The translations under genes were made by a program, and so were the position numbers. Below, one piece after another: positions 1-64,000 of a stretch of 64,000 nucleotides of DNA. The notes below the pieces were generated by a model, which was given only the letters and a program-made list of their open reading frames with translations, was not told the origin of the DNA and did no database searches. Within the stretch, counting starts at the first letter, position 1, and each line of letters starts with the position of its first letter. Source of the DNA: Cryomorphaceae bacterium (lineage in GTDB: Bacteria > Bacteroidota > Bacteroidia > Flavobacteriales > Flavobacteriaceae); assembly GCA_003331265.1 (NCBI GenBank), contig QOPV01000003.1:18877-82876 (forward strand). The letters are read 5' to 3'.

Positions 1-1
1 T

Positions 2-1348
2 GGTGCTTTTACCATGCCTGAATTTTTAGAAAAACGATTTGATAGTAGATCAAGATGGTTTTTATCTGTTTTTTCTCTATTTGCATATGTACTAACAAAA
101 GTTTCTGTAACTATATATGCAGGAGGAATAGTTGTTTCTGAACTATTAGCCATACCCTTTTGGTATGGGGCAATCGGAATAGTTATGTTTACTGGTGCTT
201 ATACAATAATTGGTGGAATGAAAGCAGTTATTTACACAGAAACTTTGCAAACTATTGTATTGATTTTAGGTTCCATAATTATAACATATTTAGGTCTTCA
301 AGAAGTAGGAGGTTGGACTCAGTTAAGAGAAACTGTAATTGAAGTTAGTCCAGATCATTTCAATATGTGGAGGCCTATGTCTGACCCTGATTTCCCATGG
401 CATGGTTTGCTATTTGGAGGAACTATTGTAGGAATTTGGTACTGGTGTACCGATCAGTATATAGTTCAAAGAACTTTGGCTGCAAATAATATTACCATTG
501 GGCGCAGGGGTGCAATTTTTGGTGCATACTTAAAGCTTCTTCCGATTTTAATTTTTTTAATTCCAGGAATTATTTCTTTCGCTCTTAGTATTCAAAATCC
601 AGAAGTTTACAGCGTAGCTAAAGCAGATAGAGCATTTCCTATGTTAGTAAAGACATTACTTCCAGTTGGTTTAAAGGGATTGGTTGCAGGTGGTTTGATG
701 GCAGCATTAATGAGTTCTTTGGCATCAGTTTTTAATTCTTGTTCTACGATTTTTACAATAGATATTTACAAAAAATTACAGCCAAATAAATCTGAAAAAC
801 AATTGATTAATATTGGAAAAATTGCGACTACTATAATTGTGGTTCTTGGAATTATCTGGATTCCAATTATGGAAAAAATTGGAGGAGGAGTTATGTATCA
901 GTATCTACAAAATGTTCAGTCGTATATTGCCCCCCCAGTTACTGCTGTTTTTTTACTTGGAATTTTATGGAAACGTGTTAATTCTACAGCTGCAATAACT
1001 ACCTTATTTACTGGCCTTATTTTACTTATTTTAAGATTGGGATCAGAAATTTATTATCAACCTCAAATTGTTAGTGGAGAAATAGTTTCAGGATTTTTAT
1101 ATGCTTTCGCCACAGTTAATTTTTCAGTGATGGCAATCTATATGTTTGTCTTTTCAGTTGTGTTATGTATTTCGGTGACCTTGTATACAGACGAACCAGA
1201 TTATTTGAAAATTCAAGGGTTATCTTTTGGAACTTTAACTGCTGAAAACAGAGCGCAATTTAAAAAATCATATTCCACACTAGATATCTTACTTTCCGTA
1301 TTATTGGTGTTTATTGTTTTAAGTATATTAACATATTTTACCTCATAA
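2..1348 (+). CDS. Sodium:solute symporter (SSS) family transporter, 5' truncated by window edge
   Basis: Frame is open upstream of the listed Met (GAFTMPEFLEKRF, typical SSS motif); many TM segments. Confidence 0.9.
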   Translation, partial: GAFTMPEFLEKRFDSRSRWFLSVFSLFAYVLTKVSVTIYAGGIVVSELLAIPFWYGAIGIVMFTGAYTIIGGMKAVIYTETLQTIVLILGSIIITYLGLQEVGGWTQLRETVIEVSPDHFNMWRPMSDPDFPWHGLLFGGTIVGIWYWCTDQYIVQRTLAANNITIGRRGAIFGAYLKLLPILIFLIPGIISFALSIQNPEVYSVAKADRAFPMLVKTLLPVGLKGLVAGGLMAALMSSLASVFNSCSTIFTIDIYKKLQPNKSEKQLINIGKIATTIIVVLGIIWIPIMEKIGGGVMYQYLQNVQSYIAPPVTAVFLLGILWKRVNSTAAITTLFTGLILLILRLGSEIYYQPQIVSGEIVSGFLYAFATVNFSVMAIYMFVFSVVLCISVTLYTDEPDYLKIQGLSFGTLTAENRAQFKKSYSTLDILLSVLLVFIVLSILTYFTS

Positions 1349-1415
1349 ATAAAGAATAGTTTATTTAAAATCAACTCAATTGTTAAGTGTTAATTAATTT
1401 TTTTTAAATTTTAAA

Positions 1416-1444
1416 AACATTCTTAAAAGTATTTTTTATATTAG
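1416..1444 (+). promoter_or_regulatory. Candidate promoter with shared element
   Basis: AACATTCTTAAAAGTAT-TTTT-TATATTAG upstream of 1471 ORF. Confidence 0.45.
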
Positions 1445-1470
1445 ACTTTTAATTCAAAAAAATTTATAAA

Positions 1471-2160
1471 ATGAAAAAACTTATTTTAATTCTAATTACT
1501 TTTTTTACTGTAAATGTGACTGCGCAACAAATGGCATTTACAATTGTACATTTCAAAGCTCATGAAAATTCTCAAAATGATATAGCTGAGTTATATGAAA
1601 AACATTATGCTGACGCAAAATTTAAGTCAGGAGGAATTTTCCTTGAAAGACTTTGGCAAGGAAGAGAAAACGGAAATACTCATAGATTTGTTTGGGTCTG
1701 GGAGTTAGGCAATGGTGGCATTGAAGGAGAAGAGATCAAATTTAAAAATGACGCTTTCTGGGGTGAAATGAATAACTATGTGGAAACCTGGGGAAAACAT
1801 AGTTCTGGTAGATTTTTAAGTTGGAAAGATGGAGATGTTAGTAAATTTCCTTACGGACATTTATGGGACATCACACCAGAAGATCCTGTTGCATTTAAAA
1901 AGGCTCACGATAAAATTGTTGAGGATGCATCAGAAGTTTTTGATGGAAGGGTGGTAGGTTATGGTACTTATGATATCAACAGACCAAATGGAGCTTCTCA
2001 TTGGGTAGTAATTTCAGAAAAAGATACTGACGGTCATTTAAGTATGCATGACAATCTAGAGAAAAATCACTCTAAAGCAATGAATGAGTATTTTAAAAAT
2101 AGAGGTCAAGTTGAACATGTACATGACTTTGTCGTACAAGTGTTAAAGAGATACCAATAA
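1471..2160 (+). CDS. Exported protein, probable tandem dimeric alpha/beta-barrel (ABM-like) family member
   Basis: Signal peptide MKKLILILITFFTVNVTAQQ; two-halved about 210 aa mature region with layout like the 16.5-23.3 kb cluster proteins. Confidence 0.6.
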   Translation: MKKLILILITFFTVNVTAQQMAFTIVHFKAHENSQNDIAELYEKHYADAKFKSGGIFLERLWQGRENGNTHRFVWVWELGNGGIEGEEIKFKNDAFWGEMNNYVETWGKHSSGRFLSWKDGDVSKFPYGHLWDITPEDPVAFKKAHDKIVEDASEVFDGRVVGYGTYDINRPNGASHWVVISEKDTDGHLSMHDNLEKNHSKAMNEYFKNRGQVEHVHDFVVQVLKRYQ

Positions 2161-2180
2161 TAAAACAGTTTACTTAAAAA

Positions 2181-2205
2181 AAGGGTTGAAATTTTCAACC
2201 CTTTT
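2181..2205. terminator. Bidirectional intrinsic terminator between convergent genes
   Basis: aagggttgaaattttcaaccctttt hairpin with T-run. Confidence 0.8.
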
Positions 2206-2227
2206 TTTATTAATAAAAATTAAATTT

Positions 2228-3010
2228 TTAGAAAATAGTATAGTTGCTATTAGTATGAGCGATAGATAAACCCTTTTCTCCTCCAAGCATTAATGGAATC
2301 ATTTTTTTAGGAACAAAATCATCTTCTGTCATTCTCCAATCTAAATAAGTTAAGTAATGATCGTTACTAACCCAATCAGAGATAACCCATACAGAGTTTG
2401 TTTCTTTATTATAAATCATTTCAGCAGAATTACATCCATCATACGCTCTAGTTGCTGGCAAACCATTTTCACTATTTAAAACGTCTAACATTTCTTGACC
2501 TTTTCCTTTTTTAACATCAATTTTAGCAAAAATTTTAGTTTTTGGATAGACAGCATCATACATACCTCCAAAGTCAAAGAAATCTCCTTGAGCTATGACT
2601 TTACCTTCTGCATCAAAATTCATGTACCAGTATCCCTTTAGATTTAACTCTTTTCCAGTAGCAACATTTGTTCCAGTCCAAGTACCATAAGTTCTAACAC
2701 TTCCGTCTAATTTTCCCTCTGGACTTGTTCCAGGCAACCAATTGTTTGCTGTGTATTTTATGTTGTCAAATGCAGCATGGTATCCCTTTAACATGGCTAC
2801 ATATTGGTCGTAGCCAGCAGTTTCAGATCCATAATAAGATGTATTTGATTCGATATCTTCACTAACTAAAGCTAATTGAGCATCAATATCTTCCTCTCCG
2901 TGTAATTCAAAAAGTTTTTGAGCTGTTGCTAAATTTTTAGCATAATCTGGATTTGTATTACAACTACTAAAAAGAATAGTAATTGAAAATAATAAAATTA
3001 ATTTTTTCAT
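2228..3010 (-). CDS. Lipoprotein with N-terminal NTF2/SnoaL-like half and C-terminal ABM-like half
   Basis: Lipobox FSSCN; N half like SnoaL ester-cyclase/NTF2 proteins; C half KIFAKIDVKKGKGQEMLDVLN... like an ABM domain. Confidence 0.65.
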   Translation of the reverse strand: MKKLILLFSITILFSSCNTNPDYAKNLATAQKLFELHGEEDIDAQLALVSEDIESNTSYYGSETAGYDQYVAMLKGYHAAFDNIKYTANNWLPGTSPEGKLDGSVRTYGTWTGTNVATGKELNLKGYWYMNFDAEGKVIAQGDFFDFGGMYDAVYPKTKIFAKIDVKKGKGQEMLDVLNSENGLPATRAYDGCNSAEMIYNKETNSVWVISDWVSNDHYLTYLDWRMTEDDFVPKKMIPLMLGGEKGLSIAHTNSNYTIF

Positions 3011-3032
3011 GTTTTTAAATTTTGTTAAGTTT

Positions 3033-3062
3033 CAAATATATAAAAATACTAGTAAGTATGTT
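3033..3062 (-). promoter_or_regulatory. Candidate promoter with shared element
   Basis: Minus strand AACATACTTACTAGTAT-TTTTA-TATATTTG upstream of 2228-3010 gene. Confidence 0.5.
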
Positions 3063-3113
3063 GAATATTATTTTTGAATATTATTTGTATAACTTAGATT
3101 AATTATAATTTTT

Positions 3114-3425
3114 ATGAATTTAAAAGAGATTAAACAGAAAGAAGTTTTTCCAGGTTTGAAAGGTAAATTCGTTCATGGAGATAAAATTACATGGGTATTT
3201 TGGGACGTAAAAAAGGGTTCAGTTGTTGAACGGCATCATCACATTCATGAACAAATTATGCATGTTGTTGAGGGCGAATTTGAATTTACCTTAGACGGAA
3301 TTAGTAAAGTATATTCCAATGGAGATGTAGTGGTAATCCCTTCCAATATTCCACACTATGGAAAAGCTTTAAGTGATTGTAAATTAATGGATGTTTTTAG
3401 TCCCGTTAGAGAAGAATACAGATGA
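3114..3425 (+). CDS. Cupin-domain protein
   Basis: HHHIHEQIMHVVEGEFEFTLDG...GDVVVIPSNIPHYGKAL cupin motifs. Confidence 0.9.
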   Translation: MNLKEIKQKEVFPGLKGKFVHGDKITWVFWDVKKGSVVERHHHIHEQIMHVVEGEFEFTLDGISKVYSNGDVVVIPSNIPHYGKALSDCKLMDVFSPVREEYR

Positions 3426-4207
3426 TTATATCCTTAAAATCAAAAAAAGCTCTTGTTGGTGGAAGCAGCAAAGGTTTAGGAAATGCAGTAGCTTATCAAT
3501 TAGCCATGTCTGGGGCTTCTGTGACTTTAGTTTCAAGTAATAAAGATAGATTAATCAAGACTGTTAATGATTTAAGAAATAAAACAGGAATTAATCATGA
3601 TTACTTAGTGGTTGACTATAATAACTTTGAAGACTATAAAAAAATAATAAAAAAATATTTAGATACTAATCCAATTGATATTTTGATCAATAACACTCAG
3701 GGACCCAAAGGAGGTAATGTTATGAATGTTTCTATAGAGGACTATCAAAAGTCTTTTGACTTATTATTCAAAAGTGTAGTATTCACTACCATGCTTGCAA
3801 TAGAAAATATGAAAAAAAATAAATGGGGAAGAATTATAAATATGGCCTCAATGTCAGTCAAAGAACCTTTGAGTTATTTAGCCCTTTCCAATTCTATTAG
3901 ATCTGCTGTAACCACATGGGGAAAAACTCTTTCAAACGACTTAGGCGTATATAATATCACCGTAAATAATATTCTTACAGGATATTTTGATACGGAGCGT
4001 ATTAATCAACTTAATTTAGACAAAGCAAAAAAATTAAATATTGATGTAGAAGAGGTTTATAATACGATGAAAGAACTGGTGCCATTAAAAAGAATTGGAG
4101 ATCCAAAAGAGTTTTCATATTTAGTAACTTTTTTAGCCTCTGATAATGCTGCCTATATCAATGGAGCTAACATACCAATTGATGGAGGTCTTATAAAATC
4201 CCTGTAA
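3422..4207 (+). CDS. SDR family oxidoreductase
   Basis: GGSSKGLGNAVA nucleotide-binding motif; INGANIPIDGGLIKSL C-terminus; 4-nt overlap with the cupin gene. The usual YxxxK looks altered (SMSVKEPLSYLALSNSIRSA). Confidence 0.85.
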   Translation: MIISLKSKKALVGGSSKGLGNAVAYQLAMSGASVTLVSSNKDRLIKTVNDLRNKTGINHDYLVVDYNNFEDYKKIIKKYLDTNPIDILINNTQGPKGGNVMNVSIEDYQKSFDLLFKSVVFTTMLAIENMKKNKWGRIINMASMSVKEPLSYLALSNSIRSAVTTWGKTLSNDLGVYNITVNNILTGYFDTERINQLNLDKAKKLNIDVEEVYNTMKELVPLKRIGDPKEFSYLVTFLASDNAAYINGANIPIDGGLIKSL

Positions 4208-4216
4208 ATATAATCT

Positions 4217-5176
4217 ATGAAAAGAATCATATTCATGTTATTTATCTCTCTTGGTTTAAATAGTCAAAACTTAGTTGAGAAGATTGCTTTTCAAAGTGCT
4301 AATCCTTTTTCTTTTCATGATGTTATTACTGATTTAGAAAATCAAGAAAAACAAGAGGTGTACGGAAATTTAGTTATTCCATATGACTCATTAAATCCAG
4401 ATAAAAAATATCCTTTAGTTCTTGGAGTTGCAGGCAGTTTAGGATGGAAAAATCATCATTACGAATATTTAACAATGTATCAAAATTTAGGTTTTGCCAC
4501 TTTTGAACTGAATAGTTTTAAAAGTAGAAGAATAGAATCAACAGTTGGAGACCAGACCCAAGTCACTACAGCTGCAATGATTCTAGATGCCTACAGAGCA
4601 CTTGAAATATTATCCGATCATCCAAATATTAAAAAAGATAAAATTTCCATTACTGGATGGAGTTTAGGAGGAGCAGTTACATTTTTTTCTGCATGGATTC
4701 CTTTAAAAAATGCTATAAATAAAAATCTTCAGTTTGCATCACACTTAGCTTTTTATCCACCATGTTTTTTTGAACCAGAAAATTTAGAGTTTTCTGATTC
4801 TCCCATTCATATTTTAATTGGAGAATTAGATGATTGGACTCCTTCAGATCCTTGTAATACGCTAGTAGATAAGCTTAAAAATAAGATTAACATTGACATA
4901 ACTGTTTACAAAGATTCTCATCACGGCTTCGATAGACGGGGAGGATTAGAAATTAATGAAAAAGGATATAGTTTTAAAGATTGTACTTTCAAATTAACTG
5001 AGGACGGTTATGTTTTAATGAATTATTTAAATATTCCAATGTCAAATTCATTTCTTCAAAAAATAGGATTTTTATTTTGCACATCAAGAGGAGTTACTAT
5101 TGGTGGGAATAGCGAGGCTAGAAATAAATCATTTGGCTTTGCAAAAGACTTTATGATCAGAACAATTCAAGATTAA
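4217..5176 (+). CDS. Exported alpha/beta hydrolase, dienelactone hydrolase-like
   Basis: Signal peptide; GWSLGG nucleophile elbow; HHGFD near the C-terminal side. Confidence 0.8.
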   Translation: MKRIIFMLFISLGLNSQNLVEKIAFQSANPFSFHDVITDLENQEKQEVYGNLVIPYDSLNPDKKYPLVLGVAGSLGWKNHHYEYLTMYQNLGFATFELNSFKSRRIESTVGDQTQVTTAAMILDAYRALEILSDHPNIKKDKISITGWSLGGAVTFFSAWIPLKNAINKNLQFASHLAFYPPCFFEPENLEFSDSPIHILIGELDDWTPSDPCNTLVDKLKNKINIDITVYKDSHHGFDRRGGLEINEKGYSFKDCTFKLTEDGYVLMNYLNIPMSNSFLQKIGFLFCTSRGVTIGGNSEARNKSFGFAKDFMIRTIQD

Positions 5177-5916
5177 AAGAAAACTCTTTCTGGGTAATCA
5201 GTTATAATTCCATTTACCCCAAGTTTTTTCATTTTATCAATCTGTTTTTTATTATTAACAGTCCATGTATAAATTTTAAGACCTGCGCTTAATATTTTTT
5301 CAACGACTTTTTTGTTTAATGTTTTATGAGAGGGATTAATTGCCACAGCCCTAAGATTTAATGCAGGTTTTATAGCAAGCAACGGATCATCTTCAGTTAT
5401 AAGAGCAATTTTGATATTACCGTCTAATTTTCTTAAATCCTTTAATTCTTCCCAGTTAAAGCTTGAAAATAAAATATTCTTTTTTAAAAAACCGTTGTTA
5501 TTAATTTGCTGTTTAACTATTTCAAGAGATAGTTTTGCAGTATTAGATCCTTTTAATTCAATATTTAAAAATGTTTTATTATCAATAACATCAAAGACCT
5601 CATTTAAAGTTGGTATTTGCTGATTGGTACCCAATACTTTTAATTTTTTTAATTCTTCTAAAGATGTATTTTCAATAAGCCCTGTTCCATTTGTTAATTT
5701 ATCCAGTTTTTTATCATGAAATAGGACTATTTCACCTGATAAACAACGAAACACGTCTATCTCAATACCATCTGCACCCAATTGCATTGCTTTTTTTATT
5801 GATTTCAGTGTGTTTTCTGCAACATGACCTTTCGCTCCTCTGTGACCAATTACTAATTGCTTAGATTGATTTGATGAATTGAATAAAATCAAGAAAAAGG
5901 CTAAAAACAATTTCAT
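5173..5916 (-). CDS. Glycerophosphodiester phosphodiesterase family protein
   Basis: IGHRGAKGHVAENTLKSIKKAMQLGADGIEIDV...HDKKLDKLTNGTG; NGIITDYPERV. Confidence 0.93.
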   Translation of the reverse strand: MKLFLAFFLILFNSSNQSKQLVIGHRGAKGHVAENTLKSIKKAMQLGADGIEIDVFRCLSGEIVLFHDKKLDKLTNGTGLIENTSLEELKKLKVLGTNQQIPTLNEVFDVIDNKTFLNIELKGSNTAKLSLEIVKQQINNNGFLKKNILFSSFNWEELKDLRKLDGNIKIALITEDDPLLAIKPALNLRAVAINPSHKTLNKKVVEKILSAGLKIYTWTVNNKKQIDKMKKLGVNGIITDYPERVFF

Positions 5917-5943
5917 AAGTAGTGAAGGTAAAAAATCATTAAG

Positions 5944-6573
5944 TTAGTTATTGACATTATCATACTTGTTGTTTAAATATATTGCTAAATAATATATTAT
6001 TGGACTCATTAATAACCAAGTACTCTGAGTTTGAAAAGTAATAGGTCTCTCAAATATTTTAAATAAAACTGGATTGTAGTAAGAACCTAAAGGATTTAAT
6101 GGTGCCCAAGATAAATCTCCATTGTTTCCCAATTGTAAATGATAAAAAAAGGCTTCTACATAAATATTTTGCAACATAAACCAGAAAAATAAAATTGTAA
6201 AAGCATACCAGTTCCATTTTTTTAACGGAGAAATAGAATTCTTGAATAATCTTTTAATTATAAAAATTCCTATCCAGACAACTAAAACATCTCCTAAAGA
6301 ATTTAATACCCAATTTAAATTTTGGGGAATCGCACAATTTAACATTTCTGATCTCCTTTCACTCACTGGTAATCCACCAGAAAGTCCATAAGTTATCCAT
6401 ATCTCCCATCCTACAGCAGCTATAATAAATGAATAAAATAAAGTTAAAGCTGTAGGGGTTGAAACTTTTTTTTGTTTCCAATAATAAATAGAAAGTAAAA
6501 TAGGAGTAAGGGCAAAAAAATAAAGTCTAATGACCAGCCATAATTCGTTATCATTTAAATCACAGAAGTTCAT
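5944..6573 (-). CDS. Integral membrane protein of unknown function
   Basis: Several hydrophobic segments. Confidence 0.6.
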   Translation of the reverse strand: MNFCDLNDNELWLVIRLYFFALTPILLSIYYWKQKKVSTPTALTLFYSFIIAAVGWEIWITYGLSGGLPVSERRSEMLNCAIPQNLNWVLNSLGDVLVVWIGIFIIKRLFKNSISPLKKWNWYAFTILFFWFMLQNIYVEAFFYHLQLGNNGDLSWAPLNPLGSYYNPVLFKIFERPITFQTQSTWLLMSPIIYYLAIYLNNKYDNVNN

Positions 6574-6593
6574 AATATATCATTAAAATTTAT

Positions 6594-7655
6594 TTATAAT
6601 TTATTTTTAAGTTTCACAAAAACAGATTGTTGTTCCTTGTTAAGTCCATCAGCTGTAAAAATAGAAATTCCTTTCGCCCCGTTTTCTTTCGATATAATAA
6701 TCGCTTTTTCTAATTCTTCGGCTGTTCTTAGAGCAGGAGAGTAAAGGCCTGAAATGATAGGGAAATCAACATCACTCACCCCTTGTTTTGTTGCAAATCC
6801 AATCCAGTTTATATTTTCTCTATAAAAATTTTGGTACAGCATAGGGTATGCTGCATCTAAATTCCAATCATTCCAAGCTTGTCTAACCATTTGACGTGAC
6901 ATTTCTGGAAAAGGAAATACAGCAGCAGTAACTTTTTTATTTTTACTGTGAGCAATTTCAATAATTTCATTAACAAGAGTAGTAATTGCATTCAATCTAA
7001 ATTGCCTCCACTCTGTCGATAGTTCAGGGTTTTTAAAATCTATAGGATCTTTATTAAAAATTTCTTTAAATTTCTTTCTTGCAATGGGGTGATATCCAAA
7101 ATCATATTGAGGTAATTCTGTTTCTTGAATAATATTATATTTTGGTTGAAGATCTGCTCCAAGAATTACATCAGGATATCTAACATAGTCTAAATGAATG
7201 GAAGCTAAACCATCCACCTCCATGAGTTTTTTTGCATTGTTAATGATGTGTTTTCTAGCTTCAGGATGAAAAGGACTCAACCACTGATAATAATTTACAT
7301 AAGCCCTGTAATCTAAAGAGTTGTCGCCATTTTTATTAACAGAGTACCAATCAGGGTTTTTATTAGCTATTGTATCCCCAGGGCGATTGACAGTCCACAT
7401 CCAGCCATGTACTTTTATATTTTTTTTATTAGCGATGGGAATGATTTGTTCAAGAACCGACGCAGAACCACTAACTAAAACCTCACTTATTCCAAGAGAA
7501 TCATAATAGTTAAGCTTTTTCTCCCAATTCTTTTTATTGAAATCTTTACCCGCTCCAGTCCAAGTACTAAATGTAAAACCCTTATCACTCTCATTTTGTT
7601 TGGAACAAGAAATGAAAAAGATTAGAAGAATTACCGTAATTCCTTTTTTAATCAT
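6594..7655 (-). CDS. Lipoprotein, family 10-like glycosidase (GHL10 type)
   Basis: Lipobox FISCSK; HGWMWTVNRPGD; GLASIHLDYVRYPD; AAVFPFPE; AAYPMLY. Confidence 0.75.
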   Translation of the reverse strand: MIKKGITVILLIFFISCSKQNESDKGFTFSTWTGAGKDFNKKNWEKKLNYYDSLGISEVLVSGSASVLEQIIPIANKKNIKVHGWMWTVNRPGDTIANKNPDWYSVNKNGDNSLDYRAYVNYYQWLSPFHPEARKHIINNAKKLMEVDGLASIHLDYVRYPDVILGADLQPKYNIIQETELPQYDFGYHPIARKKFKEIFNKDPIDFKNPELSTEWRQFRLNAITTLVNEIIEIAHSKNKKVTAAVFPFPEMSRQMVRQAWNDWNLDAAYPMLYQNFYRENINWIGFATKQGVSDVDFPIISGLYSPALRTAEELEKAIIISKENGAKGISIFTADGLNKEQQSVFVKLKNKL

Positions 7656-8745
7656 CTTTTATGTTTTTTATTAAGCCGTTTTCAGAAATGGATATTTTAA
7701 CATCGCTCTTTTTATCGATAGCTGTGATATTAAATCCAGTTTCTGTTTTTAGAAAATTACACGAAATTTCTTGATTATTAACAATTATAGTTTCAAATTT
7801 TAATTCTTGATTGGTTTTGAAGTCCTTAAGATATTTTAATTCTTTAAAGGAAACTTTTCTAAAAAGAGCATAAAGAACTTGCTGAGTTATTATTTCATTA
7901 GAATTTTCGTAGTTTTTTTTTATTTCAAAATCTTTTTTAGAAAACTGTAAAAACCCCCAGTTTTCAGGAACATGCATATTAATTAGACCTTGGGGCGACC
8001 ACACCCAATTATATTCAGGCAGAAACTTACCATTTTCTTTTTTCCTTGAATACTTGCCTTTATTTATTTCGAAATCCCAGTTAACTCTAGAAAAATTGAT
8101 CCTCCATATATCACCAACTTTAGGATAATTGTAATCAAAAGGATCTTTTAATTTTGAAATTTCAACAAGAGGAATAGCTATTTCTACTGTCCAGTAATTA
8201 TCAATGTCATTAGGATTGTTAATGGTTCCATTAATGTATACAGCAGATTTTAATCCCTCTATATTCCAGGAACTGTCTGCTTTACCTTTGAGCCTGTAAG
8301 GTTTATCTAAATATAAATCCCACTCAGTTCCAAGTGCATTAATCTCAATTTCCCCATAATTAAAGACATGCTTGTTTGGGTTTATAAAAACTTCAAAATC
8401 ATTATTGTAGTAAATGACCTCATCTCTTTTAGTGATATCTGCCCAAATATGGGTCTCGTATATTTTTGCAAAAACATACAAATACTTATCACTCCAAAGC
8501 ATTTTAACATTTGTTTTTTGACTAGGCTTTTTAATTCCCTCAATATCAATAAAATCATCGGAATACTTTGCTCTATCCCATTCTAATTCATTATCTCTTC
8601 CATCAATTATAATTTCTTGATTTGTGTTGTGAACCACATAAGATTTTGGAATGAGAATTTCATTATCTAGATTAGCTTTTATTTTTTCAGTTAGATTACA
8701 ATTCAAAAAAAACACACAAAAAATATAAATAAAAATCATTCTCAT
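7648..8745 (-). CDS. Lipoprotein with CBM9-like / family 9 carbohydrate-binding domain
   Basis: IDGRDNELEWDRAKYSDDFIDIEG...VKMLWSDKYLYVFAKIYE; NDFEVFINP; PENWGFLQF. Confidence 0.8.
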   Translation of the reverse strand: MRMIFIYIFCVFFLNCNLTEKIKANLDNEILIPKSYVVHNTNQEIIIDGRDNELEWDRAKYSDDFIDIEGIKKPSQKTNVKMLWSDKYLYVFAKIYETHIWADITKRDEVIYYNNDFEVFINPNKHVFNYGEIEINALGTEWDLYLDKPYRLKGKADSSWNIEGLKSAVYINGTINNPNDIDNYWTVEIAIPLVEISKLKDPFDYNYPKVGDIWRINFSRVNWDFEINKGKYSRKKENGKFLPEYNWVWSPQGLINMHVPENWGFLQFSKKDFEIKKNYENSNEIITQQVLYALFRKVSFKELKYLKDFKTNQELKFETIIVNNQEISCNFLKTETGFNITAIDKKSDVKISISENGLIKNIKDD

Positions 8746-8806
8746 TATTACAATATATAAAATGTATTAGTATTTTACAGTTTATAAATAAGGTAATTTA
8801 ATTGAT

Positions 8807-9646
8807 ATGAAAAAACTTATTCTATTAACAATATTCGTGACATTTTCATCTTTTAGTTATCTAAATGTATTTTCTGATCAAATTAAAGTCATTTCTTATA
8901 ATATCAGATATAACAACCCCAATGACGGAAAAGATGTTTGGGAAAATAGAAGGTCAACTGTTGTGGAGTTTATTTTTACCGAGTCCCCTGATTTTATTGG
9001 AATGCAGGAAGTTACCAATAGTCAATTGTTGTATTTAAATTCTAATCTATCGGATCATCATTATGTAGGAGTGGGGCGTGATGACGGAAAAACCAAAGGT
9101 GAGTACAGCCCCATTTTTTATAATAAATCTAATTATGATTTAATTAACTCTGATACTTTCTGGTTATCCGAAACTCCAAAGCTTATTTCAGTGGGTTGGG
9201 ATGCTTCTATGGAAAGGATTTGTACTTATGGATTGTTTCAACAAAAGACAAGTGGGAGAAGTGTATGGGTTTTCAATACTCATTTCGATCATATTGGAGA
9301 GGTGGCTAGGGATAAATCAATTGATTTAATTTTAAAAACAATTAAAGATTTGACAAAAAATAATGACCGTATAATTATTACTGGTGATTTTAATCTTTCG
9401 GATGATTCAAAACCTATTAAAAAAATTCAAAATTTTTACAATGATGTTAATATAGATATGGATAATAAAAGTAAGTTATATGGAACCTTTAACCAGTTTA
9501 AAATAAACTCTACTTTTCAAAGTAGAATTGACTATATCTTCTATAAGAATTTTATTTCCATCGAATCCACTCATGGTCATATTAAAACAAAAAATGGAAG
9601 ATGGGCTTCAGATCATCATCCAGTTATTTCTTTATTAAAATTCTAA
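8807..9646 (+). CDS. Exported endonuclease/exonuclease/phosphatase family protein
   Basis: VISYNIRYNNPNDGKDVWENRR; GMQEV; TGDFNLS; SRIDYIFY; SDHHPV. Confidence 0.93.
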   Translation: MKKLILLTIFVTFSSFSYLNVFSDQIKVISYNIRYNNPNDGKDVWENRRSTVVEFIFTESPDFIGMQEVTNSQLLYLNSNLSDHHYVGVGRDDGKTKGEYSPIFYNKSNYDLINSDTFWLSETPKLISVGWDASMERICTYGLFQQKTSGRSVWVFNTHFDHIGEVARDKSIDLILKTIKDLTKNNDRIIITGDFNLSDDSKPIKKIQNFYNDVNIDMDNKSKLYGTFNQFKINSTFQSRIDYIFYKNFISIESTHGHIKTKNGRWASDHHPVISLLKF

Positions 9647-9656
9647 CAACCAAAAA

Positions 9657-9687
9657 AACATTCATAAAGGAATTTTTTTTATATTAG
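9657..9687 (+). promoter_or_regulatory. Candidate promoter with shared element
   Basis: AACATTCATAAAGGAAT-T-run-TATATTAG upstream of 9712 ORF. Confidence 0.45.
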
Positions 9688-9711
9688 TTTACTAATTATT
9701 AAAAAAATATT

Positions 9712-10470
9712 ATGAAAAAATTATTACTATTTACTTTTTCAATTCTTTTCACCTTATCATCCTTTGCTCAGGATGGTCCAGAAATTTGGATGACTTATGA
9801 GCTTAAAGCTAAAAAGGGAATGGAAGAAAAATTTGAACAAGCTGCAGCAAAAAAAATGAAAAAATTTAATAACACTGCAGAATCAGCTATGTACACTTTT
9901 AATATCATGGATGGTGAAAATCAAGGGATGTATTCTAGAGTGATTGGATGGAAAGATTGGGATTTTATGAATTCTCAAGATGACCGATCTGATGAATTAA
10001 AATATTGGAGAGATAATGTGGATCCATTCATTGAAGAATCCTCAGGATGGAAGGTGTGGAGAAGAATTGGATGGGTTTCTCATAATTGGGAGCCAGGAAA
10101 TACTTTTAAATACATGCTTGTTTCAAGAAGGTTTATTAAGCCCGGAAAAGATCAGGACGTTACTAATTTTTTAAGAAGATTGAAAATGGTCTATGAGAAA
10201 AACAACTATAGTGGAATTGTTGGTGTTTTTAGAGTAATGTCGGGTGGTAATACAAACGAATATATTATTTGTGAAGGCTTTAATAAATACGGAGAGTCAG
10301 GTGATTATCCAGATGCAGAGGATAAAACAGAAGAAGACCTTTACAATGAAATGTTTGGTTGGGAAGCTTACAGAAGAGATGCTGGAATGTACAACGAAGC
10401 TTTAGAAATGTACAGCAGAACAACAGAAAGACATCACTTTAACGAAGAACTTAGTACTATGTTAGACTAA
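9712..10470 (+). CDS. Exported ABM-like family protein, close paralog of 17547-18311
   Basis: Signal peptide; shared SDELKYW..NVDP(F/Y)I...SG..(V/I)W(R/Q)R with the 17547 ORF. Confidence 0.65.
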   Translation: MKKLLLFTFSILFTLSSFAQDGPEIWMTYELKAKKGMEEKFEQAAAKKMKKFNNTAESAMYTFNIMDGENQGMYSRVIGWKDWDFMNSQDDRSDELKYWRDNVDPFIEESSGWKVWRRIGWVSHNWEPGNTFKYMLVSRRFIKPGKDQDVTNFLRRLKMVYEKNNYSGIVGVFRVMSGGNTNEYIICEGFNKYGESGDYPDAEDKTEEDLYNEMFGWEAYRRDAGMYNEALEMYSRTTERHHFNEELSTMLD

Positions 10471-10512
10471 TTACAAGTTAGTTTTGTTTAAAAAAACTTA
10501 ATTAATAAGAAT

Positions 10513-10543
10513 AAAAAAGCCCTTTAAATTAAGGGCTTTTTTT
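10513..10543. terminator. Bidirectional intrinsic terminator
   Basis: aaaaaagccctttaaattaagggctttttt between convergent genes. Confidence 0.85.
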
Positions 10544-10569
10544 ATTGATTATTATTCTACTGAAGACAG

Positions 10570-12735
<2,166 letters not shown>

Positions 12736-12840
12736 TTATGAATTATATACACAAATATATACTAGAAGTTCAAGTATTAAAAGAAAAATATTTCAATTCT
12801 AAATAATAAATACTTATCACTTATAAATAAAACTTTTAAT

Positions 12841-12872
12841 AAGATTTCAATTAGAATGTTTTCTTTACTTTT
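12841..12872 (+). promoter_or_regulatory. Candidate promoter with shared element
   Basis: AAGATTTCAATTAGAAT-GTTTTCTT-TACTTTTA upstream of 12879 ORF. Confidence 0.4.
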
Positions 12873-12878
12873 ACAACT

Positions 12879-13349
12879 ATGGATAAAATAAAACTACTTT
12901 TAATAAGCCTATTAATTATTTCTTGTTCTTCCAGTGACGAAGGTGAAAACACTTTCACAAATTCTGCAACTATTTGGAATGGAGCAACTATAACATTTAC
13001 CAAATCAGAGGGTTCAGACCCTACCGCTCAGGCCAATCAAGACCGATTAACATCTAATGTATGGATTACCAGAGGGAATGATGGTGGTCAATTTTATAAC
13101 ATTGTAAAAGAAAGCGTCGCTGATAAAACAAATAGTCCCGTTGGTACTAAATGGGCTATTGGTACATTAAGTCAAATCGAAACTCTTTCATTTACAAAAT
13201 TCAGAACAGCAGTTAGTAAACCAAAAGATGCTATTGGTAAAAATCTAGTGATGTATTTAGTTGATGATGACACGTACTTAAGTGTAAAAATCACGTCTTG
13301 GTCTGAGGGCAAAAAAGGCGGTTTTGCTTACGAAAGAAGTACCAAATAG
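12879..13349 (+). CDS. Small lipoprotein consisting of one domain shared with the C-terminus of the adjacent BspA-like protein
   Basis: Lipobox IISCSSSDE; mature part aligns with the last about 135 aa of 13398-15767, ending GGFAYERSTK. Confidence 0.8.
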   Translation: MDKIKLLLISLLIISCSSSDEGENTFTNSATIWNGATITFTKSEGSDPTAQANQDRLTSNVWITRGNDGGQFYNIVKESVADKTNSPVGTKWAIGTLSQIETLSFTKFRTAVSKPKDAIGKNLVMYLVDDDTYLSVKITSWSEGKKGGFAYERSTK

Positions 13350-13397
13350 AGTGTTAGTCCAACACAATTTTAACCTTTACTATTTTATATATTAAAT

Positions 13398-15767
13398 ATG
13401 AAAAAATTCATTTTATTTTTATCGGTATTGTTTTTATTTTCTTGTACAAAAGAAACAATAAAATATACTTTAACCACATCAGTTAATCCTGCGGAGTCAG
13501 GAACAGTTACTCCACAAACTAGGGAGTATAATGAAGGAGACACGGCTAGTTTATCAGCAACTGCTTCTGCAGAATACGTTTTCCAAAGTTGGACTGGTGC
13601 TACAGGTTCTGAAGAAACTACTGTTGTAATGAATTCTGATAAGACGGTGGTTGCAAACTTTGTTAAAAAGAAATATGCTTTAACCGTAAATAAACAAGGT
13701 GAGGGAACAGTTACAGAAAAGATAATAAAAGCAGGAGCTGCCACTGATTACAATAGTGGAACGGTGGTTGAGTTAACGGCAACTCCCTCTAGTGGATGGA
13801 AGTTCAAGGAATGGAGTGGAGATTTGACAGGAACTGAGAATCCAAAGGAGATTACTATTGATAAACCTAAAACAGTCACTGCAGTTTTTGAGACATTAAT
13901 TCCATTTTATTTAGATGCAAATGGGGTGACTATAAAAGCTTATGATTGGGTGACGTCTGGGACCACTGGGGAATTAGGAGGTGTGACTTACACGGCTGTA
14001 GACAAAGATAAGTTAAAAGAAATGTTAGAAAACTCCGAAACAGATGTGACTAAAATAGTAACTACAACTATTAAAGATGATTTTATAATTCCAGGAGATT
14101 TGTTTAGAATAGCGATGAATGAAGAAAGATTTGGAGCTAATATTAATACTTGGGATATGAGCAACGTTAATTCTTTGGAGTCTATGTTTGTTGGCGTAAG
14201 TAAAGATAGTGGTGTAGATGGAAAATCTGTAAATATTGATATAAGTAAGTGGGATGTTAGTAATGTGACGAATTTTAAAAATTTTCTTGGTCCCTATTGT
14301 ACAATAATTAAAGTGGGAGATTTAAGTAATTGGGATGTTAGTAAAGCTACTAATATGGAAGCAATGTTTTTTCCGACTAGGATAGACGGTTCAGATGAAA
14401 AAAAATGGATATTTGGAGATTTATCAAACTGGGATGTTAGTAAAGTTGAATCTATGAGTAATATGTTTGGAAATCTTTTAATCGATTTCGATATCACTAA
14501 ATGGAATGTAAGTAGTGTAAAAAATATGTCTTCCTTGTTTGATCAAAATACTACTTTTAATCAAGACATTTCAGGTTGGAATACCTCGAGTGTAACTAAT
14601 ATGTCCTCTATGTTTAGAGGAGCTAGTTCATTTAACCAAAATATAGGTTCATGGAATACTGGTAATGTCACAAATATGGAAAAAATGCTTAATAATGCTA
14701 CTGTTTTTAATCAAGACATTTCTAATTGGAATACAGCTAATGTTACCAATATGTCAAACTTGTTTTATATGGCAATAGCTTTCAATCAAAATATTCAAAG
14801 TTGGAACGTTAGTAATGTTACTGACATGTCATCTTTATTTCATGGAGCTTCATCTTTTAATCAGGATATATCTTCTTGGAATACCGCTAATGTCCAAAAA
14901 ATGCAAAGTTTATTTTCTAACGCATCAGCTTTTAATCAGGATGTATCTTCTTGGAATACTGCTAATGTATTTAATATGGCCTATATGTTTACTGCAGCAA
15001 CTTCTTTTAATCAAGATCTTAACAGTTGGGATACATCTAGTGTTAAGCAAATGCAGGGGATGTTTAATGAAGCATCATCATTTAATGGAAATATTTCGAA
15101 TTGGAATACTAGTAAAGTAGATACTATGGTAGGTATGTTTTTTGGAGCTAGTTCATTTAATCAAAATATAGGAAGTTGGGATGTAGGTGAAGTTAACGAA
15201 CCTTTATCAATGCGCGAAATGTTTAAAAATGCTACATCATTTAATCAAGATTTAACCAAATGGTGTGTAACTAATGTTACATATGAACCAGTTGATTTTA
15301 GTACTAGTTCTGCATTAACAAGTGCTAATAAGCCAGTCTGGGGAACATGTCCCTCCTCTGGAAGTAATATTTGGACAGGAACTAATATGACATTTACTAA
15401 AGGCGATCAATCTGATCCCACTTTGGAGTCCAATCAAGATAGAATCACAGATAATGTTTGGATTACTAGACCAAACAAAAAAGAAGATGGTAAAAACGGG
15501 TATGGACAAATATATAATATTAAAGAAGAAAGTAAGCCCGATGAAAACAATAGTCCTGTAGGAACTAAATGGGCTGTTGGAACAATTGATCAAATAGAAA
15601 CGTTAACATTTAAAAAATTTAGAGCAGCAGTTGGAAAACCTAAAAATGTTGTTGGTAAAAATTTAGTGATGTATTTAGAAAAAGACGATGTGTATTTATC
15701 AGTTAAATTTACATCTTGGTCACAGGGTGAGAAAGGCGGTTTTGCTTACGAAAGAAGTACAAAATAA
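13398..15767 (+). CDS. BspA-like surface lipoprotein: divergent InlB B-type repeats, DUF285 repeats, novel C-terminal domain
   Basis: Lipobox LFSCTK; two SG.V.......G..V.L.A.....W.F..W.G repeats; serial FNQDIS.WNTSNVTNMS.MF..A.SFNQ repeats. Confidence 0.9.
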   Translation: MKKFILFLSVLFLFSCTKETIKYTLTTSVNPAESGTVTPQTREYNEGDTASLSATASAEYVFQSWTGATGSEETTVVMNSDKTVVANFVKKKYALTVNKQGEGTVTEKIIKAGAATDYNSGTVVELTATPSSGWKFKEWSGDLTGTENPKEITIDKPKTVTAVFETLIPFYLDANGVTIKAYDWVTSGTTGELGGVTYTAVDKDKLKEMLENSETDVTKIVTTTIKDDFIIPGDLFRIAMNEERFGANINTWDMSNVNSLESMFVGVSKDSGVDGKSVNIDISKWDVSNVTNFKNFLGPYCTIIKVGDLSNWDVSKATNMEAMFFPTRIDGSDEKKWIFGDLSNWDVSKVESMSNMFGNLLIDFDITKWNVSSVKNMSSLFDQNTTFNQDISGWNTSSVTNMSSMFRGASSFNQNIGSWNTGNVTNMEKMLNNATVFNQDISNWNTANVTNMSNLFYMAIAFNQNIQSWNVSNVTDMSSLFHGASSFNQDISSWNTANVQKMQSLFSNASAFNQDVSSWNTANVFNMAYMFTAATSFNQDLNSWDTSSVKQMQGMFNEASSFNGNISNWNTSKVDTMVGMFFGASSFNQNIGSWDVGEVNEPLSMREMFKNATSFNQDLTKWCVTNVTYEPVDFSTSSALTSANKPVWGTCPSSGSNIWTGTNMTFTKGDQSDPTLESNQDRITDNVWITRPNKKEDGKNGYGQIYNIKEESKPDENNSPVGTKWAVGTIDQIETLTFKKFRAAVGKPKNVVGKNLVMYLEKDDVYLSVKFTSWSQGEKGGFAYERSTK
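14144..15270 (+). repeat. Tandem DUF285 (BspA) coding repeats
   Basis: Repeated W(D/N)(T/V)S.V..M..MF..A..FNQ(D/N)I units. Confidence 0.9.
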
Positions 15768-15791
15768 ACTCCAAATTCTTAAATTTATAAT

Positions 15792-16334
15792 ATGAAAAAG
15801 CTATTCCTTATACTTTTATTCATTCCTTTATTTTCTATAAGTCAGGACGATTCTAATAAAAAGAACGGTTTACAAAACTTATTGAAACAAGCTGAAAAAT
15901 TAGTTGGTAATATTGATATAGATTTTAAAGATAAAGCAGATAAAAATTCTAATAATGATATTGAAAAAAACATCATCTCTTTATGGAAAAATTACAGTAA
16001 AGCTTTTGAATATAAAGATTATGAAAAATTAGTTTCATATTTTTCTTTTCCCTCAGTTTTTGGTATTTCAACCAGCCCAGTGGTTTTAAATAATAAAGCG
16101 GAATTAGTAGAAAGGTATAAGGTTGTTAGAGAAGCGAATATGCAAGATGGTTATAGGTATTCTCTTTTGGAAGATTATGAGTTTTTTCAATTGTCCCAGA
16201 ATACCTGTCTTGTAAAAGCTACGTATAGTAGATATAATACTAATTATAATAAAATCTACACTGGACAGGGACTTTATTTTTACAAGAGAATAAATAATAC
16301 TTGGAAACTTTATGCTATCGATTCTTTGCAGTAA
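15792..16334 (+). CDS. Exported protein with NTF2/SnoaL-like domain
   Basis: Signal peptide; LWKNYSKAFEYKDYEKLVSYFSFPSVFG...KAELVERYKVVREANMQDGYRYS. Confidence 0.6.
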   Translation: MKKLFLILLFIPLFSISQDDSNKKNGLQNLLKQAEKLVGNIDIDFKDKADKNSNNDIEKNIISLWKNYSKAFEYKDYEKLVSYFSFPSVFGISTSPVVLNNKAELVERYKVVREANMQDGYRYSLLEDYEFFQLSQNTCLVKATYSRYNTNYNKIYTGQGLYFYKRINNTWKLYAIDSLQ

Positions 16335-16517
16335 ACGTGCTTAAATAAGGACCTCTTAAACTAAACATTATTATATTATTTAAATAATCAAAAATAAACA
16401 TATAAAAAATTCAATTTAAGAGGATTTTTAAAACTCTATAATAAATTATTAACCTGTATTCCACCACAGATATCAATCCATTAGTCTTGTAATTTTTTTT
16501 ACAGTAATAATTTTAAT

Positions 16518-17018
16518 TTAATCAATAATTCCATTCCACTGATTGACTCTAAAAAACTTTCCATTTCTGATAAAAACTTTATCAACAACTCTAAGTTTTT
16601 CAACATTTCCATCTTTATAACGGTTTTCTCTAAAAGAAATAGTTACGGTTTCAAAATCATCACCATCTCTTTTTAATGGAACAGCATTCCATATGTATCT
16701 TGTTATTGAATCGTATGGAGATTGAATTTGAGATAGAAACTCATTTGATGGATTAACAACCGGAATTGCTTTTCCCATTGATGGCTCAAAGAACATTACA
16801 GTATCAGCAGAAACTTCATTCATATAGTCAAAGTTACCGTCAGCATAAGCAAGGATTGCATTAACTGCAATTTCCGTGGACTCATCTGAACCAAGCATGT
16901 ACTTTTTACCTTCACTTTGTCCATTATAAACCATTCCGGCAGATCTCTCAACTTCAATAGTTTTTGTTTCACAGCTTATAAAAGCTGTAGTTATAAATAG
17001 TAATAGTATTTTTTTCAT
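16518..17018 (-). CDS. NTF2/SnoaL-like lipoprotein
   Basis: Lipobox FISCETK; paralog of 17034 ORF (Y..GS D.S....VN.IL.AYADG..D; GKFFRVNQW vs GKIFRVQAW). Confidence 0.7.
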   Translation of the reverse strand: MKKILLLFITTAFISCETKTIEVERSAGMVYNGQSEGKKYMLGSDESTEIAVNAILAYADGNFDYMNEVSADTVMFFEPSMGKAIPVVNPSNEFLSQIQSPYDSITRYIWNAVPLKRDGDDFETVTISFRENRYKDGNVEKLRVVDKVFIRNGKFFRVNQWNGIID

Positions 17019-17033
17019 AATTTTTATTTAATG

Positions 17034-17537
17034 TTAATCGTCTGTATACCAATCGGCGCTCCAGGCTTGGACACGAAATATTTTACCGTCTTTGATGTGG
17101 AATCTTTCAAATAACCTATCGTCTTCAAAAGTTCCGTCTTTTTTATATTTTTTTTCTCTTGAAGCTAAAGAGACAACAACATGTTCTTGACCTTCCCATT
17201 GATGGGGAATAAATCCTTGTGGATCTTGTCTTATTGAATCATAACCAGATAAATATGCAGTTATAAATTCTTTATCAGCTTTAATTGGTATTTTTGAGTT
17301 TGGAACCCACCAAGTAATAGTATCAGTCAATACCTCAAACATACCGTCAGGATCCATGTTATTCCAAGCCTTTAATAGTTTCTTTACCACATCAACATTG
17401 TCGTCAGATGCAATATAAAACTTACTTCCTTTATTTTCTCCTCTAGCAATTTCACCTCCTTTAACAGGAACTTCAACTACCTTGGTTTCACAACTTAAAA
17501 AAGTCACGATAATAGATAATAGTAATATTTTTTTCAT
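17034..17537 (-). CDS. NTF2/SnoaL-like lipoprotein
   Basis: Lipobox FLSCETK; LLKAWNNMDPDGMFEVLTDTITWWVPN; DGKIFRVQAW. Confidence 0.7.
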   Translation of the reverse strand: MKKILLLSIIVTFLSCETKVVEVPVKGGEIARGENKGSKFYIASDDNVDVVKKLLKAWNNMDPDGMFEVLTDTITWWVPNSKIPIKADKEFITAYLSGYDSIRQDPQGFIPHQWEGQEHVVVSLASREKKYKKDGTFEDDRLFERFHIKDGKIFRVQAWSADWYTDD

Positions 17538-17546
17538 AAAATTATT

Positions 17547-18311
17547 TTAAAGTTGACTAGATAAATCTGGACGGAATTGCATTTTTGATACATTAGAACC
17601 CCAAGTTTCAATTGCCTCATTTCGTGCCGTCCAATCCTCTGACCATGCATTTTCCCCAAATTTTTCATTATATGCATCCTCCCAAGATATACCGTCAGAA
17701 AGATTAGAAGAATTGGTGGATCTGTCATGAGTATTAAATCCTGACATAATCATAAAAGTTTGGTTATTACCACCTTGAACTAACCTAAATACAGCACGAT
17801 TTCCAGTGTACTCTATTTCAGAAAAAAGTTGAGTAAGTCTTCTTTGTGGAGTCATAAAGTCTCCATTTTTTCCTCTTTTCACAACCATTACCTGTTGACT
17901 GTAATATTTCATAGGACCACCATTTACATCTTCCCAACCATGGCTAGCGCCAATATACCTCTGCCAAATTCTCTGTCCACTTTTATTAGCAATGTATGGA
18001 TCAACATTTTCATTCCAATATTTAAGCTCATCACTGCTGTCTTGTTCGAAATATGAAACATCTTTTCTAACAACCCACCTTTGATAGGCACCTGATGATG
18101 AACCAGTCATAACCTGGAATGCAAAAATTGCATTTTCTGTGCTATTATTATATTTTTGTGTTTTTTCAGCGACAGCTTTTTCAAATTCCTCAATCATACC
18201 TTTTTGAGGTTGATAAACGAAATTGATCCAATATTCACTATTAGGATTTCTCTGAGAATAAATTGAGAGGGAAAATATAATAATAAATGTTATTGATAAA
18301 AGTTTTTTCAT
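17547..18311 (-). CDS. Exported ABM-like family protein
   Basis: Signal peptide; close paralog of 9712-10470. Confidence 0.65.
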   Translation of the reverse strand: MKKLLSITFIIIFSLSIYSQRNPNSEYWINFVYQPQKGMIEEFEKAVAEKTQKYNNSTENAIFAFQVMTGSSSGAYQRWVVRKDVSYFEQDSSDELKYWNENVDPYIANKSGQRIWQRYIGASHGWEDVNGGPMKYYSQQVMVVKRGKNGDFMTPQRRLTQLFSEIEYTGNRAVFRLVQGGNNQTFMIMSGFNTHDRSTNSSNLSDGISWEDAYNEKFGENAWSEDWTARNEAIETWGSNVSKMQFRPDLSSQL

Positions 18312-18343
18312 AATATTTTAATATAAGTTGTTTTAATTAGATT

Positions 18344-18841
18344 TTATAATTTTTCGTTATCATATTCCTCACTAACAAATGCGATATTCGTTATTTTATT
18401 AGATTCATGATTTATCCAGTATCTTTCAAAATTTCTAGACAAAGTAACTTCAGAACCACTGTAAACTTCTTCTGAGAAAAGAGCATCAACATATGACATA
18501 TTTTCATTAACTTTTACGGCCATAACCGATGTTAAATTTCTATTAATTGAATCAAAATTTTCCTTAAAGCTCTCCCATCTTTCAATACTTGGAGCTACCT
18601 TAAATACGTTTCCAGGTTCTCTTCTTGTAACAGAATCGGAGAAGTTTTTAATAATTTCTTCAAAATTGCCTTCAGCATAACCTAAAACAACATCTTTAAT
18701 CATTGACGCGTATTCATTTGAACCTTGCTGAAGTTTATAATTATTATCACCACCATTAAAAAGACCTCCATAAGATGGTTCAGTTGATGTCTCACAAGCA
18801 ATGAAAAATATAATTGAAATTAGTAATAGTATTTTTTTCAT
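18344..18841 (-). CDS. NTF2-like lipoprotein
   Basis: Lipobox FIACETS; VLGYAEGNFEEIIKNFSDSVTRREPGNVFKV. Confidence 0.65.
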   Translation of the reverse strand: MKKILLLISIIFFIACETSTEPSYGGLFNGGDNNYKLQQGSNEYASMIKDVVLGYAEGNFEEIIKNFSDSVTRREPGNVFKVAPSIERWESFKENFDSINRNLTSVMAVKVNENMSYVDALFSEEVYSGSEVTLSRNFERYWINHESNKITNIAFVSEEYDNEKL

Positions 18842-18867
18842 AATTTTTAATTTAATAGTTTATAGTT

Positions 18868-19587
18868 TCACCATTCTTTTAATAGAACTCTAGTGAAATT
18901 TCTGACAATTTGACCCCCTCCATTTTCTTTTAAATACGTTTGCCAGTCTTTTTTCCAAGATTGAGTTTTTTTAGCATATTCTGCATTAGAGTTTAACATA
19001 GCCTCATAAGTTGGATATCTTAATACAACTCCACTTTTATATTTTGCAGACGATGTGATGCTAAAAATAACACCTGATCGGTCAGATCTCTCATGTTTTT
19101 TATTCAACTTTAACCAAGCGTTTTTAAAGTCTTGAATGTTTCTGTCAGGTCCCCAGTTCAACACTCGTTCATACGGATATACAACCTTAGAAGGATCTGG
19201 GCCTGTTGAGGCCATACCAGTTCCATTTAAAGACCAAATAGTTTTGTCTATGAAATTATTCAACTTACTTGATAATAAATTCCATTCTGTGGTGAAATTC
19301 TGAGGTGAATAAAACTTACCCATAGATTTAGAGTCTCCAACAAAAACCATTTCATGCGTTGCATCAGCCATTGAATCATCTGCAAATAGTATTGAGAATA
19401 ACATGACTTTTATTCCATCCATTTTATTTTGACCAAAATAATCATCAATTAAATTAAAAACGGTTTCCTCATTTTCAGGAGAAATACTTAAAGCGTATGC
19501 AGTCCAATGTTCATCAGTTTTAATTTCTGTTTGTGAAAAAGTATTGTTTAATGTAAGTAATAATAATAATATTAGTGTTTTTTTCAT
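18868..19587 (-). CDS. Exported ABM-like family protein
   Basis: Signal peptide from Met at 19587 (ORF track begins at 19605); paralog of 19599 ORF (S/V SPENE.TVF..ID.YF..NK..G..V). Confidence 0.6.
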   Translation of the reverse strand: MKKTLILLLLLTLNNTFSQTEIKTDEHWTAYALSISPENEETVFNLIDDYFGQNKMDGIKVMLFSILFADDSMADATHEMVFVGDSKSMGKFYSPQNFTTEWNLLSSKLNNFIDKTIWSLNGTGMASTGPDPSKVVYPYERVLNWGPDRNIQDFKNAWLKLNKKHERSDRSGVIFSITSSAKYKSGVVLRYPTYEAMLNSNAEYAKKTQSWKKDWQTYLKENGGGQIVRNFTRVLLKEW

Positions 19588-19598
19588 TTTTAAAAATT

Positions 19599-20348
19599 TT
19601 ACCATTGTTTAATTAAGCTTCTCATGAACGATGTTTTTAAATTAAAAAGATCATAATTGATCTCTTCATTTAATTTATCTCTTTCCTTAACATATTTTGG
19701 GTTATTTTTTTGAAACTCTTGATCATTTGACCACTTCTCTAAAAAGCTTTCATATGATTTAAATCCATTCATAATCCATGTATTTATGCCAGGAACAATA
19801 CCACCATGAGAAATTCTTCCAGTTGCAGTTGAAATATAATCTTTTGGATATTTTTCATCAAGAATTCTTTGATTATCTAACCACTTTCTATATTCTGAAT
19901 ACTCCTCGCTATCAATAACATATATTTCTTGAACTGGCATAACTTCTTCTTTAACTCCAAATCTTGCAAGCCTAGTGCCATTTCCAGAGAAAGAAGCTTC
20001 ATCAACAAAATAATTTAGTTTAGAAAAAAACAATGCTGATTCACTGCTCGAATTAGTAGGATTAAAAAATTGACCCATATTTTTTTTATTACCATCAAAA
20101 GAAATAATGTGAGTAGCCGTAATATCAGTTGAAGCAAACATTACATTGTAAAGAGAAACAGAAACTCCTTCAGTTTTGTTTGCTGTAAAATAATTATCTA
20201 TAATTTTAAAAACTGTTGATTCATTTTCAGGTGAAACTTTAAAACCATAAACAGCCCAATGATTAAAGTCTGTGTTTTGAGCATTTAAGTTAAATCCTAA
20301 ATTAAATAAAAGAAATAAGGATATATAAAAGGGAAATATATTTTTCAT
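19599..20348 (-). CDS. Exported ABM-like family protein
   Basis: Signal peptide; paralog of 18868 ORF. Confidence 0.6.
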   Translation of the reverse strand: MKNIFPFYISLFLLFNLGFNLNAQNTDFNHWAVYGFKVSPENESTVFKIIDNYFTANKTEGVSVSLYNVMFASTDITATHIISFDGNKKNMGQFFNPTNSSSESALFFSKLNYFVDEASFSGNGTRLARFGVKEEVMPVQEIYVIDSEEYSEYRKWLDNQRILDEKYPKDYISTATGRISHGGIVPGINTWIMNGFKSYESFLEKWSNDQEFQKNNPKYVKERDKLNEEINYDLFNLKTSFMRSLIKQW

Positions 20349-20351
20349 ATT

Positions 20352-21140
20352 TTAATTTTGGTATTTTCCGTTTTTAGCATCATAAATTAATCTAGTTATA
20401 ACTCTGTGTCTGACAGTTCTCAAATCCGAGGCACTACCATATTTTTTAGAATTATTTTGTCTTATTTTTTCAGGAATATCTGTCCACCATAATTGATTTG
20501 CATCTTGAATACTTCCAAAATTATCAATAGTCATAAAATCCCAAGCACTTTGGGCTCTAGATACAGATCCATTTCTGGTTAGTGCATGCCAACCTTTAAG
20601 TTTCGGAGCGTGTTTTTCTAAAGTACCCTTCATGCTTTTTTCAAACTCTACATAATCATTTAGTTTTCCACTTTCTGCTTTTATTAAATTGTAAGTAGCT
20701 ATATAATTAACTACACCTTCTTCAGTGTGACTGAATCCAGTTACATAAGTAGTATACGCTGTATACAATTTATCAAATAAAACATTTCCTTTTGACCAAA
20801 TCCAGCTACGACTTTCTTCACTTAAATTTGGATAAGTTTCAGTCCAGATATCGGACCATGATATAGACTGATCGTTGTCAATCCATAAAACCATATGAGT
20901 AAAACCAGCATTGTATCTCGAGTTTTGATTAACTCTTCTAAATATCCAATTTTCTAATTTCCCGTTTTTAACAGCAGTTTCAGCAACTTTTCCTACATAA
21001 TCAGTCATATAAGCCTCATACTCTTCAATATTTTCTTTTTCTACTTTAATAAAATCAAAATTGATTTTTTGACCCTCGTCTAACTGAGAGTAAGAAAAAG
21101 AAACTGAAAGTATTAATAACAATGTAAATATATTTTTCAT
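20352..21140 (-). CDS. Exported ABM-like family protein
   Basis: Signal peptide; similar size and two-halved layout to 21790 ORF. Confidence 0.55.
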   Translation of the reverse strand: MKNIFTLLLILSVSFSYSQLDEGQKINFDFIKVEKENIEEYEAYMTDYVGKVAETAVKNGKLENWIFRRVNQNSRYNAGFTHMVLWIDNDQSISWSDIWTETYPNLSEESRSWIWSKGNVLFDKLYTAYTTYVTGFSHTEEGVVNYIATYNLIKAESGKLNDYVEFEKSMKGTLEKHAPKLKGWHALTRNGSVSRAQSAWDFMTIDNFGSIQDANQLWWTDIPEKIRQNNSKKYGSASDLRTVRHRVITRLIYDAKNGKYQN

Positions 21141-21166
21141 AATTTTTAATTTAATAGTTTATAATT

Positions 21167-21265
21167 TTACCATTCTTTTAATAGGATTCTAGTGAAATTT
21201 CTCACAATTTAACTCCCTCCATTTTCTTTTAAATACGTTTGCCAGTCTTTTTCCCAAGATGGAGT
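21167..21265 (-). pseudogene. Decayed 3' fragment of a copy of the 18868-19587 gene
   Basis: Translates TPSWEKDWQTYLKENGGS*IVRNFTRILLKEW*, versus TQSWKKDWQTYLKENGGGQIVRNFTRVLLKEW*; in-frame stop at 21209-21211. Confidence 0.9.
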
Positions 21266-21283
21266 ATTTTTTATATATTGAAT

Positions 21284-21769
21284 TTAGTTCTGCGATTCTG
21301 CTAGAGCCTTTCCTTCATTGTTATCTGGGTATTCGCTAAAATAAGCAAGAACCTCAACAATTTTTCCATCTTCCCACTTATAATCAAAGTGTCCTCTATT
21401 AGAATATTCTTCACCTGTTATTTGACCTGTTGCATTCCAGGTAAACCAGGCATTTGACCATACTTCTCCATTACTGAAATAATTAGTATGAACATATACA
21501 TCTTGGATATTAATATCTTTATAAAACAAATCGTGATGAGCCTTCCATCCTGACATTAAATTATCTCGTCCATCAATGACCATATTATTAATTCTGGAGA
21601 CTACATCTTCAGAATATTGATCTGAAAAGCTAAAATCATTAGAACTATAGCTTTCAAATCCATTTTTAATATTTGAGCTAAGATCATCTTCTGTTTTTAT
21701 AATTGACTGATTTGAATTTGTGCATCCTAAAAAAATGGTGCACAATAAAATTGAGTATATATATTTCAT
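21284..21769 (-). CDS. NTF2/SnoaL-like lipoprotein
   Basis: Lipobox FLGCTN; DGRDNLMSGWKAHHDLFYKDINIQDVYVH...HFDYKWEDGKIVEVLAYFSEY. Confidence 0.75.
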   Translation of the reverse strand: MKYIYSILLCTIFLGCTNSNQSIIKTEDDLSSNIKNGFESYSSNDFSFSDQYSEDVVSRINNMVIDGRDNLMSGWKAHHDLFYKDINIQDVYVHTNYFSNGEVWSNAWFTWNATGQITGEEYSNRGHFDYKWEDGKIVEVLAYFSEYPDNNEGKALAESQN

Positions 21770-21789
21770 AATTTTTTATTTACAATTAG

Positions 21790-22578
21790 TTAATCCCATG
21801 AGGAATCTATAGCTTCATAAATTGAACTTTCAACAGCTGTATTGAAACCAGTTAATTCATTTTCGTTAACATATTTTTGAAAATTTTGAAAATTAGGATT
21901 TACAGCCATTCCTCCGTTTTCTTTGTAAGATCTTTGATGTAATATTTGTTCCATAGAATCAAATCCATCAAACGAAATACCGTTGAACATAGTTGACTCT
22001 TGATCCTTATATGAAGATGATGTAATAAGGGTTGCAACTGCCCAATTCAAACCTTTAACTTCCTTAAGTCGAGGTTTCACAACTAGCTCCCCCCAAGCTC
22101 TATTATTTTCAATAAACTTTTGTTTGTCAGGATATGAAAATTTAAACTTGTTAAAAATCATATAATTAGAGGGTTCTTCGTCAAGAACAGTAGCATTTAC
22201 TTGCCAAAGATTATTGCCATTTGATGATTTCCAAGTCCATTTACTAGTATCAGGAGCTTCAAGTCCAAGTTTTTTTGCAATATCTGATCCCCATATACTG
22301 CCTCCTTTAGCATACTGCTCAGGACTACTATAGTGGTGGAAAAAAACAAAAACATTTCCCTGAGAAAATGATCTAAACATAGCCCAACCTGCCCATTTAC
22401 CGTCTTTTACAGCCTGTACTGCAAGTGGTTTGTAATAGTCTTTGTTAGCTTGAATAAAAGCATTCGTGTTCCCTTCAATCTCAATAACATGCATACGGAT
22501 TAAATATGGATCTTCTTCTTGTGCTTGAGTACTTAAAAAAGGAATAATTAGTATAAGAATTAATAGTATTTTTTTCAT
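21790..22578 (-). CDS. Exported ABM-like family protein
   Basis: Signal peptide ...FLSTQAQEEDP; two-halved about 240 aa mature region. Confidence 0.55.
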   Translation of the reverse strand: MKKILLILILIIPFLSTQAQEEDPYLIRMHVIEIEGNTNAFIQANKDYYKPLAVQAVKDGKWAGWAMFRSFSQGNVFVFFHHYSSPEQYAKGGSIWGSDIAKKLGLEAPDTSKWTWKSSNGNNLWQVNATVLDEEPSNYMIFNKFKFSYPDKQKFIENNRAWGELVVKPRLKEVKGLNWAVATLITSSSYKDQESTMFNGISFDGFDSMEQILHQRSYKENGGMAVNPNFQNFQKYVNENELTGFNTAVESSIYEAIDSSWD

Positions 22579-22610
22579 ATAATTTTAATTTATTTTGTTA
22601 AAAGTTAATT

Positions 22611-23294
22611 TTAAAAATCTGCTAATCTGACCATCATAGTAGTGTTTACTAACTTTCTAATCTTATCTACTTTAGCAGAATATTTAGCAAATAGTGGATC
22701 TGAAAACATCTTCTTAGTATTTGATAATGCTGTTTCAATATCTGGTGCACCTGTCCATACAAAATGAGAGTAATCAGCATTTTTTCCACTAATTGGAAAA
22801 CCAACTCCATATGAGCTATTTAAACCAGATTTATTTGCCCAACTTTCAGAAAACTCAGCAAATTCCTTCACATATAATGAAGGGTTTGAGACTTCCATTT
22901 GGTATATGAAAAACACCTGATCTGGAGTCCAATCGTTTTTATACCAAATAGGAGTATTTAAAGCTTGATTAATAGGCTCTATATACTTATTTAATTTTTC
23001 ACCAAAGACCTGAGCCACTAATGAACTATTCCAAGAAGAGCTAAAGCTAGCAAATGCAGCTTCATCTGGAAAACAAAATTGAACTGAATGAGTAGCCTCA
23101 TTTGTTCCGTTAAATTGATATGCAAATAAAGATTTTGTTCCTTGAATGTTTTTGGCCCATTCAGTTTCCATCATTCCTTTTAAACTAGACACAACCATTT
23201 CTGGTTCATCTGTTTTAAAATCAAAAAAAGCACAGTATTGTGAATATGATAATGAAGAAATAAGGAGAGTAATAATTAAAAGAGTTTTTTTCAT
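22611..23294 (-). CDS. Exported ABM-like family protein, first gene of the minus-strand run
   Basis: Signal peptide ...SSLSYSQ; two-halved layout. Confidence 0.55.
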   Translation of the reverse strand: MKKTLLIITLLISSLSYSQYCAFFDFKTDEPEMVVSSLKGMMETEWAKNIQGTKSLFAYQFNGTNEATHSVQFCFPDEAAFASFSSSWNSSLVAQVFGEKLNKYIEPINQALNTPIWYKNDWTPDQVFFIYQMEVSNPSLYVKEFAEFSESWANKSGLNSSYGVGFPISGKNADYSHFVWTGAPDIETALSNTKKMFSDPLFAKYSAKVDKIRKLVNTTMMVRLADF

Positions 23295-23324
23295 AATATT
23301 TATTTATAGTATTAGTTGATATTA

Positions 23325-23378
23325 CAATAGTAGATAAAAAAAAAAGAAATATCCTGATCGGAATGTTATTAGAATGTT
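23325..23378 (-). promoter_or_regulatory. Candidate promoter/operator for the 22611-16518 gene run
   Basis: Minus strand AACATTCCGATCAGGAT with T-run and TACTATTG (7/8 to TAnnTTTG); second GAATGTT copy next to it. Confidence 0.45.
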
Positions 23379-23546
23379 AAATTAATTTTTTTTATTAAAA
23401 TCATAATTTGATAATAGAAAAAAAGAGGATTTCATAAAAAATAATATTAAAAATATCAAATTAATAATTTGGATTTTTTTAATTTAAGTAAGCTATTTAA
23501 TTAAATATTTTTTGTTTTAAATTCGTAAAGTTTCAATTTAAAAATT

Positions 23547-24563
23547 ATGAATAAAAAAGTATTGTTGACTGGAATTTCAGGTTATATTGGATTGCATTGC
23601 GCTAAAATTCTTTTAGAAAAAGGATATACAGTAGTTGGCACTGTTCGTAGTGCAAATAAAGAGGAGGAGGTAATTAAGACTCTTAATTCAAATTCTATTT
23701 CTATTGAGAATCTTTCTTTCACTCATTTGGATCTTAGTTCAGATAATGGATGGGATTCTGCGTTGTCCAATTGTGATTATGTTATGCACATCGCTTCTCC
23801 CTTTACTGTTGAAAATCCTAAAAATGAAGAGGATATGCTTGGTCCTGCTGTTGATGGAACTCTTAGGGTTTTGAAAGCTGCAAAAAAGAGTGGTATAAAA
23901 CGAGTTGTTTTAACTAGCTCTACAGTAGCGATCATGGGGGGTAAAAAAACAGGGATACTTAAACCTGAGGACTGGACTGATTTAAATGCCAAAAATATAA
24001 GTACTTATTTTAAAAGCAAAACATTGGCAGAGCAAGCGGCATGGGATTTTATTAATAATCAATCAGGTGATCATTCTTTAGAATTAGTTAGTATAAATCC
24101 TGGGGGGGTTTTTGGGCCTCCACTTGGAAGAAATCTTTCGGGTGCTTCAATGTCGATGATTGTAAAAATTCTAGCTGGAAAAACTCCTATGGTACCAAAC
24201 ACATCCTTCCCAATGGTCGATGTACGTGATGTTGCCTATTTGCATGTGGCTGCCTTAACAGAACCCAAAGCAGCCAACCAACGTTTCATCGCAACTGAAA
24301 AAGTGGGTAGAAGTTTTCAGTCGATATGTCAATTACTCATTGACAATGGTTACAAAGGTCCAAGTACCAAATTAGCGCCAAATTTTATGTTAAAACTTTT
24401 ATCCCTTTTTGATAGAGAAGCCAAAGGAATGTTAGCTATGCTGGGAATGAATTTAAGTGCGGATAACTCTAAAACAATGGAGGTGTTCGATTGGGAGCCT
24501 ATTCCGTTTGAAAAAACTCTTTTAGAAACGGCAGTGGCAGTTAAAGAGATTACCTCATCTTGA
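23547..24563 (+). CDS. NAD(P)-dependent epimerase/reductase (dihydroflavonol-4-reductase-like)
   Basis: LLTGISGYIGLHCAKILLEKGYTVVGTVR; VVLTSSTVAIMGG; SINPGGVFGP. Confidence 0.9.
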   Translation: MNKKVLLTGISGYIGLHCAKILLEKGYTVVGTVRSANKEEEVIKTLNSNSISIENLSFTHLDLSSDNGWDSALSNCDYVMHIASPFTVENPKNEEDMLGPAVDGTLRVLKAAKKSGIKRVVLTSSTVAIMGGKKTGILKPEDWTDLNAKNISTYFKSKTLAEQAAWDFINNQSGDHSLELVSINPGGVFGPPLGRNLSGASMSMIVKILAGKTPMVPNTSFPMVDVRDVAYLHVAALTEPKAANQRFIATEKVGRSFQSICQLLIDNGYKGPSTKLAPNFMLKLLSLFDREAKGMLAMLGMNLSADNSKTMEVFDWEPIPFEKTLLETAVAVKEITSS

Positions 24564-24610
24564 TTAAATAAAAATTCGTTTAAAATTATATTTTTATTAA
24601 TTTTACATTA

Positions 24611-25942
24611 TTGAAAAAAATCCTCTTTATTTCTTTTTTTACAGTTACTTACTGTTTAAATATATTTTCTCAAAAATCTAAAGATTCTCATGATCACAAT
24701 CATGTAGGTTTACATCATTGGGAAATTCCTAGTAAAGATCCAGATAGAATTATACTAACCTTTAATGGAGATCCCTCATCGAAAAGAGCGGTAACATGGA
24801 GAACAGACTCCACAGTAAAGAAATCTGTGGCACAGATTGCCCTTGCGGGTGTTAATTCTAGGTTTTCCAAAAATGCAATAACCTACACTGCATCTACTGA
24901 GAAATTTGATGTAGGCCTTTATAAATCAAACAATTCTTATATGGTTAATTACCATAGTGTGATATTTGAAAAATTGAAACCAAACTCATTGTATGCCTAT
25001 AGAGTTGGAGACGGAACCAATTGGTCTGAATGGATCCAATTTTTGACCGCTAATAATGATTACAGCCCTACTCAATTTGTTTACTTTGGAGACGCTCAAA
25101 ATGATGTGTTAAGTCACTGGTCTAGGGTTATTAGAATGGCATATCAAACAGCTCCAAATGCATCTTTTGTTATTCATGCAGGAGATTTGGTAGATACTGC
25201 TCACAAAGACTATGAATGGGCACAATGGTTTAAGGCTGGAGGTTTTATTCACAGTCAATGGACAGCAATTCCTGTTGTTGGTAATCACGAATTTCAAAGA
25301 ACTAAGCAATCAAGTCCTAAAAAGTTATCTATTCAGTGGAGGCCTCAATTTACATTACCTGTTGAGAAAAGTTTAAATTCCAAGCTTCATGAAACTGTTT
25401 TTACAGTTAATTACCAAGATGTGTTAATACTAGTTCTAAACTCTACAGATTTTCTTGAAAAACAAACTGAGTATATTAAGGATAAGCTCAGTAATAGTGA
25501 TGCTAAGTGGAAAATTGTCACATGTCACCATTCTATATTTTCACCAGCTAAGGGTAGGGATTTTGAATATGCAAGAAAAAACTGGAAGCCATTATTTGAT
25601 CAATATAGTGTTGATTTAGTGTTAAACGGTCATGACCATACATACGCTAGGGGACATGTTCCGGTTATAACAGCAGATCTTAATAAATCTTCAAATTTTA
25701 ATACTTTATACGTAACCTCTGTAAGTGGACCAAAACAATACAAATTAGGTCTAGAGCAAATAAAAGGCTATAAAGCTGATGGATACCAGGCTGATAAATT
25801 AGGTGAACAAACACAATTCTTTCAAGTTATTTCTATTGAGAATGACCAATTAATTTATAAGGCTTATACAGTTTTAGGAGAGGAATATGATAAGGCAGTA
25901 ATTACAAAAGATTTTTTAACTGGAACAAAAACTTTGAAATAA
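24611..25942 (+). CDS. Purple acid phosphatase-like metallophosphoesterase (TTG start)
   Basis: YFGDAQND, HAGDLVD, VVGNHEF, CHHSIFSP, NGHDHTYAR metal-binding motifs. Confidence 0.9.
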   Translation: MKKILFISFFTVTYCLNIFSQKSKDSHDHNHVGLHHWEIPSKDPDRIILTFNGDPSSKRAVTWRTDSTVKKSVAQIALAGVNSRFSKNAITYTASTEKFDVGLYKSNNSYMVNYHSVIFEKLKPNSLYAYRVGDGTNWSEWIQFLTANNDYSPTQFVYFGDAQNDVLSHWSRVIRMAYQTAPNASFVIHAGDLVDTAHKDYEWAQWFKAGGFIHSQWTAIPVVGNHEFQRTKQSSPKKLSIQWRPQFTLPVEKSLNSKLHETVFTVNYQDVLILVLNSTDFLEKQTEYIKDKLSNSDAKWKIVTCHHSIFSPAKGRDFEYARKNWKPLFDQYSVDLVLNGHDHTYARGHVPVITADLNKSSNFNTLYVTSVSGPKQYKLGLEQIKGYKADGYQADKLGEQTQFFQVISIENDQLIYKAYTVLGEEYDKAVITKDFLTGTKTLK

Positions 25943-26094
25943 TCCTTTTTTTCAAAATTACAATCCAGCTTAAGCATATCTTCATCTTTATAATCCAGCA
26001 ACTATGTAATCTTTAATAAAGTCAGTGGATTAATACGTTTAGATAATTCTTGTAGATAAATTCTATATAGAACGTTTTAATGTATATTGCACGT

Positions 26095-26427
26095 ATGAAA
26101 AAAATTATCATTTTATTTTTATTTTCAATTTTGTTTCAAAGTTGTTTCAGTTATAGAACTGTAGATTTTGAGGATATTGTAAGTGAAAAAAAACAAAAGT
26201 TTGAGGTCGCTAAGTTTGATAGAACAAATATTAAAGGACGATTAGTTTCTAAAAATGAAAACACTATGATTTTAGAAAATAATCAAGGCAATCAAACAAT
26301 CCTTAAAGATGAAATTTACGAAGTTAAAGTTAGAAAATTCTCAATCTTAAAATTAGTTGCTGGAGCTGGTATTGCATATGTTACAGCCGCTATTGTAGCC
26401 ATTGGTTTTCTTCTAGGCGCTTTTTAA
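26095..26427 (+). CDS. Small membrane-anchored lipoprotein, unknown function
   Basis: Lipobox FQSCFS; C-terminal hydrophobic helix. Confidence 0.6.
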   Translation: MKKIIILFLFSILFQSCFSYRTVDFEDIVSEKKQKFEVAKFDRTNIKGRLVSKNENTMILENNQGNQTILKDEIYEVKVRKFSILKLVAGAGIAYVTAAIVAIGFLLGAF

Positions 26428-26530
26428 CCATAGGTAACCAAAATTAAAATAAGCCCTTTGTTTTGGAGAAACTACTCAATCTTGGACTTTGCAAGTAATC
26501 GTTTATAAAAAATAATTTTAATAGTCAGTA

Positions 26531-27616
26531 ATGAAAAAATTAATTGTTTTTATTTTTGTGTTATCTCTTATTTCTTGCAGGAATGTAAATGATTATCAAT
26601 TGTATGCTGACACTACTTTAGATACCCTTCAAAATTGGTATAATGTAGAAACTGGTTTGTATGAGACCACAAGTTGGTGGAACGCTGCTAATGCACTTAC
26701 AGCAATCATTGATTATTCTAGAATAACTGGATCAAATGATTATTTAGATGTCATTGATAATTCCTTTGAAATATGTAAAGAATTTGAAGTTGAAATGCCA
26801 GATCCAACTAATAACTGGATATGTAAAAATTTTATTAATGATTATTATGATGATGAAGGTTGGTGGATTTTAGCTTGGATAAAAGCTTATGAGCTAACAA
26901 ATAATAAAAAATACCTTAAAATGGCTCGAACTACATTCTCAGATATGGCTTTGGGATGGGACAATATATGCGAAGGTGGAATATATTGGAAAAAACCCAA
27001 CATTGGAAAGTCTGCTGTACAAAATGAGTTGTTTTTGCTAGCAGCAATAAGATTACACCAAAAGGGCGAGGGGCAAGTTCTTGGAAAAAGCTATATGGAC
27101 TGGGCTGAACTTACATATAGTTGGTTTATTAATTCTGGAATGATCAATGAAAAATACCTTATAGAAAATGGTTTAGATAGTAATTGTCAACTTAATAAAG
27201 GTAATTATTATACCTATAACCAAGGTATAATTTTAAGTGGATTAGCTGAATTATATAAGGTTAAAAATGATAAATCGTTTTTAGAGTTAGCACATAAAAT
27301 TGCAAATGCTACTTTGATAAATTTAATATACGAAAATGGGATTTTAAAAGACCCAAAAGAACCGGATCTTAATGGAGACGCTTCTCAGTTTAAGGGAATA
27401 TTTATGAGAAACCTAGGATTTTTGTATTCAATATCTCCTAAAGAAGAATATAAAGCATTTATATTAAAAAATGCTAATTCTATTTGGTCAACTGCTAGAA
27501 ACAAATCAACAAATGAAATAGGAGTTGTTTGGAGCAGACACCCTTTAAAAGCGGATGCTTCACGTCAAAGTTCAGCTCTGGATGCTTTCAATGCAGCAAT
27601 GATTGTAACAAAATAA
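26531..27616 (+). CDS. GH76-like (alpha-1,6-mannanase family) lipoprotein
   Basis: Lipobox LISCRN; YYDDEGWWILAWIKAYELT; GWDNICEGGIYWKK; AVQNELFLLAAIRLH. Confidence 0.85.
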   Translation: MKKLIVFIFVLSLISCRNVNDYQLYADTTLDTLQNWYNVETGLYETTSWWNAANALTAIIDYSRITGSNDYLDVIDNSFEICKEFEVEMPDPTNNWICKNFINDYYDDEGWWILAWIKAYELTNNKKYLKMARTTFSDMALGWDNICEGGIYWKKPNIGKSAVQNELFLLAAIRLHQKGEGQVLGKSYMDWAELTYSWFINSGMINEKYLIENGLDSNCQLNKGNYYTYNQGIILSGLAELYKVKNDKSFLELAHKIANATLINLIYENGILKDPKEPDLNGDASQFKGIFMRNLGFLYSISPKEEYKAFILKNANSIWSTARNKSTNEIGVVWSRHPLKADASRQSSALDAFNAAMIVTK

Positions 27617-27711
27617 TAATTTTGACTTTTTTTTAGCTTATTAATAATTAAAATCAGCTTTAAAAGTTTTTCTATTAGGATTGTTCTAAGAATCAATTTA
27701 AATTTAAGAAT

Positions 27712-28833
27712 ATGAAAAAACTCTTAACTCTATTCCTGTTTGTTTTATTTTTTTCATGTGAGACAAAAAATAATTTAACTGTTTGGTTGAGTGATGAACC
27801 TTTTTTTGATTCTCAGAAACTTTTTTCAAGTGAAAGATTTCCAAATTTAGTTATTACAAACAATGGAACTCTTATAGCTACATGGGGCTCTAGTAAAGTA
27901 ATAGCAAAACGAAGTATTGATGGCGGAAAATCATGGGGAAATGAGATAGTTATAGCTGATCCTGGTTTTCATGGAGGAGGAACACTAGTTGATGATATTA
28001 CTGGAAATATATTTGTTTTTGTTGAGGAGGGTCATCCTGTTAGTCCAATTCAGATCTATGTAAGTGAAGATGATGGTAGATCCTGGGAAAAACATCAAAC
28101 AATAATTGATCAAGATATCAATGGTAATTTAGCATCAATGCATATGAACGAACATGGTATGACTCTAAAAAAAGGAATATATGAAGGTCGTTTAATTAGA
28201 CCAGCTAGATATTATGGAAATAATAATAGTAAGGAAGAATATCCTAATCATTATTCGAATTCAATATATAGTGATGACAGAGGAAAATCTTGGAAAACTA
28301 GTTCGCCATTTCCTGCGTTTGGGACAGGTGAAGCAGCTTTGGAAGAACTTTCAAATGGAATAATATATTATAATTCAAGAAGACATTATTCAAATGATGG
28401 TTTAAATCCTAAAATGAGACATATCGCTTTTAGTTACGATGGAGGTGAAACTTGGGAAGATTTATCGGTTTCAAATGTTCTTCCTGATGGTGCACAATTT
28501 AGAGATTATGGACTAATGGGTGGTCTAACCAGAATTCCTTTAGAAAATAAGGATATATTATTATTTAGTAATATTATATCTTCCAAAAAAGAAGACGGGA
28601 GAACTAACGGATATGTATGGGTTAGTTTAGATGGAGGTAAATCTTGGCCTTTAAAAAGGTCAGTTGACAAGGGAAGTTTTGCTTATTCTTCAATGATAGC
28701 TGGTAGAACTGGGACTATTAATGAAGGAATGATTTTTTTACTATATGAGAGTAATGGTGGCGCTAAATTAGCACGATTTAATTTGCAATGGTTATTTAAT
28801 GATATTGATATTAGAGATTATTTAAAATTTTAA
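27712..28833 (+). CDS. Exo-sialidase/BNR-repeat lipoprotein
   Basis: Lipobox FFSCETK; Asp-box motifs SIDGGKSWG, SEDDGRSWE, SDDRGKSWK, SYDGGETWE, SLDGGKSW. Confidence 0.9.
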   Translation: MKKLLTLFLFVLFFSCETKNNLTVWLSDEPFFDSQKLFSSERFPNLVITNNGTLIATWGSSKVIAKRSIDGGKSWGNEIVIADPGFHGGGTLVDDITGNIFVFVEEGHPVSPIQIYVSEDDGRSWEKHQTIIDQDINGNLASMHMNEHGMTLKKGIYEGRLIRPARYYGNNNSKEEYPNHYSNSIYSDDRGKSWKTSSPFPAFGTGEAALEELSNGIIYYNSRRHYSNDGLNPKMRHIAFSYDGGETWEDLSVSNVLPDGAQFRDYGLMGGLTRIPLENKDILLFSNIISSKKEDGRTNGYVWVSLDGGKSWPLKRSVDKGSFAYSSMIAGRTGTINEGMIFLLYESNGGAKLARFNLQWLFNDIDIRDYLKF

Positions 28834-28938
28834 TTAATACTTTACAAATTTAACAGTACTATTATATATTGCAGACAGCCAAAATTAATAAACTATGCAA
28901 CTAAATTATTTTAAAGAGATACAATTAGTAAATAAAAA

Positions 28939-28970
28939 AACATTTATATCAGAATGTTTCTTTATATTTA
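28939..28970 (+). promoter_or_regulatory. Candidate promoter with shared element
   Basis: AACATTTATATCAGAAT-GTTTCTT-TATATTTA upstream of 28995 ORF. Confidence 0.45.
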
Positions 28971-28994
28971 GTCATATTAATTAAAAATTAAAAC

Positions 28995-29918
28995 ATGAAA
29001 AAATTATTAACTATTGTAATTATGCTTTTTGTAGGAGTTTCATTTTCACAAAAAAAAGCAAATGGTAAAATTTATATTGAACACCCTGCTTTGGAAATTG
29101 TTAAAAAATTTGATAAAGCATTCGTTAAAGGAGATTTAGAAACTATTAAAAGTCTTGTAGCAGATAACTTTTCCTGGAGACATGGTTCAATGAGAGGAAA
29201 AGCAGGAACTTTACAGCAATTATTGTCACGCTCTAATTATCTGAGTAAAAATATTGTAAATTTTGAAATTATTCACAGAGGATCAGCCTACCCTGATGTT
29301 TTTGAATACAAGGAAGACAACTCTGTAGATGTAAAGACATACGCTTGGTTGATGGGTTATGACAAAAACACTGGAGTTGAGTTAAATATGCCTAGAAACG
29401 CTAACTTTAGAATGACTACAGATGGTAAAAAAATTGCCTGGATGTCTGTTTTAGATGACCGACTCCTGTGGAGTAAAGCATATAGTGCTTATGAAACAAA
29501 AAAGAATGGAGTAATTTACAAAGATCATCCATATGTTTCTAAGGTAAGGCTTTTAATGCAAGCATATCAGGAAATGGATTTTGAAAAAGCGAGAAGTCTA
29601 TACAATGAATCTACTCGATTTTATGATGTAATGAACTCAGGAATAGATGAGTTTAAATCATTAGAAGAAGAGTTTTCTGGTATCGGTGAATATATGAGCA
29701 CCTACGAAATTGTTGATATACGTGAAAGTGGATTTCCTGATGCATTGGATTATGAGGGTAATGGTGCAGTAGTGATTTCTTGGTGGGTTTTTACCTTTAA
29801 AAATAAAAAATCTGGAAATGTTGCAAGAATAATGCAACATTTGCAACACTCGTTTAATGAGAAAGGAGATATAATTAGAGAAGACTATTATTTTAACCCA
29901 GCTCTATTACCAAAATAA
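28995..29918 (+). CDS. Exported protein with two tandem NTF2/SnoaL-like domains
   Basis: Signal peptide; internal repeat NGKIYIEHPALEIVKKFDKAFVKGD / NGVIYKDHPYVSKVRLLMQAYQEMD. Confidence 0.75.
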   Translation: MKKLLTIVIMLFVGVSFSQKKANGKIYIEHPALEIVKKFDKAFVKGDLETIKSLVADNFSWRHGSMRGKAGTLQQLLSRSNYLSKNIVNFEIIHRGSAYPDVFEYKEDNSVDVKTYAWLMGYDKNTGVELNMPRNANFRMTTDGKKIAWMSVLDDRLLWSKAYSAYETKKNGVIYKDHPYVSKVRLLMQAYQEMDFEKARSLYNESTRFYDVMNSGIDEFKSLEEEFSGIGEYMSTYEIVDIRESGFPDALDYEGNGAVVISWWVFTFKNKKSGNVARIMQHLQHSFNEKGDIIREDYYFNPALLPK

Positions 29919-29940
29919 TTTTTCTAAAATTTATATTTTA

Positions 29941-29977
29941 AAACCCTTGTAAATTAATTACTTACAAGGGTTTTTTT
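29941..29977 (+). terminator. Intrinsic terminator
   Basis: aaacccttgtaaattaattacttacaagggttttttt. Confidence 0.85.
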
Positions 29978-30037
29978 AGAAAAAAAGACTTGAATTGAAC
30001 AACAAAAAAATATACTTGAATATTTTTTAATTTTAAT

Positions 30038-31264
30038 ATGAGATCACGAATTAAACCTACCAAAAGATCTGAAAGAATTCAATCATTAGATATCCTAAGA
30101 GGATTTGCTGTTTTAGGAATCTTAATTATGAACATACAAAGTTTTTCAATGCCTGGTTCAGCTTACTCTAATCCATTAGCTTATGGAGATCTAACAGGAA
30201 TTAATAAATTAGTTTGGATAGTTAGCCATATTTTAGCTGATCAGAAGTTTATGAATATCTTTTCTATTCTATATGGTGCAGGTATCATTTTAGTAACTTC
30301 CCGAGCTGAATTAAAAACTGGCAAATCTATTGGACTTCATTACAGAAGAACCTTTTGGTTATTAATCTTAGGACTTATTCACGCTCACTTAATTTGGTAC
30401 GGAGATATTCTGGTAGCTTATTCAATATCTGCTTTAATACTTTTTCCTTTACGAAAATTGAGACCTTCAGTTCAGTTTATAATAGGAGTCTTTCTTTTTA
30501 GCATACATTCAATAATATATTTATTTTTTGGAAACACAATTAATTACTGGCCTTCTGAGTCAATTTCTGAAACGGCACAATCTTGGGCACCTACAATTGA
30601 AAGAATAAACTATGAAATTGAGATGATAACAGGTACTTTATCACAACAAGTTCAACATAATTCAGCTGTTGCTACATATTTGGAGACCAATTATTTCATT
30701 TCATTGTATGGGTTTTGGCGTGTTAGTGGACTTATGCTGATTGGGATGTCATTATATAAGTGTGGTTTTTTAATTGCTAACAAGTCCAATGCTTATTATA
30801 AAAAGGTTACATTAATTGTATTACCAACAGGTTTTATAATTGTAATTATAGGTGTGATTAAAAACTTTAATGCTGATTGGAATTGGACATATTCAATGTT
30901 CTTAGGTTCACAATTTAATTACTGGGGAAGCTTACTAATTAGCATTGGATATATTTCATTAATAATGTTATTTTCAAAATATTCTTATTTAAATTCTTTT
31001 AAAAAAAGACTAGCCAGTATTGGACAAATGGCTTTAACCAACTATATTGTTCAATCTGTTATCTCAGTATTGATTTTCTTTGGGGTTGGTTTTAGTTTAT
31101 TTGGACAAGTGGATAGATGGATTCAAGTATTAATTGTTTTAGCTATTTGGTTTTTACAACTTTTATGGTCTAAGCCTTGGTTGAATCGTTATCGTTATGG
31201 TCCATTAGAATGGTTGTGGAGATCACTTTCATATGGAAAAATACAAGCCTTAATTAATAAATAA
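30038..31264 (+). CDS. DUF418 family membrane protein
   Basis: RIQSLDILRGFAVLGILIMNIQSF; C-terminal RYRYGPLEWLWRSLSYGK. Confidence 0.92.
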   Translation: MRSRIKPTKRSERIQSLDILRGFAVLGILIMNIQSFSMPGSAYSNPLAYGDLTGINKLVWIVSHILADQKFMNIFSILYGAGIILVTSRAELKTGKSIGLHYRRTFWLLILGLIHAHLIWYGDILVAYSISALILFPLRKLRPSVQFIIGVFLFSIHSIIYLFFGNTINYWPSESISETAQSWAPTIERINYEIEMITGTLSQQVQHNSAVATYLETNYFISLYGFWRVSGLMLIGMSLYKCGFLIANKSNAYYKKVTLIVLPTGFIIVIIGVIKNFNADWNWTYSMFLGSQFNYWGSLLISIGYISLIMLFSKYSYLNSFKKRLASIGQMALTNYIVQSVISVLIFFGVGFSLFGQVDRWIQVLIVLAIWFLQLLWSKPWLNRYRYGPLEWLWRSLSYGKIQALINK

Positions 31265-31415
31265 ATTATTTAAGAATTTGAAAAAACTAATTCTACTATT
31301 ATGAAACTAAAAGATTAAATATTTAATTAAAAGAGAAATTTCAAATGCTTTTCAAATACCAAGCGAACAACTAGTCAAAAGTAGTAAAGGCAACGATTCA
31401 GGGAGCCATAAAAAT

Positions 31416-31450
31416 AAACCCTTGTAAATCAATGATTTACAAGGGTTTTT
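31416..31450 (-). terminator. Intrinsic terminator downstream of tRNA-Ser
   Basis: aaacccttgtaaatcaatgatttacaagggttttt hairpin directly 3' of tRNA on minus strand. Confidence 0.8.
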
Positions 31451-31451
31451 G

Positions 31452-31535
31452 CGGAGAGACGGGGACTCGAACCCCGGCGACAGTTACCCGTCGACAGATT
31501 AGCAATCTGCTCCATTACCACTCTGGCACCTCTCC
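31452..31535 (-). tRNA. tRNA-Ser(GCT)
   Basis: Revcomp GGAGAGGTGCCAGAGTGGTAATGGAGCAGATTGCTAATCTGTCGACGGGTAACTGTCGCCGGGGTTCGAGTCCCCGTCTCTCCG; acceptor stem, long variable arm, T-loop GGTTCGAGTCC. Confidence 0.95.
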
Positions 31536-31608
31536 AATATTCATTTAAATTAAATGAGCGAGCAAATTTAACTTTTCCAAGTCAATTCGACAAGATTTAA
31601 AATAAAAA

Positions 31609-32697
31609 TTACAGATTCTTAGTTAATTCCTTTACGATTCTATTTTCAGAAAAGAATTCTTTACCAATAACCTTTAGTGCCGTATAGGTTGGAATAGCAG
31701 CTATCATCCCAAGTGGACCAAATAATAACCCTCCCGTTATGATAATTAAAAAAATTTCTAAAGGATGAGATTTTACGCTGTTTGAAAATATGTAGGGTTG
31801 GCTAAAAAAGTTGTCGATTAATTGTCCAAAAATAAAACCGATTGAAACGTAAATAGCCTTAGGAAGAATTACACTACTAAAATCAGCCCCTATATGACTA
31901 GACATTGTGAGAAGGATCATTAATATTCCACCAACCACAGGCCCAACAAATGGAATTAAGTTGAGTAGAGAGCATAAAAATGCAATTACAAAGGCATTTG
32001 GAGTTCCAATAATTAGAAGAATAATAGTATAAATAACAAACAAGATAAAAATTTGTAAAATTAGGCCCCCAAAATATCTGGAAAGAAGCAACTTGATTGA
32101 TTCAAAAGATTTTCCGAATTTTTTACTGGATTTTTTAGGAATCATGACATACAAGGTTCTTTCTAAAATCATAGCGTCTTTTAATAAAAAGAATGAAATA
32201 AACATTATTGATAAAATACCAATGGTTAAATTTCCAAGAGTCTTTCCAAGAGAGTTTAGAATTTCTGGAACAAATCCAAAATCCATATTACTTAGCCAGT
32301 CCATATTAAAAATAGTATTGTTTAAATCTATATTAAACCGATTTAAATAAGTGGACGTCTCAGCATAAAGAAACTTAATATTTCCTTGAAATGAGTCAAT
32401 ATCTAGAAGAGAAAGATTTTTACCTTGTTCAATTACAAGTGGAATAAAAAGGGAAATAATTCCAATAATAACGGCAAGAAAAAAAAACATCGTGAAAATT
32501 GAAGCTGTTGTGTTTTTTAATTTTAATCTGTTATTTAAGAAAATAACAATTGGTCTACCTATAAGAGAAATTATACCAGCTATTATTAAATAACCTACAA
32601 GAACTTTAATCTCAAATAAAAGATATAGAGTTAATAAAACACCTGTAATAACAAGAAGTGAATGTAGTATTCCTTTAGAAATTTCATTTTTTGACAT
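31609..32697 (-). CDS. AI-2E family transporter
   Basis: NLIPFVGPVVGGILMI; GGLLFGPLGMIAAIPTYTALKV; start likely Met at 32697 rather than 32739. Confidence 0.9.
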   Translation of the reverse strand: MSKNEISKGILHSLLVITGVLLTLYLLFEIKVLVGYLIIAGIISLIGRPIVIFLNNRLKLKNTTASIFTMFFFLAVIIGIISLFIPLVIEQGKNLSLLDIDSFQGNIKFLYAETSTYLNRFNIDLNNTIFNMDWLSNMDFGFVPEILNSLGKTLGNLTIGILSIMFISFFLLKDAMILERTLYVMIPKKSSKKFGKSFESIKLLLSRYFGGLILQIFILFVIYTIILLIIGTPNAFVIAFLCSLLNLIPFVGPVVGGILMILLTMSSHIGADFSSVILPKAIYVSIGFIFGQLIDNFFSQPYIFSNSVKSHPLEIFLIIITGGLLFGPLGMIAAIPTYTALKVIGKEFFSENRIVKELTKNL

Positions 32698-32708
32698 ATT
32701 CAAATATA

Positions 32709-33413
32709 TTATAAATTGGCGATAGAAAAAGTATGACATGCTACAATTCCCGCTGTTTCAGCCCTTAATCTGGTATCTCCCAAACTTACATTTTTAAATT
32801 TTTTTGAACTACATAGTTCAACTTCCTTATCTGTAAAATCACCTTCAGGACCAATTAAAATTAAATAGGATGACTTAGGTTTAATGGATTTTATTAGTAG
32901 ACTCTTAGCTGAATCATTACAATGAGCAATAAACAAGTCTTCATTTGTTTTTGTTTTAATAAAATCTTTCAAGCTAGTAACAGAGTTTAATTTTGGTAAA
33001 TGTGTTTTTAAAGATTGTTTCATTGAAGAGACCAATATTTTTTTAAAACGATTTTCATTTATATATTTCTTTTCAGTTCTGTCACATATAAGTGGGGTGA
33101 TTTCTGAGATTCCAATTTCACTAGCTTTTTCTAGAAACCATTCAAATCTCTCACTTGATTTCAATAAAGAAATTCCAATATGAAGGGAGTAGGGTAAAGG
33201 ATTTTTTTTAATGATTTCTTTGATACTTACCTGGCAATTATTTTTTGAAATTGATGATATAGTTCCTTTGAAAAAAATATTTTTTCCATTGGTAATATTA
33301 ATATCATCTCCGATTTCTTTTCTTAAAACTTTAAATATATGTTTGCTTTCATCTTTATTAAAATCAGCTGTTTTGTTATTTAACGTTAAATCAGGTAAAA
33401 AAAATAGTTGCAT
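32709..33413 (-). CDS. rsmE: 16S rRNA (uracil1498-N3)-methyltransferase
   Basis: KSSERFEWFLEKASEIGISEITPL; LIGPEGDFTDKEV; VSLGDTRLRAETAG. Confidence 0.95.
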   Translation of the reverse strand: MQLFFLPDLTLNNKTADFNKDESKHIFKVLRKEIGDDINITNGKNIFFKGTISSISKNNCQVSIKEIIKKNPLPYSLHIGISLLKSSERFEWFLEKASEIGISEITPLICDRTEKKYINENRFKKILVSSMKQSLKTHLPKLNSVTSLKDFIKTKTNEDLFIAHCNDSAKSLLIKSIKPKSSYLILIGPEGDFTDKEVELCSSKKFKNVSLGDTRLRAETAGIVACHTFSIANL

Positions 33414-33414
33414 A

Positions 33415-34422
33415 TTAAATTTGATATCTTGATTTTGCTCCTTCTTCTAAATTAGAGAAGTCTCTATTATTATATTTTAAATAACCTACCATTGCAATCA
33501 TTGCAGCATTATCAGTGGTGTATTCGAACTTGGGAAAAAAAGCTTTAAAGCTATTTTTATCACTTTTAAATTTTTTAATTATCGCGGAATTACAGGAAAC
33601 ACCCCCACCAAATACAACATTATTAATTTTAGTTAGTTTAATGGCATTAGTGATTTTCTCAAAAAGGATATCTACAATGGTTTTTTGTAGAGAGGCACAA
33701 AGATTATTAAGTTCATTAGAGATAAAATCTTTATTTGATTTACTTTCTTTTTCAATAAATCTAAGAAAGCCCGTTTTTAATCCACTAAAACTAAAACTAA
33801 GATCTCCAACCTTTGGTTTTGTAAATTTAAATTTCAAAGGGTCACCTAATTTTGAATTTTTATCAATTATTGGTCCAGCAGGGTAGGGTAATCCCATCAT
33901 TTTACCACATTTGTCAAAAGTTTCTCCTATCGCATCGTCTAATGTTTCGCCAATAACTTCCATATCAAAGTAATCCCTTACCATTACAATTTGAGTATGC
34001 CCTCCAGAAATAGTAACTCCGATGAATGGAAATGTTGGCTTTTCTAAATTACAATCTTCAATAAAATGTGCTAAAAGGTGGGCCTGCATGTGATTCACCT
34101 CAATAATTGGTATTCCCAGTCCTAGTGACAAAGACTTTGAAAATGATGATCCAATTAAAAGAGACCCTAATAATCCAGGGCCTCTTGTGTAAGCTATAGC
34201 ATTTAATTGATTTTTGTCGATATTTGCTATTGAAATTGCCTGGTTGACCACAGGAATTATATTTTGTTGATGAGCTCTCGAAGCTAACTCTGGAACAACT
34301 CCTCCGTAGGATTTGTGAATTTCTTGATTAGCTACAAGATTGGACAATACTTTACCATCACATAAAACAGATGCTGAAGTGTCATCGCAAGAAGATTCGA
34401 TTCCTAAAATGTAGGTAGGCAC
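33415..34422 (-). CDS. tsaD: tRNA threonylcarbamoyladenosine biosynthesis protein TsaD (GTG start)
   Basis: LGIESSCDDTSASVL; GGVVPELASRAHQ; GGHTQIV; DNAAMIAMVGYLK. Confidence 0.97.
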   Translation of the reverse strand: MPTYILGIESSCDDTSASVLCDGKVLSNLVANQEIHKSYGGVVPELASRAHQQNIIPVVNQAISIANIDKNQLNAIAYTRGPGLLGSLLIGSSFSKSLSLGLGIPIIEVNHMQAHLLAHFIEDCNLEKPTFPFIGVTISGGHTQIVMVRDYFDMEVIGETLDDAIGETFDKCGKMMGLPYPAGPIIDKNSKLGDPLKFKFTKPKVGDLSFSFSGLKTGFLRFIEKESKSNKDFISNELNNLCASLQKTIVDILFEKITNAIKLTKINNVVFGGGVSCNSAIIKKFKSDKNSFKAFFPKFEYTTDNAAMIAMVGYLKYNNRDFSNLEEGAKSRYQI

Positions 34423-34452
34423 AATATTTGTTTAATAACAAAGATAATACAT

Positions 34453-37400
34453 ATAAATATCAAAAAGTTTATTAAAAAATATCGATTTATTATTATTGCT
34501 TTTTTTGCTTTATCAATAGTTTTTATCTCAATAACAACCATTCCTAGTGTTCAAACTTATTTTGCACAAAAAATTGCAGATCAATTTAATAAACAATATG
34601 GAACAGAATTACAGATAAAAACTGCAGAACTTAATTTTGATGGAAAGATTGATTTAAATAATTTTTTGATTAAAGATCATAAAAATGACACATTAATCTT
34701 TTTTAAGAGTTTGTATTTAAGTCCTATGAGCTTAAAAAAAATGATGTCTAATGATTTTAATTTTAAATCGATTGATTTTGAGGGTCTTAAGCTAAATGTT
34801 TTTAAATATTTAAATGATGGAGAAACCAATCTACAAATTTTCCTAAATAAGTTAAAAGTTGAGAAAAACAATTCATTGTCAGAATCAGAATCAAATTTAA
34901 TTATTAGAAAAATTAATGGACTTAATTCAGAATTAAGTTTTAAGGATTACAATTCATTTGGAAATAATTTTAAACTTCTTGACTTAGATTTAAATTTATC
35001 AAACATCAATATTATAGATGACCAAATAGATCTTGATATTGGTTCAATTGCTTTTAAAAATGAATTAGGATTTAGTTTAAAGCATTTTTCTTCTCGTGTA
35101 TCTTTAAGTAAGGATTCTTTTAATTTAAATGAATTAATAATAAAATATGGAACTTCAAATTTAGAAGGTGATTTATATTTTGATTTATCAAGAATAGATG
35201 TTTTTAATATAGTTAATAAAGATGATCTTGATTCTATTTTTGTAGATTTTAAATTTAAAAACTCGAATATTTTTCCATCAGATTTCCATTCTTTATATAA
35301 AAAAATAGATAAAAATTATTCTAATTCATTGTCTTTTGAATCTCATATTAAAGGATTTAGAAATGATTTTTTTATTGAAAACACGGTGTTTTCAAACGAA
35401 AATAATTTAATAAAATTTGATTCTAAATTTTCTAATTTGTTTAGTGATAAAAACGATTATTTATTAGACTTTGATTTTAAAAACATAAACACTTCATCTC
35501 AGGAAATTAACTCTGTAATTCCAGAAATTTTTGGAACTATTATCCCTTCATCAATCAAAGGTTTAGGTGAATTTAAATTTGATGGATTTATTACCATTAA
35601 CTCTAATCAAGTTGAATCTGATTTTAATTTGAGTATACAGAAAGGAGTTGTCAATGCTTCATTAAACATTTCTGATTTATCAAACATTGACAACGCAATT
35701 TATAACGGATATATCAAAGGAAAAAATATTGATGTTTCTAAATTCATAAATTTTAAGGCAATTGGAAATTCAAATTTTGAATTTAATATTTTAGGAAGAG
35801 GATTTACCTCTAAATATTTAAATTCTAAGGTTACTGGTAAAATAGATCAGATTTCATTTAATAACAAAATTTTAAATGAACTAGATATTTTCGGACAAGT
35901 AAAAGATCAAGTTTTTGATGGAAAATTATCTTTGAATGATCCTGATTTAAATTTAGAGTTTAATGGCTTAATAGACTTCAGTGACGATTTAATAGATTTT
36001 GATTTCAACTCCTCTATAGATTATGCTAATCTTTTCAATTTAGGATTTAATGATAGTAGTGAAATCAGTGGCGATATTATTGTTAAGTTGAGAGGGAATA
36101 ATATAGACGATCTCATAGGAGATTTTACATTAAAAAAAATTAAACTCAAAAATATAAATGGAGATGTTGAATTTCAAGATCTATATGCACAACTAAGAAA
36201 AAATGAAGGAAAGAGAATAATTAATGTTAGTTCCGAAGATATTGTAAGTGGAATATTAATTGGAGAGTATGATTTTACAAACCTTAAATCATCAATATTA
36301 AATAACTTAGGTTCACATTATTCAAATTATACTTTAATAAAACCTTTCAAGTCTCAAAACATTTCTTTTAACCTAAATTTCAAACCTAAGTTTTTAAAGA
36401 TTATTAACAACAACCTGTCAATTGATGAAAATACTTTTTTCTCAGGCAGGTTTGAATCAAATGGTGATTATGACATTAAATTAGAATCTTCTTTTGTAAA
36501 TTTTAAAGACATATATATTACAAATTTAAATTTAGATCTTAATAATAATTTTGGTTCTATTAAAGTAGATGAAATTAATTCTAAACTAATCAGTGGAAAG
36601 GATTTTGAATTATTTACAAACTTTGAGAATGATTCGTTATCAGTAAATTCTAGTTATAAAACTTCAAAAAAAGAATTAAATAAAATTAGTTTTTCTCATA
36701 CAATTGATTCAAATAATAAGTCTGTGATTTCCTTTTTCGATATGGAGTTAGTGATAAATGATCAAAAATGGTTAATTGAAAAAAATAATGAAACTGAATT
36801 ACCTGTTTTATCTTTTTCTAGAAGTGAAAAAGATTTTAGTTTGATTAATGCCAATTTTATAAGTGGTGATCAAAATCTAGATATTAATATCTCGGAAGAC
36901 TTAAAGAACTCTGATTACACATTAAACTTTCAGAACGTTAGTTTAGAAAACTTTACTTCAAATAAGAATAAAATTTTCTTTCAGGCACTAGTCAATGGAA
37001 AAGTCGATTTAATAAAAAATAACAACGAATACATGGGTTCTTCTTCACTGAAAATAGATGGACTCAAAGCGAATAATAGCTTATTGGGATCTGCAAATTT
37101 AAATATTAATGCAAGTAAAGATCTTAAAAGTTTTGTAATGTCTTTCGATATTGCTAATGAATCTGAAAAAATATTAAATTTAAATGGAAACTTTAGTATT
37201 GAAAAGGATTTTTATCCAATTGACATGGAATTAACTATGAGTAATTTTGATATAATGCCCTTTTCAAAAATTGGAGACAATGTTATAACTGACTTTAAAG
37301 GTTTTTTTAATTCAAAAATTTTAATTTCAGGAAATTCAATGACACCAGTATTTACGGGAAAAATTGAAACAGAGGATGTTGAGTTTTTAATTCCTTATTT

Positions 37401-38820
37401 AAATGTTAATTATCAACTTATTAATGATCCTAAATTTTATTTAGTAAATCAAACATTTGAATTGAAGGATTTTAATCTTTATAATTCGATAACAAAATCA
37501 ATTGGTTCTTTAAATGGAAAAATTAATCACAATAAGTTTAAAGATTGGTTTTTAGATTTAAATATTGATACCGATAATTTATTGATTTTAGATACAAATT
37601 CTGAAAATGATGCTGTGTATTATGGAAAAGGATTTTTAAAAGGGCAAGCAAATATAATAGGTCCTGGTGAAGATTTATTTATAGATGTCAAGGGTTCTAC
37701 TAATGAAGGGACTGCTCTTACTATTCCAATAAAAAAATCTAAAAATATTGGAGATCTTTCCTATTTGAATTTTACAAATAATGATGAAGAAACAGAAGAT
37801 TTGAATTTTAAGAGAAATGGTCTTAAAGTTAATTTAGATTTAGAATTTACTAAAAATGCTAATATTGAGGTTATTTTGGACCCTGATTCTGGTTCTAAGC
37901 TTGTTTCAAATGGGAATGGTAATTTAAATTTTAAAATAAATACTTTGGGTAATTTTAACATTTTTGGTGATTACTCAGTTGATTCTGGATCATATTTTTA
38001 TAAAACTTTAGGAATTGTTGATAGAGAGTTTATTCTAAAAAAAGGATCTTCAATAGTTTGGAATGGAAACCCATACACGGCTGATTTAAATATTAACGCA
38101 AATTATGAGGTTCCTGGTGGGGCTAACCCTGCTATTTTGATTCAAAACACTAATTTTAACAGGAAAATACCTACTAATATAGATGTGAAGTTAACTGGAA
38201 ATTTAATTGAAATGAATACTCCTGATTTTAGTATTAATTTTCCAAATACTAGTGGGCCAATTAAATCTGAAATAGAGTATTATCTAGTGGATGAGGAGAA
38301 GAAGCAGAAACAAGCTATTTCTTTATTGTACCAAAGTACATTTATTGACGAAATATCACTTTCTTCCGTATCCTCACAAGCAATTACCAATAATTTATTT
38401 CAAAAAGCTTCTGGAATTATTGATGATATCTTTACTAATTCAGATGATAAAATGAATGTAGGAATCAATTACTTAAAAGGCGACAAAAATGCAGCGTCGT
38501 CCTTACTAAACAGAGATAGATTAGGATTAACCTTAAAAACAGAAATTAGTGATAAAATTTTAATTAATGGAAAGATTGGAGTTCCTGTTGGAGGTGTTGA
38601 AGAAAATGTTATAATAGGTGATGTTCAAATAGAATTTCTTTTAAATGAAGAAGGTAGTTTTAAAGCTCGATTTTTTAATAAAGAAAATGAATACCAATAT
38701 TTTGCTAATGACATTGGCTATACTCAGGGAATGGGAATTTCCTATGAACTAGATTTTGATTCATTTAAGGAATTATTTAAAAAAAATAAGGATAAAAATT
38801 CTCAAAAAAATACAAAATAA
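34453..38820 (+). CDS. tamB: TamB/DUF490 family translocation and assembly protein
   Basis: Very long beta-rich protein with C-terminal TamB domain; reading frame with N-terminal TM extends upstream of listed 34666 start; start codon non-canonical or unresolved. Confidence 0.85.
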   Translation: MNIKKFIKKYRFIIIAFFALSIVFISITTIPSVQTYFAQKIADQFNKQYGTELQIKTAELNFDGKIDLNNFLIKDHKNDTLIFFKSLYLSPMSLKKMMSNDFNFKSIDFEGLKLNVFKYLNDGETNLQIFLNKLKVEKNNSLSESESNLIIRKINGLNSELSFKDYNSFGNNFKLLDLDLNLSNINIIDDQIDLDIGSIAFKNELGFSLKHFSSRVSLSKDSFNLNELIIKYGTSNLEGDLYFDLSRIDVFNIVNKDDLDSIFVDFKFKNSNIFPSDFHSLYKKIDKNYSNSLSFESHIKGFRNDFFIENTVFSNENNLIKFDSKFSNLFSDKNDYLLDFDFKNINTSSQEINSVIPEIFGTIIPSSIKGLGEFKFDGFITINSNQVESDFNLSIQKGVVNASLNISDLSNIDNAIYNGYIKGKNIDVSKFINFKAIGNSNFEFNILGRGFTSKYLNSKVTGKIDQISFNNKILNELDIFGQVKDQVFDGKLSLNDPDLNLEFNGLIDFSDDLIDFDFNSSIDYANLFNLGFNDSSEISGDIIVKLRGNNIDDLIGDFTLKKIKLKNINGDVEFQDLYAQLRKNEGKRIINVSSEDIVSGILIGEYDFTNLKSSILNNLGSHYSNYTLIKPFKSQNISFNLNFKPKFLKIINNNLSIDENTFFSGRFESNGDYDIKLESSFVNFKDIYITNLNLDLNNNFGSIKVDEINSKLISGKDFELFTNFENDSLSVNSSYKTSKKELNKISFSHTIDSNNKSVISFFDMELVINDQKWLIEKNNETELPVLSFSRSEKDFSLINANFISGDQNLDINISEDLKNSDYTLNFQNVSLENFTSNKNKIFFQALVNGKVDLIKNNNEYMGSSSLKIDGLKANNSLLGSANLNINASKDLKSFVMSFDIANESEKILNLNGNFSIEKDFYPIDMELTMSNFDIMPFSKIGDNVITDFKGFFNSKILISGNSMTPVFTGKIETEDVEFLIPYLNVNYQLINDPKFYLVNQTFELKDFNLYNSITKSIGSLNGKINHNKFKDWFLDLNIDTDNLLILDTNSENDAVYYGKGFLKGQANIIGPGEDLFIDVKGSTNEGTALTIPIKKSKNIGDLSYLNFTNNDEETEDLNFKRNGLKVNLDLEFTKNANIEVILDPDSGSKLVSNGNGNLNFKINTLGNFNIFGDYSVDSGSYFYKTLGIVDREFILKKGSSIVWNGNPYTADLNINANYEVPGGANPAILIQNTNFNRKIPTNIDVKLTGNLIEMNTPDFSINFPNTSGPIKSEIEYYLVDEEKKQKQAISLLYQSTFIDEISLSSVSSQAITNNLFQKASGIIDDIFTNSDDKMNVGINYLKGDKNAASSLLNRDRLGLTLKTEISDKILINGKIGVPVGGVEENVIIGDVQIEFLLNEEGSFKARFFNKENEYQYFANDIGYTQGMGISYELDFDSFKELFKKNKDKNSQKNTK

Positions 38821-38901
38821 TTTTCTAGTTAATTATCATTGAATTCTTTTAAAATAATCATTTTAATAATTTGTTTGTAATTTTGTTATTTAAATAATTA
38901 T

Positions 38902-39882
38902 ATGAAAATGAAAAAAATAGCAGTTTTAACCTCTGGAGGAGATTCACCAGGAATGAACACAGCCTTAAGAGCTGTAGTTAGAACTTGTGCATACAATAAT
39001 ATCGAATGCATTGGAGTCTTTAGGGGGTTTCAAGGCTTAATAAATGATGAGATTAAGGTCTTAAATACAAGAAGTGTAAGAGGAATAATTAATAGGGGAG
39101 GAACTATGTTATATTCTGCTAGATCTAAAGAATTTAGATCTAAGGAAGGAAGAATCAAAGCATTTGAGAATATAAAAAAACATAACATAGATGCCCTAGT
39201 GATAATTGGAGGTGATGGTTCTTTCACTGGAGGAATGATTTTTCAAAAAGAATTTAATATTCCAGTTATTGGTATACCAGGAACTATTGACAATGATCTT
39301 TTTGGTACTACTCATACTCTTGGATATGATACAGCTTTAAATACTGTTATGGAGGCCATTGATAAAATTAGAGATACCGCAATTTCTCATGACAGACTTT
39401 TCTTTGTTGAAGTTATGGGTCGTGATGCTGGACATATAGCTTTAAATTCTGGAATAGCGATTGGTGCTCAAGAAATTCTAATTCCTGAACAAAATAAAGG
39501 GATCGAAGAATTGATATTATCATTAAGGAAAAGTAAAAAAGCAGGTAAAACATCCAGTATTGTTGTTGTAGCTGAAGGTGATAAAACAGGAAGTAATGTC
39601 TTTGAATTAGCTAAAAGCGTTGAACAAAAATTTCCAGATTACGAAATTAAAGTTTCCGTATTAGGACATATGCAAAGGGGAGGTTCTCCGTCATGTTTTG
39701 ATCGAGTTTTAGCAACTAGGATGGGTGTGAAAGCTGTTGAATCTCTTTTAGATGGGGATTTTTCTAAAATGGTTGGTGTTGATCAAGGAAAAATTACTTT
39801 GACTCCACTCAAATCAGCTCTTAAGGGAAAATCAAAAATTAATTCTGAGCTTTTAAGAGTTTCTGAGATAATGAACACATAA
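38902..39882 (+). CDS. pfkA: ATP-dependent 6-phosphofructokinase
   Basis: VLTSGGDSPGMNTALRAVVR; IIGGDGSFTGG; GIPGTIDNDLFGT; LGHMQRGGSPS. Confidence 0.97.
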   Translation: MKMKKIAVLTSGGDSPGMNTALRAVVRTCAYNNIECIGVFRGFQGLINDEIKVLNTRSVRGIINRGGTMLYSARSKEFRSKEGRIKAFENIKKHNIDALVIIGGDGSFTGGMIFQKEFNIPVIGIPGTIDNDLFGTTHTLGYDTALNTVMEAIDKIRDTAISHDRLFFVEVMGRDAGHIALNSGIAIGAQEILIPEQNKGIEELILSLRKSKKAGKTSSIVVVAEGDKTGSNVFELAKSVEQKFPDYEIKVSVLGHMQRGGSPSCFDRVLATRMGVKAVESLLDGDFSKMVGVDQGKITLTPLKSALKGKSKINSELLRVSEIMNT

Positions 39883-39999
39883 GGATTAATATATTCGTAT
39901 TATTTCCATTTAATTTTATTAAATCCTTATTAATGCTTAAAAAATGTCTCAAAAAACCTCTTAATCAATAAATTTTTTTAAGTTTGATCGCTAAAATAA

Positions 40000-41013
<1,014 letters not shown>

Positions 41014-41033
41014 AATTTAATTAAATATATTTA

Positions 41034-41885
41034 ATGAAACTTATAGTTGATAGCGGTTCTACAAAAACTGATTGGATAGCAATCGACAACAACGGTAAAA
41101 AACTGTTTGAAACACAAACCTTAGGTTTAAATCCTCAGGTTCTTTCTGAATATATACTAGAGGAAAGAATTATAAATAATTATGAAATTTATCAATCTAG
41201 AAAAAAAATATCTGAACTTTTTTTCTACGGAGCAGGATGTGGTACAGAGCCTCCTAAAAATTTAATAAAAAAAGTTTTTAAACCAATATTTGAAAATGCT
41301 AATATTTTAATTAAAGAAGACACCTACGCAGCTATTTACTCTTGTTGTAGTCCGGGAGATAAAGCAATAGTATCAATTCTAGGTACAGGTTCAAATTGTA
41401 GCTATTTTGATGGAAAAAATGTTCATCAAAAAATCACTTCTCTTGGATATATATTAATGGATGACGCAAGTGGAAATTATTTTGGAAGACAACTATTGAG
41501 AGATTGCTATTTTAATAAGATGCCTTTAAATTTACAAGAAAAGTTTAAAAAAGAATTTGAATTAGAAGCTGAACTAATCAAGGATCATTTATATAAAAAG
41601 CCTAATCCTAATACATACTTGGCTAAATTTGCCAAATTTTTAGTTCAAAATAAAGATTTAAAATATTCTAAAAAACTTATTAAAAAAGGTTTTAATTTAT
41701 TTATAAAAAATCAAATTCGTCAATTTGATAATCATTTTGAAGTGCCATTACATTTTGTAGGATCAATTGGTTATTACTTACAAGACGATTTAAAAAAATC
41801 CTTAGATTCAAAAGGACTTCAGTGTGGTAAGATTTTAAAAAAACCTATTGATGGTCTTGTGGCTTATCATCAATCTATTATTTAG
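41034..41885 (+). CDS. N-acetylglucosamine kinase-like / BadF/BadG/BcrA/BcrD ATPase family protein
   Basis: LIVDSGSTKTDWIAID; SILGTGSNCSYFDG; MDDASGNYFGRQLLRD. Confidence 0.88.
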   Translation: MKLIVDSGSTKTDWIAIDNNGKKLFETQTLGLNPQVLSEYILEERIINNYEIYQSRKKISELFFYGAGCGTEPPKNLIKKVFKPIFENANILIKEDTYAAIYSCCSPGDKAIVSILGTGSNCSYFDGKNVHQKITSLGYILMDDASGNYFGRQLLRDCYFNKMPLNLQEKFKKEFELEAELIKDHLYKKPNPNTYLAKFAKFLVQNKDLKYSKKLIKKGFNLFIKNQIRQFDNHFEVPLHFVGSIGYYLQDDLKKSLDSKGLQCGKILKKPIDGLVAYHQSII

Positions 41886-42331
41886 TCTAATTTTTTTGCA
41901 ATAACAGATATTTCCACATTTGCTCCAAGTGGTAATGCAGAAACCTCTACTGTTTCTCTAGCTGGTGCAGTTGATTCGTTAAAAAACTTTCCGTATGATT
42001 TGTTTACTTTGCTAAAGTTTTGCATGTCTGTAATGAAAATAGTTGTTTTGATTACATTTTCAAATGTAAAATCTACTTCATTTAAAATAGCTTTGATGTT
42101 TTCCATGACTTTTTCAGTCTCCTGTTCAATAGTTCCAATTATCATCTTTTTTGTTGTTACATCCATGGCTATTTGACCAGACATATATAAAGTTCCATCT
42201 GTTAATATCGCTTGATTGTAAGGTCCTACTGGGGCAGGTGCGTCGGATGTTGTTATAATTTTTTTCATATTATTTTGAGAATATGTGTTAATACTAAAAA
42301 AGGTTAAAACTAAATATAAATAAAATTTCAT
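41882..42331 (-). CDS. RidA family protein with an apparent N-terminal signal peptide
   Basis: MKFYLYLVLTFFSINTYSQNN then MKKIITTSDAPAPVGPYNQAILTDG. Confidence 0.88.
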   Translation of the reverse strand: MKFYLYLVLTFFSINTYSQNNMKKIITTSDAPAPVGPYNQAILTDGTLYMSGQIAMDVTTKKMIIGTIEQETEKVMENIKAILNEVDFTFENVIKTTIFITDMQNFSKVNKSYGKFFNESTAPARETVEVSALPLGANVEISVIAKKLD

Positions 42332-42332
42332 A

Positions 42333-44942
42333 TTATAATCTTTTATCTGGTATTCTTCTTTTGTCATATTTTAAATCACTTAATAAATCAGATTTAATTC
42401 CTATAAAAAAGTACCAAGAAGCTCTGTTGCTAAATGGTACCCAGTTAAAATTCATTTTCCAACTATCTAAATCTCTTTCAAATCTAAGTTGTGTGTAGGT
42501 AAATCCTGTATTTTTAAAATCATATCCAGAAGATCCCCCAATTTTCCATTTTTTAGATAAGGAGACATTTCCAGAAAACATCAATGAATTATTAGATATT
42601 TGTTTTTGTCCTTTGTTATTGTTGTATGTGAGTGTATGAGCAAATCTAATATCCCAAGGCATTTTATTGTTGTAAAATTTAGAATCCGAAACTTCATCCT
42701 CCTCATTAACATCCTCCTCTTGATCATCAAATGAACTGTCAGCAAAATCATCTGCTCTACCAAACAAATCATCATCTCTTCCACCACTTCTAGAATTATC
42801 ACTTTGATTTGATTTTTTATTTTTAGAGTTTTTACTTTTAAATGAAAAACCCATATTAATATTAGCACTTGTCATTCTAAAGCCTCCACTGTGAAATTTA
42901 TTAATTCTAATGCCTTCTTCATTTAATGCATAAGGATCAAAAGTAGCTCCAATATTAATGTTTAATTTATCTTCAAATAAATTTGTTCCAGTTGTCATTC
43001 TAACAGGACTCCATTTTAATGAATCTGCAGCAATATTATAGCTGGTGCTAAAATTTAAATTATTTAATAATTTAATTTTTTTTGGTTCTATTACTAGACT
43101 GTCTTGATCTCTTATTTTAGCTTCTAAAACATTGCTGACAGAAAAACCTAGGTTACTTGAAAAGTTATTTCCAGGAACTCCAAAAAACCCACCCTCAAAA
43201 CGTGAATACTCTCTCGTATTCCCATCGGCATCTATAATATATTCATCATAATATTTTTCAAAACTAGGATTAATACCATAACTTACTGACGGTCTAATAA
43301 CGTGCCTAATTGATTGAAATTTCTTACCCTCTTTAAAATTAAATATTCCGTATATGGTGGTTCCAATATTTGCATTAAAATTATACTTACTAAACCTATC
43401 AAAACCTTTGATAGTATCTTTCTTTCCAATTGTTTGATTTATTAAATCGAAATCATTTTTTTTAATAGTTTGTCCTGTCCAAACTTCTTCAAATCTTCCA
43501 CCTACACTAATACTTAAATGTTTTAAGACTTTGAAATTTGTGCTTATTGGTATAGAATGTTTCATTCCGTATATAGCATCATCAAACATTTCTTTTTTTA
43601 AGAATAATGAGTCACTAGTCTGTATTCTGTTTTCTCCTCTCAAAGAATATTGAAGATTTATATTTTTTAAAAAACCTTTTTTCTGACCATTTCTTTTTAC
43701 AAAAGGATATATTCTTTCCATACTGGCATTTAAAGTTGGAAGACTCAAGTTGACCGTTTTAGTCCTTGTATTTTGTGAGTGAGATGCTGTCAAAGACATA
43801 TTAACAGAGGGGTACCCTCTAAATGTTTTAGAATACGATACAGAGGAATTCATAGTATTGTTTAAGAAATTTGGAGTATTAAGTTGATTTACGGATTCTC
43901 TAAAATAATTACTACTTCCAAGGTTAACTGATGCTGAGAATCTACTATTAGGATTGGATTTAGAATCTTGACTATGTGTCCATCTAAAATTATAAATATT
44001 ACTTTTAGAGTAACCAGGTAAACCTCTTTCCCCATCAATCAAGTTTTCAAATCTTGCACTCAAAGAACCACTATATCTATACCTTTTTCTATAATTGGAT
44101 TCATTTCTAAAACCATAGCTCCCATTGGTGTAGTAATCGCCTAACAGGGTTATATCAAAATAATCATTGAACGCAAAATAATACCCTCCATTTTGGAAAA
44201 AATATCCTCTGCTATTATTTTGACCAATACTTGGAAAAATAAAACCTGTTTTTCTGTTTTGTGTTAAAGGGAAATAAGCAAAAGGCAAAAATACTGGAGT
44301 AGGAACATCAGCAATGTAAAGATTACTTAATCCAGCAATAATTTTATTTTTAGGAATAAATTTTCCTTTCCTTACTCTAATGTAATATTCTGGGTTTTCA
44401 GCATTTTTTGATGTAGTTACCTTAGCATCTTTAATAAAATAAACCGAGTCGTTTTCCTTCTTAGTTGCAAGAGCTAATACATTCATTCCACTTTGTTCAC
44501 TTTTAGAGTTCCATATTATAGCTTTTTTTGTATCAAAGTTAAATCTTAAAGAATCCGGGTTTACTTCGTCTCCAGCTTGCTTAAAAAAAGGAGGTTGAGT
44601 TAATTGGCCTGATGAATCTTTAATTCTACCTGCTGCAACTTCATTTTTATTGTAATCCAGTACAATAATCCCTGCCTTTAGCTCGGTGTCTTGATAATAT
44701 AATTCAGCTTTGTCGTACAAATACAACTTCCCTTTTTCCTTATCAATTTTAATGTAACCTTTTGCATTTCTAGTGATCTTTCCAAGTAAAAGAGGTTTTT
44801 TAATTATAGTATCATTTTTTGATATAGAATCATTTTCCTTAATATCTTGTGAATAATTTATTTTAATTCCACAAAATAATAGGCAAATAAAAATTAATTT
44901 AATGAATTGAGATTTATATAATTTTTTTGTTTGCAAGAACAA
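42333..44942 (-). CDS. lptD: LptD/OstA-like LPS assembly outer membrane protein
   Basis: AELYYQDTELKAGIIVLDYNKNEV...PTPVFLPFAYFPLTQNRKTGFIFPS; C-terminal beta-barrel. Confidence 0.88.
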   Translation of the reverse strand: MFLQTKKLYKSQFIKLIFICLLFCGIKINYSQDIKENDSISKNDTIIKKPLLLGKITRNAKGYIKIDKEKGKLYLYDKAELYYQDTELKAGIIVLDYNKNEVAAGRIKDSSGQLTQPPFFKQAGDEVNPDSLRFNFDTKKAIIWNSKSEQSGMNVLALATKKENDSVYFIKDAKVTTSKNAENPEYYIRVRKGKFIPKNKIIAGLSNLYIADVPTPVFLPFAYFPLTQNRKTGFIFPSIGQNNSRGYFFQNGGYYFAFNDYFDITLLGDYYTNGSYGFRNESNYRKRYRYSGSLSARFENLIDGERGLPGYSKSNIYNFRWTHSQDSKSNPNSRFSASVNLGSSNYFRESVNQLNTPNFLNNTMNSSVSYSKTFRGYPSVNMSLTASHSQNTRTKTVNLSLPTLNASMERIYPFVKRNGQKKGFLKNINLQYSLRGENRIQTSDSLFLKKEMFDDAIYGMKHSIPISTNFKVLKHLSISVGGRFEEVWTGQTIKKNDFDLINQTIGKKDTIKGFDRFSKYNFNANIGTTIYGIFNFKEGKKFQSIRHVIRPSVSYGINPSFEKYYDEYIIDADGNTREYSRFEGGFFGVPGNNFSSNLGFSVSNVLEAKIRDQDSLVIEPKKIKLLNNLNFSTSYNIAADSLKWSPVRMTTGTNLFEDKLNINIGATFDPYALNEEGIRINKFHSGGFRMTSANINMGFSFKSKNSKNKKSNQSDNSRSGGRDDDLFGRADDFADSSFDDQEEDVNEEDEVSDSKFYNNKMPWDIRFAHTLTYNNNKGQKQISNNSLMFSGNVSLSKKWKIGGSSGYDFKNTGFTYTQLRFERDLDSWKMNFNWVPFSNRASWYFFIGIKSDLLSDLKYDKRRIPDKRL

Positions 44943-44989
44943 TGATATTTAAAGGTAAAATTACATATAATTTTGAAAGATAATTTTTT

Positions 44990-46078
44990 ATGAAAGAGAA
45001 CCTTAATCATCTTTTAAAATATTTTTCAACTTTATTTATAATTATTTGTTGTAATGTTCTTTTTTCTCAATCCAGTAGCGATGTTTTTACTGTTGTTTTA
45101 GATGCTGGTCATGGGGGAAAAGATCCTGGTAACAGAGGAAATGGTTATTATGAAAAAAATATTGCACTTTCGATAGCTCTTCAAGTTGGATCGGAATTAG
45201 AAAAAAAAAATGATATTAGGGTTATATACACTAGAAAAACAGATGTTTTTGTTAATCTTTTTAAAAGAGCTGAAATTGCTAATAAAGCTAAAGCAGATTT
45301 ATTTATATCAATACACTGTGATGCTCACAACTCCAACGCTTACGGTGCAGGTACTTTTGTTTTAGGCTTACATGCTAATCAAAGAAATTTTGAAATTGCT
45401 AAAAAAGAAAACTCAGTTATTTTTAAAGAGGAGAATTACGAACAGAAATACGGAGGTTTTAACCCTAATAATCCAGAATCTGTTATAAGTTTAGTTTTAA
45501 TGCAAGAAGAATATCTTGATCAAAGTATTAAAGCTGCAAATTTAATTCAAGAATTTTTCACAAAAAATTTAAAAAGAAAAAACAGAACTGTTAAACAAGC
45601 TGGCTTTATTGTTCTTAAATACACCTATATGCCTAGTGTTTTAGTTGAAACAGGTTTTTTGACTAATAAAAATGAAGGTAAATATTTAAATTCCAAAAAA
45701 GGTCAAACAGAAATGTCTACTACAATAGCTGATGCAATAGTTAAATATAAAAATACTATTTCAGATTCTTTTTCGGACGTTTCCTCTGATATCGTTCCTG
45801 AAAATAATCCAAACAATACCTATTTAAAGATTCAGATTACATCTGGATCAAAGTCCTTAGAGTTAAAATCATATAATTTTAAAGGATTAAATCAATTGAG
45901 TTTTTCCAGATCTGGAAATATTTATAAGTATTTTTTTGAGAACACTAACAGTTTTAATCAAGCAAAAAAATTCCTTGACAAAGCCAAGCTATCAGGTTTT
46001 AAAGATGCAATAATTGTTGCTTTTAATAATGGCCAAAGAATTACAATGGATGAGTTTTTTAAATTAAGTACTAATTAA
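44990..46078 (+). CDS. N-acetylmuramoyl-L-alanine amidase (amidase_3), possible SPOR-like C-terminus
   Basis: VVLDAGHGGKDPGNRG; DLFISIHCDAHNS; PSVLVETGFLTN. Confidence 0.94.
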   Translation: MKENLNHLLKYFSTLFIIICCNVLFSQSSSDVFTVVLDAGHGGKDPGNRGNGYYEKNIALSIALQVGSELEKKNDIRVIYTRKTDVFVNLFKRAEIANKAKADLFISIHCDAHNSNAYGAGTFVLGLHANQRNFEIAKKENSVIFKEENYEQKYGGFNPNNPESVISLVLMQEEYLDQSIKAANLIQEFFTKNLKRKNRTVKQAGFIVLKYTYMPSVLVETGFLTNKNEGKYLNSKKGQTEMSTTIADAIVKYKNTISDSFSDVSSDIVPENNPNNTYLKIQITSGSKSLELKSYNFKGLNQLSFSRSGNIYKYFFENTNSFNQAKKFLDKAKLSGFKDAIIVAFNNGQRITMDEFFKLSTN

Positions 46079-46132
46079 CGTAAATGAACAATTATTCATA
46101 ACTTTGATTTTAATTAATATAAATCTGGAATT

Positions 46133-47065
46133 TTGAAGATTAATAATGAATTTAAGACTGGTGTTCTAGTTATTTTAGGAATAGGTTTGTTTGTTTTTGG
46201 ATTTAGCTATTTAAAATCAAACGACATTTTTGTTAGTGACAGAACATTTTACGCTGTATATTCTGATGTTGAGGGAGTTGTTAATGGCACCCCAGTGACT
46301 GTAAACGGTCTTCCTGTTGGAAATATACAAAACATATCTTTTTTTGAAGGAAATAGTTTATTAGTAAAATTTAGAGTTGAAAATGATATTGAATTTTCTA
46401 TAAATAGTATAGCTCAAATCTATGAAACAGGCCTTATTGGTGGTAAAGCACTTGCTATTATTCCCTCAAAAGACAAATCTAGAGCAGCTGTTTCTAATGA
46501 CACATTAAAATCTGCTATCGCACCTGGTTTAACGGATTTAGTAAATAAAAAGATTACTAACCTTCAAGACAAGATTGAGTCTATGGTAATGAGTGCTGAT
46601 TCGGTTTTATATAAAATAAACAGAGTATTTGACGACTCTACAAGATCAAATTTACGAAAAAGTGTTTCCGATTTTAATCTTACTATTGGTGAATTAAAAG
46701 AAACTTCTTCTATGATTAAAACGATAGTTCAATCAAATAAATCAAGTGTTGATGTAACCATTAGTAATGTTTCTAAAATTTCAAATGATTTATCTAAAAT
46801 ATCTTCCTCATTAAATAATGGAAGTTTAGACAGTACATTGGCTAATTTCAAAAAGTCTTCTGAGGATCTTTCAATAATATTAAAAGACATGAATAGAGGC
46901 GAAGGGACTATTTCAAAATTGATAACAAACGATTCATTATTTAATAATTTAAATAACGCCTCAAAATCAATTGACTTATTACTTGAGGATATAAGATTAA
47001 ATCCCAAGAGATATATTCATTTTTCAGTTTTTGGAAAAAAAAATAAACCATACGAATCAAAATAA
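46133..47065 (+). CDS. MlaD/MCE family protein (TTG start)
   Basis: N-terminal TM; YAVYSDVEGVVNGTPVTVNGLPVGNIQNI MCE motif. Confidence 0.92.
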   Translation: MKINNEFKTGVLVILGIGLFVFGFSYLKSNDIFVSDRTFYAVYSDVEGVVNGTPVTVNGLPVGNIQNISFFEGNSLLVKFRVENDIEFSINSIAQIYETGLIGGKALAIIPSKDKSRAAVSNDTLKSAIAPGLTDLVNKKITNLQDKIESMVMSADSVLYKINRVFDDSTRSNLRKSVSDFNLTIGELKETSSMIKTIVQSNKSSVDVTISNVSKISNDLSKISSSLNNGSLDSTLANFKKSSEDLSIILKDMNRGEGTISKLITNDSLFNNLNNASKSIDLLLEDIRLNPKRYIHFSVFGKKNKPYESK

Positions 47066-47127
47066 ATTTATTATGCGTGCATAACAAATTTTTATATTTT
47101 TGTTTTAATTAATTTGATAAGTATTAA

Positions 47128-48471
47128 TTGCTAATTTATTTGACTACCTACATTCCAAATATAATTTTCTTTATTCTTTTTACTAGTACTATTTATTTGT
47201 TCTCTAGTAATGTTAGAAAAATATATAGAAATATTAATTTGGGTATCTCAGTCGATAGATCTGATAAAAAGAGGCAAAGGTGGATACAAATGTTGAGAAT
47301 TGCATTTGGACAATCTAAAATGATAGATAAGCCTATAGTTGGAATTTTACATCTAGTTGTTTATGTAGGTTTTTTAGTAATTAATATAGAATTATTAGAA
47401 ATCTTGTTTGATGGTTTTTTTGGAACCCATAGAGTTTTTGCCCCTTACTTAGGTTCTTTTTATGATTTTTTGATCGGTTTTTTTGAGATTTTCGCTCTTT
47501 TAGTCATTATTTCGGTAATATTCTTTTGGACGAGAAGAAATGTTTTAAAAATTAAACGTTTTTTGAGTAATGAAATGAAAGGATGGCCTAAAAGTGATGC
47601 CAATTTAATTCTTTACATTGAAATAATTCTGATGAGCTTGTTTCTAACTATGAATGGTTCAGATTTCTGGTTACAGATCAATAGCTCAGACCCCGATTAT
47701 ATCTCTGCGGGATCTTTCCCTATTAGTCAGTTTTTGTTACCTCTATTTGATAGTTTTTCAATTAATACAGTTGTCATTATTGAAAGAACAGCGTGGTGGT
47801 TACACATTACAGGTATTTTCTTTTTTTTAAATTATTTATATTATTCCAAACACCTTCATATTTTATTGGCTTTTCCAAACACCTACTTTGCTAATCTTGA
47901 ATCTAAGGGTAAGTTATCAAATTTAGAATCCGTAACTAAAGAAGTTAAAATGATGTTAGATCCTAGTATAGATCCATTTGCTAATGCTTCAACTGATCAG
48001 GTAATTCCTAAATTTGGAGCTTCAGATATTTTTGATCTTTCAAAAATTCAATTATTAAATTCATATACCTGTACAGAATGTGGACGATGTACCAGCGAAT
48101 GTCCAGCTAATCAAACAGGAAAAAAATTATCTCCTAGAAAAATAATGATGGACACAAGAGATAGATTAGAAGAGGTCGGACGAAATATAGATGAAAATAA
48201 TGGTGATTTTAAATCTGATGGAAAACAGTTGATAGAAAACTATGTGTCATCTGAAGAAATTTGGGCTTGTACGTCTTGTAATGCTTGTGTAGAGGCATGT
48301 CCAATAGGGATCGATCCTCTTTCAATAATAATGGATATGAGAAGGTATATGGTTATGGAAAAATCAGCTGCGCCTTCTGAGTTAAATAACATGATGACAA
48401 ATATTGAAAATAATGGCGCCCCATGGCCTTTTAATCAAATGGATAAATTAAATTGGAAAAACGAATTATAA
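47128..48471 (+). CDS. Membrane (Fe-S)-binding oxidoreductase (TTG start)
   Basis: CTECGRCTSECPAN and CTSCNACVEACPIG ferredoxin motifs after TM region. Confidence 0.9.
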   Translation: MLIYLTTYIPNIIFFILFTSTIYLFSSNVRKIYRNINLGISVDRSDKKRQRWIQMLRIAFGQSKMIDKPIVGILHLVVYVGFLVINIELLEILFDGFFGTHRVFAPYLGSFYDFLIGFFEIFALLVIISVIFFWTRRNVLKIKRFLSNEMKGWPKSDANLILYIEIILMSLFLTMNGSDFWLQINSSDPDYISAGSFPISQFLLPLFDSFSINTVVIIERTAWWLHITGIFFFLNYLYYSKHLHILLAFPNTYFANLESKGKLSNLESVTKEVKMMLDPSIDPFANASTDQVIPKFGASDIFDLSKIQLLNSYTCTECGRCTSECPANQTGKKLSPRKIMMDTRDRLEEVGRNIDENNGDFKSDGKQLIENYVSSEEIWACTSCNACVEACPIGIDPLSIIMDMRRYMVMEKSAAPSELNNMMTNIENNGAPWPFNQMDKLNWKNEL

Positions 48472-48486
48472 ACTAAAATTATTTTA

Positions 48487-48933
48487 ATGAAAAAAGAAGA
48501 AGTTGACAAAATTTTGAGTGAAAAAATTGAAGATGGTGAACACATTAGCCCTGTACTTCCTGATGGAATAAAAAACTATTTAATAGATATTGATGGTACT
48601 ATATGTGATGATATTCCTAATGAAGAACCTGAAAGAATGGCTACTGCAAATTTATATCCTGACGCATTAAAGACGCTTAATAAATGGTATGATCAGGGTC
48701 ACGTTATTTGTTTTTTCACATCAAGAACTGAAGATCACAGACAGGTTACTGAAGACTGGTTAAATAAACATGGTTTTAAGTTTCATAGCATGGTAATGGG
48801 AAAACCAAGAGGGGGTAATTATCATTGGGTAGATAATCATCTAGTTAAGGCTACAAGATATAATGGTAAGTTCACCGACCTTGTGGAAAAAGAAGTAACT
48901 ATTGAAGTATTTGATGATGGTCAGCATGATTAA
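48487..48933 (+). CDS. HAD-like phosphatase domain protein
   Basis: YLIDIDGTICDD; ICFFTSRTE; DWLNKHGF; WVDNH. Confidence 0.75.
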   Translation: MKKEEVDKILSEKIEDGEHISPVLPDGIKNYLIDIDGTICDDIPNEEPERMATANLYPDALKTLNKWYDQGHVICFFTSRTEDHRQVTEDWLNKHGFKFHSMVMGKPRGGNYHWVDNHLVKATRYNGKFTDLVEKEVTIEVFDDGQHD

Positions 48934-48935
48934 TT

Positions 48936-49724
48936 ATGAATAATATACAGATTAATACTTTTGCGGATTTGTTAACACAAGGAAAAACACCTGAAATTCT
49001 TTTTTGGGTTGGATGTGCTGGTAGTTTTGATGAAAGGGCAAAAAAAATAACTAAGGCTTTTGCTAAAATTCTTACTCAAGCTGACGTTTCTTTTGCTGTT
49101 CTTGGTTCTGAGGAAGGATGTACTGGAGATCCTGCAAAAAGAGCTGGAAATGAATTTTTATTTCAAATGCAGGCATTAACTAATATTGAAGTCTTAAATG
49201 GATATAATATTAAAAAAATTGTCACTACATGTCCCCATTGTTTTAATACATTAAAAAATGAGTATCCTGAACTTGGAGGTAATTATAAAGTTCTTCATCA
49301 TACGCAGTTTATAAGATCATTGTTGAAAGAAGGTAGGTTGAGTGTAAGTGGTGGAACGTTTAAAGGCAAGAGAATTACTTTTCATGACCCTTGTTATCTT
49401 GGAAGAGCAAATAATGTTTATGAAGCTCCAAGAGAAGTTTTAGAAAAATTAGATGCTCAACTTTCAGAAATGAAAAGTTGTAAGCAAAAAGGATTGTGTT
49501 GTGGGGCAGGAGGAGCGCAAATGTTTAAAGAAGCAGAACCTGGGAATCAAGAAGTAAATATTAAGAGAACAGAAGAAGCCCTAGATACAAAGCCTGATAT
49601 TATTGCTGCTGGTTGTCCGTTTTGCAACACTATGCTGAGCGATGGTATTAAAAACAAAAAGAAAGAAGATGAAGTCATTGTTTTAGATATCGCTGAGTTA
49701 ATAAATCAAGCATCCGATTTATGA
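48936..49724 (+). CDS. (Fe-S)-binding protein, CCG-domain heterodisulfide reductase-like
   Basis: CPHCFNTLKNEYPELGG; HDPCYLGR; GLCCGAGGAQMF; GCPFCNTML. Confidence 0.93.
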   Translation: MNNIQINTFADLLTQGKTPEILFWVGCAGSFDERAKKITKAFAKILTQADVSFAVLGSEEGCTGDPAKRAGNEFLFQMQALTNIEVLNGYNIKKIVTTCPHCFNTLKNEYPELGGNYKVLHHTQFIRSLLKEGRLSVSGGTFKGKRITFHDPCYLGRANNVYEAPREVLEKLDAQLSEMKSCKQKGLCCGAGGAQMFKEAEPGNQEVNIKRTEEALDTKPDIIAAGCPFCNTMLSDGIKNKKKEDEVIVLDIAELINQASDL

Positions 49725-50209
49725 TAATTCCATTTTCTAAAATAGACAGGAGTTCTAGAGTGTGGATATACCAGTCCAATAGAAAATTTATTGATGACGA
49801 ACTGACAGATATTAAACAATCATTAACTGTCTTTTTAAGTGATTGGACTGCGCATGGAGCTCAACTTCAAACGTCTTTTCAAATAAAATACAATAGATTT
49901 ATAATAGTCGCCTTAAATGAGTCTAGTAATGAGGCTTCAGGATGTTCAATAGATAAGTGTGTTCACTTCATTCAAGAAATAGAATCTAAGTACAATGTAA
50001 TCCTTCTTGATAAAATGAATATATCTTTTAAGCAGGGTGAATTTGTCACCTATAAATCTATAAATGAATTTAAAGATTTAGTTAAAAATAAATCTGTTTC
50101 TAAAAAAACTATAGTTTTTAATAATCTAGTGCTAGATATTGATGATTTTATTAAAAACTGGGAAGTTCCCGCTGAAAAAAGTTGGCATGCACGTTTTTTT
50201 AACGGTTAG
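49721..50209 (+). CDS. Conserved protein of unknown function, of a type I recall being annotated 'ABC transporter ATPase' in flavobacteria
   Basis: WIYQSNR...WTAHGAQL...SGCSIDKCVHFIQEI; no Walker A/B motifs seen. Confidence 0.6.
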   Translation: MIIPFSKIDRSSRVWIYQSNRKFIDDELTDIKQSLTVFLSDWTAHGAQLQTSFQIKYNRFIIVALNESSNEASGCSIDKCVHFIQEIESKYNVILLDKMNISFKQGEFVTYKSINEFKDLVKNKSVSKKTIVFNNLVLDIDDFIKNWEVPAEKSWHARFFNG

Positions 50210-50280
50210 TTATAGGGTATTCATCTAAAAATTTAAGAATTTAAAAATTAAAATAATAAATTAGAATATATATTTAAGCG

Positions 50281-53171
50281 ATGAAACATTCTTTATTAAT
50301 TTTATTAACATCACTATATTTTAATTCCATATACACTCAAAATCCTTTAATTACGTCTGATTACGAAGATCAAAAAATTTGGGTTGATAGTGTGTATAAT
50401 AGTTTAACTATTGATCAAAAAATAGGGCAGTTATTTACAATTTGGGTTGCAACAAAAGAGGGGTCTGAAAAGATGGATGAAGTTGCTGAAATTATAAATA
50501 AAAATCATCTAGGAGGATTGATTTTTTCACTTGGAAACGTCAAAGATCAAGCTATCGCTACCAACAGATTTCAATCTATATCTAAAGTTCCCTTATTAAT
50601 TGGAATGGATGCTGAGTGGGGTGTAGGAATGCGATTAGACGATGCTTTTTCTTATCCTTTTAATATGACTCTTGGTGCGATCGAAGATAATAGTTTAATT
50701 TACAAGGTTGGAGAAAGAATAGGTATTCACGCTAAAAGATTAGGAGTGCATATAAACTTTTCACCGGTTGTAGATATTAATACCAATCCGAACAATCCTG
50801 TTATTGGTAGTAGATCGTTTGGAGAAAATAAGTTTAACGTTACCAATAAATCAATTGCTTATTTAAAGGGAATGCAAAGCCAAGGAGTAATGGGTTCAGC
50901 TAAACATTTTCCTGGTCATGGAGACACATCTCAAGATTCACACAAAACTCTTCCAACAGTTAATTTTAGTTCTAAAAGAATTAATGAGGTGGAGCTTTAT
51001 CCTTTTAAAGAATTGATAAAAAACAACCTGTCAAGTGTTATGGTTGCTCATATGGAGGTTCCCTCATTAGAAAAAAAGGTAAAATTACCTTCTACACTTT
51101 CCAAGAATATTGTTACAAAAATTTTAAAAAAGAAATTAAAATTTGATGGATTGGTCATAACAGATGCTATGGATATGAAAGGGGTAGTAGATTTTTATAA
51201 GAATGAATCTGCAGATGTCGCGGCCCTTTTGGCTGGTAATGATTTGCTATTGATGCCAGATGATTTAGACAAAAGTACAGAAAGTATTAAAAAAGCATTA
51301 AATGATGGAGTTTTAGATCAGAATAGACTTTCCTATTCTGTCAAGAAAATTTTAATGGCTAAATATAAAGCTGGATTACACATTCCCTCTAAAATTAGTG
51401 TAAATAATTTGAAACAGGATATGAACTCTGAGGAAGATAAAGCTTTATTTGACGAGTTAACAAAACAATCAATAACAGTTATTAAAAATGATGATCAAAT
51501 TTTACCGATTAGGGATCTTTCAAAAAAAATAGCTTATTTAAAGATGGGTGATTCTGATTCAAATGAATTTTTTCAAATGCTAAATCATTACACTAAAGTC
51601 GATTTAATGAATAATGATAGCGATATTTTAAGTTTTATAAAATCTTACGATTACGTAATTGTTGGTCTTCATAAATCTGATAAAACTCCTTTTGAGTCGT
51701 ATAAATTTAGTTCAGTTGAAAAAAACACATTAGAGCTTATTTCAAAATCCTCTAAAGTTATTTTAAGTGTATTCTCTAAACCATATGCACTAATGGATAT
51801 TGATCTAAAAAATATTTCTTCGATAGTTATTCCTTATCAAAACAATATTGTCGCCCAAAAAAAATCAGCTCAAATAATTTTTGGGGCAATAGGTTCCAAA
51901 GGTTCTTTGCCTGTGTCAATAAATAAAGCATATCCCCTAGGAACATCTATAAAAACAAAACCTTTAAAAAGATTAAGTTACGGACACCCCCTTAATCAAG
52001 GTTTTGATATTAAAAAGTTAAATAAAATTGATTCTATAGCCGAGTTTGCTATTAGTAAAAAAATGATTCCTGGAGCACAAATTTTAGTAGCTAAAAACGG
52101 AGAGGTGGTCTATAATAAGTTTTTTGGATATAAAACATACGATTACAAAGAAAAAATTAAATGGAATGATATGTATGATTTAGCTTCTTTAACTAAAATT
52201 CTTTCTACAGTTCCATTAATGATGAGTGAATATGAAAAAGGAAATCTTAATTTAGAAACAACATTATCAGATTTGTTTCCAACACAAGACTTAAATGATA
52301 AATCGAGTTTAACTATCAAAGAAATGTTCTCGCACCAATCAGGACTTTTTCCTTGGATTCCGTTTTATAAAAAAACGATCGATAGTGTCACAAGTAAACC
52401 ATTAAATAGGTGGTATAAATCAACTATGGCAAAGGGTTTTAATATTGAAGTAAATGATAAGTTATTTTTAAAAGATAGTTTCTTAGATTCAATTAGTTCA
52501 GGAATTTTAAAAAGTGAGCTTTTCGAAGAGAAATCTTACGTCTACAGCGATTTACCTTATTATTTTATGAAATCATTTTTAGAGAATAATAACGCTGATT
52601 TAGATTTTCAGTTAAAAAAAAAATTCTTTTTAAACTAGGTGCTAACAATACCACTTACAATCCAACCAAATATTTTAATTTAAATAAAATTGTTCCGTCT
52701 GAAATTGATGAGTATTTCAGACATTCTATTCTTCATGGTTATGTCCATGATATGGGTGCTGCAATGCAAGGAGGTATTGGAGGACATGCTGGATTATTTT
52801 CAAATTCAAATGATGTAGCTAAAATAATGCAAATGTTTCTTCAGGGCGGATATTATGGAGGAATAAGATTTTTTAAGAATTCTACTGTAGAATACTTCAA
52901 TACTTGCTATTTTTGTAGTAGTAATAACAGGAGAGGTATAGGTTTCGACAAACCTCAGCTAGATGATAGTAAGCCAACTTGTGGATGTGTTCCGATGTCA
53001 AGCTTCGGTCATTCAGGTTTTACAGGAACTTATGCTTGGGCAGATCCAGAAAATAATATTATATATATATTTCTTTCAAACAGGACTTTTCCCTCAATGG
53101 ATAATAATTTGTTGTCTAAATTTGATATTAGAACTGAAATACAAAGTGTTATTTATGAATCATTTAATTAA
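50281..53171 (+). pseudogene. GH3 beta-N-acetylhexosaminidase fused to serine hydrolase (beta-lactamase family), frameshifted in a poly-A tract
   Basis: ORFs 50281-52638 and 52752-53171 are parts of one protein; in-frame continuation ILFKLGANNTTYNPTKYFNLNKIVPSEIDEYFRHSILHGYVHDMGAAMQGGIGGHAGLFS after the A10 at about 52614-52623. Confidence 0.85.
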
Positions 53172-53180
53172 ATTTTACAA

Positions 53181-54311
53181 ATGAAAATTGCAATAGTTTG
53201 TTATCCAACATTTGGTGGAAGTGGAGTTTTAGCCACCGAACTAGGGATGTCTTTGTCCGAGCATGGCCATGAAGTGCATTTTATTGCATATGAACTTCCT
53301 GTGAGATTAAATAAATTAAATGAAAAATTATTTTTTCATAAAGTTAATGTTCCTGACTATCCTCTTTTCAATTTTCAACCTTATGAATTGGCGTTGTCAA
53401 CTAAACTGGTTGAAGTCATTAAATTACATTCTATTGAATTAATGCATGTGCATTATGCTATTCCTCATGCCTATGCGGCTTACATGGCAAAAAAGATGTT
53501 AGAAGACCAAGGTATACATGTTCCTATAGTAACTACTTTGCATGGTACGGATATAACTTTAGTCGGTAACCATCCTTTTTATAAAACAGCGGTAAATTTC
53601 AGCATAAATAAATCTGATATAGTTACTTGCGTATCAGCCAGTTTAAAGAGAGATACATTAGAAAAATTTGACATTAATAACGAAATTGAGTTAGTTCCTA
53701 ATTTTATAGATATTTCTAAATACATCCTACAACAAAAGAGATGTATTGTAGAAAATACAGAATCTAATAAAGTACCTATAATTACTCATGTAAGTAACTT
53801 TAGACCTGTTAAAAATATTAAGAATGTTGTACTAGTATTTAATAATATTCAAAAAGAAATACCATCAAAACTTCTGATGATAGGGGAGGGACCAGAAAAA
53901 GAAATGGCAGAACAACTTTGCAAAGAACTTTCTATTGAAAATAAAGTGGAATTTCTTGGGAATAGTAATCAAGTGGAAAAAAATCTGTGTCATTCTGATT
54001 TATTTTTACTCCCCTCAAATACTGAAAGCTTTGGCTTAGCAGCTTTAGAAGCAATGGCAAGTAAAGTGGCAGTAATCTCATCCGATGCAGGTGGATTATC
54101 TGAAATTAATATTCATGGAGAAACAGGGTATCTTACTAAACCAGATGATATCGAATTAATGTCTAAGTATGCTACATCAATCCTTAAAGATTCAAGTTTA
54201 TTGGAGAAATTTAAAAATAAAGCATTTAAAATGGCTAAAGCTTTTGATATCAACAACATAGTGCCAATCTATGAGAAAATATATAAGAGAGCTTTAAATA
54301 AGCTTAAATAG
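53181..54311 (+). CDS. bshA: N-acetyl-alpha-D-glucosaminyl L-malate synthase (bacillithiol biosynthesis)
   Basis: MKIAIVCYPTFGGSGVLATELG; VTTLHGTDITLVG; LLPSNTESFGLAALEAMA. Confidence 0.95.
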   Translation: MKIAIVCYPTFGGSGVLATELGMSLSEHGHEVHFIAYELPVRLNKLNEKLFFHKVNVPDYPLFNFQPYELALSTKLVEVIKLHSIELMHVHYAIPHAYAAYMAKKMLEDQGIHVPIVTTLHGTDITLVGNHPFYKTAVNFSINKSDIVTCVSASLKRDTLEKFDINNEIELVPNFIDISKYILQQKRCIVENTESNKVPIITHVSNFRPVKNIKNVVLVFNNIQKEIPSKLLMIGEGPEKEMAEQLCKELSIENKVEFLGNSNQVEKNLCHSDLFLLPSNTESFGLAALEAMASKVAVISSDAGGLSEINIHGETGYLTKPDDIELMSKYATSILKDSSLLEKFKNKAFKMAKAFDINNIVPIYEKIYKRALNKLK

Positions 54312-54708
54312 GCTCTTTCATTGAATCAAAGACTTGAACTTTCTTCCAAAGATGCTTTGCTTCATCAATAAAAATTAAATGTGTTGGAGCATCTTGATAT
54401 AATCTTTGAGCTTTAAGATTAGAAAATGTTAGTATCATGCAATAATCGTAGGAATTATCTACAACGTCTCTTTTCTCAGTGCTACCAGGTTTCCCTAAAT
54501 GTTTTTTTACTGCAATTTTATTTGTTTTAATTAATTTTTTGATTGCCATTTCAAACTCTGCTCTTTCCTGCTCGTTTTCAGGATTATTTAACCAAAAATA
54601 TACTGAATGTACAAGTGCACCATCAATATAATCAGTTTTTTTTTCAATAGTTTCACAGTTAGTAGTGAATACTAACAAACTTAATAATAGTAACAATTTA
54701 GTTTTCAT
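54304..54708 (-). CDS. Dabb-family (stress-responsive alpha/beta barrel) lipoprotein
   Basis: Lipobox TTNCET; GALVHSVYFWLNNPENEQERAEFEMAIKKL; YDYCMILTFSNLKAQRLYQDAPTHLIFIDE. Confidence 0.8.
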   Translation of the reverse strand: MKTKLLLLLSLLVFTTNCETIEKKTDYIDGALVHSVYFWLNNPENEQERAEFEMAIKKLIKTNKIAVKKHLGKPGSTEKRDVVDNSYDYCMILTFSNLKAQRLYQDAPTHLIFIDEAKHLWKKVQVFDSMKEPI

Positions 54709-54751
54709 GTTATGATTTTTAAAATCTAAACTAATTTAGTAATTTTCAATT

Positions 54752-55711
54752 ATGAATATAAAAAAAATATATACGTTAGCCTTTTGCACATTTTTTCTCT
54801 TCAACTTTCTGATTGTATTTTCTCAAAATAAAAAAGAAGTTGAGCCTATAAATATTAATGGAACTACAGCCGACTATGTGAACGAAACCTATGGAGATCA
54901 TCAAAGAAATAAATTTGATATTTGGCTGGCTAAATCAGACAAACCAACTCCACTTGTAATTTATATACATGGAGGTGGTTTTGGTAGTGGAGATAAATCA
55001 AAACATTATAATTCAAAACAATTAGTAAGTTTTTTAGATAAAGGAATTTCTGTTGCTACAATTAATTACAGATTTCAAAAACACAAACCATATGGGATTT
55101 TAGCTAGTTTAAATGATTCGAAAAGATGCCTTCAGTTTATAAGGTATCATGCTGACAAGTACAATATTGATAAAAGTAGGATAGGAATCTACGGATCCTC
55201 AGCGGGTGCTGGCACTTCGCTCTGGATAGCTTTTTCCAATGATATGGCAGATTTAGATAATTCAGATCCTATTCTGCGAGAATCCACAAGAATATCATGT
55301 GTGGGTGCCCTTGCTACTCAAGCAACTTATGATTTTTTTAGATGGCCAGAAATATTAAATCTTCCTGAGGAATTAATGTTAATCGCTAATACTGAAAGAA
55401 GAATTGCAAAAGCTTTTGGACTAAAATATGAGGAAGGAATTGATTTGAAAAGTTACAAGAAAATTATTGAAGAATTAGATTTTTTAGAAAAAATTGATAA
55501 GAATGACCCACCTATGTTTGTTTTTAATAATCAAAAAGGTGGAATTCCTTTGACTAATGGTCAGATGAATCATCATCCTTTGCATGCTAAAGCTTTAAAA
55601 GATAAGGCTGATAGAGAAGGACTAGAATCAGTGGTTTATGCTCCTAAAATTGGAATTTCAAATACTGAAAATATTGATTTAGTAGATTTTTTTAATTCTA
55701 AACTAAACTAA
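54752..55711 (+). CDS. Exported alpha/beta hydrolase (esterase/lipase type)
   Basis: VIYIHGGGFGSGD oxyanion motif; GIYGSSAGAG nucleophile elbow. Confidence 0.88.
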   Translation: MNIKKIYTLAFCTFFLFNFLIVFSQNKKEVEPININGTTADYVNETYGDHQRNKFDIWLAKSDKPTPLVIYIHGGGFGSGDKSKHYNSKQLVSFLDKGISVATINYRFQKHKPYGILASLNDSKRCLQFIRYHADKYNIDKSRIGIYGSSAGAGTSLWIAFSNDMADLDNSDPILRESTRISCVGALATQATYDFFRWPEILNLPEELMLIANTERRIAKAFGLKYEEGIDLKSYKKIIEELDFLEKIDKNDPPMFVFNNQKGGIPLTNGQMNHHPLHAKALKDKADREGLESVVYAPKIGISNTENIDLVDFFNSKLN

Positions 55712-55720
55712 ACTAAACTA
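55698..55720. repeat. Pentanucleotide tandem repeat (CTAAA)4CTA spanning the stop codons of two convergent genes
   Basis: ctaaactaaactaaactaaacta. Confidence 0.9.
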
Positions 55721-57772
55721 TTTAGGATTATAGGTACGACTAGCGTTGGCGTAAATTTCACTCTTATCAAAGCTCATTTTTTTTGTTTCAAACTTTGAAT
55801 ACATTTCCATTTGATCGCTGTAATGTGGAGAGTTTTCATGGTCACTTGACCCATATGAAATTGAGGACTCAATGTGTGTACCAGTTTTATTAAATTTTAC
55901 CATTTGAATATAAGATTCGCCATGAGTCACTCTTATCTTGCCATCTTTGTATGGAGTGGCATTCATTGCTGTGATTACATCTGGAAGTCCCCAAATGGGG
56001 ATTTCTTTATCTCCTCTTACTAGTTTTTGATAGTCTCCCAACTTAACCTTTGTTGTTTTGAAGTATTTAATCATTTTCTTTTTTACCAATTTGAGATTTT
56101 CATGAATAACTTCTTTACTAAACTTTCTGTTGATGTAGCTTTTATTGTAGTATCTAACTAAGTTATGGTAAAACATAGCGTAAGTTCCTGCTCCAATAGA
56201 TTCTATATCAGTTTTTCTATTCCAATTTTGAATCTCAACCAGTAGATCTTTTATTTCAGGATAATCATCTGGAATCATATTAAATAATTCATTGATGTCC
56301 ATAAAATTATAATTGAATGGCGTTGGAAAAGTGTTATCATATTTTATTTTATTAAAAGCATCGTAATTAATTGAATCATATGAATTTATAAGATTAAAAA
56401 TCCTGGTACTTCTGTTGTTATCATATGTCTCAAAATTCATTGTTTTGGAAAAGTTTTTAGGATTAGGATTTTCATCCAATGAAGTTGACCTAAAAGGACT
56501 ATGGTTGGCGTTGTAAACATAGCCTGATTTTGGATTAATTACCTGTGGAAGTTCTTCTGTTTTATAATATTCAGTCCATAACGTTTGGCTAGTATTTCCT
56601 GGAACAACCCCTTTCCAAAGATATTTTTCACTTCTTTTGGGGATGATCCCATTTGACATGTAGAAAATGGTATCATTTTTATCTGCATAACCAATATTAT
56701 AACCAGGAATCTCATTCATTTTCAAGATATCGTAAAACTCTTTAAAATTTTTAGCTTTATTCATTTTCCACCACTGTTCAAGGCCTCTTATTTTAAACAA
56801 AGCAGGTGTTCTTACAGAGTAATACCCTGTTTTATTTTTTAGCGTAGGTCCATAAACACTTTGGTAATATTTTTTTTTAACCTTGATGTTTAAGCCAAGT
56901 ATTTTGATGAAAGCTTTAGCTTTAAATTTTTTTAATTTAAGAATTTTATCATCAAACTTATATTCTCTTTTATTTACCATTTCTAATTGAAAAACATCTG
57001 TTTTATCAGGGTAGTTTACGGTGTGAGTCCATCCAAGATTTTGATTTGTCCCCGTTAAAATACATGGGGAACCTGCAAATGTAGCTCCAATAATATTTGT
57101 TCCTTCTTCACTTACAAGATGGGCTTCATACCAGGAGGTTGGTCCATCAAGGGGTTGATGAGTATTGATCCCTAAGTAAGTTTCACCATTTTTTGTAATA
57201 TTTGTATTAAAAGCAAATAAATTAGACCCAAGGTTATTCTCTTTAAAAAATGTTAATTCTTTCAAATTATTTTCGACTATAGACCTCACAGCTTTGTCTC
57301 CCTCACTTGATATAAATAATTGTAAGAATGAATATTTAAGCATTTTTTTAGGGTTAATAGGAAATAGTTTTTTTACAAGAACTTGATCTGGATGCTCATC
57401 AGCAAATTTGTTGATTCCTTGAGCGTAACCTTCGGCAATTTTAATGAACTTTAAATCAATTGTATTATATAAACTATCGATGACATAGTCAGATCGAATT
57501 AATTGACTTAAGAAGTCTGCACCAGCACCATTTAATCCCAAATGCTTACTCAACATTCCGTTTCCTGCCAAGTAGGCTTGTTGAATAGTTTTAAAATCAT
57601 CTTCAGAATGTGCCCATGCCAGTCCATAGGCAACTTCAGCATCTGTTTTTCCAAATATGTGAGGAACTCCATATTGATCTCTTATTATTTCAATATTTTT
57701 AGGATTAATCTGTGCAATAAGTGTGTTCAAACTTATCAGTAGAAATAATATATGGAGTTTGGTTGTTTTCAT
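55718..57772 (-). CDS. Penicillin acylase family protein (Ntn hydrolase; AHL-acylase-like)
   Basis: RDQYGVPHIFGKTDAEVAYGLAWAHSEDDF; internal catalytic-Ser region GSNLFAFNTNITKNGETYLGINTHQPLDGP. Confidence 0.9.
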   Translation of the reverse strand: MKTTKLHILFLLISLNTLIAQINPKNIEIIRDQYGVPHIFGKTDAEVAYGLAWAHSEDDFKTIQQAYLAGNGMLSKHLGLNGAGADFLSQLIRSDYVIDSLYNTIDLKFIKIAEGYAQGINKFADEHPDQVLVKKLFPINPKKMLKYSFLQLFISSEGDKAVRSIVENNLKELTFFKENNLGSNLFAFNTNITKNGETYLGINTHQPLDGPTSWYEAHLVSEEGTNIIGATFAGSPCILTGTNQNLGWTHTVNYPDKTDVFQLEMVNKREYKFDDKILKLKKFKAKAFIKILGLNIKVKKKYYQSVYGPTLKNKTGYYSVRTPALFKIRGLEQWWKMNKAKNFKEFYDILKMNEIPGYNIGYADKNDTIFYMSNGIIPKRSEKYLWKGVVPGNTSQTLWTEYYKTEELPQVINPKSGYVYNANHSPFRSTSLDENPNPKNFSKTMNFETYDNNRSTRIFNLINSYDSINYDAFNKIKYDNTFPTPFNYNFMDINELFNMIPDDYPEIKDLLVEIQNWNRKTDIESIGAGTYAMFYHNLVRYYNKSYINRKFSKEVIHENLKLVKKKMIKYFKTTKVKLGDYQKLVRGDKEIPIWGLPDVITAMNATPYKDGKIRVTHGESYIQMVKFNKTGTHIESSISYGSSDHENSPHYSDQMEMYSKFETKKMSFDKSEIYANASRTYNPK

Positions 57773-57865
57773 GATATATATAAAGCAATAATCATACCAA
57801 CAAGAGAGATGTTGATTTAAATTTCTTAAGTAAAAATAATCATATATTAGTAATAACTTTTACTT

Positions 57866-58225
57866 ATGATAGGATTTATTAAAGGAAGAACAAAAGCTGT
57901 TTATTACTCAATTAAAGGGGCTCTATATTTAATTAGAACTGAGCATTCAATTCGAGCTCAATTGTTTTTTTCAATTTGTTTTATTCTTGCTGGATTTTAT
58001 TTTGATATTTCAAAAATGGAATGGTTGTTTCAAATTTCGGCTATTTGTTTAGTGTTGTCTACAGAATCCTTAAATACAGCTATTGAAAAAGTGGCTGATT
58101 TTATACATCCTGATCATAATGAAAAAATTGGTATTATTAAAGATATTTCAGCTGGAGCAGTATTCTTTTCCGCTGTTTTTGCCATTATAACTGCTTTAAT
58201 TATATATTACCCTAAACTTATTTAA
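57866..58225 (+). CDS. dgkA: Diacylglycerol kinase family protein
   Basis: AIYYSIKGALYLIRTEHSIRAQ-like; STESLNTAIEKVADFI; KDISAGAVFFSA. Confidence 0.93.
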   Translation: MIGFIKGRTKAVYYSIKGALYLIRTEHSIRAQLFFSICFILAGFYFDISKMEWLFQISAICLVLSTESLNTAIEKVADFIHPDHNEKIGIIKDISAGAVFFSAVFAIITALIIYYPKLI

Positions 58226-58493
58226 ATTTCTCATATAATTTATCAATCCTTTTTGCTAATAAATAATCTAATTTACTCAGGCTGTTAGTGTCATGGGTCC
58301 ATAGAGTTATTTTTAATTGATTATATGAATTAGTCCAAGTAGGGTGGTGGTTAATTTCCTCTGCTACAAGTGCAATTTCATTCATAAAATTAAAAGTTAT
58401 TATGAAATTTTTGAATTTAAAAGATCTAATGAGTTTGTTGTTTTCTAACAACCATTGATTACTTATTTCTTCGTACTCTGTATTATTATCCAT
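58218..58493 (-). CDS. 4a-hydroxytetrahydrobiopterin dehydratase (PCD) family
   Basis: FKFKNFIITFNFMNEIALVAEEINHHPTWTNSYNQLKITLWTHD. Confidence 0.93.
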   Translation of the reverse strand: MDNNTEYEEISNQWLLENNKLIRSFKFKNFIITFNFMNEIALVAEEINHHPTWTNSYNQLKITLWTHDTNSLSKLDYLLAKRIDKLYEKFK

Positions 58494-58499
58494 TATTTT

Positions 58500-59240
58500 T
58501 TAGATTAGTTTAGGGATTATTGCTTTTCTTTTAATTGGGTAGTCTTTAAACTTGTCTTTGTACCAATTATGATGTGAAATTGCTCTTGGAACCAAGTTAA
58601 TAAATGTCCATACAAAAAACGAAAAGCTTCCAATATTAAAAGTCATTAAAGCAAAGCCAAACCATTCTACGAGTTCCCCAAAGAAGTTAGGACATGAAAT
58701 ATAATTGAAAAGTCCTCCTTTGGGAATTACATATTTATTGACTTCATTTTCTTTTCTTAAACTAACCAATTGATTATCTGACCATATGTTTATAATTAAT
58801 CCACCAATAAAAAAGAATAGTCCAATTAATAACATACTTATATTAATATTAGTATAATCTGTTTTTATAAGAAAGTAACCGTTAACTAATCCATTTATAA
58901 TATTAAAAAAAATAGCTGATAAAGCTATTATTAAAGGCATTTCTTTTCCTTTTGTTTTTATTCTTAGGGGATATATGATTGTTCGATTAAAATAATGAAA
59001 AATCCATAGGGATATAAAGACTGTATTTAAGCTATATAAACTAGGAGTGTATGTAAAATAGAGTGTAGGACACACCAGTAGAGCAGGAAGCTCCATTAAT
59101 ATCCATCCGGTTTTATTTGGTATTGTTTTCCCCCATTTTTTACTTGAATGTCGTCCGTAGGGGGCCTTATAATTTAGTATTATTGGGAACAGAACTAATC
59201 CTATTAAAATCCATATAGCAGTAAGAGTATAAATATCCAT
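58500..59240 (-). CDS. DUF1295 / steroid 5-alpha-reductase-like membrane protein
   Basis: YVIPKGGLFNYISCPNFFGELVEWFGFALM; ...SHHNWYKDKFKDYPIKRKAIIPKL. Confidence 0.88.
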   Translation of the reverse strand: MDIYTLTAIWILIGLVLFPIILNYKAPYGRHSSKKWGKTIPNKTGWILMELPALLVCPTLYFTYTPSLYSLNTVFISLWIFHYFNRTIIYPLRIKTKGKEMPLIIALSAIFFNIINGLVNGYFLIKTDYTNINISMLLIGLFFFIGGLIINIWSDNQLVSLRKENEVNKYVIPKGGLFNYISCPNFFGELVEWFGFALMTFNIGSFSFFVWTFINLVPRAISHHNWYKDKFKDYPIKRKAIIPKLI

Positions 59241-59250
59241 ATTAAATGAA

Positions 59251-59276
59251 AAAACCCGCTAATAAAAGCGGGTTTT
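59251..59276 (-). terminator. Intrinsic terminator after susCD
   Basis: aaaacccgctaataaaagcgggtttt. Confidence 0.8.
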
Positions 59277-59303
59277 AATAAATATCTTGGTTAGATTAAG
59301 ATA

Positions 59304-60737
59304 TTAGTATCCGTAGTTTTGAACCATGTTAGGGTTAGCATTTAACTCAGATTGATAAATTGGCATTGCTGTATTATAATCACCATATGCTGGTGTCGTT
59401 CCAGTTTTATCATCATTAAGTTGCTTAGTTGAATCAATAAGCGGCATTCCTTGACCAGTTCTTAGTAAGTCATCATATCTCAATCCTTCACAATAAAATT
59501 CCTTTCTTCTTTCTTGAAGAATATTATCTAGAGTTGCAGAAGCATAATAATTTGCTCCTAAACCTCTGATTGCAGGAATATTATTCAGGTAAGTTAAAGC
59601 AGTTGCAGCATCTCCACCTCTTAGCATAGCTTCAGCGTAGATTAGGTGCATTTCTTCAACTCTAATAATTGTAACGTTATCAGTACCTGTCATAGTAGGG
59701 AATTTACCTAAAACTGTTGGGTAACCTTGAGCTGTACCTACCATATTAGATGCAAATCTTACATCAGCTGCATCAGCGATATCATAAAGATCAGGATTAG
59801 TTCCAGTTCCAGTAAGAATTCTTACATCTCCATAAGATGTTCCTCTTAAAATATAAGCAATTCCATTAATTCCAGGGTTATCAGAACCTGACATTGCAAT
59901 CTCTAATAAGGAGTTGCTGGCATTATCAGTAGTATAAGACGCTGCAAATCCAGCTGCGCTAACAGGTGACTTTCCAGAGTTGTCAATTACCCATTTTGCC
60001 ATAGTACCAGCTGTAGCGTATAAACTACTGTCTACAGAACCTGCATACAATAATGCTCTAGCACCAACTGCATAAGCTCCAGCAAGTGTCATGTAACTAG
60101 ACGAAACTGGTTGAGTCCACCCAGACATCATAGCAATTCCTGTTGTAATATCAGCAGTAATATCAGCTACATTTGAACCAACTGTTCCTCTAGCAGGTGA
60201 CAGGTTTTCGGGAACCTTGTATGTTTTCACATATGGAACTCCTAAAGAACTACCACCACCTTGACCAGTAATAAAATGTTGACCATAGGCTTTTAATAAA
60301 TCGAAGTGCACTAATGCTCTTAAGGCATGAGCTTGACCTTGTATGAAGGATATTCCATTTTGATCACCTTCAAGGGAAGCAGCATCAGCCCCAATAACTA
60401 TATTACAAATTGCAATTACTGAATAATATTGAGACCATGAACCAGCTCCTTGAGAACTATAATCCATTGAAGAACTTGCAAATCTACCAGAGTTCATGTT
60501 TGAGTACATGTTATCTGTTCTAACATCTCCATCAATAATTTGATTTCTTCCATAGTAACCAGAAGCTGCCATTCTATCGTAGGCACTATTAAGTACAGAC
60601 CCTAAATCGGCTTCGCTCTTAATACCAGATGCTAAATCTTTATCTAGAGATAATACAGGCTCTAGATCTTCATCTCCACAGGAAACAATAATTGTTGCCG
60701 CGAAGAAAAATAGTAAGTATTTTTTTATATTTTTCAT
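59304..60737 (-). CDS. SusD/RagB family outer membrane lipoprotein
   Basis: Lipobox IVSCGD; RALVHFDLLKAYGQHF; ERRKEFYCEGLRYDDLLRTG. Confidence 0.95.
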   Translation of the reverse strand: MKNIKKYLLFFFAATIIVSCGDEDLEPVLSLDKDLASGIKSEADLGSVLNSAYDRMAASGYYGRNQIIDGDVRTDNMYSNMNSGRFASSSMDYSSQGAGSWSQYYSVIAICNIVIGADAASLEGDQNGISFIQGQAHALRALVHFDLLKAYGQHFITGQGGGSSLGVPYVKTYKVPENLSPARGTVGSNVADITADITTGIAMMSGWTQPVSSSYMTLAGAYAVGARALLYAGSVDSSLYATAGTMAKWVIDNSGKSPVSAAGFAASYTTDNASNSLLEIAMSGSDNPGINGIAYILRGTSYGDVRILTGTGTNPDLYDIADAADVRFASNMVGTAQGYPTVLGKFPTMTGTDNVTIIRVEEMHLIYAEAMLRGGDAATALTYLNNIPAIRGLGANYYASATLDNILQERRKEFYCEGLRYDDLLRTGQGMPLIDSTKQLNDDKTGTTPAYGDYNTAMPIYQSELNANPNMVQNYGY

Positions 60738-60741
60738 ATTA

Positions 60742-63700
60742 TTAAAATTTTAAGTTTACACCGAATGAAACAGACTTTAATGGTGGAGTATAAATTTCCC
60801 ACGATCCACTATTTCTAATTTCAGGGTCTACTGTTAAACCTGGATCTTTAGTCCAAGTAAATAGGTTTAAACCTCTTGCACTAAATGATACATTGTCAAA
60901 TCCTAGTCTGTTAGCTATGTTTTGAGGTAAGTTATAACCAACTACAACATCTCTAAGTCTTACAAAGTCTCCATCATGTAAAAATCTAGTAGTAGTTCCA
61001 GATCCAGTAGCAGAAGTACTAGTACTCCATCTCATTCTTGGAACATCTGTAATATCACCAGGCTTTTGCCATCTTTCCATTAGCTTCTGAGCACCTTGGT
61101 AATATCTAACTGAAAGTAATCCAGTATTTTCTGAATACCAACTCCATCTTTCAAATACTTTGTGTCCACCTGCAAAATACAAGTTTCCATCTACATAGAA
61201 GTTTTTATAAGACAATCTAGTACCAAGTCCCCCAGAGTAAGTTGGAATTCTATCTCCTTGAACCATTTGAGAAGCTTCGTTGTAACTATTTACTATCTCC
61301 ATACTTGGATCGGTTGCACCACCTTTGTAGTATCTTGGATCTCCTGTAGCAGAATCTACTCCAGCCCATCCTCTAATATACCAGACACCCATTGGCTCTC
61401 CAACTCTAGTTCTGTTGTAAAATCCGTCCAAGTTAATATCTGTACCATCAGCTCTTTTTGCTAATGTTAATACTTCGTTATCATTGGTAGCATAGTTAGA
61501 ATATACATTCCAAGTGAAGTCTCCTAATTTCAAGACATCTGCTGAAATTTCAATTTCAATTCCCTTATTTTCAACTTCACCAACATTTTGTGTTTGAGAA
61601 CTGTGTCCAGATGTTGTTGACAAAGGAACACTTTGAAGTAAGTCGTTAGTGTTCTTGTTATAGTAACCTATCGTTCCAGAAACTCTATTACCTAGGATTG
61701 AGAAATCAAGACCAATATCGTATAGTGTCTGCTTTTCCCAAGAGAATAATAGATTTCCAAAAGTAGATGGATAAACAGCTCCTTGGTCGTTATAACTAGC
61801 ACTGTATCCAAATAAAGATTGGTACTGATTTAATCCAACTCCATTGTTTCCTGTTTCTCCAATAGAAGCTCTAAGTTTTAAGTTGTTAATCCAGTCATTG
61901 TCTTGTAACCAGCTTTCTTGGGTTATGTTCCAAGCTAAACCAGCCGACCAGAAATTACCAAATCTATTTCCGCTAGAAAATCTTGAAGATCCATCTCTTT
62001 TAAAAGAAAAATCAGCAACATATTTGTCTTTAAACGTATAGTTTAATAAAGCTAAGTAAGAAAGCTCTTTCCAATCAGAAAAACCTCCACTAGCAGATTG
62101 GTCAGTTCCAAAACTACTTACATAGTATAGTCCTTCAGCAGGTACATTGTAACCGCTTGAAGAGTTGTTAGTGTTTTTACTTCTTCCAAATGCCATTTGC
62201 ACAGTAGCAGCAATATTATGGTCATTTGCTATAGTTTTAACATAATCCAAAGTTTGAGTAGAAAACCATGTAAAGTTTCTAGAAGTGTTTTGGTATGCGT
62301 ATCCACCTCTAGTTCTACCATCACCATGATTAGGGTCTCTAAATTCATGAGAAACTCCTAATAAGAAGTCAATAGCATATCTAGTTCTGAATTTAAGATC
62401 ATCAGTAATCCTATAAGTAACACTAGTATTGGAAATTGCTCTAGTACCGTCATTTTGCTGAATATTTTTTTCAGCTAAATAAAGCGTGTTAAATACACTT
62501 GTACTTAGGCCAATATTCCATGATCCATCAGCATTCTTTGGTTGTTGGAACGGACTCATAAATATTCTATTTGCTTGAGGAGCACCAAAATATGAACCAC
62601 CCTCATGAATACCGTTTTGAATTGAGTTAGAAACTCTATTTGAAGTGTTTATATCAATTTTTCCTGCCTTTCTTCTGTACGTGAAAGAACCACTTACTTG
62701 CTCGTAATCTGTACCAACAGATGTTCCAACAGTATTTTTATATCCAACTGACATTCTAAAGTTTTCCTGAGCAGATCCACCTGAGGCAGAAAGATCGTAA
62801 GATTGGTAAGGAGCGTCTTTTACTTTAATAAGTTCTTCCCAATTACCATCCACTCTTCCTCCAGCATCCCATGCAGCAGCACCAGCGAAATTAGCAAGAG
62901 CGTAATTAGTAGCTCTCTCTTTAGTCCATCCGTAATCATTAATTAAAGTTTCAGCACCAAGTTCAAGTCTTTGCTCACCAGTTAACATTGGTCTTTCATC
63001 TCTGGCATAGTTTTGAAAACCATATTGACTAGTTAAGTTGTACTTGACCTCTCCTGCTGATCCTCCTTTTGTAGTAATTACAATTACACCATTAGAACCT
63101 CTAGCACCATATGGAGCAGTAGCAGACGCATCTTTAAGTACAGTAATACTTTCGATATCTGAAGCGTTAACCATAGATAAGACACCCATGTCTGTTAAAA
63201 GAGGACTAATTGATCCATTGTTAACAGGAACTCCATCAATTACAAATAAAGGAGCGTTAGATCCTGAAATTGATCCCTCACCTCTAATTCTAATGTCTTG
63301 AGGAGCACCAGGTGTACCTGATTGCGTAGTAACTCTAAGACCTGCAACACGCCCTTGAAGAGCTTGATCAGGAGAACTTAATGCAACACCCTCAATCAAT
63401 TCGGAGTCAATTACTACAGCACTACTTGTTAATCTTTTACGATCCCTTGTAGTAATACCTGTAACAACTACCTCATCAAGTTCGTTGCTTGAGTTAAGTT
63501 GAACATTAATTTTGTTTGAATTTCCAACAGTAACAGATTTACTTTCAAATCCTACAAAACTGAAGACTAAAACGTCACCTTCAGATGCAGAAATTGAATA
63601 GTTACCATCAAAATCAGTAGTGACACCATTATTTGTGCCCTCTACAATTACTGTTGCCCCAGGAAGTGCTAAACTCATATCATCGGAAACATTACCGGTA

Positions 63701-63774
63701 ATAGTGTTTTGAGCAAAACCTAGATACGACACAATCATAAATGAAAGTGTCATAAATAATTTGAATTGTTTCAT
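60742..63774 (-). CDS. SusC/RagA family TonB-linked outer membrane protein
   Basis: CarboxypepD_reg-like N-term ITGNVSDDMSLALPGATVIVEGTNNGVTTDFDGNYSIS; LDEVVVTGI plug; SITVLKDASATAPYGARGSNGVIVITTKGG. Confidence 0.97.
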   Translation of the reverse strand: MKQFKLFMTLSFMIVSYLGFAQNTITGNVSDDMSLALPGATVIVEGTNNGVTTDFDGNYSISASEGDVLVFSFVGFESKSVTVGNSNKINVQLNSSNELDEVVVTGITTRDRKRLTSSAVVIDSELIEGVALSSPDQALQGRVAGLRVTTQSGTPGAPQDIRIRGEGSISGSNAPLFVIDGVPVNNGSISPLLTDMGVLSMVNASDIESITVLKDASATAPYGARGSNGVIVITTKGGSAGEVKYNLTSQYGFQNYARDERPMLTGEQRLELGAETLINDYGWTKERATNYALANFAGAAAWDAGGRVDGNWEELIKVKDAPYQSYDLSASGGSAQENFRMSVGYKNTVGTSVGTDYEQVSGSFTYRRKAGKIDINTSNRVSNSIQNGIHEGGSYFGAPQANRIFMSPFQQPKNADGSWNIGLSTSVFNTLYLAEKNIQQNDGTRAISNTSVTYRITDDLKFRTRYAIDFLLGVSHEFRDPNHGDGRTRGGYAYQNTSRNFTWFSTQTLDYVKTIANDHNIAATVQMAFGRSKNTNNSSSGYNVPAEGLYYVSSFGTDQSASGGFSDWKELSYLALLNYTFKDKYVADFSFKRDGSSRFSSGNRFGNFWSAGLAWNITQESWLQDNDWINNLKLRASIGETGNNGVGLNQYQSLFGYSASYNDQGAVYPSTFGNLLFSWEKQTLYDIGLDFSILGNRVSGTIGYYNKNTNDLLQSVPLSTTSGHSSQTQNVGEVENKGIEIEISADVLKLGDFTWNVYSNYATNDNEVLTLAKRADGTDINLDGFYNRTRVGEPMGVWYIRGWAGVDSATGDPRYYKGGATDPSMEIVNSYNEASQMVQGDRIPTYSGGLGTRLSYKNFYVDGNLYFAGGHKVFERWSWYSENTGLLSVRYYQGAQKLMERWQKPGDITDVPRMRWSTSTSATGSGTTTRFLHDGDFVRLRDVVVGYNLPQNIANRLGFDNVSFSARGLNLFTWTKDPGLTVDPEIRNSGSWEIYTPPLKSVSFGVNLKF

Positions 63775-63880
63775 ATGTTTATTTTTGATTATCTAACAAA
63801 TATGTTAAATTAAAGTTAAATAGAAAAGTTTTTTCTAACAAAAAATCATCATATCCATAACTAGGAGCATAAATTTTTAT

Positions 63881-63912
63881 CAAATTCACAAAAAAATACC
63901 GATTAGAATCTT
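63881..63912 (-). promoter_or_regulatory. Candidate susC promoter with shared element
   Basis: Minus strand AAGATTCTAATCGGTAT-TTTTTTG-TGAATTTG. Confidence 0.4.
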
Positions 63913-64000
63913 TTAATGATAGTTTTTCAATTTTCAATTCTATTCTTAAAATCTGTTTTAAATAAAAAATTTCTTAGTAACTTCAATTTATCAAAACAGC

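Follow-up and report, generated by a model that had tools for sequence, protein, structure and literature searches.

A conserved lipoprotein of marine Flavobacteriaceae that joins an NTF2/SnoaL-like domain to an ABM domain, with separate genes of both folds in its neighborhoods

The gene at 2228-3010 in the window, as we call the whole 64,000-nucleotide stretch of DNA that was analyzed, encodes a lipoprotein that combines two already known folds in one chain, an NTF2/SnoaL-like domain followed by an ABM domain; Pfam, an AlphaFold model and matches to solved structures agree on this point. The fusion is a conserved gene of marine Flavobacteriaceae. Because relatives keep the joined form beside separate genes of both folds, the two folds probably work together. 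Our preferred reading, held with modest confidence, is that the fusion is an exported, lipid-anchored two-domain putative module for binding or processing a ligand, working with separate NTF2-like and two-repeat ABM-like proteins. The gene and its parts are as follows.

2228..3010, minus strand: NTF2/SnoaL-like and ABM fusion gene with its ATG start codon at 3010, encoding a 260-aa lipoprotein (open reading frame, Pfam, orthologs and their alignment, AlphaFold model)
2960..3010, minus strand: lipoprotein signal peptide, residues 1-17, ending in the lipobox cysteine C17 (weak LPAM_1 match of 15.5 bits; C17 invariant in an alignment of 21 orthologous sequences)
2561..2956, minus strand: NTF2/SnoaL-like half, about residues 19-150 (SnoaL_2 match, Foldseek, free relatives of 160-190 aa)
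2255..2538, minus strand: ABM half, about residues 158-252, with the order beta-alpha-beta-beta-alpha-beta (ABM match, match to structure 3fgv, DSSP of the model)

The initial annotation of this DNA had described a natural two-domain lipoprotein here, and that description held: the open frame is present, the C-half letters quoted for it are exact, and Pfam, the model and the orthologs all bear it out. Full-length orthologs, with 54-92% identity, and more distant fused homologs, with about 36%, are found in Flavobacteriaceae genomes; the titles of some ortholog records, naming Pelagibacter or Flammeovirgaceae MAGs, probably reflect binning or naming. Since the full-length orthologs occur in many genomes, the fusion is neither a chance open frame nor a product of mis-assembly. 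A search with a C-half profile, in which fusion was judged by open-frame length, recovered 19 fused copies from 15 of the 22 genomes of the genus, and an unfused C half from two. Among 300 genomes of the family, 10 carried the fusion, one the unfused form and one a C half lying at the edge of a contig, while a class-wide sample of 290 genomes contained no close relative except in the window's own genome.

The N half is NTF2-like, as had been proposed. In the window protein a SnoaL_2 (PF12680) match spans residues 31-139 and scores 26.5 bits (E=1e-5), just under the cut-off of 27, and two distant fused homologs pass that cut-off with 32.2 and 29.0 bits; the NCBIfam model SnoaL_meth_ester scored far below its cut-off in one fused homolog (15.8 bits against 200). 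The AlphaFold model orders the N half as helix-helix-strand-helix-four strands, and the model and Foldseek together support an alpha+beta cone. Among the matches listed in the Foldseek comparison with solved structures, the N half falls on limonene epoxide hydrolase, SnoaL-like cyclases and ketosteroid isomerase, mostly with target TM scores of 0.65-0.8. Conservation is higher in the N half than in the C half for most orthologs.

The C half is predicted to be a single ABM unit, which supports the initial reading of it as an ABM domain at the level of the monomer fold. The window protein matches ABM (PF03992) at residues 161-222 with E=6.7e-4 and 20.2 bits, below the cut-off of 23.1, and four orthologs exceed that cut-off with 31.5, 29.5, 28.3 and 24.5 bits. 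DSSP of the AlphaFold model yields the beta-alpha-beta-beta-alpha-beta order of a ferredoxin-like unit, and the family profile, through its C half, matched the ferredoxin-like structure 3fgv at E=2.3e-5 and, weakly, IsdI at E=0.03. Because the length and family of every Foldseek match listed point to the N half, the assignment of the C-half fold rests on the model topology, the Pfam ABM matches and these two structures. A Pfam ABM search of the window's own genome returned nothing at E<=1, the fusion included, because the first look of the search is insensitive to the divergent copy.

Modeling of the full chain, which the initial annotation had suggested as a check, revealed both expected folds. 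Based on the 21-sequence alignment, the model has a mean pLDDT of 79, with both domains well predicted and a poorly predicted linker at residues 147-156 (pLDDT below 50). The pTM is 0.55, and the relative placement of the two domains is therefore not to be trusted.

These folds might be taken to form a two-step enzyme, in which an isomerase, cyclase or hydrolase cone and an ABM-type oxygenase would act on an aromatic, terpenoid or polyketide-like compound. The nearest solved folds of the N half are enzymes (limonene epoxide hydrolase, Trt14, SnoaL2 and KSI), the ABM family in Pfam includes cofactor-free oxygenases, and R106, Y108 and W111 are invariant in fused and free N-half relatives alike, all of which is consistent with catalysis. 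However, the Asn-Trp-His triad with which IsdI degrades haem is not conserved in the C half, where the profile alignment places Y222 at the position of IsdI W66 and neither Asn nor His at the other two positions, and no biosynthetic cluster was evident among the scanned neighbors of the fusion. With the triad missing, we rejected haem degradation of the IsdG/IsdI type, and we regard a two-step enzyme in general as improbable.

To place the fusion in its genomic setting, two further features of the window are needed.

1471..2160, plus strand: exported 229-aa protein, probably two-repeat ABM-like (profile match to the 17547-18311 family; no Pfam match)
16518..23294, minus strand: cluster in which NTF2-like and two-repeat ABM-like exported proteins alternate (open reading frames, SnoaL_2 matches, model of 17547-18311)

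Within the cluster, the genes at 17034-17537 and 21284-21769 exceed the SnoaL_2 cut-off in Pfam. The one cluster protein that was modeled, 17547-18311, is predicted to form a two-repeat barrel (pLDDT 88) with 2pgc, 3f44 and PenE as its Foldseek relatives, in keeping with the ABM-like fold initially assigned to it. The protein at 1471-2160 matched the family of 17547-18311 with 87% probability in profile comparison, a score that derives partly from the signal peptide.

The initial annotation had further claimed that the fusion joins in one chain the two folds that alternate as separate genes in this cluster, and had taken this as Rosetta-stone evidence that the two families work together. The two fold types are those of the cluster, but at the level of sequence families the claim does not hold. 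Between the N half and the cluster's NTF2-like genes the relationship is remote, with homology at the profile level only (98% probability, E=1.5e-13, partly due to the signal peptide, in a comparison where signal peptides alone can yield E=5e-6). For the C half, single-sequence comparison with the cluster's ABM-like proteins gave nothing better than E~0.1. Profile-profile comparison with the 17547-18311 family gave E=0.005 at a probability of 7%, with the alignment keeping register with the second repeat; unrelated controls gave E of about 0.35, and comparison with the 1471-2160 family gave no match. Neither kind of comparison thus revealed direct homology between the C half and the cluster's ABM-like proteins. 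The cluster protein also carries two repeats per chain, in contrast to the single ABM unit of the fusion. What stands of the Rosetta-stone argument is linkage through gene neighborhoods and through an unfused C half in an NTF2-like operon, and the results partly support the view that the fused halves and the cluster genes are a linked system and not the same sequence families.

Separate genes for close homologs of both halves, the general Rosetta-stone pattern, do occur in two genomes of the window's genus, G241 and G317. In both, the C half has a relative encoded on its own, as a 133-aa lipoprotein that carries a signal peptide (E=8.7e-35 in G241 and 3.8e-35 in G317), located within a same-strand run of NTF2-like lipoproteins, and free relatives of the N half occur elsewhere in the genome (E=1.6e-55 and 1.1e-56, respectively). 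The latter are found on contigs different from that of the C half, and the tree groups them with free copies and outside the fused groups, suggesting that they are paralogs rather than split partners. Free N-half relatives in general are lipoproteins of 160-190 aa, far commoner than the fusions and common also in genomes that have no fusion, and the free ABM proteins of 94-137 aa in other members of the family group apart from the C half, to which they are distantly related. The unfused C half falls inside the fused group in the tree, as would fit an origin by fission, but a topology with one fused clade also survives the test (p-AU 0.367), and the unfused form may be either ancestral or derived; on the N-half tree, which includes long and truncated rows, a single origin of the fusion is mildly rejected (p-AU 0.039). 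The same NTF2-like gene types flank the unfused C half and the fusion in a third genome, G316, so the sites look related.

Gene neighborhoods of the fusion in other genomes, inside and outside the genus, contain members of the cluster families in varied arrangements. Relatives of 1471-2160 adjoin the fusion or stand near it in eight loci (L033, L034, L035, L045, L078, L080, L209 and L213). On the same strand as the fusion, L035 has a member of the 16518-17018 family 32 bp upstream. In G311 one fusion has an ABM-like gene of the 20352-21140 family 5 bp upstream and another has two NTF2-like genes upstream, and in G301, too, NTF2-like genes are located upstream. G314 shows the order fusion, DUF4440/SnoaL-type NTF2 gene and 22611-23294-family ABM-like gene, and G316 the order NTF2-like, fusion, NTF2-like, NTF2-like. 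In L046 the fusion is followed after 24 bp by a SnoaL_3 gene (60.6 bits, cut-off 22), and in L036 an NTF2 gene of the 21284-21769 type lies between two fusions. These last two fusions (L036:2666-4802) are diverged paralogs in tandem, and the gene between them encodes a SnoaL-type lipoprotein.

Genes of the cluster and neighbor families made up 29 of 152 genes within 2.5 kb of the fusion but 4 of 99 at greater distance (Fisher p=4e-4), a contrast that is partly circular, as some profiles were built from fusion neighbors, and that draws on loci not all of which are independent. In 200 genomes, 15 of 63 two-repeat ABM-like matches had an NTF2-like match within 5 kb, about 12 times the 1.3 expected, where a few matches share one locus and the expectation assumes uniform positions. 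Conversely, about 9 of the 25 fusion loci examined had no family member detected within 2.5 kb.

It is conceivable that the fusion and the cluster proteins are functionally unrelated, both folds being abundant among exported proteins of these bacteria, and that their co-location results from tandem duplication and from shared sites for fast-evolving accessory genes. The loci that lack family neighbors and the lack of similarity between the C half and the cluster's ABM-like proteins are consistent with this, as are paralog arrays within the cluster, where 17034-17537 pairs with 16518-17018 and 18868-19605 with 19599-20348. Nevertheless, the enrichment spans two different folds and not copies of one family, and same-strand arrangements recur in differing combinations of families, and we consider unrelated functions unlikely.

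The fusion's neighbors in the window include a sodium/solute symporter, a cupin, an SDR, a dienelactone-hydrolase-type esterase, a glycosyl-hydrolase-like protein and a CBM9-like protein, and in L035 a xylose-isomerase-like protein is a neighbor. This set could suggest that the protein has an accessory role in the use of sugars or polysaccharides, binding or epimerizing a sugar product. However, these neighbors are lost in more remote relatives in which the fusion persists (L044, L046, L079, L080 and L082), and we judge such a role very improbable.

Several other observations were made in these regions. The 307-aa exported protein at 28995-29918 (plus strand) looks like two NTF2-like repeats, and a 79%-identical homolog in a genome of another genus (G009, L080:7281-8210) stands immediately next to a 1471-2160-type gene and the fusion. 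In the 789-aa repeat protein at 13398-15767, the C-terminal part (15300-15767, plus strand) is a repeat of the adjoining 156-aa lipoprotein at 12879-13349 (plus strand), and the motif that they share, IWNGATITFTK..., suggests a duplicated domain. At L033:3812-4769, two overlapping frames take the place of an intact ortholog of the window gene 4217-5176, perhaps because of a frameshift.

The fusion can be compared with several known families. With the SnoaL_2 or SnoaL-like NTF2 family, whose solved relatives are limonene epoxide hydrolase, SnoaL and ketosteroid isomerase, the N half shares the fold and a family-level sequence match that exceeds the cut-off in two fused homologs, and the fusion differs from them in being exported, lipid-anchored and joined to an ABM domain. 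With the ABM family and its solved relatives 3fgv and IsdI/IsdG, the C half shares the predicted fold and a sequence match that exceeds the cut-off in orthologs; unlike them, its ABM domain is exported, lies C-terminal to an NTF2 cone and lacks the IsdI triad. The two-repeat ABM-like exported proteins of the same genomes, represented by 17547-18311 with 2pgc, 3f44 and PenE as fold relatives, have the general fold and export in common with the C half and are co-located with NTF2-like genes, whereas they carry two repeats per chain, have no NTF2 domain and show no usable similarity to the C half. Extracellular NTF2-like domains tend to be non-enzymatic binders of small molecules (PMC3924330). 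The NTF2-like lipoproteins and multidomain architectures treated there are, like the fusion, secreted or lipid-anchored and are thought to bind small molecules, and an ABM partner such as the one found here is not mentioned among them. We found no published description of an NTF2-ABM fusion in the literature searched.

Returning to the reading of the fusion as a ligand-binding or processing module, we can postulate how it might act. The C halves of two molecules would pair into the dimeric barrel usual for single ABM domains, such that one ABM dimer would carry two NTF2 cones. Both kinds of pocket may bind a small, probably hydrophobic, molecule, which the fusion could hand over or process in the periplasm together with the separate NTF2-like and two-repeat ABM-like proteins. 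A broader and more tentative possibility is that these bacteria build an exported system by mix and match: NTF2-like cones and ABM-like barrels, whether separate, two-repeat or fused, would bind or convert a family of small molecules in the periplasm, with the fusion as the covalent form of the system.

If the two folds do act together, the fusion, as one expressible protein, would give a way to identify the ligand of many uncharacterized exported proteins of streamlined marine Flavobacteriaceae, and the recurring neighborhoods supply partner pairs that can be tested.
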